A stretch of DNA of 64,000 nucleotides from Dugong dugon (lineage: Eukaryota; Chordata; Mammalia; Sirenia; Dugongidae), in assembly GCA_030035585.1 (NCBI GenBank), contig CM057462.1, positions 67,986,734 through 68,050,733 on the forward strand, given 5' to 3'. The position numbers were made by a program, and so were the translations under genes. Below, piece after piece: positions 1 to 64,000 of this stretch (its first letter is position 1; the number at the start of each line of letters is the position of its first letter). The notes under the pieces were generated by a model, which saw only the letters and a list, made by a program, of their open reading frames with translations, made no database searches and was not told where the DNA came from.

Positions 1-1145
1 TCATTTGATGGTTAGGGTTTCAGGATTGACGTGTAACTCTGTTTGACTTAATTTTTCTGATCTTTGCTGTGGAAGGATGACATGGTGCTTCTGACTATAG
101 TGCCATGTTGCCTGGAAGTCGCTTTGAAATTTTCTGTTCAGTTCTTTTACTTCATTTCTTCCTTTTGCTTTAGCTAGTCGACATTCAAGAGTAAGTTTCA
201 GAGTCTCTTCTGACATCCATTTTGGTCTTTTCTTTCTTTCTTGTCTTTTTAATGACCTCTTGCTTTCTTTGTGTATGATGTCCTTGATGACATTCCACAA
301 CTCGTCTGGTCTTCAGTCATTAGTGTTCAGTGTGTCAAATCTATTCTTGAGATGTTCTCCAAATTCAGGTGGGATAGACTCAAGGTCGTACTTTGGCTCT
401 TGTGGACTTGTTCTAATTTTCTTCAGTTTGAACTTGAACTTGGGTAGGAGCAATTGATGGTATTTTCTGCAGTCGGTGCCTGGCCTTGTTCTGACTGATG
501 ATATTGAGCTTTTCCCTTGTCTCTTTCCACAGATGTAGTTGATTTGATTCCTGTGTATACCATCTGACGAGGTCCATGTGTATAGTCGCCGTTTACTTTG
601 TTGAACAAAGGTATTTGCAACGAAGAAGTCGTTGGTCTTGTAAAATTCTATCATGCGATCTCCAGCATTGTTTCTGTCACCAAGGCCGTATTTTCCAACT
701 ACCAATCCTTCTTCTTTGTTTCCAACTTTCGCATTCCAGTTACCAAACCCGTTGCCATAGAGCTGATTCCAACTCGTAGTGACCCTATAGGACGGGGTAG
801 AACTGCGCCATAGAGTTTTCAAGGAGCACCTGGTAGATTTGAACTGCCAACCTTTTGCTTAGCAGCTGTAGCACTTAACCACTACACCACCAGGGTTTCC
901 ATGCCAATCACCAGTAATTATCAATGCATCCTGATTTCATGTTCGATCAATTTCAGACTGCCGTAGCTGGTAAAAATCTTCAATTTCTTCATCTTTGACC
1001 TTAGTGGTTGGTGCATAAATTTGAATAATAGTCGTATTAACTGGTCTTCCTTGTAGGTGCATGGATATTATCCTATCACTGATAGCACTGTACTTCAGTA
1101 TAGATCTTGAAATGTTCTTTCAAGACAGCGAACATTTCAAGACAG
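1..1145 (-). mobile_element. RTE-type LINE fragment (endonuclease and start of RT region), split by a SINE
   Basis: On the minus strand the frames read IQIYAPTTKVKDEEIEDFY, then LIITGDW...NWNAKVG, then YGLGDRNNAGDRMIEF, NQINYI and a stretch rich in K and R with KWMSEE. These are the AP-endonuclease motifs (YAP, GDWNAKVG, NQ(I)DYI) and the linker of RTE/BovB LINEs. The frame is broken by stops and shifts, so the copy is dead. It continues past the left edge. A SINE at 746-899 interrupts the GDW/NAKVG motif. The upstream limit near 1145 is approximate. Confidence 0.88.
746..899 (-). mobile_element. tRNA-derived afrotherian SINE nested in the RTE LINE
   Basis: The minus strand reads GAAACCCTGGTGGTGTAGTG, a tRNA-like B box, then TCCTATAGGGTCACTACGAG and a GGCAACGGGTTT tail, the family consensus of this window. 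It is flanked by diverged 14-bp target-site duplications at 732-745 and 900-913 (11 of 14 identical). Confidence 0.9.
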
Positions 1146-1608
1146 TGTCATTATTACACAAAATTAAGAGTAATTCCTTGACATCATCTAATATTCAATC
1201 CATATGCTGATTTCTCAGATATGTGTTTTTTGACCCTCTTCCCAGGCAATGGATGAGTTCCCTGCTCAGCTACTGCAGTGCCCCAGATTCACTCCCCTTC
1301 ACTGAACACCTCCTGTTGCTGTGCTACTTGGGTCTGGGGTTTTCCTTAGGGACTGAGCATTCTTCCTAAAACCTGTGTTATGGCCTGCCAGTTTCCTTCT
1401 TTGGGAACTCTGTTTGCTAACATACAATGACCAAAGTTTTAAAAGCATGCAGTTTGTGTCTGAGCCCCCACCTTCCTGCATCTCTGCCCAAAACTTTAGC
1501 CTTGGGGCTAGGACAGTAAACAACAGCCCAGCCAGGAGCCCTGGAAAATTGGCCCTGCCTCTGGTTGGCAGCCCAGGTGACCTTGATGTAGACAGTTATA
1601 AGGAGTCT

Positions 1609-1613
<5 letters not shown>

Positions 1614-1643
<30 letters not shown>
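1614..1643. repeat. (TG)n microsatellite
   Basis: Uninterrupted TG dinucleotide run of about 15 units. Confidence 0.95.
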
Positions 1644-1645
<2 letters not shown>

Positions 1646-1782
1646 TCAGAGAGCGAGAGAAAGCTACTGAAAAATCTAGGCACAGCTAGAGTTACTTCAG
1701 GGAGAGGCCTAGGGGATCATGCTTCCCAAACTCCTCTGGCTTCTCCAGACATCTCCTTCCCAATTCCAGGATCCCACTGCTT

Positions 1783-2105
1783 TTTTAAATTGTGGTGAAA
1801 ATGTAGACAACAAAACATACACCAATTCAACAATTTCTACATGTACAATTCAGTGACACTGATTACATTCTTAAGTTGCACAACTGCTTTCGCTATCCCT
1901 TTTCCAAATTATTCCACCACTATTAACATGAACTCACTGCACCCTAAGCAAAAACTCCTCCTTCCCTCCTCCCTCCCACCCTGGTAACCACTAATAATTT
2001 TTGGTTTCTATTTTTTGCTTATTTCATATATGTGAGATCATACAGTATTTGTCCTTTGCAATTGACTAATTTCACTCAGCATTATTTCAAGGTTCATCCA
2101 TGTTG
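1783..2105 (+). mobile_element. L1M 3'-end-like ancient LINE fragment
   Basis: Contains the familiar old-L1 3' sequence: TTGTGGTGAAAATGTAGAC, TACAATTCAGTGACACTGAT, CCCTGGTAACCACTAATAAT and TTTCACTCAGCATTATTTC, followed by GGTTCATCCATGTTG. Orientation by the usual consensus direction. Confidence 0.65.
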
Positions 2106-2764
2106 TGGCCCACTGTTTTTTAAATCAGCATATTAATTGGGCTGTGCAGTTCAGCACAGTGTGTGGTTATCTGACTCAATGTCCCCAGTGCCTGGCTACA
2201 GCAGAAAGGGCTTCCCTTAAAAAAACAGACAAAGCTCAGTCCTGCTCTGCTGTCACGATCGCCTTAGGTGTCTCTCTCTCTCAGTCCCTCACTGGAGGCC
2301 ACAAGAAGAAGTAAACACATTCCATCCTGACATTTTTCTACCAAGTCCCAAGCTGCTGGTGGAGTCTGAACTCCAGCAGACAGACAATACATGACCAACT
2401 TCTTCATGACCAAATAGCAAGTACTGCCAAGTACCCAGCCTGGGATGGGAGAAAGATCATCTCAGCCCGGTGCCCCACCCCTACTCAGACAGTACAACAT
2501 AGCAGAAGCCGGCACTGTAATGCTCAATTCCAAATTCTGTGTTAGTTAGGCCTCTGTTGGCTGTGTGTGACAGGAATCAAACTCAAAATTATTTAAGCAA
2601 AAAGGGGGATTTATTGGCAGGACGGATGTGGGCGTCTCAAAGAACAGCCTGGTCTCAGGAAAAGCAGGATGAGACAGGGCTTCATCTGCAGACCTCCTCA
2701 GAGAGGCAGGAAATGTGGCCACCGATAGCCCTGAGCTTTAATCCTCATAGAGGTAGCCCTCAGT

Positions 2765-2925
2765 GCTGACCACACGTTACAGTCACCTGAGGAGTTTGCA
2801 GAAACCCAGATGTCCAGGTCCACCCCAGACCAACTAAGTCGGAATCTTGGGGCGGGGAAGGGGTCTGGGCATCAGCTTCCCGGGTGATTCTAATGAGCAT
2901 CCAGGGTGGAGAACCGCTACATTAT
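2765..2925. mobile_element. MER5A-like hAT DNA transposon
   Basis: Holds the recognisable blocks GTCACCTGAGGAGTTTGCAG, CCACCCCAGACCAACTAAG, GGGTGATTCTAATGAGCA and GGGTGGAGAACCGCTA, and is nearly palindromic overall as expected for this family. Confidence 0.6.
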
Positions 2926-3292
2926 AGCTTCAGGCACCCAGAGAGACTCTTATTTTAGTTCCCATTCATGATTCTAGGGGCAGGACTCTGATAAACCTAT
3001 TTTGGACCAAGCCCTATGGCCAAAGGCTCAATGGGCTGTTCAAAATGGTCGTTGCTGAGGTGTCCTTGAAGATGTGCTGCGGCTGCCAGGCTGCAGTGCC
3101 GAGGGGACGATCCCACAGCAGCTCCCCACTGCTTTTCTCCTCCCATCCCGACCTTCGGTTGGAGCCTACGGATAGTCTTCTTGTCTGACTTTATCTCGGT
3201 CACATCACCTCTGAGTCAAGCTGAGGGAGAAGGCTGAGTTGTATCCAGGGGATTTGGTGACTTGGTGTGGGATGTGGTCAGAGACAGATTAC

Positions 3293-3450
3293 CCAATAAG
3301 CAAGGTATGCACAAGCTTACTTGTGCCTACTTACTAATCTACAGTGAACAATTTCACCTGTTTTTCACATCAAAGACGTGGTGAAACTCATGTGAAATTG
3401 TGTACTACAGATTAGTAAACACAATTAAGCCCATCTGTACCTTGCTTAGT
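3293..3450. repeat. Imperfect palindrome of about 155 bp (MITE-like)
   Basis: TTACTAATCTACAGTGAAC at 3331 onward pairs with the reverse complement of 3392-3418, and TAAGCAAGGTA at 3297-3307 pairs with 3438-3448. The centre is near 3374. The symmetry over the whole length suggests a short DNA-transposon derivative; I cannot name the family. Confidence 0.75.
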
Positions 3451-4523
3451 GGTTAATCCGCCCCTGGATGTGTCACAAGAGAGGTGGTGGAGGAGGCCAG
3501 ATGGAGCAGGCAGAGGAGGGCGTGGGGGCCAGGGAGGAGGGACAGTTATGAACAACTCTTTCCAGGAGGTCATTGTGCAGATGGGAGAGAGATAGGGCAG
3601 TGGCCAGAGAGAGATACGTATCCAGAGAGGACATTTGGGATGGAAGAGACCTGTGATGTGGGGAGAGGCCAGCAGGCTCTGGCTGGGGGAGACTGAGGAT
3701 GAAGGGCCCTGGCCTTGGGGCTGACCTGGATTCATTTCCCTGCCTCCCTCTGGGGCCTCTCCCCATTCTATACTAAGAGGGTGGTGCCTGGACTTCAAGA
3801 CTAAAGCCCGTCCAGCTCTGACTGCTCCTCTGGTGCAGTCTCAGTGCAGCCTCAGGCCCTCCCCTCCCTACTCGGATTCCAGAGCTGATATAACCAGCCT
3901 CAGCAGACCTGGGGAGGAGAAGTGGTGGGGAGGGCAACAAGGGCAGAGCTAGGTGCTTCAGACCTTGCTCAGGGCAATCCTGATGCCTGAAGTTCCTAAT
4001 GTCCTTCTATTCCTTTCTCCCCTTAGTGAGCTCCTACACAATGTTCCTGCACCCAACTCTGATCCTGAGGACCTAGATGGAGGGTACCCCAAAGACTGTC
4101 TCTTCCCTCAGCAGGGCTCCCAAGGGCAGACCAGATGGCTGGGGCAGGGCTGTGTCTCTCTTCAGCCTGCTCCCAATGCTGGCCTGAGCCTCAGGGCAGC
4201 CTCCAGGCGTGGCGGGATCTCCATCATGGAGTCCCTGGTGCCAAGCCCAAGGCCAGGCTCTGGGGCAGGGGACAGGAGCCCCGAGTTCTTTCCTGCTCAG
4301 CTCTGAATGTGCCGTGAAGCCCACTCAACCCACTGTGGTTTCCCCATCTTTATGCCCAAGGGCCCCAGTGGTCAGCTCAACCTCTCTGAGGCAGCCTCGC
4401 CCCAGCCACACAGGGACAGACCAAACGACACCACACTTGGGTCTGGACGCTGACTTCTCTTTCCACAAAACACCAAACAGTCTAGGTGTGGCAGGGGACA
4501 AAGCCAGGCTGGGGACCTGGTCA

Positions 4524-9394
<4,871 letters not shown>

Positions 9395-12239
9395 TCAGGG
9401 GTCCCAGGGCTCAGAGCTGGGCCAGGGTCCCTGGGAGGGCTGAGATCATGGCAGGGTGAGAGGGGCAGGGGGGTGAGGGTGAGTAGTCAGAGGCAGAGGA
9501 GGAGAGGTGGTAGCAGTAGCGGCAAAGGCAGCGACTCTGGGCTCCAGAATGCAGGGGGAGGCCCAGGGGCTGGAAAAGGCCAGGGGCCCGCCCACAGCAG
9601 CAGCCTAAGCCAGGGCTGGGTCCCCAGCAAAGCTCAGGCCCAGCCCCTTGGGGTGGGGGTTAGGGCCCTTGTCCAGGTGGGTACCCGTCCCTGCCCTCAG
9701 GGATAGAGAAGGGAGGGGCTGGCAGGAGTGACCCTGCTTGCCCTCAGAGCTCTCCATCCAGGGAAACCCCTTGTGGAACCTGATTCAAATGCCTGGAATT
9801 CTCATCATCCCCACCCCAAGCTCCAGCCCCAGATGGTGGACTTTGCTCTTTCGAGGCTGATCTGACCCATGGGGTTTTCTGTCCTCTAACTTCAGGACAG
9901 AAACGAAAAGGAATTCTAGTTTGCAGCAGGTAAGACCAGAGTTAGTCATCAGAACTTTGTGGCAAGGGGTTTGAGGCTAGATGTGGAGACTGGGCTGGGG
10001 AGGGAGTGTTGGGAAAAGGGGATCCTGGGTACCTGGAGGCTGTGTGTGCGTAGGTATCAGGAACAGGGGAGGTCAGACCAGGAGAAGTGTACTGTGGGGT
10101 CTGTTTGAGATCTGGGCCCCCCCCCTCAAGGCTGGGCCACACTGGTGGCTGGCCAAGAAGGGGCCTGGCAGGGAGGTGGGGAGACAGCACTGACCTGGCA
10201 TGCTTAATCCCCTTGCTGGCTGGCTTAGCAGCTCCTGCTGGGACCTGGGGCACCGTGGCCCTGGCTCCCAGCTCCAGAACAGCCTGGTGGGGAGGAGCAG
10301 CCTCTGCACATTCCTGGGGTTCAGGCTGCCCCCTATTAGTACCCCGCCCCCTCCCTTCTCTCCTCAACCCCGACCCCAGCTCAGCCGTTGGTAGCAGGGA
10401 AATGTTTAACTCTCCTCAACCTTATTAGCAATCCCCTCACGTTCAGCCCCACAGGCTCCCGGTGTGGGTGCAGGAGAAATGTCACAACCCTGTTCCCACT
10501 GCCGCCAGCCCCCAGGCTGCTCCCTCCATCACCAGCAGCCCACCGCCATTCCTGGGCTACACTCGGGGAAGGCAGGATCCAGTGTGGACCCCAGCCAGCC
10601 TCCCTCCCCCACAGCACAGCCCCTCTCTGCAGGGAGAAGTCCCCAGCCTGCTTCCTGGCATTCTTCACGTGGCTATGCAAACGAGAGAGTGCCAGGCACA
10701 GCGCAGACAATGGCAGCCCTGTGTACCCGCCCAAGGCGTGGGCCTCTGGTATGGCCTGCAGCTCCAGCGGGGGCTGAGGAGAGGGCCACTCTCTGATGGG
10801 TCAGGGGTTGGTGCTCTTTGGCCTGTGGTCCCCCAGTTCTGTACCCAGGGCCCCTCTGAGGGAAGGGTGACCAGAGCCACGTGGATCTGTGGACACACAC
10901 CTGTTTCCTGGGACGGCCTGTGATCCCAAAAAGCACATGGGGTCTAGAACAGGTGTACAGAAATCAGTCCTGAGTTCAAATTCTCCTACTGCCGCAGGTA
11001 CTGACGAGACAGTGCACTCAGCAGGAGCAGAGGAGCCAGAGCGGGGAAAGACGTGGGACCTGTGGGCGCAGCAAGGACCTCATACCCCTGGTGCTTTTTA
11101 CATATTAATTCACCAAATCCTCAAGGCAGCCCTCTGCAGACAAGAAAACCTCGGCCCAGGGAGACAGCTTACCCCAAGCTAGGAAGTGCCAGGGAAGGCT
11201 TCCCGCTCAGATCAGTGGGCTCCCATGGCCTTTCAGGAAGGGGGAACGGGAACGGAGGCAGTCATAGACGTGTCCTAGGGGTGACAAGCACCTGAGCTGA
11301 TTGTGGAGCCTCAGCTTCCTCTCCTCTAATGGGGACGTCTGCTTCATGGGGTTGTGATGATGTCAAGCTCATCATCGTCTGCTGGAGGGCAGGGTGCCAT
11401 GCATGTGGTGGCCAGTTAGCACATGTTGTTTCCCAAAGGACTGAGGCCCCTCCTCTCCCAGCTTGGTTCTTGGCAGGCCCCTTGCTCCTGCCCTCTGCAG
11501 GGACTCACTCTGTAAGGAAGATCCAGGGGGTCATCCCAGGTCTCAAGGAGGACCTGAGCCAGGTCTCTGCACTCTGGAGCCTCAATATCTTCAGCACCAC
11601 CCAGAAAAAAAGGGTCAGAGCCACATAGGCCCTCAGGGACCAAGGACTGCAAACCCTTCTGTTGATAAGTGAGGAAGCTGAGAGGGGAAGTGAGCTGCTT
11701 AGGGTCATTCAGCCTCCTCAGGGCCAAGGTCTGTGGCTCTAAGGCCTTGGGGGCATCTGAGTGCCTGCTGGGCTCCTCCAGCCTACCTGCCAGAGCCCCT
11801 TTGTGATCCAGAACAATGCCCACATCTTCCTCGAGGCTTTTCTGTTTATCCCAGCTCTTTGTTATTTGAGGCCAAAATTGCCCCTTACTCTCACGGCCTT
11901 CCCTCACCAATGTTCCAAAGCCTTTTGGAATTCAGATCTGCTCCCCTCCAGATGCAGCTCCCTAGCCTGGTGTAGCTTCTCCACCCAAGTCCCCTCTGAG
12001 TCCAGTGGCTCCCAGACATGCAGGGAGAGCTGGAAGGCTCAAGGTCCCTCCCTAACCTCCACATGAGAACTAAGTGTGAACTGCCCTGTGGTGTCACACT
12101 TCTTAAAAAAGTGCTTTCACATACATGACCAGAAGCTGAGGGTTCTAGTTGTAGCTCTGCCACTGAACAGCTGTGTGACATTTAGCAAGTTCCTTAGCTT
12201 CTCTGGGCCTGGCTCCTGTAATGTAGAAACATAATGTAG

Positions 12240-12420
12240 TTTTCTGTACGTAATGCTGAGTATCTGCTGCCTGCTGGGCAACGGGCCAGGTGCTGTCTGA
12301 GCATTCCCTCAATGCTCTCAATCATCTGGGGAGGGAAGGACTGTTATCCCATCTGACTGGTGAGAAAACATACCTGCTAAAGGTCATATAATGCCAAGTG
12401 GTGGAAGTGAGTCTCACCCA
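12240..12420 (-). mobile_element. MIR-type SINE
   Basis: CTGCTGGGCAACGGGCCAGG, CATTCCCTCAATGCTCTCAA, TTATCCCATCTGACTGGTGA and the following AAAGGTCATATAATGCCA follow minus-strand MIR order. Confidence 0.55.
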
Positions 12421-12779
12421 GCTCAGTATGTGGATAAAGCTCAAGCTCTTGCCATTAAACTCCTCAGTCCCCTCGCTGTATGGTGAGTCACCAGACAGGA
12501 TGTGGGAGATAAGTAATGATAAAGGGAGTAGTAGCCAGCTCTACTACAGCACTTCCATTGGCACACTAACACACAGTACTGTCTCCCAGCTCGAGAGTAA
12601 TCCTTCCTTGACTGCACATCTCCCTTCAGCTCCTCTTTTTCTGCTCCCCTTTAGAGCCTAGCCCCTGAAAAGAGTAGTCCAGACCCACCACCACCACCAC
12701 CACTTACTTTCCTTCCATTCTCACAGGAGCTCACTCCAGCCTGGCTTTCCTCCACACCACCTTACCAGAACATCTCTTG

Positions 12780-13820
12780 CTGTAGTTCACAGTGACCTCC
12801 ATGCCGCCAAACCCAGTGGTTGACTCTCAGTTCTCATCTTGCCCAACCTCTCAGCAGCATCTGATACAGTTGGTCCCACCCTCCTTGAAATGTTCTCATG
12901 GGCTTCCAGGCCAACACTCACTCTTGGTCCACCTTCCTTCCCTCAGGGCTGCTGGTCCCAGTCTCTTCTGTTGGGTCCCCCTCTTCTGGCCCTCCAATCG
13001 CTCAGCCAGGCGGTCCTCTGACTCCTCCTATATCTACACTCATCTTCACCTCCTGGCTTTGAACACCATCTACGTGCTGTTGAAGACTCCCAAGGTTACA
13101 CCTCCTACCTAGACCTCTCCCTGAACTCCAGACTCACATACTTGACTGTATGATACTTCCACGTGGATGTCTAATAGGTTTCTCAAACTTAAACATTACA
13201 CGTCTAAAACCAACCTCCTGATTTCCATAACCTGCCAGCCAACGCCCCTGCAGTCTTCCCCATCATAGGGACAGGTGGTATTTTTTCCAGCTGCTTAAGC
13301 TGGAGTCCTTCTTGATGGTTCTTTTTCTCACACCCTACATCCAATCCACCAGCAGCTCCTGCTCGCTCTGTGACCTTTGTCACTACGGTGACTGCCAACA
13401 CCCTGATGCAAACCGTCTTCATTTCTCTCCTGGGTTACTGCAGTAGCCTCCTCACCGGTCTCCTGGCCTCTATTCTTGTCCCCACAGCCTATTCTTGACA
13501 TAAATTGTTCAGCAAGGCTTTTAAAATGTTAAGTTAGATGCTGCCACTCCTCTGCTCAAAACCATTGGAGGATTCTTGTCTCACTCAGAGTAAAAGCCCA
13601 AGTCCTCACAACGGCTGACAAGGCCCATTTCAAGACCTGACTTCATCTATGGCTCTGTCTCGCCCACCCTGTGCCATCACATTGGCCTTTCTGCTGTCCC
13701 TCCCACCTCAGCACCTTGCTTTACTGTCTTATTTTCTGCCTCAAAGGCTCTTTTCCAAGACATCTGCAGGCTTGCACCCTCACTTTCTCCAGGTCTTTGC
13801 TGTAAAGTTCTTATTCAAGG
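12780..13820 (+). mobile_element. L2 LINE 3' fragment
   Basis: Contains ATGCTGCCACTCCTCTGCTC, AGAGTAAAAGCCCAAGTCCT, then TTTCTGCCTCAAAGGCTC and CTCCAGGTCTTTGCTGTAAA, the order of the L2 3' region. Confidence 0.7.
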
Positions 13821-13821
13821 T

Positions 13822-14112
13822 CTTCGTTGTTGTTACCTGCCATTGAATCACCCCCGACTCATGACGGCCCCACGTACGATGGGATCCGACCATTGTTATC
13901 TATAGGGTTTTCATTGGCTGATTTTTGGAAGTAGATCACCAGGCCTTTCTTCCTAGTCTGTCTTGGTCTGGAAGCTCCTTTGAAACCTGTTCAGTATCTT
14001 AGCGACACGTAAGCTTCCACTGACAGACAGGTAGTGAGTGCGCCTGAGGTGTAGTGGTCGAGAATCAAACCTGGGTCTCCCCCATGGAAGGCAAGAGTTC
14101 TACCACTGAACC
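13822..14112 (-). mobile_element. SINE with tRNA-Gly-like head and RTE-like tail
   Basis: On the minus strand the head reads GTGGTTCAGTGGTAGAACTC, TTGCCTTCCATGG and GGTTTGATTCTCGACCAC, matching tRNA-Gly A box, CTTCCA anticodon loop and B box. It then continues as AAAGGCCTGGTGATCTACTT and ends CAATGGCAGGTAACAACAAC, close to the end of the RTE LINE at 22410. The 3' tail differs from the more abundant SINE family here. It is not a functional tRNA gene: the acceptor stem does not pair well. Confidence 0.8.
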
Positions 14113-14291
14113 ACCACTGTCCACTACTAGAGGTATCACTGTGAATTAAGAAGCAATTCCCTTAGTATTCCCAATCTCTTAGCCACACGTTTTATAGCAT
14201 TTTTCACTCTGATACGCCTACATGTAAGTATATGTAGATACACACACATACAGTTACTTATTCTCTGTTTCCTCTACTAAAATAGAAGCTT

Positions 14292-14474
14292 TACGAGGGT
14301 GGGGGAGCCGTGGTGGTGCAGTGGTTAAGCACTTGGCTGCTAACCAAAAGGCTGGCGGTTAGAATCCACCAGCTGCTCCTTGAAAACCCTAAGGGACAGT
14401 TCTACTTTGTCCTATAGGGTCGCTATGAGTCAGAATCGACTTGATGGCAATGGGTCTTGGTATGAGGGTGGGGG
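14292..14474 (+). mobile_element. tRNA-headed SINE with target-site duplication
   Basis: Body 14306-14460: GGAGCCGTGGTGGTGCAGTG, CTGCTAACCAAAAGGC, GTCCTATAGGGTCGCTATG, GATGGCAATGGGT. Direct repeats TACGAGGGTGGGGG (14292-14305) and TATGAGGGTGGGGG (14461-14474) flank it, 13 of 14 identical, so it is a fairly recent insertion. Confidence 0.92.
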
Positions 14475-14829
14475 CTTGTTTTGTTCACTACCATATTCCC
14501 AGCACCTGGCACTTCACTTGTGCTTAATAAATATTGATTGATAAATAAATAAACGTGCAAAATTTACTCAGCACGTAGGTTCCTAAACTCACTACCCTAT
14601 AGCATCTCAAATACAGCAGGGGAGAGGGTTCAAGGGGTATGGCCCGAGAAGCCGGATCTCCAGCCCTGCTCTTTCTGTCTCCTGTAGGTGTGCGTCCAGA
14701 CACGGAGGCCCTACAGTCAGGCAGCAGAGCCAGAAGCATGTGGCCGACCAGGGGCCCACATGCCAGAGCACTGGTGACTGGCTGCTCCCTGCCAGAAAAG
14801 GATTAGTCGTAATCCCCACCAGTTATCCA

Positions 14830-14960
14830 GAGCTTTACAGTTTACCAAGTGCTGGCACATCCAATATTGCATCTGGGCCACACAATTGCCCCAGAAGGTG
14901 GGCAGAGTGAGGATTATGATGCCCATTATACAGATGACAGCACTGAGGCTAAGGGTCTGG
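14830..14960 (-). mobile_element. MIR-type SINE
   Basis: CAGAGCTTTACAGTTTACC, GATTATGATGCCCATTATAC and AGATGACAGCACTGAGGCTA follow minus-strand MIR. Confidence 0.55.
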
Positions 14961-15114
14961 CCTGAAGCTGCCTAGTGGGTGGCAGATCTGGGTCCTGAGC
15001 CGGCCTCCTTGAACTGCACTGCCATTCCATGCTGCCCGGACTAGCACTTATCAAGTGAGACTCCTGTGGAGAATAGGCATATTTCCATTCTCTGAACAAA
15101 CTACCAAGTAAAAA

Positions 15115-15441
15115 AAAACCACAAATCCTTTATTTCTTGGTTGTCTACCCCAGACACTTAAATACAGCACCACTGTCATGGGGCCGCCTGTGCCAGCCCT
15201 CCGGGGTGACTCTGGGTCTGCGTTCTGAGCCCTCAGCCAGGTCCATGGGGGGCGGGTCGGCCTGCCACTTCCACTCCCAGAGCAGTAGCACCGGGCAAAC
15301 AGCTGTGAGCAGGGTCTCCTTGGCTGGGCAGATGTCAGTTACCCACTGCTTCACGGTCCTGAGGGGCTGGCCAGTCCTGGGTGTAGAACACAGTACCTCT
15401 CTGTGGGTCTCCTCACCCATCCATGTGTGACATGGACACTG
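15115..15441 (-). other. P3H1: P3H1 3' UTR with poly(A) signal
   Basis: After the stop codon at 15442-15444, a minus-strand AATAAA lies at 15129-15134, about 310 nt downstream. An A-rich plus-strand run at 15110-15118 follows. No other gene lies between, so this is the likely transcript end. Boundaries are approximate. Confidence 0.7.
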
Positions 15442-18400
15442 TCATAGCTCATCCTTGTGCCTTGACTCACTGCCTGAGAGAGATTCTTCTACTTGTTGAT
15501 GGCGGCCCTGCTGGGCTCCCAGGGGCTGCTCCTGGGGGAGGTCCACCTCTTCGGGGCTAAAGAGCATCTTCACCAGGTCGTCTGCCTGCACTCTGTCCTA
15601 CAAGCACAAACCCCTGCCTATTCAGAGAGGCCTCCAGACCAGGTACTCTGTCTACCAGGTGGCTACTTCCTGGAGAACAGTAACGGCCTGGAGTCCACCT
15701 CCTTCTCAAAGCAGGCCTGCTCTCTGTGCAGACTGCTGAGGTGGGGCTCAAGGAGGGAACCAAGAACTCTGGACTGCTCCCCATCTCGGCACCCCAACCT
15801 ACCTGGAGCCCCATTTACAGGTAAGGAAGAAGGCCCATGGAGGATGAGGCAGTGGCCAGGGGGATATAGCTGGAGCTGGGAGTCTCTCTGGACTCCAGGT
15901 CCAGTGCTCCTTTCATGTCTAAGCCACCAGCACAAGGGTTCGGAGAAGGAGGAAGAGGGCAGGATGGGCCTTCCTGGAACAGATCACCCAGCCCACGACT
16001 CTCACCCGCTCACTGTGGCGAGGGTCCAAGGTGAACCACAGGGCGATGGCACAGCGCTGCCCCCTGGTGACAGCCTTCACTCCATGCGGGTTCTCAGTGC
16101 CTGAAGAGAATCCCACAGCCCGTCCACACTGGGGCTGCACCTCCGCCTAAGGGGGTGAAAAAAAAAGGAAGGATGTGGGGTGTGCACAGGACAAAGACTG
16201 TAACTGCCCTAAGAAGAGGTACGGGATCATTAGGGTCCAGAACTGAGGGACCCTTCAGCTTGGCTTCCCAGAGCTAACGAGAAAGGGTGACCAGTCAGAG
16301 GAACAACTGACATATCTCAAAGCCCCTCTGGTCTTGGGGGGAGCGGAGGGTGGGCACCAGGAAGCCCAACTGTCCATTATACCCCTGCACATCAGCCCTA
16401 GAACACAGGCTTTTGTCTCCAGGGCTGAGGACGAGGGGCACTCACCGTCACAGTCTTGGCATCTAGTTCAGTGAAGTAGAAGTTTCCTCCATCAAAGTCC
16501 CCATTTAGGTAAAGAATGGCACTGGGAACAGCAGAGAGCACCTCAGTATGGCCTGTCCTCCCCCCGCTGCCCAGACGACCCCCAGCATGACCTGTCCCCC
16601 CCTCCACTGCCCAGACGACCCCCCGAGTATGGCCTGTCCTCCCCCCACTGCTCAGACGACCCCCAGAGTATGGCCTGTCCTCCCCCCACTGCCCAGACGA
16701 CCCCCAGAGTATGGCCTGTCCTCCCGCCACTGCCCAGACGACCCCCAGCACCGGTGCCTTCACCTGCAGTGCTCTCAGCCAGCAGCTGGAAGGCAGCATT
16801 TCTAGGAAGAAATCTTTCAAGAGCCTTCTCTGACACCAAACAAGCCCAACTCCCAACCTTCCCTCCCCTCCACTCTGCCCCAGAGAATTCACCATGCCTT
16901 CTCTGGGTACTTCTGTACCAAGTCCACACTTCACTGTGGTACCACTGATCACACTAAGATATAATGATTCCCTTGCTGTCTATTTTCCTATCCAAGAGGT
17001 CTACGGACGAGACTGGACTCTGGGAGCAGCAGTATCAAACCAGTGTGTGTGTGTGTGTTTAGGGGGCAGGTGTAGGGCCCTGGGGGGAGTAGGGACAGAA
17101 CAGGGCCTCAGAGCGAGAGCTGGCACCTGTAGTCCCGAAACGTGTAGGCCGGGGGCTCCTTGATGCACACGAGGGCCTCGGCGTTCAGGATGCAGTTGTC
17201 CACGTGGACTGGGTGGCTACTGTCCTTCCTCTCAGCCTGTGACTCTGCGGCCAAGGTAACCACGTTAGCACTGGGGCACCTCAGGGAACACCGCAGCCCC
17301 CCTTTTGGCACGGTAAGGGGTGCTTCCCAAAATGTATCAGGGTCTAAGGCTTAAATGTCCTCCCATTACCCCCATACACTCCAAAAACTCCTATTCATCC
17401 TGCAAAACTGCCATCACATCCTCTCGGAAGCCTTCCAGATTCCCCAGGTAGATTGACTGTAACTTCCTCTGTGCTACTGTCACTTCTCAGACTGGATTGC
17501 CAGTTATTTGTTTATGTTCGGCTCCCTGACTGGAACGAAAGGGACTGAATCCTGTTCTTCTCCATGTCTCAGCATCTAGCACAGTGCCTGGTGCACAGCC
17601 TGTGCTCAATGATGCTGTGGGTGAGGAGGCCCACCTTCGATCGCAGTGCGGCACACCAGGTGGGAGTAGGAGAAGTAGAGGGGTGTGTCCAGGCGGAAGT
17701 AGGACTCCATGACGCGTCGTACCTTCTCGGTCACGTTGTAGTATAGGTGGGCACTCTGAAGGGGAACTTTCCCTTCCTGTCCCAGCTGCCAAGGAGACTA
17801 GAGGTCAGCTGCCCCCGACTGCCCCTCTCCAGGCATCAGACCCCACTCCTCGTCCCCCTGTGGAAAGAGCAGTCTCTCTGCTTCCCACACACAGCACCCT
17901 GACCACATCTCCCTTCCCCTCTCCTTCAAGTTTCTTTTCGTGAAGGACCGTGCATCCTGCTCAGAATTACAACCCATGGAATCAGCCCAGTCTCCAGACG
18001 GCATGCTCATAACTTTGGATATTGGTCTTGTCTTGCTCATACTCTTTTTATTACACGTGGTAAACTCACTCAACCTAATACACCCTCCTTCCGTGGCAAC
18101 TGGAATGTCCACAGGCAGACAACTTTACGTCTCCTACCACTGCCCCCAACTTCTCCTCAAAGCCTAAGCTTCCCCTTCCTTCCCCAACTGGGGCAGGCAG
18201 ACTCCCCCTCTCCACACAATAGAAGGCAGAGCACTGAGTCTACCTTGAGGGCTTTGAAGACAGTGACGCCATAGAACTTTTCGTTGGGGGTGTGTGGGGA
18301 GGTTTGACCCCGGTAGCCATCTCCTGCAGTTGCTGCTGCCTACAAGGACAGGAAACAAGGTGAAATTAGCCAGAGTAGCTGAGGGCCCAGTAAGAGGCAG

Positions 18401-21400
18401 ACAGTGGCAGCAAGGGGCAGGCAAATGCTCAACACCTAAGAGGCACTTGGTAGTGAGGGAAGTTGGACCCTTTGGGCAGAAGGTAACATCACTGGTCTCC
18501 CTTACATTGGTCAGTCTCTGCAGCTCCCGACACTCATCATCAGAGATTACACCATCCATCACCACCCGCTGGGAACCATTCAGGAGCTTGGAGTTCATGG
18601 TGAGACTGATTCCTTCATAGAGCAGGGAGCCACCTGCAAAGCAATGACAAAATTCAGGCTAAATCGGGAAGCAGCTTAGCCAGAGGCTCTCCATCGGATA
18701 TTGTCTTCCTGTAAGGAATAGAAATTTCAGTCATTTCCTGTCCACCAGAGAAACCTCCTGCTCAGTCACTTCCAAAGGTAAGTGGTCCAGAGGGAAGGAC
18801 TTGGAGCTGAAAGACAGGAGATCCAAGTCCTTGTCCTAGCTCTACAGCTGAATGGCTGCTGGCTCTTGGGCCTTCACAAATTACCAAGGAAACATCATAC
18901 ACATTCCTAAAAACTGAGCTTCAGAGTCAGAAAGAACTGGGTTTGACTCCCAATCCTCCATTTATTGGCTGAGTGACCATGGCAAGTTACTCAAGGCTCA
19001 TAAGTTTGATGCTAGTTTGATGTAAAGAATAAATAAGGCAAGTCAAAAGCTTAGCACAAATTTGGCACACAGTGAGTGTTCAAAAAATTTCGCTCCGAGC
19101 ATATCGCTATCATCATCATTTATTTATTTATTTAAAATGGGGATCCCACAATGTGCCCAACCCACCTCCCAGGTAGTTCCGAAAATTAAGAGAAATAATG
19201 GTGTGAAAGCTGTCTGTAAACAAAGGAACACTGATCAGGCTCTTTCCACAGGCTAATCTTGTTAAATGAACTACTGTTAATTTAAGCAACAGTAGAGCAA
19301 AGGCCACCATTTCTCTCGTGTGTTTCTCATGCTGTCTCTCTGTACTGGGGCAACTTCACATCTTTATCGAGGCCTGTGCTAGACATTAAAAGGGACTGAC
19401 ACTTGAACACAGTACCTGTTCTCCAATAATTACACAAATACCCAGCATAAGGCAGACCACAAATGCCCTAAGGAGGTACAAGGTGCCTTGGAAGTTCAAA
19501 AGAAAGAGGGAGGGGACCCCAATCAGCTGGGAGATGAACCGAAGTTTGGGAGGATGTTATCTGAGCCGCCTTCATGGGCAAGGGTGATGGGCCATGCATT
19601 AGGTGGAGAGGTGAGCATGAACCAAGACTTGTGGGCAGAAAGCACGCCCAGGAAGAAGGAGCAGTTCACTTTGATGAAGGGAGGGAGTAAAGCGGGGAAA
19701 AGCAGAACATGTGGTTAAAGGGGTAGGCAGGGGTAGACTGGTCTAGGAACCATGAGTGGGAAGGGGTGGGCAGGCTGCACAAGGAGAGGTGAGTACAGAC
19801 AGGAGAGAGTGTGGGCCTGAAGCAGGCGTGCGGCAATGAAAAAGGCCAAGGGTTGGGGAGAGAGGTGAAAAACAGAGCAGAGACATAATCGGTAGGCCTT
19901 CCCAATGGACTAGAAGGACAGGCAAGGGAGGAGGAGGATCCAAAGAAGACCTGATGGTTTTGAGTCTTGGTAATAAAAAGGAAGATGGAAGTTGGGAGAA
20001 AACAGTTTGGGAGTGGGGACAGGATGAATTTTGAACACGTCCTGTAAATATTTCCTGAAGTGAACTAAGCTAGTATTATTATGAACAGAAGTCTTATTTC
20101 CTAACCAAAGGCCAACTCTCGCTGCTCTTTCCAGATGGAAGTCCTACTGGTGAGTTAGGAAGGACACAGAGGCTTCTGAAGGGTGGCCCACAGTGAGCTT
20201 TTCACTACTAGGGGTGCTACCTAGCTAATGCAGACACCCCCAAATGCGCTCTCACCTTCCCGAACCAGCATGCGCACATCCACCGACTCCTTAGTCTTCT
20301 CTTCCACAAGTGTCTCAATTTCCTTCATAAGGTTTCCGATCTCCTGGGAGATGCGTACAGCTGTTTCCCGTTCTGACCTGTGAGCAAAGCCACTCTGAGG
20401 ACTGTATTCCAGGGCCATCCTTGGGCTCCCACCCCAGCTTCCCAGACTGGGCCTGCCCACCCTGCCAGGAGTTCACAGCTGCCTGGGCCCAGGAAACCCT
20501 CCAGTGCCTCGTAAGACTGATCCAATCATGCAGTTTCTTCAAGGTCCTCACTTCTGTTTCTCTTGTAGTCTCTTGGGAATCACCTCCTCTGGAGTCCATG
20601 AATCCTAAAAGTAGGTCAGGAAAAAATGAACACCTACTTCATCTTCCAAGCCTCAGTGCATACACTAGGGTCTACAGGAGAAATCCAACTCATCACCTAG
20701 ACTCCTTTCAGGAGATAAAGTAGGAGGCTTCTGAACCTAAGACAGGATCCTGCCAGGATCCCCTTTTTATTTTTCTGTCTCTCACCCATCAGTTTTATGG
20801 GTCCCGTGTTTAGCCCAGCCCTCCGGTAGTTTTCTCCCCAGAGTCACACAGTGTGCCACACTCACCCACCCTTGCCCCATCTCGACCTTTCCTACCCCCC
20901 TGTGGCTCCTGCATCTTGGCTTACTGGATCAACAAAGGGAATTCCAAAAACATCATAAGCGAAGAAAAGCAGTTCTTTCTCCACCAGGCTTCGCTGTCGG
21001 TACTCCTGGGCACTCTGAGGAAACACAGTGGGAAGAATCTCCTAGGACTTGGCCCTGTCCTTTAACCCTTGGGGGTGCCTTTCCCTGGCACTCTCCACTG
21101 CTGCTCCCTGTGCGACCTGAGGCCTCACCTCAATCACTACTACACCTGGTCCCTGGTTGGGGACAAAAGCCACACGTCTGTGTTCAAGGTTTCCTCTGGC
21201 TCTTGCCCAACACACGCAGTACCTGATGGTGTACACCCAGGCTCCCCTTGAAAGGAAAAAGGCCTCCCCACCTGATCACTATCTCAGGCAGATGATCTAA
21301 TGATTCTTGGGAGATGTGGAACTAGAATTCAAAGAAGGCGAATTCCTTCTTGACTTTTACAGGGGTCCAATACTCAGGGAGGGAGGTAGGTGTTAAACAA

Positions 21401-24400
21401 TTCATGTGGTATTCATTTAATCTTTACAACCACCTTTTGAGGTTGATACTATGGACCTTATTTTACAAATGAAGAAACTGAGGTGCAGAAGGGATATGCA
21501 ACTTGTTTAAGGTGACACTATAGGAAGTGGTAGAGCAGGGACCTAGGTTCAAAGCCAGGTTTTCCTAATCCTCAAGCTCAAGCACTATCTGCTATGCCAC
21601 CTGCCTCCCCTAAGACTCTGGCAGCACCGCGTACCTCCGTGAGAGCAGCTGGGTCTGGCACTCTGGCCCTTCCCACGTATGCTCACCGGCAGGGCTTACC
21701 CAGGGCAGGGACACTGAACACTTCCTGGGTCACATCTCTCCCTAGGTGCCATGCCCATCAGGTGCTTGCGCACTGAGCCCTGCTAGTCTCCAAGCAGCAG
21801 AAGGAAGAGAAAAAGAAGACACAGTCAATTGAAATAAAAGACGAGGGCAGTTCAAGGAGGAAAATGTTAAAGGAGTCAACAAGTCCTGTATCATCTACTA
21901 TATTTACCCAAGAGGAAGATGACAATTTTCTCCTGAGGAATTTAAATTATTGGCTTCCTTCATTAAGTGCTAGATACCAACTTAGGTATGTCATCTCGTT
22001 TAACCCTCTCAACAACTCTATGAGGCTTCTAGGAAGCAAATCCCACTTCCATCATTTATGGTGAAGAGTACTGACTATCCCATGGACTGCCAGAAGAACG
22101 AACAAGTCTGTCTTGGAAGAAGGACAGCCGGAAAGCTCCTTAGAAGTGAGGATGGCCAGACTTTGTCTCATGTACTTTGGATATGTTATCAGGAAGGACC
22201 AGCCCCTGGAGAAGGACATCATGCTTGGTAAAGTAGAGGGTCAGTAAAAGAGAGGAAGACCCTCAAGAAGATGGATTGACACTGTGGTTGCAACAATGGG
22301 CTCAAACACAGCAACATTTGTGAGGATGGCACAGGACCAGGCAGTAATTCGTTCTGTTGTACGTAGGGTTGCTATGACTCAGAACCAACTTGGCGGCACC
22401 TAACAACATCATTTATTCACTCAACAAGTATTTATCGAGGATCAGGTACGGTGCCAGAAACTGGGACAAAGCAGGAAAACAAAGAGATTCTGGTTGCCAC
22501 TGACCAGCCACAGCCCACTAGGCAAGTTACTTTGCTCTCTAAGCTACAATGTCCTCATCTCTATAATGGGGAGAACAGCAGCCACTTCACAGGCAGGGCG
22601 GCTGTGATGAGTAAATGAACGATGGGTAAAACCACCTAGCATAGCACCTGGCTCAAGACAGGTGTTCAACAAATATTAGTTACCTCCTTCCCAGAAGGGA
22701 GTTCTGGTTTAAAATGGTAGATTGACCACATACGTTTATTTTTCCTCTCTCCCTCAGACTCACCAGTGTGACCATAAAAAAAGGGGGATGGGGGGAGGTA
22801 TTAACCAACCAAGACAAAGACACAGGAAGTGCCATCTGGTTCATATAGATGGTCACCATCTAGCGGCCAAAGAGGACAACTACAAGGTAACTGGTACACC
22901 CACGTGGGAGAGGACGGCAAGAGAAGAAAGGACCCTTGATCATTTCTACTGGAGACTCTCAGAACTCCAGAGCTAGGATGGAAGGGCCTTAGCTCTTTGT
23001 CTTCAGAGCATGGTGGTGACCCCACCTCACCAGGCTGCATGAGAATCAAATGAAATAAAGGCTCTTAAAGAATTCTATAAACTATAAAATGCTGAATACA
23101 TTTTAGGGGTGGTTATTTTGAATGACTTAGTAAGCTCCTCAATAAGTATTGGAAGTCTGTTACTGCCACATCATCCACCTGCTTCTCCCAATGAACAGAG
23201 GAAAATTAACCGCTTGAGCTGGATTACAGGTAGGGCAGAGGGCCTCTGAGGAAAGCACCCTGCTCCTCCTTCTGTGTTCCCTTGCTAGGTGAGCACTATC
23301 CCTGCTGTCTCTCAAGCTGGGAACTTGGTGCTTAGCTGGATATGAAGAGCGGGGAGGAGTGCAAACACCTCTGCATTCTGCTAATTCTTCCCCTAACTGT
23401 TCTCCTGCCTCTAGCACCTTCCTGTTCTGAGCCATCCACCATCACGTCTCGTCATGCCACTGCTTAAAGTTCTACAAGGGCTCACCACTGTTGACCCTAT
23501 GGAAGAGTGTTCAAGGTTTGGCTAGGCACTCAAGACCCATCACAATTTTACCCTCTCAGGCCTCATCGCTTGTCACTCCCCAGTATCACAGTTCACCTAG
23601 ATGGGACAATTGTCCAGGTTGTTTGCACATGTTGTCCTTTGTCTAGAAGGCCCTTTCCTGCCTCAGTTGTCTACCAAAGGCTTTTAAAACCAATCTTAAA
23701 CATCACTTTCTCTTGAAGTCTCCCTGACTTGCTCCTCAGTTGATGCTTCTCCAGGCTTCTACCGTAGCTTGGACATACCTCTATTCTATTCACTACAGTG
23801 TGCTTTAAATTTTTGTTTATATACCTTTTTTTTCCAGTCCAAGGAACTAGTCTTTTCTGTATCACCAGTGACCTAAGGTGTGTTTTAGGTGGCATTCAAA
23901 TATATAGCCAAAATAAATATATATAGCCAAAATAAATCCAGAGTATAAACAGACATAAATGTCGTGGCTATCGGTATTAGTTGCTGTTGACTAGACTCCA
24001 ACTCACGGTGACCCCACGTACAGCAGAACAAAACGTTGCCTGGTCCTGCACCATCTTTCGAGATCACTGATATGCTTGAGTCCACCACTGTGGCCACTAT
24101 GTGTTTTGAGGGCCTTCCAATCCAGGACTCATTCTCCAGCACTATGTCAGATAATGTTCTATTGTGACCCATAGGGTTTTCATTGGCTAATTTTTGGAAG
24201 TAGATCACCAGACCTTTCTTCCTAGTCTCTCCATCTGGAAGTGACACTGAAACTTGTCCATCATAGATGACCTTGCTGGTATTTGAAATACTGGTGGCAT
24301 AGCTTCCAGCATCATAGAAACACACAACCCACCACAGTATGACAAACAGACGGGTGGTGGCAGACATAACAGAAAAGTTCAAGTCTCCCTTCTTACCCTT

Positions 24401-27400
24401 GACCTGTAGGCCCACACCTCAGGAATAATTCTTATTAACAGTTTCTTATCAATCTGTCCAGGAAATTTTGAAACACATATGTTTATTTCAAAAAACATAA
24501 ACAGGATATAGTAAAATTATAGGTCTAAATCTTACTTCTTTTTTTGTCTTTACCTAAAAATAGCTCATGGAAAGCTTTTCACACTGGTGCATAGTAATGC
24601 ACCGCATGCAATATAAGAGCTGTCTGCATGTCACTGAATGAATGCACCATAATTTATTTAACCAATCCCCAAACTGATGGCAGTTAGCTTGTTTCCAGTT
24701 TTTTTTTGCCTTTTAAAACAATGTTCCAATGAATATCGTGCATTTACCTTTGCATGTATACCTGTATACCTACAGGATAAATCGCTGGCAACAGAATTGC
24801 TGGGTTGAACAGTCCAACTTACAGTCTTACCAACAGTGCACAAGTGTGCCTGTTTGCTCACTCTCTACATTTGCACAATATATCTGTTGAAAAACAAATG
24901 AATGGCCTCCAAAGTGATTGTAGCAATTTACCATTTTTTTCCCTGGCAACGTTAAAAACTAGTCCCAAGTTATAGCCATTTCTATACAGAATACAGGTGG
25001 GGTTTGGGAGAGATCAGCAGGACACAGGTGAGCAAGGTGCACACAGTGATCAGTCACACCCCCCGTGCCCTCCCCCATTTCTGGGCTGAGGTGGCTAAGG
25101 TCAGAGGTGAATAAACTGGCCATCTGCTACTTGGGTACCATCAGCAAGACCCCTGAGATGCTACATGTCCACCAAAACACTTTCTAGACACTGGCACAGT
25201 GCCTGTCAGTTTACAGAGTGCATTTATAATCACTGTCTCATTTGACCCTCATACCCACCCTGTACTGAACACACAGCAAGAATTATTATCCCATTTTAGA
25301 GAAGGGGAAACTGAGACTCAGAGAGGTGATGTGGTGGGCCTAAGATCACATACTGCTAGTATGTGGAGAAGCCGGGACTTGAGCCCAGACCAGTGACTTC
25401 AAATCCCCCTCACTGTTCTGGTCTCAAGAGTAGAGGGTGTAAGGTCTGGACAAGGTATACATATAACTATCATGTTATCAAACTTCATTAAGTTAAAAAC
25501 AGAAGACGTCTCGTGCTTTTAATTACAAAAATAATACCCATTTGCTGTAGAAAATTTAGAAAATATAAATGAGCAAAATACAAAAATCTCCCAGAAATAA
25601 CCACTGTTAGCGTTTCAGTGCATTTCATTCTAGTCCTTGCGTTATATAGATTTTCACTTGAGTGACATGGCAATAATGCTGAGAGATGGGGGAGAACAGA
25701 CAACGGCAGGAAGAATGGGATGGGGAGGAAAGAGGAGACAGCCAACAGGCGAGTGCGGGATAAAGACTGGCGTGAAGTAAGAAATGATGGCTCCTGGCCA
25801 AACGGTATTAGGTGCCAGAGAAGAGAAAGAACATGCCCGCAGAAAACAGACTTCTGGGCCCATAATGCTAACTAAGGCTCTCATCCGTTCCACTCACTTC
25901 CTATGCCCCCCTGCTCTCTGCGTGACAAGCTGTGTCAGTGCACTCACACCCAGCCCAACACCCTGCCCCACCCTGCACAAGCAGTGCTGACTCCCCTCCC
26001 ATACCCCACTCTCCTGCCCTCTGGTCTGAGGGCAGCGGGCAGCCACCCTAGCTAATGCGGGCCCCTCCCCTCACCTCACGGGGGCCAATGGATCTGGCTT
26101 GCTCCTCTCCCAGCATAGCTGTGTAGTAGGCCAGATTCTGGCTCATCACCTCATCGTTGGGGAAGAAGAGAAGATAGGTCTTGGCACATTCAATAGCCTG
26201 TGTATAATTCCCAACTGCAAAGAGGAAAAATAAAGGCTTAGAAGAAGGGGTCTAATCCTTGTGTACCAGGAACCACTTAGTGTTCAGTCCCAGCAAAGCT
26301 TGAAGACAATGACATGACAAGGTGACCCCATCCCATAACACTGCTGCCTGATTTTGGTGGGACAAGTTATAGAATATCTATAGCACATATATTTGATTTT
26401 AAGCTGTTCGATGACCTCAGGGTTGCCTAATATTGAAAATGAAAAGAATCAGAACCCTTTGTATACCCACATGTTCAATAATTCTGGCATTTCTCAAAAT
26501 CCTGGCATCCATATTCCCAATCATTGGACCAGCTTCAGGAATATTCCCCGTGTCTCCCTACCTTCTTTTCCCTATGGATTTCAGGAGAGGGGGGATATTA
26601 CAATAGCAGATCACCTTTTTGGCAAACTGGTTCTCATTCACGTGTGTTAATCACCTCAACTTGACTATGTTGTTGTGGCCATCAAGTCAATTCCGACTCA
26701 CAGTGACCCTATAGGACAGAGTAGAACTGCCCCATAGGGTTTCCAAGGCTGTCATCTTTAGAAGAGCAGATCACCAAGTCTTTTCTCCTTTGGAGCTAGT
26801 GGGTTCGAACCACTGACCTTTTAGTTAGCAGCCGAGCTCCTGATCATTGTGCCACCAGGGCTTCTTTAATCCAACTATAGAGACCTTATACTCTCAAATA
26901 CACTGTAATGTTGAGCATACAGTAGGAACTCAGTAAAGACCTGCCGATGTGTTGCTTTTTGGGATACAGATAGAGCCCCCAACAGCATTAATGCTATACT
27001 AGGAGGAAAGGCTGGGAAATGTCCCGTGAGTGGGTTTAAAATGGTAGCACACACTTACCTTTGCTATTACTTTTCATCTAAATGCATTTAATATAAATGC
27101 CATGGAAGGAGCAAGAGAGAGAGAGGTCCTAGAGACTCCTTCCCCCAGCTTTTAGCTGCTGGTACCAGCCAGTGGCTTGTAACCAAGTACCCAGGGATCA
27201 TCTGGCATGGTGTCTCCCACAGCCACAGAAAGAAGCAAGATGTGTTGAAGAAGTACAGTGGCCTTGCTTTAAGATCCTTAGTCAAAGGCAGAAGAGAAAG
27301 AGGAAAGAAGGCCTTACTGTTATAGTAGGCAAACTGCAGATAATTATAATGCGATGGCAGGAAGTCTTCAAAGGGCTTCTCTCGGCTGGGGTGGGTGGCA

Positions 27401-30400
27401 AGCTCGGTGACACAGTTCTGCTTACAGCTGAGGACCTGGATGTAATGATCTGAAAGGAATCAAACAGGGGGCGTAGCCATATCAACCTTCAGTATTCAAA
27501 AGCTGATTAAGAAGAACAAATTTAAGCAGAAGCAATTTTCAGTCAGCTGTCCAGATTTGAGAAATGTAGGAGTGAGGCTGAAGATGCTATGTCTGTACGA
27601 TCATGCCATTGACCTCAGCCCTGGTGGCCTGTGGCCGAGGGCTGGGCTGCACACCTGCGATGGCTTGGAAGAGGTCAGCGTTGTACTCCAGGTAGTTGTA
27701 GCCTTCGTAGTCATAGGGCCCCTCGCAGAGCACACGGCACTCCTCGTCGGCCACAAAGTACTCTTGCAGCGCTGCCTCTAGGTGGGGCACGGCTTCCTGT
27801 GGCTGCTCCTCCGAGTACAGTTGCACTCCCAGTCGAAACTCGTGCTACTGGGAGAAAGGAGTACTCAAACTCAGGCCACAGAGGAACCCTCTCTCCCCTT
27901 GCCCTTGGTCGCTTGCCCTAGGTTCCTAATTTCCTGCTAGTCAGCTTATAGGTGGTAAGAGGCGACCTGGGTGGCTGCTACATAATGAAGGCCTTGTGCA
28001 AACAGTCTTTCCACGTTCCTTTCGAAATTTAAAAAACCCTTAACTCAATCTAGGTAAAAGATATATGGGAGTTCATTATAATAATCTTGTACTTTTCTGC
28101 AGGGCTAAAAAATTTCAAAATAAAAAATGAATTAAAGAAAATCTCTCTCTTAAATGCTAGAATGTGGTCTGTGGTGAAGCTAGCAATCGTTCTGGTAATA
28201 AGGGGGGATTTAGGCTCCCGCAGCTGATTACAGACTTCAATTTTGCTGTCTGGGGGACAGCTCCCATTCTCAGGGTCAATAACCATTTTCATCTGTCACA
28301 GAATCACTAAAAGAAATACTGTGCACATTTGTGTAATGTACTAAATGTACACTTTACATTTAAGTCATTCTGATATTGTTTCTAATACCCCTATTTCTAA
28401 ACTATTAAAATTTAAGAGAACATAAGATAAGCTCTTTATAAGAAATCCTATATCATCGTAAACAACATCTCTTATGGAATGCAGGCTTTTCCCGTGAAAC
28501 AAGCAGAATAAGAACACTGAGGAATGCTGCACCACTTACGGAGCCCTGGTGGTGCAGTGGTTAAGAGCTCAGCTGCTCACCAAAAGGTCAGCAGTTTGAA
28601 TCCACCAGGTGCTCCTTGGAAACTCTATGGGACAGTTCTACTCTGTCCCATAGGGTCACTATGAGTCGGAATTGACTCCATGGCAACGAGTTTGGTTTGG
28701 TTTTCAACTGCTTATTGTAGTGAAAACCTACACGACCAAAAAAAAAGTGAATAGTTAAATTAATATGATATATGCATAAGATGGACTCTCACACAGCCAT
28801 TTAAAATCATGTCTTCAGAGAAAATTTGAGGAGATGAGAAAAGGCTCATGACCTAACGCTAAGTCAAAAAAGCACGATGCTTAGGGGACACTGGGCTTTG
28901 TTAAGGGCAATGGAAAAATCTGGAAACTAATAATGGTGATGGCTGAACAACATGATAAACACAATTAACGTCACTTAATTGTACATGTGAAGAATGTTGA
29001 AATGGCAAATGTTTTGTTACATATATTTACCACAAGTTAAAAAAATGACGAAAAATACACAAACAAAATGGTATCAAATTAGGCTAAAAATGTAAGATAC
29101 GGAAGACGTAACAAAATAGGCCAAAATATCAACTAGCGGTTTTCTTAAGGTACACTTAATACAAATGATTACTTTCTGTCTTTTACTTATCTGTATTTTT
29201 CTAACATTGTACAATGAACATATATTACTTTTGTAATCAGAATACAACCCTAAGGACTGTGGGACATAAAGTGATACTCGTGAGGAGTGCGCCTCTTAGC
29301 TCAAGTTGATACAAGAGACTAAACGGGCAGCTTCTGTCTGGAGATGAGATGGGAAGGCAGAGAGGGTTAGGAGTGGGTTGAATGGACATGGGGAGTCAGG
29401 GGTGGAAAGGAGGAGTGTGCTGTCACAGCGTGGGGAGAGCAATTAGAGTCACGTAACAGTGTATGTATAAACTTTTGTATGGGAAAAAACAAAAAATAAA
29501 TAAATAAAAGAATATAACCCTAATAAATGTCACTTTGAAAAAAGAGAGAAGGGAATATAATTTTTTTCACCATATGGGGTTTGGCTTCAAGGTCTTTGAA
29601 GTGGGCCTCCTTCACCCCAGACATGGTTTGGTAATAGTCCAGGTTCTGACGCATCTCCTCGTGCTCCGGGTTGCCCACAAAGAAGGTGTGTGCTGCTGCT
29701 ACAGCCTTCTCCAGCTTGTTCATCTAGGAATGACGCACAAGAATGCAACTGTCACACCCACGCTCTGAAGGGTTGTTGGGGATTCAGCCAAACAGAAGAC
29801 TTGGCAGTAGTGTCCAAGTGTGCAGGCCACAGTAAACAGGAAATCTCAGCTTTCCTGAGCCTTTCTGAGCGCCGTGGCTCAGCCTGCCACTCAAACGTGT
29901 GCCCAGCTACTGCCAGCCCCAGAAAACACACTGACTGCAGGGACTACATACTAGAAACTAGGAACACGGTGCCATCAACAGAGTCTCAGCTATTTCCCAA
30001 ATCAGGCTTGGGGAGTCCCCAAATTACAGGAGGTAATACTTTAGGAGTATAAATGTTCCATTTTAAAACAAAGGTCATATTGTAGGAAGCATGATGGAAG
30101 ACTGACTGCCCCAATAATACATTTCAAGTCTCTGACGTAGTGACTGAGCTGAAGAAAGTCTAAAGCTTCAAGGATTTAGGGGCAGGGGAGAAAGAACAGT
30201 TAACTATTAAACTGTGCCTAATAATTTTCCCAGAAAATCCTTTTTTTTTTTTTTGCATAAAACAAAATCAAGTGTTTTTGTCACATTTAGGGAAAAGCTG
30301 GGTAGCTGAAAAATCCTAAGGTCTTCTACAAAATCCAGACGTGGTATCTTCTGACTTCATATGAAGTTAAAACAAGTGGCTATGTAGAATCCGAGAGAAA

Positions 30401-33400
30401 AAAATGTGCTACAGCTTACAATAATGCCCATAGCAAGACTTCAGTATAGCAAAGTAAGTAACACAAGTTCATACGCAGAACTCCAAATAAATCACTGATG
30501 ATCTAATGCTTAACCACATGGGCTTTGGTATCAGACAAACCAGTGACAAATCTAGGTTTTATAACTCACTTGCTGGGGGCTTTAGATAAGTTACCTAATG
30601 TTTACTCTTTAAATTCAGTTCCCTTGTCTGTCATATGGATAGCACTACCTACTTGATAGGATTGTGGAGAGAGTGAATTGAGATATATATATCTTCTAAC
30701 ACATGGTGCTGGACACCTATTAAGTACTCAATAAATCTTAGCTAGTATTATTAAGGAAACTCTGGTGGTATAGTGGTTAAGAGTTCGGCTGCCAACCAAA
30801 AGGCTGGCAGTTCGAATCCCTATAGGGCAGTTCTACTCTGTCCTATGGGGTCCCTATGAGTTGGAATCGACTCATCAGCAATGGGCTTTTTTTTTGTTTT
30901 GGTATTATTAATAAGAATTTTTTTTTCTTTTCTTATCATTGGTACTAATAAACACACACTAAACAAGGAGTCACTCCTGGTTCAGCCCTTAAAATAACTA
31001 GGTGACCTAAGGTAAATAATTCCGCATCTCTGTACTTCAGTTTCTTTAGCTGTAAGATTAGAATTTCTCCCAAGTCTGTCCCAGCTCTGGCATTCCATCA
31101 GGACATGGATCCCTTTTATGGGTGTATTCTCTCTCCCGTATCTTTCAGCATTGCTCTCATCTAATCCCTCCCCCACACCCCACTTCCCACACACCTCTCT
31201 CCCACCCTAGCCCTTTATTCCCTGAGCACTGAGGCACCTAACTTTCTTCTCTCATCTGGACAACTGCAATGGTTTCCTAACTGGTTGCCCTGCCGCCAAT
31301 TTCTCCTTCCAGGACTCTTCCCACATTGCTTCCAGAATTAGCACACTAAAACCCAATTCTGACTGTGGCTCCCTGAGGCCTGCAGAATTCTCCTCCCAAT
31401 GTGGCCTCACTTACTTTTCTAGTCTCCTCTCCTGCAACTCCCCACATACATCCAATATCCTAACCACAAAAAAGTGACTTATTTCCTGAATACATCATGC
31501 TTTGATTCTACTTTTCCCTCTACCTGGAATAGCCATCCTTCTTCTCTCCCTAGCAATATGCAGGACCACGTTCCACTGTCACCTCTTCTTTCAAACCTCT
31601 CTAATTCCTCTGAGACAAAGTGAGATTCTCCCTCCTTTGTGCGCCCACAGTCCTATGTACATGCCACTCTCATAGTCCTTACTACAGGGATTCTAAACAG
31701 CAAAGCAAAACAAAAGGTACAAAAGTCAAGCATTTTAATTATCTGTACAAGAACTGGAATGTAGTAGGTATTCAATAAATGTCAATGAATTATAGAAGCT
31801 CTGTTAGTACAGGAACAAAGACATAGCCCCATTATTTTGGTCTCAAGTCTAGTACTCCTCCCAGTAATTAAGAGGAGTGGAGGGGAACTCTGTAAGCAGA
31901 ATGCTTGTGGAAAGGTAGAAATCTGAGCTCCTCAAGATTCTCTAAGTCACCCTCTAGGTTGAACTGAAGGTCTTTTAAAACATAGATATGATAAACACGC
32001 TCCACAGCTCATCTTTTTTATGTTTAAAATTCTAGCCAGCCCCTCCCTAAGCACTCCTCTTATCTGAATTCTACATTAGAATCCACCACTTACCAGGTGT
32101 GTGATCTGGGGAAAGAAATTTAACTTCTTGGTGCCTCAGTTTCCTCATCATTAAAATTGAGCGAATAATAGCACCTACCTACCCGTTAGTGGTTAAGAGC
32201 TCGGCTGCTGTTCAAATCCACCAGCTCCTCCTTGGAAACCCTATGGGGCAGTTCTACTCTGTCCTACAGGGTCGCTATTAGTCCAAATCGACTTGACGGC
32301 AACGGGTTTGGTTTGGTACCAGGATATTGGGAGGATCAGGGCAAATGATTTAATAAACGTAAAGCGCTTAAAACAGTGCCTGGAAAATGGCACATCCTCA
32401 GTCGCATTGACTATCACTATTATCATCATTATCACATAAGGGAGGAGAGCGCAAGCCCATCTGTACACTGGAACTTACTCGGGTATTCCTAAAAACACTC
32501 ATTTTCTTTGGAAACCTGACGGACTAGCCAAAGGGTCCCCCACAGGGAGGGGCCAGACAGCCCCTGCCGGCGACGTGGCAACCTCACGTCCTGAAATGAG
32601 AGCTGCTGGACTCCGGCAGCAGGGAAAGCCTAGTGGAAAAACGAATCGGAAGGAAGATATTGTAGAAAGGTCCTAGCTTCTCAGTCGGACATTTGCAACG
32701 AAGTCAGGATGAGAGACCCACACTGCCAAATTAATTCCCTCTAGGAGGCCTCCCGGGGAACAAAAGGCCAAGTTTACTCGGCCCGTGCCTTAACCCCAGG
32801 CTGAACATTTGAGGTTAGCATTTACCTAAGCGAACCCGAGGAGGCAGGTCTCCTCGCTGGGTCCCTACTTTCCCTGGGTCCAGGGAGAAGTCAGAGGATG
32901 CTCCCCGGCCAGAAGGCCACCTTCCCTCTCCGCAGACACCTTCCCGGTCCCCTAAGCTCCCCTGGACCACGCCTTTCCCCAGAAAGGCCCTGGCCGCCCG
33001 GCCCCGGGCAGGGCTGCACCTTGAAGTAGGCGACTTGCAGGTAGTTGTAGGGGCTTCGCTTGCGGAACTCGAACTCCAGCTCCTCGCTGAGCGAGTGGGC
33101 GCTCGGCTGCCCCAGGCAGCGGCGCAGACAGGCGGCACGGCGCAGCAGGCCCCCGAAGAAGCGCAGGTCGTGCAGGGCGGCGGCGCCCGAGGCTTGGCCC
33201 GAGCTCGGGGGAGAGTAGAGGTCCAGCTCCCATGGGAGGTCGGCGGCACACCGGGTGCGGCAGCGCAGGCGGAGGGCGCGTAGGGCTGCCCGCGAGCGCA
33301 ACGCCCGCTCCATGCTCAGTACCACCCCGGCCCAGTCCCCGCGCGCATAGGCCGCAGTCCCCTCGGCAAACAGCAGATCAGGCGTCACCATGTCCCATCC

Positions 33401-33484
33401 TGCCTCGGACCCAACCTCGGCCGGTGAGGCGGCGAAGGCGGTAGCCAGCAGAGTGGTCAGCAGCATCAACGCCCATGCCGCCAT
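15442..33484 (-). CDS. P3H1: Prolyl 3-hydroxylase 1 (leprecan), 15 coding exons
   Basis: ER 2-oxoglutarate/Fe(II) dioxygenase that 3-hydroxylates collagen prolines in complex with CRTAP and cyclophilin B; human loss causes recessive osteogenesis imperfecta. Exons: 33020-33484, 29571-29723, 27655-27844, 27318-27449, 26075-26214, 20925-21014, 20552-20604, 20256-20377, 18506-18633, 18244-18339, 17635-17785, 17127-17244, 16446-16521, 16006-16146, 15442-15597. The sum is 2211 nt, 736 aa, with every phase consistent. Visible features: signal peptide at about 1-20; four CxxxC motifs (C75/C79, C119/C123, C242/C246, C278/C282) in the TPR-like N-terminal half; a charged helical segment rich in E and K (about 400-440); N-glycosylation sequons NGS and NVT; Fe ligands H587 and D589 (HVD) and H659 (ENPHG); 2-oxoglutarate-binding R669 (GQRC); C-terminal KDEL retention signal. 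The catalytic set is intact. Exon 3 has an unusual tandem acceptor and intron 12 a minisatellite (see findings). Confidence 0.98.
16546..16750. repeat. 41-bp minisatellite in P3H1 intron 12 (five copies)
   Basis: Five head-to-tail units begin at 16546, 16586, 16627, 16668 and 16709, each reading roughly GTATGGCCTGTCCTCCC then CCCACTGCCCAGACGACC and a C-run. Units 3 to 5 differ at only a few bases. The array starts about 25 bp from the exon 13 acceptor (exon begins 16521), so on the sense strand it is a G-rich tract just upstream of the splice site. Confidence 0.92.
17380..17615 (+). mobile_element. L2 LINE 3' end in P3H1 intron 11
   Basis: ACTCCTATTCATCCTGCAAA, CTCTCGGAAGCCTTCCAGAT and GCATCTAGCACAGTGCCTGG with GTGCTCAATGATG are the end of L2. 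Confidence 0.7.
18800..19075 (+). mobile_element. MIR-type SINEs in P3H1 intron 8
   Basis: Two adjacent MIR-like runs: AGCTCTACAGCTGAATGGCT near 18838, then GAGTCAGAAAGAACTGGGTT and TGACCATGGCAAGTTACTCA near 18930-18990. Confidence 0.5.
21400..21600 (-). mobile_element. MIR-type SINE in P3H1 intron 5
   Basis: TTTAATCTTTACAACCACCT, TTTTACAAATGAAGAAACTG, AGGTGCAGAAGGGATATGC and AGAGCAGGGACCTAGGTTCA are minus-strand MIR blocks. Confidence 0.75.
22085..22410 (+). mobile_element. RTE-type LINE, 3' end
   Basis: Frames show remnants of the RTE C-terminus: GYVIRKDQPLEKDIMLGK, then RGRPSRRWIDTV, the pattern of the last ORF residues of BovB/RTE elements, with stops. The end reads GGGTTGCTATGACTCAGAAC then CTTGGCGGCACCTAACAACA. 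That tail is shared in part with the SINEs of this window. It is 5'-truncated and dead. Confidence 0.88.
22495..22690 (+). mobile_element. MIR-type SINE in P3H1 intron 5
   Basis: GGCAAGTTACTTTGCTCTCT, CTCATCTCTATAATGGGGAG and GCATAGCACCTGGCTCAAGA, then TTCAACAAATATTAGTTAC. Confidence 0.75.
23440..23860 (+). mobile_element. L2 LINE 3' fragment in P3H1 intron 5
   Basis: TCATGCCACTGCTTAAAGTT, TTGGCTAGGCACTCAAGACC, TTGTCCTTTGTCTAGAAGGC and CTTTCTCTTGAAGTCTCCCT are in L2 3' order. Confidence 0.65.
23965..24400 (-). mobile_element. RTE-associated repeat (long form related to the Gly-type SINE)
   Basis: The minus strand contains AGACTAGGAAGAAAGGTCTG and GTGATCTACTTCCAAAAATT, shared with the Gly-type SINE at 13822-14112. 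It then adds an extra middle block with AGTCCTGGATTGGAAGGCCC and GATGGTGCAGGACCAGGCAA (also in the RTE end at 22085-22410) before the tail. It is probably the 3' part of an RTE element or the parent of that SINE. A 176-aa open frame across it is repeat-derived. Confidence 0.7.
24490..24900. mobile_element. Ancient L1M-like 3' fragment
   Basis: ATGCACCATAATTTATTTAA, CAATCCCCAAACTGATGGCA, CAATGAATATCGTGCATTTA and CAGAATTGCTGGGTTGAACA are typical old L1 3' sequence. Confidence 0.6.
25190..25400 (-). mobile_element. MIR-type SINE in P3H1 intron 5
   Basis: TTTATAATCACTGTCTCATT, TTATTATCCCATTTTAGAGA, GGGAAACTGAGACTCAGAGA and GAAGCCGGGACTTGAGCCCA. Confidence 0.8.
26667..26866 (-). mobile_element. 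tRNA-headed SINE in P3H1 intron 4
   Basis: Plus strand shows the reverse of the family: GTCAATTCCGACTCACAGTG, CCTATAGGACAGAGTAGAAC, AAGAGCAGATCACCAAGTC (the longer subfamily insert), then TTAGTTAGCAGCCGAGCTCC and CCACCAGGGCTTC. Confidence 0.92.
28540..28703 (+). mobile_element. tRNA-headed SINE in P3H1 intron 2
   Basis: Near-complete: GGAGCCCTGGTGGTGCAGTG, CTGCTCACCAAAAGG, TTTGAATCCACCAGGTGCTC, CATAGGGTCACTATGAGTCG and GGCAACGAGTTTGG. Confidence 0.95.
28720..29060. mobile_element. Ancient interspersed repeat, family uncertain (L1M-like)
   Basis: CTCACACAGCCATTTAAAAT, CATGTCTTCAGAGAAAATTT, GAAAAGGCTCATGACCTAAC and GTCAAAAAAGCACGATGC resemble a common old mammalian LINE tail. Confidence 0.4.
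29265..29500 (-). repeat. Interspersed repeat, second copy at 40019-40265
   Basis: The reverse complement aligns almost end to end with 40019-40265: GACAGCACACTCC, TTTAGTCTC and CTTGAGCTAAGA are shared in order. I cannot name the family; it is probably lineage-specific. Confidence 0.8.
30500..30750 (+). mobile_element. MIR-type SINE in P3H1 intron 1 side
   Basis: CACATGGGCTTTGGTATCAG, TAACTCACTTGCTGGGGGCT, GATAAGTTACCTAATGTTTA and TTAAGTACTCAATAAATC. Confidence 0.75.
30753..30885 (+). mobile_element. tRNA-headed SINE with internal deletion
   Basis: AAACTCTGGTGGTATAGTGG, CTGCCAACCAAAAGGCTGG, then the B-box region jumps straight to CCCTATAGGGCAGTTCTACT, so the CCACCAGCTGCTCC segment is missing. 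Tail CATCAGCAATGGGC. Confidence 0.9.
31230..31790 (+). mobile_element. L2 LINE 3' fragment in P3H1 intron 1
   Basis: GGCTCCCTGAGGCCTGCAGA, CACTGTCACCTCTTCTTTCA and CTGGAATGTAGTAGGTATTC with AATAAATGTCAATGAAT at the end. Confidence 0.65.
32065..32410 (+). mobile_element. MIR-type SINE split by a younger SINE (32187-32320)
   Basis: The left half has ACTTACCAGGTGTGTGATCT and CTCAGTTTCCTCATCATTAA, the right half TAAACGTAAAGCGCTTAAAA and CAGTGCCTGGAAAATGGCAC. Between them lies a tRNA-headed SINE with GTTAAGAGCTCGGCTGCTG and CTACAGGGTCGCTATTAGTC, also internally deleted. Confidence 0.85.
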
Positions 33485-33800
33485 CGCTTCCGCAAACCTA
33501 ACGGCACCGACCGGTTGCTAGCAGCCACCGAGACCAGAGTCCCACCCCCGGAGAAGCCCCTCCTCCGAGTGAAGTCCCTTCTCCCGAGCCGTGCGACGCA
33601 TGTCCAATAGGTTCGCACGTCTCTAGCTTTCGACCAGCCTGTACCCCGCCCCTCAGCTGGAGCCCCGCCTCCGAGCTCCCGCCGAGCTGTGCACCTCTGT
33701 TGCCCAATGTCTAAGGAATACGGAGGCTCGGTCCACGAGCCTTAAGCGCATGCTCTCTCTACTTGCACCGCCCTGGTGGTAGTGAAGGTAGGGCGTCGTC
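33485..33800. promoter_or_regulatory. Bidirectional promoter of P3H1 and C1orf50
   Basis: The two start codons diverge and are only 316 bp apart. The interval and the flanking first exons are GC- and CpG-rich, the usual form of a housekeeping divergent promoter. Visible elements: CCAAT at 33604-33608 and 33704-33708, Sp1-type CCCCGCCCC at 33644-33652 and CCCCGCCTC near 33663, and an NRF-1-like GCGCATGC at 33746-33753. No TATA box was seen. The P3H1 start lies in a YY1-like GATGGCGGC context. Which factors bind is inference. Confidence 0.85.
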
Positions 33801-42343
<8,543 letters not shown>

Positions 42344-43689
42344 GAATGGACTCTGACTAATGGCTTTCAGGGCACAGAACTAACTTTGGCCTCCTGGGTG
42401 CCCCCATTCTCTGCCTTGATGGGAGGTGTCAGAGAGTTGAGGGGATGTAAGTGAATCATGAACTTCTTGGGAGGCGACCCTGTGTGCATGAAAGTGCTGT
42501 CATTATTTTACTTGGGATGGTAATGAGTTACATTGCTCTGCTTTGGGATCCTCTCAGGGCTGCAGATATTCAACCAGTCAATTTCCGTGTATTGGCCACT
42601 ATGCTTTCCCTTTCCGTCAGTGCCATCTGTCCTTCCCACAAGTCAAAACATTAGCGAAAGAAAAGTTTCTTCTTCTGACAAAAAGGTTGATGAGTCATTT
42701 TCCAGACAGGACTATTTTCAGTCTTTTTGTAGCTAGAGGTATTTAAGAATTGGGGTTGAGGTTATTTGACAGTTGCCTATAAAGTGATGTGACTCCAGCT
42801 TCAAATTCCTCTGGGAACAAGAAGGTTGGGTCACGGAGGATGCAAGACAGCTTCACTGGACCAGAGAGTGTGACTCTGGTATGCCTGCACTGTTGGTGAG
42901 CTTGGCTTGCTCCTGCTCAGCTAGAATGACTGGAGAATCTGAGGCGGGGGTTTGGGGTGGGAGTCAACCTCTAAACTCTGAATTTTGGAGTTGGGAGAGA
43001 TGTTAGGACTGCCACTGACCATTGTATGACTCTACTCTATAGCCTTCCCAAGGGGGAGATCCAGAGCTCAGCTATCTGCAGTAAAAGAAGCCCATTTAAA
43101 TGGCAACTGTAAAGTATCATGCAAGAAGAATATAGGGCAGTGGGAGTAAGAAACAAGAAAAGCATCTGACCTGTTGATTATGAGTTGAACTCATTTTGAC
43201 CCAGATTGTTCAGGATCTTAACAGGCTTTTTGGCTGAATTACCCTAGCTGTGATTTTTCAGGTCCCTTGGGGGACTCCACCTTATTTCCTATTTGTTCAG
43301 CAGGAATTAAGAAAATTTATAGCATCCCAACATGGCTGTACTTCCTTCAGTGCTGAAATGTTACCAGGTGGAAACCCCAGGTTCTTGTGATTTAGGAAAT
43401 TAATATTAGAATCATTTATTCCTTCTCCTTGAGCATACAGATATGTGACCCAGCTGGAGATGGGCTCACAAGGACTCATAAGGATACATCAGCTGGGCCC
43501 TGAGGTATAAAGGCAATAGCTAAGATAATCTTGGAAAATATCTTTCAGGGAAACTTTCACATAAAGCTAATCAAACAGAACACAAAAGACTTTCCATTCT
43601 TATCTTTTTCTGTTAGCATTTAGTGTATAGAAATTTGTTGGACCAATGAAGACCCTCCTGACTCTTGTTACTGAAACCTGTACCAATGA

Positions 43690-44040
43690 TTGTTAAGAAA
43701 GACAATTCAAAATGTTGGATCACAGTTTCTAGCCAATCTGAAAAAGCTAAGTTTTCAATGGTTTTGCCCATTTGTAATGTTAATATATACTGATGGCTCT
43801 GTAACTGTTCTTTGGACTCGGGCAGACATGGCTGTGGCAGCGTGCTTGTCCGTTTTCCCACTTTTGTCTGTTCTGTGATATTTCCTTGGACTTGGGCAGA
43901 CGTGGCTTTCGCAGCATGGTTGTCTGTTTCCCACTTCTGCCCTTTTGAATATATGCTGAATAAAACTTTCTTTTGCTTATGCTGGATAAAACTTACTTTT
44001 GCTTCACTAAACTTTATGATTTTTTCCCCTGCAACACTTG
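43690..44040 (+). mobile_element. LTR-like element with internal tandem duplications
   Basis: Contains GCCAAT near 43732, a TATA-like TAATATATACTG near 43783, AATAAA at 43959-43964 and ends CCCCTGCAACA at 44036-44040, with TGTTGG near 43714 as a candidate start (TGTTG/CAACA termini). Two 74-bp units (from 43814 and 43888) and two 26-bp units (from 43955 and 43981) lie inside it. No coding region and no clear target-site duplication. Confidence 0.5.
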
Positions 44041-44799
44041 GCATGACTCATATTGGCCAATAAACAAGAGTCCGATGTGGGACTCTTGTTTGTACAAGGA
44101 AATGGAATCAGTTGGTGCTTACTGCTGCCAAGACTGCTCACCAAGGGCGGGCAGGCAGGTTACTTTTAAAAGGGTTTACAAGTAGGGAGTTGATACAAGT
44201 TACGTCAGCAACATTCTTAATCATACTACTCAGGGGTAATGGGGTTTACATATAACCTCCAAGCAAAAGTAGGATTCAAATGGAAAGCTGAGGGCGGTGT
44301 GGGGTAGCCCAGCAAAGGAACTGATTTTGCAATACAGCACTGTAGGGGAAGAAGCCAGGTAAAGAATACAGCACTGTGGGGGTTCTGTCTCAAAATGGTC
44401 TATCACAATATATTCTAAAGGGAGTGAGGTGTGTATTTGAAACCAGTTTCCCCATTTCCTTTCTGAGGGTTGATGCCCTTTGTGCTGCTCTGCCTCTTAC
44501 TATCTTGACCCCCATTCTACTGTTCATGGCCTTTCCTTGTAAGTTGCCCTCCCTGTGGACTGTAAGTGGTCTCCTAAGACCTAGCACAGGACGGGGCTAC
44601 AACCTGACGGTAAAAAAAAGGATGTCAACACAGGTGACAGTTTACATGGGCATACTCTGTGGAATCAGCTGCAAAAGCCTCTCGCTGAGATGCCACAGAG
44701 CTGGTGTGTGTGTTGGGTGGGGGGAGAAGGACAGTGGTACAGCAGTTGATTCTGACTAGAAAATTTCCTGGGTTTCCAGAAGGTTCTTATCTGCATGTT

Positions 44800-45320
44800 G
44801 ATGGCACGTTTTGAGTAGGTGCTTGTATTCGTTACCTATTGCTTAAAAACGTATCTATTGCTCAAAACAACACACATATTACTTCAGAGTTTCTATGGGT
44901 CAAGAGTCCAGGCACGGCTTTTCTGGGTCCTCTGCTTCAGGGTTTCTCACAAGGCTGCAATCAAGTCATTAGCCGAGGCTGAGGTCTCATGAAGTACTCA
45001 ACTGGGGAAGGATCTACTTCCAATAACTTACATTGTTGTTGGCAGAATTTCATTTCCTTAATGGTTGCTGGACTGAGGGACTCATTTTACTAGCTGACTG
45101 TTAGGCAGAGGCTGCCCTTAGTTCCTTGCCATGTGGGCCTCCCCAACATGGCAGCTTCCTTCATCAAAGTCAGCAAGGGAGAGGTCTGCTAACAAGTCAC
45201 AGTCATGGTAGTGGCATCCCTTCAGATTTGCCACATTCTATTAGAAGCAAGTCAGTAGGCCAGCCCTCACTTAAGGGAGGATATTAAACAAGGGCATGAA
45301 TAACAGGAGGCAGGGATCAT
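44800..45320. repeat. Ancient mammalian interspersed repeat, family not identified
   Basis: Opens CTTGTATTCGTTACCTATTG, then CAAAACAACACACATATTAC and ATGTGGGCCTCCCCAACATG, sequences I recognise from a common old mammalian repeat without being able to name it. Confidence 0.45.
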
Positions 45321-45393
45321 TGAATCATTGAACAGATCTTAGTATCTGTCTGCCACAGTGCTCAATTGAGAAGGCCCTCGTTAAAAGAGGCGG

Positions 45394-45697
45394 TACAGGC
45401 AGTTCCTGGGTTATGAAAGAGATCTGTTCCTAGGTGTGTCTTTGAGAATTTGTAGGTAAGTCGGAACAGTGCATATGGTTTCTTGTTTAGCCTTACTTTA
45501 GTGTGAGAAAAGACTGAAGCCTTTTCAGAGCTTTAAAAGCTGCACGTGTGGCAAGTGAAGGTGACTGTAATGAAGAATTTGTTGCAAGTAGGGTTTGGTT
45601 CAGTCATTTCAAAGTGAGGTACATAATGTTAAAGGGCAAGTACTAGTTGCCTGAGTTGTCCCTAAGTCAGATGTTGGTAACCTGGGGACTGCCTATA
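45394..45697. mobile_element. TA-flanked MITE with ~18-bp terminal inverted repeats (mariner/Tigger-like)
   Basis: The left end CAGGCAGTTCCTGGGTTA (from 45396) pairs with the right end, whose reverse complement is AGGCAGTCCCCAGGTTACC (to 45694), with about three mismatches. TA dinucleotides at 45394-45395 and 45696-45697 fit a TA target-site duplication. About 300 bp, no transposase frame. Confidence 0.75.
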
Positions 45698-47369
45698 TTA
45701 CAAAGTGGTTAGGCATTTGGTGTTGAAGTCACAGACCTGGACTTGACTCAATCCTAATAAAATAGCCTCCCAACTGGTGTCCCTGCATCCTCCTCTTTCC
45801 CCTCTCCAGTCCATTCTGCAGATAGGCTTTGGCTTGATCTTTTGAAAATCCAAATCCCCCCCCACTCTTGATAGTTCCTAACCACTGGAACTGGAAAGTA
45901 TGTTGATTAAAGGGAGAAAACTTCCTTCTGTTTGATAGGGTGTTCTCCCTGCACTGACCACCAGGTAGTGCCATTGCTCTTTCCTTTTAAAGCAGATTAT
46001 TAAATTGAGTTTAGTGGCAGTGTGAGGTGATTTGGGAGGTAACATCTCTGGGGGACAGGGATCCAGAGATTATGTACAGTAACCACTTTTCATTCACCCA
46101 AACACCCATCCATCCATCCAATAATTTAAGTGTCTTCTAGGCTTCAGGTTCTGGAGGTAACAGCTGAATTAAGGCAGGCTTCTGTTTCTAAGGAACTCAC
46201 AGTCTAGTGGAGGAGAAAACAAGTCAACAATTGCAATATGGTGTAAGAAGGGCTACGACAGAGGTGTGCATGGAGTATATGGAAGCACCAGGAAAGGGTA
46301 CCTAATTCAGCTTGGAGAATTTGGCAAGACTTCTTAGAAGAAATGACAACCTGGATATTGACAAGCAAATAGGAGTTAGAGCTTGTTTGGAAGCTCCAGC
46401 TGTCCAATATAGAAAGGTGGTCTTTTTGGGGGATGGGATAGGGTTCATGTTTGGATGGAGTTTATTTGTGAATGAAGAGAAGGACATCCATTTAACAAGC
46501 CATTATCAATCATCTGGCAGGGTGGAGTGAGACATGTCCCAGCTAGAAAACACTTCTAAAAGCTAGGAGATAGGTAGACGAAGAATGGGAGGAAAAGCAT
46601 TCCGGGCAGGAAATAACATGTAAGGGACATTGAGAAGAAGCAATTGCAGCCAATTTTAGAGTGAAGACTGTGTGCCAGAGGCTATGGAAGAAGAGCTAAC
46701 TGAAAGCTCTGGGGTGGCTTGTTGACAATATTGTTCTGGCAGCAGAGGGAGGATAGAGGAAAGCCCGTTAGGAGGCTGCATCCCTAGTCCAGACAGGAGA
46801 TGATGAAGGTGGCGGCGGTGGAATGAGAGTACCTCATTTCGTCGACTGTGTACCTTCCCTTCCTCCCCTCATTTTAACATCACTGAAACCTGGGTGTTTC
46901 TAAGAGTCACTGGCATGTCATAGTTTAATTGGCAGCATTTTTTAGAGACACATAGAATAATGGTGTGTCCTACAATTAACGGCATCTTAGATTTGATGAA
47001 ATACGGCATTGTGAAGGTACAATAATAGATTGCTGTTTTATCTGGTTAACTAATAGGATGTGGGGGATTCGTGAGAGAAAATCGACAATGCTTGAGTTTC
47101 TGGCTTGAATGACTGTGGATTGTGGGAATCTACTCAACAGAATGTGGAAGAAGACATGCATGGTATTTTCCAGAATAGTAATCTATAGTTGCTTCAATAA
47201 TCCACCTTACTGGCCCTGCTCAGGCTCATGGGGTGTAGGTAACAGCTGACTGTAACTCCCTTTCACCACCCTAAGGGTCTAGGAGGAAAAGAAAGCTTAC
47301 TTGTATCCTCAAATTACTACCAGTCAGTCCACAAATACTGAGAGTATTAGTTGTGAAGATACAAAGATG

Positions 47370-47560
47370 ACACTGTTTACTGAGCTTTCATTCTGCCACG
47401 CATATCCATGATCTCATTTAATCTTCACACAACCCAGTGTCTATGAGGTACATGGTTTTCCTTTTTTGGGGAGTGGGAACTTATGCTCAGAGAGATTAAG
47501 CAACTGGCCCGTGTGATTATACAGATAGAAAGGGATAGAGGTAGGATTCAAACACAGGCC
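47370..47560 (-). mobile_element. MIR-type SINE
   Basis: TTACTGAGCTTTCATTCTGC, TCATTTAATCTTCACACAAC, AGAGATTAAGCAACTGGCCC and GGTAGGATTCAAACACAGGC. Confidence 0.75.
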
Positions 47561-48029
47561 TGTTTGATGATAACCATAACTACTTCAGCGATTAAGATAG
47601 TCCTAGAGGATCTCAGTCTAGAGGACACAGCTGTAAAGGAATTAAAGTATAAAGTAGACTGATAGAGTAAGATGTGTATATGACATACTATAGGAGTGTC
47701 CGTTTGAGAATTTACGGAGGCCATCTCTGCTAAGCGTGTAGAGATTTAGTGAACACCTTACTGTGCTAAGTGTTCATTTTCTCATCAAGTTCTCACAAAA
47801 TTAGGATGGAAGTCAAGGCCAGAGAAGTAACTTATCCAAGGTCACTTACCTAAGCAGCTGAGTCCACATCTCTCTGGCACTGAAGCCCATGTGCAAAACC
47901 CCTGTGAACCGATATGGTTCATTCCTTCCCTTAAGGAGCGAGAGCTTGGAGGAAGGAGCTACTGAGTGCCTGGAGAAATTAGACTTCTGTAGTCTTAAGC
48001 AGCATTTGATTCAATGGACTATTCCCCAC

Positions 48030-49190
48030 TTGAAAGCTTTTTCTTTGTTTTTATTCTAGAATATTGCCGTCTTCTGTTTCCTGCTACTTCACTGGCTGCA
48101 TCTTTTCTGTCTCCTGACCCTCCTCTTCCTGACACCTACATTGTGGCCTCTTCTGGAGCAGAGTCTTTGGCCCTCTCTTCTTCCTCCATCCTCTCTGCTA
48201 GGTGATCTAATCCATTTCTGTGGCTTTAAATATCACCCGTATGCTGCAGACTCTCACATGCATGTCTCCAGCCCTGATCGCTCCCTGAGTTTCACACAGA
48301 CTTGTTTATCCAACAGCCCTACTTGACATCTCCACTTGACTCACAGTCTTTACAAACTTGATGTGTCCAAAAGTAAACACCTGACTTCTCCCCCAAAACC
48401 TGTTTCAACACCAGTCCTGTTTTTTCATCAACACCTATTTCACCCTGTTGCTGAGGCCAAAACCCTAAATCATCCTTGATTCCATTTGTTCTCCCCATAC
48501 TAATCAGCAAGTCTTCTTGGCTCTGCCTTCAAAATACATCCCAAATCTGACTGCTTCTCACTCCCTCCACACCCCTACCACCTTGGTCCAGCCACCAACA
48601 TCTCTAGCCTGGGCTAATGCAGTAGCCTCCCAACTTGCCTCCATGCTTCAACTCTGACCTTCCTTCAGTCTATCTCCACAAAGACTGTCAGAATCATCTT
48701 TTTAAAATATAAATTGGATCACAACACTTCTACTTAAAAACATTCCAAGGATTTCTCATGACACTAAGAATAAAACCCAAACTTCTTGCCAAGGCTCTAT
48801 GTGTTCTACCACACTGCCCTCACTGTGCTCCTGATACCCTGGCCTTGCTGTTCTTCGGTACAGCAAGCTTCTTCCTGCTTCGGGACCTTCACATTTGCTG
48901 TTCCATTGGCCTGGAACATCACCTCCACGGCCTTCGCGTGGTTTGCACCTTATAATTTAGGTCTCTGCTCAAATATCACTTCCCCTGTTGGAAATACAAC
49001 TCCTCTAATGTCAGAATAACTTCTGATCCTGTTTGTTTTCATAGTGCTTACCATGACCAAATGTTATTTGTTGCCTCTCCCTGACACTTGAGTGTAAGCT
49101 CTGTGAGGACAGGAACTCTGTCTGTCTTGTTTACTGCTGTATCCCTAACACCGAAAATAGTGCCTGCTATATAACTAACATCCAAATTAT
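48030..49190 (+). mobile_element. L2 LINE 3' fragment
   Basis: ACAACACTTCTACTTAAAAA, TAAAACCCAAACTTCTTGCC, CTTCACATTTGCTGTTCCAT, AATATCACTTCCCCTGTTGG and GTAAGCTCTGTGAGGACAGG are all in L2 order, running nearly to the 3' end. Confidence 0.8.
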
Positions 49191-49254
49191 GGATGGACAG
49201 ATGGACGGATGGACATCTGTAGCTCTGCGTTGACTCATATCATGCAAAGGATCT

Positions 49255-49555
49255 AGGTCAATGCAGCTAATAGAAATTTAGTATGAGCCACATATATAAT
49301 TTTAAATATTCTAGTAGCCACATTTAGAAAGTAAAAAGGAGCAGGTGAAATTATTTTAGTAATACATTTTATCTAACCCAGAATACCCAAAATATTAATA
49401 TTTCAACAACTAAAAGCTTGTTAGTGAGCTATATTATTTTTCTTTTTAATTAAGTATTCAAACTCTGTGTGTATTTTACACGCACCTCAGTTGGGACTAG
49501 CCATGTTTCAAGTGCACATGGTTCGTGGCTACCCCAGTAGACAGCACAAGTCTAG
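49255..49555. mobile_element. hAT (MER1-type) DNA transposon
   Basis: CTAATAGAAATTTAGTATGA, TCTAGTAGCCACATTTAGAA, GTGTGTATTTTACACGCACC, TTGGGACTAGCCATGTTTCA. Same family as the element split by L1 at 37575-39465. Confidence 0.65.
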
Positions 49556-49593
49556 ATAGCCTAACCTGACTGTTCTTGTTTTCTACTTCCTAT

Positions 49594-49762
49594 TGGAGCC
49601 CTGGTGGTATAGTGGTTAAGAGCTCAGCTGCTAACCAAAAGAGAGGGACAGTTTGAATCCACCAGCCTCTCCTTGGAAACCGTATGGGGCAGTTCCAGTC
49701 TGTCCTATAAGGTTATTATGAGTTGGAATGGACTCAACCGCAACGGGTTTGGTTTGGTTTAT
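49594..49762 (+). mobile_element. tRNA-headed SINE
   Basis: GGAGCCCTGGTGGTATAGTG, CTGCTAACCAAAAGAGAGG, GTTTGAATCCACCAGCC, then GGTTATTATGAGTTGGAATG and CGCAACGGGTTTGGTTTGG. Confidence 0.94.
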
Positions 49763-49899
49763 TAGATCCAGAATGGGAGGAGGCTGGAAACTTCTGCAGG
49801 AGAAGGGTTGTCTTTCTTCCCCCTTCCTTTCCCTCTTCTGAAGGAAGCCTTGGGAATGTCCAGGCTATTAGACACGTTATCATGTCCTTAGAAGAATAA

Positions 49900-50100
49900 T
49901 AATGATAATGATTGAGCTTCTACTCTGTGCTCAGCATTTTGTAGAATTTCATTCATTCTCACAACAATCCCATTTTACAGATTAGCAAAAAGGTTCAGGG
50001 AAGCAAAGTAACTTGCTCAAGTTTCACATCTGGTAAGTGTTAAGAGCTGGAATTTAAACTTGGTTTAATGTTAAAGCTGGTATTATAACCCTTACGCTAT
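49900..50100 (-). mobile_element. MIR-type SINE
   Basis: GATTGAGCTTCTACTCTGTG, CATTCTCACAACAATCCCAT, AAGTAACTTGCTCAAGTTTC and AGCTGGAATTTAAACTTGG. Confidence 0.75.
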
Positions 50101-50544
50101 AATTTTAAACTTATCCACTTTAAGGGTCCACATGGCATGGACAAATTAAGAGAAACACATAAAGGATAGAAAGAAGCCGACCTGACTCTTGGGTTCAGAC
50201 TCAGCACACATTTGGTTGCCTCCATCGCAGTTCTCCCTTTTAGTTCAGAGATACCTTAGGTCTGACTTCGGACTGACTTTAGTGTCAGACTATTGTCAGG
50301 TCTCAGCTCCACTAATTACTAGCAGAGTAACCATCAGTAAAATCAACTCTCGGATCCTCCACTTCCTCTTCTGTTGAACGGGAGTGCTAATACTAACCTC
50401 AGGGGCAGTAAAATAGCAGTGTCTGTAAAGCATCCAGCACAGTGTCCAGTGCCCACTAGCCACTCAGTGCACACCAAATCCTCTGCTTCCTTTTCCCCTT
50501 CTTGTTGCAAGGATAAAGGAGCACTGGCAATGCAACAGTAAAAC

Positions 50545-50735
50545 AGAATGGTGGTTAGAACCCACCCCGTGGCTTGGCAGGAGAAAAGACCTGGCAATCT
50601 GCTCCCATAAAGATTAAACCAAAAAAACCAAACCCATTGCCATGGAATTGGTTCCAACTCCCACGAAACCCTACGGGGTAGTTCTACTCTGTCCTGTAGG
50701 GTCACTCTGAATCAAAACTGACTAGACACACAACA
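50545..50735 (+). mobile_element. Rearranged tRNA-headed SINE with an inverted internal tail segment
   Basis: Plus-strand body (GTTAGAACCCACC, CTGGCAATCTGCTCC, CATAAAGATT) is followed at about 50616-50660 by reverse-orientation tail (AAACCAAACCCATTGCCATG, GGTTCCAACTCC), then plus again (GAAACCCTACGGGG, CCTGTAGGGTCACTCTGA). Confidence 0.8.
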
Positions 50736-51254
50736 ACAAAAGTTGCAAGGATAGGCAAAATGTCACTTGGCCTCCTAGCTGCACCCTCCCCCACCCACCT
50801 TTGCACATTCCGCTGCCTCCTGGAAGTTACTGCTGCCCCAGTTTAGCATTGGGGTAGGCTGGAGAATGTGAGGCAGGTGGGGGGGGGGGCTCGCTTAGAA
50901 CTGGTGCCCAGAATCCTACTCAATACTAAAAAGCTCCCCCTTCCTTCTGTAGCACACTATCCATCAAACTACCAAATCTACACACCTCAGAGACAATCGT
51001 ACCCCCTCTCTCACTCCTCTCCCACACCTTCCACATTACACTCAATGGCTCCTGGGTCCGGGGCTACTTCTTCCCATTCCTTCTGTCCCTATCCAACAGT
51101 CTGTCATTCGTAAGGACCCCTCATCCATCACTCAGTATTACACATCCTTCCTCCACATTGGCTGCCAGAATAATCTAAAACAACCTGACCACTTCCCTAT
51201 TTAAAAGGCGCCTCTTCAGGATTGAGTCTAAATTAGTTTTTCACTCATCCAATG

Positions 51255-51812
51255 AATACTGAGGGGGGAGGAGTTTACTCTGTGAAAGAGCCCCCCAAAT
51301 CTAGGTGCTTGGCATAGGAGAGGCTTCTACCCAGGGTACAGGGTGACTTCCATTTTAAATTGTGCTAACAGACCTGAACAATAAGAGGCATTTCAGCCAA
51401 GGTCACAGTAATGGGTTAATTTGCAATGACTCAGGGAGAAAGGGAAGAAGAGACAGAACTGCAGTTACTCTCAGAAAAAATGTTTTTACACAAGCTGCTC
51501 CTATCCTTGAAAGATAAGTAAAACCATTTTCAAAAAATGCTTGTGCAGGCTAGCTCCGGGACAGAACTCTCTAGATTAACTGATGTATGATGTAGCTACT
51601 GGTACCTCTTGGTTACTGATGTATGATTATAGTTACTAATGTATGACTAATGGTTACTGTTTCCCTAAACTTCTCCTATATAAAAGAACCTTCTCATTTT
51701 CTGTACTTTGGAGCAATTTGTAATTTTGCAAATTGTTGCCCAACTTCAGTTGTAATATCCTTCATTAAATCTCATTTTAACAGAGACTCCAGTTTTACTT
51801 TTTTACAGCTAC
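51255..51812 (+). mobile_element. Solo-LTR-like element
   Basis: Has LTR layout: TG-like start near 51259, TATA-type TATATAAAAG near 51678, ATTAAA near 51764 and a TTTTTACA end. Upstream of the TATA box there are irregular repeats of GATGTATGA/GGTTACTG. No coding sequence and no clear target-site duplication, so boundaries are uncertain. Confidence 0.5.
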
Positions 51813-51818
51813 ATGTCT

Positions 51819-51999
51819 AGGCATTCTTACGGGGAGTCCTGGTGGCACAGTGGTTAAGCATTCGGCTGCTAAGCAAAACGTCTGCACTTTGAATTGACTA
51901 GCCGCTCCTTGGAAACCCTATGGGACAGTTCTACTCTATCCTATGGGGTCGCTATGAGTCGAAATTAACTCGATGGCAACGAGTAATGAGGCGTTCTTA
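51819..51999 (+). mobile_element. tRNA-headed SINE with target-site duplication
   Basis: Body 51831-51988: GGAGTCCTGGTGGCACAGTG, GGCTGCTAAGCAAAACG, GTCGCTATGAGTCGAAATTA, GATGGCAACGAGT. Flanked by AGGCATTCTTA (51819-51829) and AGGCGTTCTTA (51989-51999), 10 of 11 identical. Confidence 0.93.
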
Positions 52000-52229
52000 A
52001 AGCGGCACGACGATATAGCTGTGAACCAAACCCCTGCCCACATGGAGCTTACATTCTAGGGGCCCTTCACAGTCTAGGCCCCTACATCCCTTTACAGCCC
52101 CATCTTCCCCTCCTCACTTCCAACAAGCCTCTGACACACCATGCACTCTGAAACCAGGGACTTTGCACACAGCAAGTCACGCCGAGGCTCAGGTCTTTAT
52201 CTGTGAAGCTTTCCCAGACCCGCCAAATG

Positions 52230-52870
52230 GAGACTGTAGGCCCCTCCTCTCAGTTCCATCCACCCTTCTCCCCGGCCCTCCCTCCCCCAACTTCGAGACC
52301 TAGGGCTGCCCTGGAAATTGAGGCCCCTCTTCCTGGGACTAAAGACCAGCAGCCCCTCCCCCGCCTCCGGCATTGTGAGCTAAGAGCCGGGGATACGAGG
52401 CTAGGGGCCGGTGCAGGGTCCCCCAGGCCTAGGCAGTGCCCTCCACCGCACAGGAAGCGGGGAAGGAGTGCAGGCCACAACCCCCCTTAGCAATGTCTTC
52501 TCCCCAGGTAAGCCATCGCGGTCCGGAAGAGGCGAGAGATGTCCCTCCCAGGGTGCTATCAGCGACCAGACTCCCAGAGGAATGAGATGTCCAGAACGGC
52601 TTCGTCCCTTCCCCCGGTGGCTACCGAGTCCAGTGGGGCCTGGGCAGGCCGCGGAGCAGCCCGGGGGGAGGGAGTGCGCGTGTCTCCGGCTCCGGCGGTC
52701 GGGGAGGAGGCCGGGTCTCGGTTGAGGGATGGGCTTTGGCCTCTACGGAGGAGATCTGCGGTGGGCCGGGTGGAGGCGGAGAGGGGGAAAGGCGTCTCCT
52801 GCTGGAGTGTGAGCCGGCCCACGCGGTATCTGCGGGGTTGCCCGTCGCCTGCTAGTAAACTCCTGGACTG
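52230..52870 (+). promoter_or_regulatory. CpG-rich region, candidate TMEM269 promoter and first exon
   Basis: CpG dinucleotides are dense here compared with the 10 kb on either side. A good donor CAG|GTAAGC sits at 52507/52508. Spliced to the exon at 56392 it does not give an ATG in frame, so if used it would end a non-coding exon or lead to an unseen intermediate exon. The strand is inferred from the downstream gene. Confidence 0.5.
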
Positions 52871-52959
52871 TTCTCACTGCAGTGCTGCGCCCCCTGTTAT
52901 CCGCTAAGGTTACTGCATTACCATTCATTTCAACTCTCACCTGTCCTTCCGATGCCAGC

Positions 52960-53545
52960 AGTCCCGGCGTCCTGCCGTGTGTCTCGCTCACATCATTTAC
53001 TACTCTCATTGCTGGTTTACTTTTCTCCAGTCTTTTGCCTTCCAAACCACCCTTCACTCCATACCCACATCTGACCAAGACACTGCCTTACCAAACATCA
53101 CAGTGCCTCCCCACTGCCTGCAAGTGAAAGATCAGACTTCGCTGCCGGTCACACAAGGCACACTCTCCTACTGTGGGCTCCCTGCCAGAGTCACCTCTAG
53201 CCGCCCCTCTCTCTCCCGGGATCCAGCCTTCTAATGCTTTTAAGCTTGTAATTCCCTTTCCCAGGAATGCCCCTCCTTGTTTATCCTTCAAGACTTCTGT
53301 GTCACAGTACTTGTAAATTTTTCCCGTCCTCTAGCCCAGACTAGTCTCTTCTTCCCCTGTGCACCACGACAACGTGGACATTCCCTGTCCGACATAACAC
53401 TTGCCATGTGGCATTCATATTGCCTATACACATGTCTGCCTCCCCAACCAGACTCTGAGCTCCTTGAAGGTGGGGCCTGGGTCCTGTTCTTCTCTGTGTC
53501 CCCAGACACACAAGGCCTGGCACCGAGCAGGCACAGTAAATAATT
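52960..53545 (+). mobile_element. L2 LINE 3' fragment
   Basis: ATCAGACTTCGCTGCCGGTC, CCTTTCCCAGGAATGCCCCT, GAGCTCCTTGAAGGTGGGGC and TGGCACCGAGCAGGCACAGT mark the L2 3' end. Confidence 0.65.
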
Positions 53546-55679
53546 TTTTAATGAAAGAAAGATCATAAGAGTAGATGAAGGCTCATAAGAGGCGGGTAGT
53601 TGGTGGGTGTGTTGAAGGGTTGGGTTGTTGAACATACCTCTGAGAAGGCTTCTTGGAGGACAAATTGAACAGGGTTTGATGCAGGGTAGAGACGTGATTT
53701 GGTGCAGTGAGAGGACATGGGGGAAGCACCAGAACGATGTACTCTTAATTTAACAACATTGAACAACTTCTGTTGTCAGGCCTCATGCTGGGCACAGGGG
53801 ACCTCGGTCTGCACTCAAGTTACTTACCCTATAGTAGGGGAGGAAGACAAGGTAGGCGATGACAGTACAGAGTGCCAAGTGTCACACGGTGAGCACAAGG
53901 AGATGTAACAATACAGAGGAGGAGCACCCAGCAGGCTCGATGGGGGATGTCAGAGGGGCTTCCTAAAGAGGAACACTTCCCAACCCGACACCAAAGGGAG
54001 AGGTGCAGAGAAGGGGCCGGGGGCTCCAGGGGAATAGAGGAGGCTGGAGGTGGAGCAGGGCCTCATCATGAAGGGCTGATATACCAAGTGAAGTGGCTGG
54101 ACTCCATCCTGAGGCATTGGAGGAACTACTGAAGGCTTGCAGGAAGCTGGGGAGGGACATGATGTGCCCCTGCAGGCCATTGCTGTGGAAAGCCTCAGCT
54201 GTGCCCCTCCTCTGAGAAGGCAACCCTTGCAGGCTGGGCTGCTCTTCTCTGCTCCCCTAGCGGCCTGGTCACTTCTTTTCTGTGCAGGGTCAGACACCCC
54301 TGCTAGACTGAGCTCCTTGAGAGATGAGACCGGGTCTCTGTGTAGCCAGTACCAGGCACTGAACCCTGCTCCTGATAAAACGTTTGCTGAATGACTTGAT
54401 TGTTCCTTTTTTCTCTGAATTTCTACAGCCCTTAATCTCAGGCCCATATCCTTTTGTACCTGGGAGTTGTGTATTATGCTGCAAATAGCATTTAATTGGG
54501 AAAGAGGAAGCCTGATTCAAATCCTGACTCCACCATTTACTGGGGCAAGTCACTTAACTATCCTGAAACTTCAGTTTCCCCATCTGTAAGATGAGGTGCC
54601 ACCACAAACAGAGCCTGTAGGTCTCCACGTGCATGTGTGAGTCTTGTTTCCCTGGATAAACTCTGAAGTGCCATGAAGGCAGGAACCAAGTGTTCTCGTA
54701 GCACTTGGCTCAGGCTGAGCATGTAACCGATATAGCGTTCCGTCCTGTTGGTTGGTAGACAGCAGAGTACAGAGGAAAGAACAGTTAAAGAGACCTATAA
54801 GTCTTGTTCTGCCACTTCCTGTGTGACCTTGAGCAAGGCTCTTCTCCTCTTTGAGGGAGTATGTGGCCAAAAAACATTTGCCCCCATCTCCTCCCAGATT
54901 CCTCTGGCTTACGCTGCTTCCTGTGGTAGATTTTGAGGGCCCCTGATATAAGAAGGCCCCAGGAGTCCCAGTGGCTTCAGTGATGTAGCTACTGGTACCT
55001 CTTGGTGAATTAGCTGGCCTGTGGGAGCAGTGAGTCTCACGGTGCTGCCTGATGCTCCCATCCCAAATCCAAGAGCAGCCCCTCCCAGCCTCTGACACCT
55101 TGGTGGCAAGGTTTGTGAGAAAGGAACATTATTTGTCTCAACTCTCTCACCCTGCCCCAAACCAGCAGGGCATGCAGCTGTATGGTGACAGAGCCTTAGC
55201 TTCCCCACCTCTAAAATGAGTGAGGATTAAATGAGAAAACAGATGTGAAAGCATGTCGAAGTTGTCTATTTTACACAAGTGCAGGATTACTATTTGTGGC
55301 TGGTATGTTTACCCCAACCAGTGGGGCTTCTCTGTTTCAGAGAGGGCTGGGGCTCATTCCCCAAAAGAGACTGAGTTTTACAAGCAGTTTTTGTGCAAGG
55401 AATAAGCATAGTTGGTCTTAGAGTAGGAACAGAAACACCACAGGCTGTGAAAATGGGCAGGACCAGCTGGTTCCCCGCTCTGAGAGCAGGGAGGAGTGAG
55501 GCGGCAGTGCATGGCCTGTGCCTGCCTGGGGTGGTGGGGGAGTGGGGGCTGCAGCTGCCCAGCAGGGCTGGCCCAACTCAGAAGCAACAGCTGCTTTCCC
55601 CCACCAAGCTCTCCCTTCCTCCTGCCCACAATCCTCCGCCTGCAGATATCTATGCTACTAGCAGAAGAAACACCGTATT

Positions 55680-55870
55680 TAGAGTCAACAGACTGGGTTT
55701 GGTTCTACTCACCTAGTATGTGACTTTGAGCAAGTCTGTCCGTTTCTCTGAACCTCAGTTTCCTCATTCATAAAATGGGGAAAGTTATAGTACCACCTCC
55801 CAAGATCATCAGGATCAGAAGAGAGAACAGATATGAAAAGTGCTTTGTGAACTCTTTAATGCTATACATG
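55680..55870 (+). mobile_element. MIR-type SINE
   Basis: AGAGTCAACAGACTGGGTTT, ATGTGACTTTGAGCAAGTCT, CTCAGTTTCCTCATTCATAA and GAAAAGTGCTTTGTGAACTC. Confidence 0.8.
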
Positions 55871-56391
55871 TTCATTTTTTAAAATTTTCATGTCGTCCCA
55901 TACTGGGGCTAGGTCTGATGCTCTGGTTGGGGCCTGTCAGAGTCAGGGAGTGGGCTTGGACTGTGGTACAAAATGGCTTCCTGACTCTACTTCTCCCTCA
56001 AGCCAACTCTTAGTCTGTGACAAAGGGCTCATCTACCTTTTGTACCTGGCCTATGGGGTGCCAGGAGGGTCAGTATATGGGCTGGAGGGAGGTCTGTGTC
56101 ATGGGCCAAGGGGTACAGTCAGAGAGGGAGTGGAAACTGGTTGTGTTGCTTCACCTACTTTGCTATTGAGCTTTCCCAAGATACTCTGTCTTCAGCACCT
56201 GCTTTCACCCCCTGGGTCTGGGTCTCCTCCATCTACCTTCTGCCTACCTTAGTCCAGCCAGTGAAACAGAATGTTGGGAGGGTGCAGCTCTGTGATGAGG
56301 TTTAAACAAACAGGAGCTACAAGGTCCCTGGGAGCCTCCTTTGGGACTCTTTGACCTTGAGAACCCCCTGCCCCTCTCCCCCGAGCCCCAG

Positions 56392-59300
56392 GTCTGAGTC
56401 AGTGCACCAATTTCTTCCTGGCCCACGACCAGAGCCACCCCCGGCTGGATGAATCTTCCTGCAAGGATATTGCCAATGCCTTGTCCCTGGTCAACATGGT
56501 CCTGGGGCTCTTCTCCATCTTCTGCAGCTTCTACAGGTAGGCATGGGGCCCAGCAGGCTGTCTGTCAGAGCTCGAGCCAAGGGCATGGAAGGAGAGGGGG
56601 AGTTAGAGAGCCAGGCCCTGAGGCCTAGGGGTCAGCTAGGTGCAGGGGAAAGTGCAGTGGTTGGGAATCACGGGGCCAAGGTCCTAGCCTCATTTCTACC
56701 ATCAACCTGATATGTGACCTTGGCTGGGTCACATCCCCTTCCTGGGCCTCGGTTTCTCTATTTGTAAAACAAGGAGCTTATGCTATGACCTCTATAATTC
56801 CTTCCAATTCTATCAATTTAGAATAGTTTTTATGATAAAATCAAGAAATTCTGTTCCTCTGGCTTTAACACCATAGTGGGGTAGGCGACTATTCATATTT
56901 TCTGATTCTTAAATTAGAACATATGGTCTGACAGGTTATTTGAAATGAGCATGTTCTGGAAAATCTGAGACATGTATATGTCTTCCCCCGAAACTGTAAG
57001 TGAATTACATTCCTGTAAATTGAGTCATATTTCAATGCCCTTGGGAAATCAACTCTTTAAAAGACAAATCCTTCAGACTGCAAGTAACACCCTTCTAATC
57101 TGGTTCTCTATAACTTTCAGCAAGTAACTTCTCTTTGGATCTGTTTCTCATCCATAAAATAACATGTTTTGACCTGATGACATTTAAGCTCCTTTTCACC
57201 TTGAAATTTATATGATTCTCTAAGTCAGGGCTTTCAGAGCTCCACAACGTGGTGCACACCTGCAGCAGAAAATCTCTTTTCTTAGTTTAGCATATTCTTC
57301 TGGGAGTGTTTTCTTTTTCCCACCATGGTAAGTGCAGTATGTTTATTTAGCCTTAGTTCACTTTAGATCCATCGGCATGGGTCTAAGCAAAGGAAACACT
57401 ACAGTTGTTTGGGGATTGCAGGGTCTAGGGCCAGGCTCTCTGTGGGCTTGTCTGGGCCATACAGTAGGCCAGGGGCCAACTTGGGAAGGAAGGGGCATCC
57501 TGGCATTTGCCTGGGACTGTGGTAACACCTCACAGGGACCTGGGAGCAAGTGCTAGCTAGACACAGAATCTTCAAATGTGGGGTCTGGAAGAGCCCTTAT
57601 AAATCACTTAGCCCCTGCCCCTCATTTTACAGATGAGGAAAAGAGGCCTAGACGGGAGAGACTTATCTGAAAATTCACAGCGAGATGGTAGTAGAGGCTG
57701 GGCTGGAACCAAGCCCCCTGCATGGTGGAAAATGCCTGGAATTTAGAGCTGGTAGGGACCTTAGTGATTGTCTGGGGGGGGGGGGGGCGGGGTCAGAGGA
57801 CCCCCTTTAAGGCTGTGGGTTGAGAGTATTGGAGGGACGTAGGCATGTGTGAGGGTGTGTGTTTGTGAGGGTATGGGGGGGAGTAAGCAGTGTGTATGTG
57901 TGTGTCAGAAAGGGTGGGACTATGGATCACGTGCAGGGATGTGTGGATGTGAGCAAGCATAGGAAGTGTGTAACAAGTGTATTAGTGTACTGCGGGGACA
58001 TGGAGTGGTGCTCCGCGGGAGACCGTGAAAGGGCTGCCCTGTTCTGGCCTGGCCTACACTCTAGGAAATCCCACTGTGCCTCCTGGCTGCTTCTCATCAG
58101 CTTCCTGTTAGACATGGCAGTCGGGACGATGACCAGGCACCTCAGCAGCTGCTCTAAATCGAGTAAGTCCAGGCCTCAGACCACTAATCCCTGCCTCCTG
58201 GAGCATCCATCTCAGGTCACCAGCTCCATCCTCTAATACCCAGCAGGCCTTCGTCAGTCACCCACTCCTGCCACACTCCTCAGAGTACAGCAGGAAAAGC
58301 CCCAGAGCAGGAGTTAGGGAGCCCCTCCCCCAGTCTAGATCTGGCCCCTCTGCTGGCTCACTTTATGGTCTTCCGCCAGTCCTTGCCCTGGCTTTCAGCT
58401 TCCTTGTCTGTCCTGCCTGCCTGTTCAGGGCTGACCCAGGTGCTGGTGGTGGGGATAGGGTGGAGGGCAGGTGGGGGTGGCCAGGGAGTGGGAAGGTGAA
58501 AAAATTACCCAAAGAGAGCAGCTGCTTTAAAATGTTTCTATGTAAGATTTTGCTTGAAAAAGGGACTTCATAGCTTATTAATTAGTATTTAATTTCAATC
58601 CAATCCTTTCATGCTAAAGAAGGGAAAAGTAAGACAGGCAACGGAGAGACTTGCCTAAGGCCACATGGTCAGTTGCAGCAGAGCCGGGAGGAAACCCCAG
58701 TCTTTGGTCTAAGACCACCCTGGGGGAGCAGCTGTTGCTGCCTGAACCTCAGGACCCCACTTGTCCGCCTCACCCCTCCAACTCTCCCACCAGAGGGGCT
58801 AAGGTGCAAGGTGTGTGAGTGCACGTTCTTCTAACCTTTTGCCGTCTGGAGCAGGAGCTGAGCTGAACGACTTCGCTGTCTTCACCACCTTTGGCCTGGC
58901 CTCAGCCTTGCTCCTAGGAATAGGTGGGCCTCTCAGTGGGCTCCTGGCCATCATGTATGTGTTAGCTACTTCTTTCCGCCTGTGCTTTTTCTCAACTGGT
59001 GAGTGGAGTCCTGGAAGCCTTGGGGATGAGGGTGGGGAACCACAGAGGGAGTGGAGCTGTTGGATGCCAGAAGCTGAGGTGCAGTGACTAACTTGTCTCT
59101 TTCCTTCCTGGAGCCCGTCTTTCTTCCTTCTCCCGTGCTGCATGCCTGCTGGAGGCTGCGGGCTGCCTTGGCAGAGCCCTGGGCCGAGAGGCAGAAGCCC
59201 TAGGCTCTTGACCTAGCTCTCCCTTTGTCTCACTGTGTGACCTTTGAATGGAGCACATCCATTCACAGACTCTAGAACTGGAGGTCCTACCATGAAACAG

Positions 59301-61945
59301 GTGAAACTGTGCTCAGCAGAGGCCAGTTGCCTTGTCTAAGGTCACAGAGGGAGGGAGTGCAGATACAGCTCAGGCCTTAGACTAGAAGATCTCAAAGACC
59401 CTCTTAGCAGAGACTCCTTGGGGCCAGGGCACACCCCTGGTCCTAGCTGGCTGCCTGCTTTGCCTTAGAAACCCAATGCAAAATGCACCATTAATGCAAC
59501 CCAGTGTATCACTTCTGTCTGTGAATTACCAAATGCTTTACAGCCTGCCACCCCCTACCCCTGAGTTTAAGGGAGTTTTGTAGTCTGGGGAGGGGAACAC
59601 CCTGAGAGAGGGACTTGCTTCATTTAGATATACCTTTGGAGCAGTAGAGAGGTCCCTCAGTGGCACAAATGGTTTATCCTTGGTTACTAATCAAAAGGTT
59701 GATGGTTTGAACCCACCCAGCAGTGCTGCAGAAGAAAGGCCTGGTGATCTGCTTCCATAAAGAAAACCCTATAGAGCTCAGTTCTACTCTGTAACACCTG
59801 GGGTTGTCATGATTTGGACCCGATAGTGACAAGTTTAGTTTTTTTTTTTTTTAGAGCAATGGGAAGCAGCTAATCCTCATCATTTCTTTCCCTGGCAGGA
59901 GTTCCCTTCATATACAAGGGTCTACCCTGCTCCTACGCTTCCTGTGTTTTGGCCTCCACCTCTCTTCTGACCAAAGGCAACACATTCATTCTCTGCTGCG
60001 TGGCTTCGCTCATGATTCTATTCATGATGGACCAGACCTACTATCCCCATGAAGAAATCTTGGAGTCTGAGAACTGGAAAAAAATCATTTATCTGGGGGG
60101 TAAGCGCTCTTAAATGTTTCCAGTGGTGGGTTTGTTATCACTGTCACTCAGCGCCACCTTGTACCTCACCCCAGCATTCCCTATTTCACTTACTCTGCTT
60201 AATTTTTCTCCAAAGAATTTATTATCATCTGATAAAATATATATTTACTAGTTTTCTTATTGTCTATAAGCACTAAACCTACCTCCCCCACAGAAATGTA
60301 AGCCCCTTGAGGGTAGGGACTCTTTTATTCATGCTGTAATCCCCAGTGCCTAGAATTATGCCAATCACATAGTAGTTGCTCAATATTTGTTGAAAATTAT
60401 GAGTTGTTCCCATGGAAGTGCTGTGGGCCCATACTCTCCCATCTTCTTTTCGAGTTCTCTGAGGGAGTCTAAGTGTCTAGTTTTTTAAGAGTCACGCAGA
60501 CCTGGGTTTGAATCAGGACCTTGTACAAATTACATCCCCCATTTCCTCACCTGAAAAATATGGTTAATTCTTAATCACAGAATTGTCATGAAGTGTAAAT
60601 GAAATAATATATGTAACATACCTAGCAGCATGTCTAGCACAAGAAATATATTTCACAAATGTTGGTGCCCTTTGCCTTTAGGTAGTGAAACAGGTACAAA
60701 TTGTGTCAGGAATCCTCAAGAGCACTCCCAGGTTTGGTGATTTGGTAGAAAGACTCACAGGACTTAGCATATAGTCATTCTCATGGCTAAGATTTATTAC
60801 AGCAAAAGGATACAAAGCAAAATCAGCAAAGGGAAAAGGTACACAGAACAAAGTTCAGAGGAAACCAGACACAAGCTTCCAAAAGTCTTCTCCCAATGGA
60901 GTCTGACAGGACGAGCTTAATTCCTCCAGCATTGGATTGTGACAATACATGTGAATTGTTGTCTACCAGAGAAGCTCATTAGAGACTCAGTGCCCCAGGT
61001 TTTTATTGAGGCTTGGTCACATAGGCATCCTCTACCTAGCACATACCAGAATTCCAGACTCCTAGAAGGAAATCAGGTGTCCAGCATACACTTCTTTGTT
61101 TGTACAGTCTAGGCACACTGAGCCACTCTTATCAGTTAGGAAAAGTTTTGTATTAGCATAGGGATCTATTTACCATGCACGTTCCTAGTCGCCAGCCAAG
61201 GGCCACCCAGGCCTTTTTAAGGATAGCAGGCTTAGGCCTGCTTATGTCAGCTCTTTTCTGCAACAGATGATATTGTATTGGCCAATAACACATGTTAAAC
61301 TTGAAATAATTAGGAAGATTTTTTTTTTTTTTTTTTTTTCCCGAATAAGGGATCTGGGCTATTCCAATTTATTGTTTAGGACTAATGTCTGATCTGAGTT
61401 TGACAATTCAGTGGAATCTGATCCCATTATGTTATAAAATTGTCTACTTACTTACCAACCAGTTGCCATAGGGCCAATTCTGACTCATGGTGACCCCATA
61501 GTGTCATAGTAAAACTGTTCATAGGGTCTTCAGTGGCTGATTTTCGAAAGTAGACTACCAGACCTTTCTTTTAAGGTGCCCCTGGGTGGACTTGAAACAC
61601 CAACCTTTAGATCAACAGTGAGCACTTTAACCATTTTAAAGTGAGCTTCTTAAAGACAGGACTTATGTCTCATTTGTTTTTGTCTCTTAGGCACTGTGAG
61701 TAAAAAAGGAAGGATGGAAGGAATGACATGGCGCAATGGGGATGGGGGGGGGGTGGAAAACACATAAGAAAGCTCGTAAAAATTGAGTGTTTGCATGTCT
61801 TCTTCCAGGTGTCATCATGCTGTTTTTGTCTCCATTCTCTCTGACTCCTCTTTACTGCCTGCTGTGGTCCGTCTCCTACATCTTCTTTCCAGATTCTCTG
61901 TGGGGAAAGACAACCTGTCTCAGGCCACAGCACCGAGGAAACTAA
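56392..61945 (+). CDS. TMEM269: TMEM269, multi-pass membrane protein resembling PssA-type CDP-alcohol phosphatidyltransferases (5' exon not found)
   Basis: Five exons join in phase: 56392-56536, 58065-58162, 58855-58998, 59899-60099 and 61809-61945 (TAA), about 241 aa. The first enters mid-codon (phase 1), so an upstream coding exon is missing. The symbol rests on position after C1orf50. About six to seven hydrophobic segments are visible: NALSLVNMVLGLFSIF, WLLLISFLLDMAVG, FTTFGLASALLLGI, GLLAIMYVLATSFRL, ASCVLASTSLL, TFILCCVASLMILFMM, and a final segment VIMLFLSPFSLTPLY. Their order and spacing follow bacterial phosphatidylserine synthase (PssA): NALTLLN-like start, signature, a YV(L/A)..LR block, then GLP. 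The signature DxxDGxxAR(8)G(3)D(3)D is in exact register but degenerate: D-V-G-T-R, then R, N and V where G, D and D are expected. Catalysis therefore looks lost; lipid binding or a regulatory role is inference. The tail is short with no ER signal. A possible poly(A) signal lies at 62577-62582. Confidence 0.85.
56640..56800 (+). mobile_element. MIR-type SINE in TMEM269 intron
   Basis: GGGAATCACGGGGCCAAGGT, ATATGTGACCTTGGCTGGGT and CGGTTTCTCTATTTGTAAAA. Confidence 0.65.
59645..59845 (+). mobile_element. tRNA-headed SINE, long subfamily, in TMEM269 intron
   Basis: GGTCCCTCAGTGGCACAAAT, CTAATCAAAAGGTTGATGG, GAAAGGCCTGGTGATCTGC, CAGTTCTACTCTGTAACACC, ending 35 bp before the T-rich stretch that precedes the exon at 59899. 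Confidence 0.88.
60170..60400 (+). mobile_element. L2 LINE 3' end in TMEM269 intron
   Basis: CAGAAATGTAAGCCCCTTGA, GGGTAGGGACTCTTTTATTC, CCCAGTGCCTAGAATTATGC, TTGCTCAATATTTGTTGAA. Confidence 0.75.
60480..60670 (+). mobile_element. MIR-type SINE in TMEM269 intron
   Basis: GTCACGCAGACCTGGGTTTG, TTCCTCACCTGAAAAATATG and GCAGCATGTCTAGCACAAGA. Confidence 0.65.
61455..61640 (-). mobile_element. tRNA-headed SINE, long subfamily, in TMEM269 intron
   Basis: Reverse order: CCAGTTGCCATAGGGCCAAT, GACTCATGGTGACCCCATAG, AGTAGACTACCAGACC, CACCAACCTTTAGATCAACA, CTTTAACCA. Confidence 0.9.
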
Positions 61946-63479
61946 ACAGCTCCGCCAACTCCCTCTGGCCTCTGTGGGGTTTATGTCATCATGTTGGGCC
62001 AAGCCTTGCCTTACTCTTACTAAATCTTTCCTTGTCTCTGTGATGTGCATGTGCTTTGAACCAGAGCAACCCACGGTAGGGTGAGTAGACTTCATTACTT
62101 TCTCTCTATTCTGCGTTCTGAATCTGTTGAGACAATAATTGTTTGTTATATAGGACAAAAATTTTTCCAAGCTACATTGGGAACGAGTTTGAGTTCTGGC
62201 TCTGTTACTTGCTGGGTAACTTTTTGCATTAAGACTGGAAAGGAATGAAACCCTTTGGAATTGGTATAGCCCCCGGCCCCTGCCTACCAGTGATGGGTGG
62301 GGCTTACTAAAGCAGTCTTACACTTTCAGACTCTGACTCTGTGGGACAGAGCTAATCAGAGGACTTCAGTTGTCCCGTCTGAATGTGTGTACATTTTTTA
62401 ACTTAGCATTTCTGTATTTTAACCATTCAAAACTTCTGCTGTTTGCTTCACTTAGAGATTAGATACATTGAAAGCAGGATGGCTGTTTTTAAAACTTGAA
62501 ACTATGTTCCAAGGATGAAGATACATTTCTGAAAGAAGATTTCCATGTTCATTTTGAGCCATAGCAGCAGGGTTAAAATAAATATGTAGACCCCCCAAGA
62601 AGACTGCTCTGAAAAGGAAAATACCCATTTGGATGTGTAAATTGTGGTTTGTTTGTAACAATAATTACTCATACTTCATTGCCTCTAACTTTTTGTAGAT
62701 CAGTGACACTAGGATAGTTAGAGGTCAGCTGAGAGGCTCTTGATTTAACAGGGTATGTACTCCTTGCAACTATATGGAAGTATGGCCACTCTGCTACACT
62801 GGCTCCGGGGTCTCAGGATGCTAAAGCTAATCATTCAATACCTTTCCTTCCACGGTCAGGTGTTTTCTACAATAGAATAGCTCTTCTTGGACTTTCTCTT
62901 AGGAACAAGTGAGAAGACCCAAGATATTAAAAATGTACTTCTCAGAGGAATAAATGAAGTCAAGGGGTCTAGTTCTGATTCTAGGTAGCTCTGCTAGTCC
63001 TAAATTGGGATGGAGTGTAGATTTCCCTCCTGGTTCACACCTAGTCCTATTACACAACCTATAGTACTACTCCCTGTGTCTGGTGAACGGAAATCAAGTG
63101 ACTGAGAATTCTGCTACTTTTTTAGCTCTGTGACCTTGAGTAAAAGGCGCAATCTCTCTAAGTCCATTTCCTTATCTGTAAAATGAAATATTTACTTCCT
63201 CTCAGGGTTGTTTTGTGGATTAAATGTACTGACACATAAAGCACCTAGTGAACGGTATGTGAAAGGTGTTGAATAAATGTTGGTTCTTTTCCTTCTCTTC
63301 CCTCTAGCCTCCCTCCCTTCTCATACATGCCTTTACATTTAAAATAGCAGTAATAATAATAGTTAACAGTTATTTAGCTCTTACTATGTGCTAGGAACCG
63401 GTCCTTGCACTTTACTCTCTCACTCCTCAAAACAACCCAATGAGGTAGGTGTCATTAGCGCACCAGAGGCTTAAAGTCA
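61946..63479. other. TMEM269: TMEM269 3' flank
   Basis: Probably includes the 3' UTR; AATAAA occurs at 62577-62582. MIR-like runs lie at about 63090-63290 (plus) and 63360-63480 (minus). The next gene I would expect from human order, SVBP, is not reached. Confidence 0.5.
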
Positions 63480-64000
63480 GCAGTTCTCAGAGTGTGGTCT
63501 GCTGACTCCTGAGGTTCCTGAGACCCTTTCAGGTTCAAAATCTTTTCTTAACAACCCTGGAACAGGGACTGAAATGTCACTGTATTGACATTAGGGTGCA
63601 AATGGTGAGTAAAACTGCTGGTGCCTTGGCATGTATCAAGGCAGTGGCATCAAATGGTACACCTTTTTTAATATTCCATACAGTGAAGTGGAAAGCTGCT
63701 GCATACTGAAGTTATGATAGTTGTCTCGAAGAAAAGCATTTGAGTTTGAGCTGAACTAGCTGCTCTTTTCATGCAACACCAAAGGACGACAGACAAACTA
63801 AGGTTGTTCAGACTTGGGCATTTGGTTTTCTTGAAAATGAACTGAGTGATCCCATCACTTCAAGAGAAACAAGTTTTCGTTGCCAAGGATAAAAATTTTA
63901 GCTTTCAAGTGAAAATTAGAAGTTTGAAAAACTTGTATCTACCACCATGAGCTTGACAGCTTCCCAATACTCAAAAGACTTTTATGATGAGATTGGTGGG
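63480..64000 (+). mobile_element. hAT DNA transposon with transposase-gene remnant, runs off the window
   Basis: Opens AGCAGTTCTCAGAGTGTGG (hAT-type end region). Further on broken frames resemble the hAT transposase of the ZBED5/FAM200 type: TTDKLRLFRLGHLVF, then SLQEKQVFVAKDKN and KTFMMRLVG. Stops and shifts are present, so it is a relic. Confidence 0.7.

Follow-up and report, generated by a model that had tools for sequence, protein, structure and literature searches.

Gene content and exon structure of the locus

The window analysed is a 64,000-nucleotide stretch of the dugong genome (C3:67986734-68050733 of 3.16 Gb), and a single species was examined. Family matches within it were a claudin within 8804-9394 (minus strand), a leprecan within 32891-33517 (minus strand) and three DUF2452 exons at 40901-41002, 41484-41660 and 42143-42286. 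These are followed by a gene resembling phosphatidylserine synthases (PSS) and, about 17 kb beyond the window end, by a CCDC23-family match on the minus strand. We take DUF2452 to represent the C1orf50 family and the CCDC23-family match to be SVBP, so that the order found here (claudin, leprecan, DUF2452, PSS-like gene, CCDC23 family) agrees with the human 1p34.2 order (CLDN19, P3H1, C1orf50, TMEM269, SVBP). This gene order fits a tentative assignment of the PSS-like gene as TMEM269, the name that we assume for it below. The coding exons recovered for this gene were as follows.

56392..56536, plus strand: coding exon 1, bounded by an AG acceptor and a GT donor and open in one frame of three; contributes residues 1-47 plus two bases of codon 48, comprising the N-terminal stretch with the first hydrophobic segment (KDIANALSLVNMVLGLFSIF)
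58065..58162, plus strand: coding exon 2, carrying the second hydrophobic segment along with the signature's first half, D64-x2-V67-G68-x2-T71-R72
58855..58998, plus strand: coding exon 3, which completes the signature (R81-x3-N85-x3-V89) and continues with TTFGLASALLL and the SFRL block
59899..60099, plus strand: coding exon 4, GVP..KGLP block and more hydrophobic segments
61809..61945, plus strand: last coding exon, with the stop TAA at 61943-61945; residues 193-240 are placed here by the genome protein search

Together the five exons form one open frame of 240 codons, with AG acceptors throughout and GT donors on the first four. In each of exons 1-4 a single one of the three frames is open, always the phase-compatible one, and two frames are open in exon 5. 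Codon 81 spans a splice junction (58162 + 58855-58856) and reads AGA, so that exons 58065-58162 and 58855-58998 join in phase. An earlier sequence-only reading had proposed both an intact coding frame and this in-phase junction; the open frame and canonical splice sites bear out the former, and the AG/GT borders and codon 81 support the latter as a predicted join. That reading had placed the gene at 56392..60099, a span that does enclose four of the exons and omits both exon 61809-61945 and the upstream start. Traced upstream of its acceptor, the exon 1 frame meets a stop at 56358, which indicates that translation would start in an upstream exon or, less likely, at methionine 35. The upstream exon is favoured, since residues 24-34 align to PSS: with them the PSS profile gives 51.2 bits, and with a start at methionine 35 only 43.2.

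Searching the dugong's own genome with the protein, with 15 candidates scored, returned the five exons and one weak match, and no second gene copy was found. The weak match (E 0.04), considered as a paralogue or retrocopy, proved to be repeat-rich sequence with stops and was rejected. It contains repeats that look similar to a SINE, presumably Afrotherian from its appearance, at 59640-59840 in the intron preceding the 59899 exon.

Elsewhere in the window, a 242-codon open stretch at 38323-39051 (plus strand) had weak endonuclease matches (PF03372, 3.1e-4; PF14529, 1.4e-3), both below cut-off, and looks like a LINE-type retroelement fragment. Two minus-strand open stretches gave no match in the Pfam search: one of 181 codons at 313-858, which by eye we take to read like a retroelement endonuclease, and one of 177 codons at 23885-24418, in a region with no assigned gene, which could be a retrocopy or chance. 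Minisatellites were observed at 8976-9170 (43 bp x 4.5), inside an open stretch continuing from the claudin match and probably intronic, and at 16545-16748 (41 bp x 5.0). An Rfam scan of the whole window gave no match.

Relationship to phosphatidylserine synthases

The best NCBIfam match of the translated protein was the archaetidylserine synthase model TIGR04217 (42.5 bits, 6.1e-11, residues 26-204; curated cut-off 200 bits), and pssA TIGR00473 scored 33.6 bits (3.8e-8). The five models listed were three archaetidylserine synthases, pssA and one archaetidylinositol phosphate synthase, all far under their curated cut-offs. Glycerol-type, cardiolipin and choline models were absent from the NCBIfam matches listed, from which HMMER filters hide most weak matches; a genuine Paenibacillus PSS also matched several of these absent models, far more weakly than the serine models. 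The Pfam family PF01066 was matched at 20.2 bits against a curated cut-off of 22 (8.4e-4), with one other, insignificant, match. A single-sequence search of the PDB gave two weak matches (E 0.32 and 0.47), both to the PSS of Methanocaldococcus (M.) jannaschii, with which 38 of 145 aligned residues are identical.

A profile was built from 59 of 60 bacterial PSS rows, one being left out because it was a duplicate or had an unclear residue, and gave the dugong protein 51.8 bits. The maximum among 2000 shuffles in ten-residue windows, which preserve the hydrophobic pattern, was 13.3 bits, the maximum among 2000 full shuffles was 7.1 bits, and for the reversed protein no profile match was reported. 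With none of the 4000 shuffles above 13.3 bits, the score of 51.8 bits makes homology to the CDP-DAG-dependent PSS of bacterial, archaeal and fungal type secure at the level of sequence comparison. Core similarity is thus significant and indicates family membership by descent, though the NCBIfam and Pfam scores lie under the curated cut-offs. The PssA-type relationship proposed from the sequence alone is in agreement with the NCBIfam, PDB and profile results and the shuffle control, and alignment to PSS confirmed that four flanking blocks follow PssA order. From this homology the dugong protein would be expected to form a CDP-alcohol phosphatidyltransferase fold, which has a six-helix core in PSS structures. 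Kyte-Doolittle analysis gave six hydrophobic segments, as against seven or eight in the four bacterial PSS rows scored.

The family signature DxxDGxxAR(x8)GxxxDxxxD was compared among relatives. A prokaryote scan with the single dugong protein yielded no relative among 97 pattern matches, and one with a two-row alignment yielded 61 relatives among 105. These 61 bacterial loci were found by patterns outside the signature, although the full signature or its second half then served to select their frames; 60 carry the full signature, and the remaining one lacks the first half, next to a base that cannot be read. All are named as Paenibacillaceae and near kin, a restriction that follows from search patterns taken from a Paenibacillus row. 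The plasmid search gave one record, nine stretches of viral contigs matched the pattern with no relative among them, and no relative was found in phages. In the dugong's own genome, the full signature was present in two of three PF01066 exon matches, the third being a stretch without any signature to judge. The own-genome PF01066 loci L002 and L003 are presumably choline/ethanolamine-type CDP-alcohol phosphotransferases.

Active-site residues of the dugong protein

The signature positions of the dugong protein, with the corresponding residues of M. jannaschii PSS where these apply, were as follows.

58111..58113, plus strand: D64, retained first aspartate (Asp41)
58120..58122, plus strand: V67, replaces the second aspartate (Asp44)
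58123-58125, plus strand: G68, kept
58132-58134, plus strand: T71, replaces the signature alanine
58135-58137, plus strand: R72, kept (Arg49)
58162 + 58855-58856, plus strand: R81, replaces the later glycine
58866..58868, plus strand: N85, replaces the third aspartate (Asp62)
58878..58880, plus strand: V89, replaces the fourth aspartate (Asp66)

Signature spacing is exact; three of the eight residues are kept (D, G and R) and five are changed, so that the protein does not carry the signature of an active enzyme. All eight residue calls of the sequence-only reading were recovered, at the same coordinates wherever it gave them. The fourth aspartate, Asp66, is proposed to help in activating the acceptor (PMC8633023). 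In M. jannaschii PSS, calcium is reported to be bound by Asp41, Asp44 and Asp62, magnesium by Asp41, Asp62, Ser65 and Asp66, and the acceptor serine to be contacted by Asp62, Ser63, Asp66 and Phe105 (PMC8633023). Mapped onto that enzyme, the dugong protein keeps Asp41 (D64), Arg49 (R72), Arg101 (R122) and Phe105 (F126) and has changes at Asp44 (V67), Asp62 (N85), Ser63 (D86), Ser65 (A88), Asp66 (V89) and Arg104 (F125). Hence only 4/10 residues coordinating metals, CDP-DAG, serine or chloride are kept and 6/10 are changed, which leaves it without the residue set of a functional PSS.

Published mutants bear directly on these replacements. Every motif change in M. jannaschii PSS is reported to lower or abolish activity; D44S, D62N and D66S lose activity that magnesium restores negligibly or not at all, D41S, D62S and D66N are partially rescued by magnesium, and R104E loses about half of the activity (PMC8633023). 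Not every ligand change is thus fatal by itself. In Candida Cho1, activity is described as nearly abolished in D125A, D128A, G142A and D150A and as one fifth in D146A, while G129A has about half and R133A is normal (PMC8727905). Four of these five most sensitive Cho1 positions are changed in the dugong protein, namely the second to fourth aspartates and the later glycine.

A wider set of positions was taken from 14 bacterial rows, a manual selection out of 69 loci (the 61 above, L004 and seven plasmid loci from the 30 listed of 125 records). The dugong protein keeps 17 of the 35 near-invariant columns of this alignment, in which invariance of the signature is partly by construction because frames were picked by the signature itself. 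Twelve of the 17 are glycine, alanine, leucine or phenylalanine, and 4/6 near-invariant glycines and 4/6 near-invariant alanines are kept. This composition matches the expectation if packing rather than chemistry has been retained.

A probable pseudoenzyme and its possible roles

The dugong protein is probably PSS-derived and catalytically dead in this animal, its descent being indicated by the profile comparisons and its inactivity by the residues and the published mutants. It would be a multi-helix membrane protein descended from a CDP-DAG-dependent PSS, in which replacement of the second to fourth aspartates, Ser63, Ser65 and Arg104 (M. jannaschii numbering) would preclude phosphatidylserine synthesis. 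Loss of the ligands, taken together with the mutant data, makes PSS chemistry very unlikely. The sequence-only reading of a catalytically dead protein holds to the extent that residues are replaced whose single mutation strongly cuts or abolishes PSS activity in M. jannaschii or Candida; as a statement about TMEM269 in general it is qualified by a paper on sole, which names phosphatidylserine synthase activity for tmem269 (PMC7569605).

This paper describes the protein as one "with phosphatidyl serine synthase activity" and its expression as raised on a low-phospholipid diet (PMC7569605). It raises the possibility that aspartate loss is lineage-specific: fish or other vertebrates may keep a working CDP-DAG-dependent synthase, with aspartate loss confined to the line leading to mammals or to this lineage, whose copy may be drifting. 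We regard this as possible, though somewhat doubtful, and it is compatible with a PSS-derived, inactive protein in the dugong; if fish do keep the active site, the event of interest becomes a loss within vertebrates. The activity label, however, for which the passages on it give no assay, is probably annotation by similarity, and a frame that has canonical splice sites and stays open for 240 codons does not resemble advanced decay. An enzyme with altered chemistry, or with a metal site rebuilt from D64, D86 and E83, could be imagined from the retention of D64, R72 and R122, from D86, which occupies the Ser63 position next to the third aspartate that was lost, and from the partial magnesium rescue of some single-ligand mutants. 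Both metals lose ligands together here, however, whereas D44S, D62N or D66S alone is already reported to be inactivating (PMC8633023), and valine, present at two ligand positions, cannot bind metal, all of which makes continued catalysis improbable. A chance product of hydrophobic helices is a still more distant explanation of the PSS resemblance and can nearly be dismissed: scores of membrane proteins may be inflated and the two PDB E-values are indeed poor, but none of the 4000 shuffles, half of them preserving the hydrophobic pattern, came near, curated PSS models were significant and signature spacing is exact.

For the inactive, PSS-derived protein favoured here, the most likely mode of action, suggested tentatively, is non-catalytic: the former cleft for CDP-DAG and lipid, or else the dimer surface, might bind a partner protein or a phospholipid, perhaps in the membranes of spermatids and ciliated cells. 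The sequence-only reading had likewise named lipid sensing or partner regulation as roles that a kept fold might serve. We take 4930538K18Rik to be mouse Tmem269. High levels of 4930538K18Rik are reported in testis and oviduct, with a peak at the elongating-spermatid stage (PMC4502369). TMEM269 was also recovered as a non-promiscuous two-hybrid partner of FAM183b from a testis library, in a study whose pull-down confirmation is reported only for another partner, NUP93 (PMC6168554), and in salmon the TMEM269 gene is named beside cfap44 among temperature-responsive genes (PMC13142024). A ciliary promoter was sought as X-box-like sites: six were present in the window, with three mismatches each and 3.4 expected by chance, and none lay beyond 29009. 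The absence of such a site near the gene leaves a ciliary or spermatid role as a hint. A broader scenario, in which vertebrates inherited a CDP-DAG-dependent phosphatidylserine synthase of prokaryotic or fungal kind that still works in some fish and in mammals has become a pseudoenzyme serving reproduction or cilia, appears rather unlikely; if true, it would provide a traceable transition from enzyme to pseudoenzyme within vertebrates. To our knowledge, vertebrates are held to make phosphatidylserine by base exchange only.

Compared with PssA/Cho1 and M. jannaschii PSS (PDB 7b1k, 7pow), the dugong protein shares block order, signature spacing, the first aspartate, Arg49, Arg101, Phe105 and the GLP block, and differs at aspartates 2-4, the signature alanine, the later glycine, Ser63, Ser65 and Arg104. 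Archaetidylserine synthase (TIGR04217) is its best-scoring curated profile, but the dugong protein scores far under the cut-off and has lost the catalytic residues. With the mammalian choline/ethanolamine-type CDP-alcohol phosphotransferases it has PF01066 in common, but those enzymes keep the whole signature in this genome and the dugong protein is nearer to PSS. Mammalian PTDSS1/2 make the same product as the presumed ancestral enzyme and are assigned to a different superfamily, Lipocone (PMC12419801); finding a PSS-type relative in a mammal is therefore noteworthy, whether it is active or inactive.

The literature search found no title on function among works naming TMEM269, no paper on pseudoenzymes of the CDP-alcohol phosphatidyltransferase superfamily and, to judge from titles and selected passages of the records on the gene, animal PssA and family pseudoenzymes, no paper on inactivation of TMEM269. 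The relation of TMEM269 to PSS is already at least partly on record through the sole paper (PMC7569605), and the dugong protein is probably a pseudoenzyme of a known family rather than something categorically new. An inactive PSS-derived protein would be a membrane pseudoenzyme within the CDP-alcohol phosphatidyltransferase superfamily. Part of the interest in fungal Cho1 as a drug target is that the host is said to lack it (PMC11077991). A mammalian protein of the Cho1 family, even an inactive one, is relevant both to that claim and to off-target binding.
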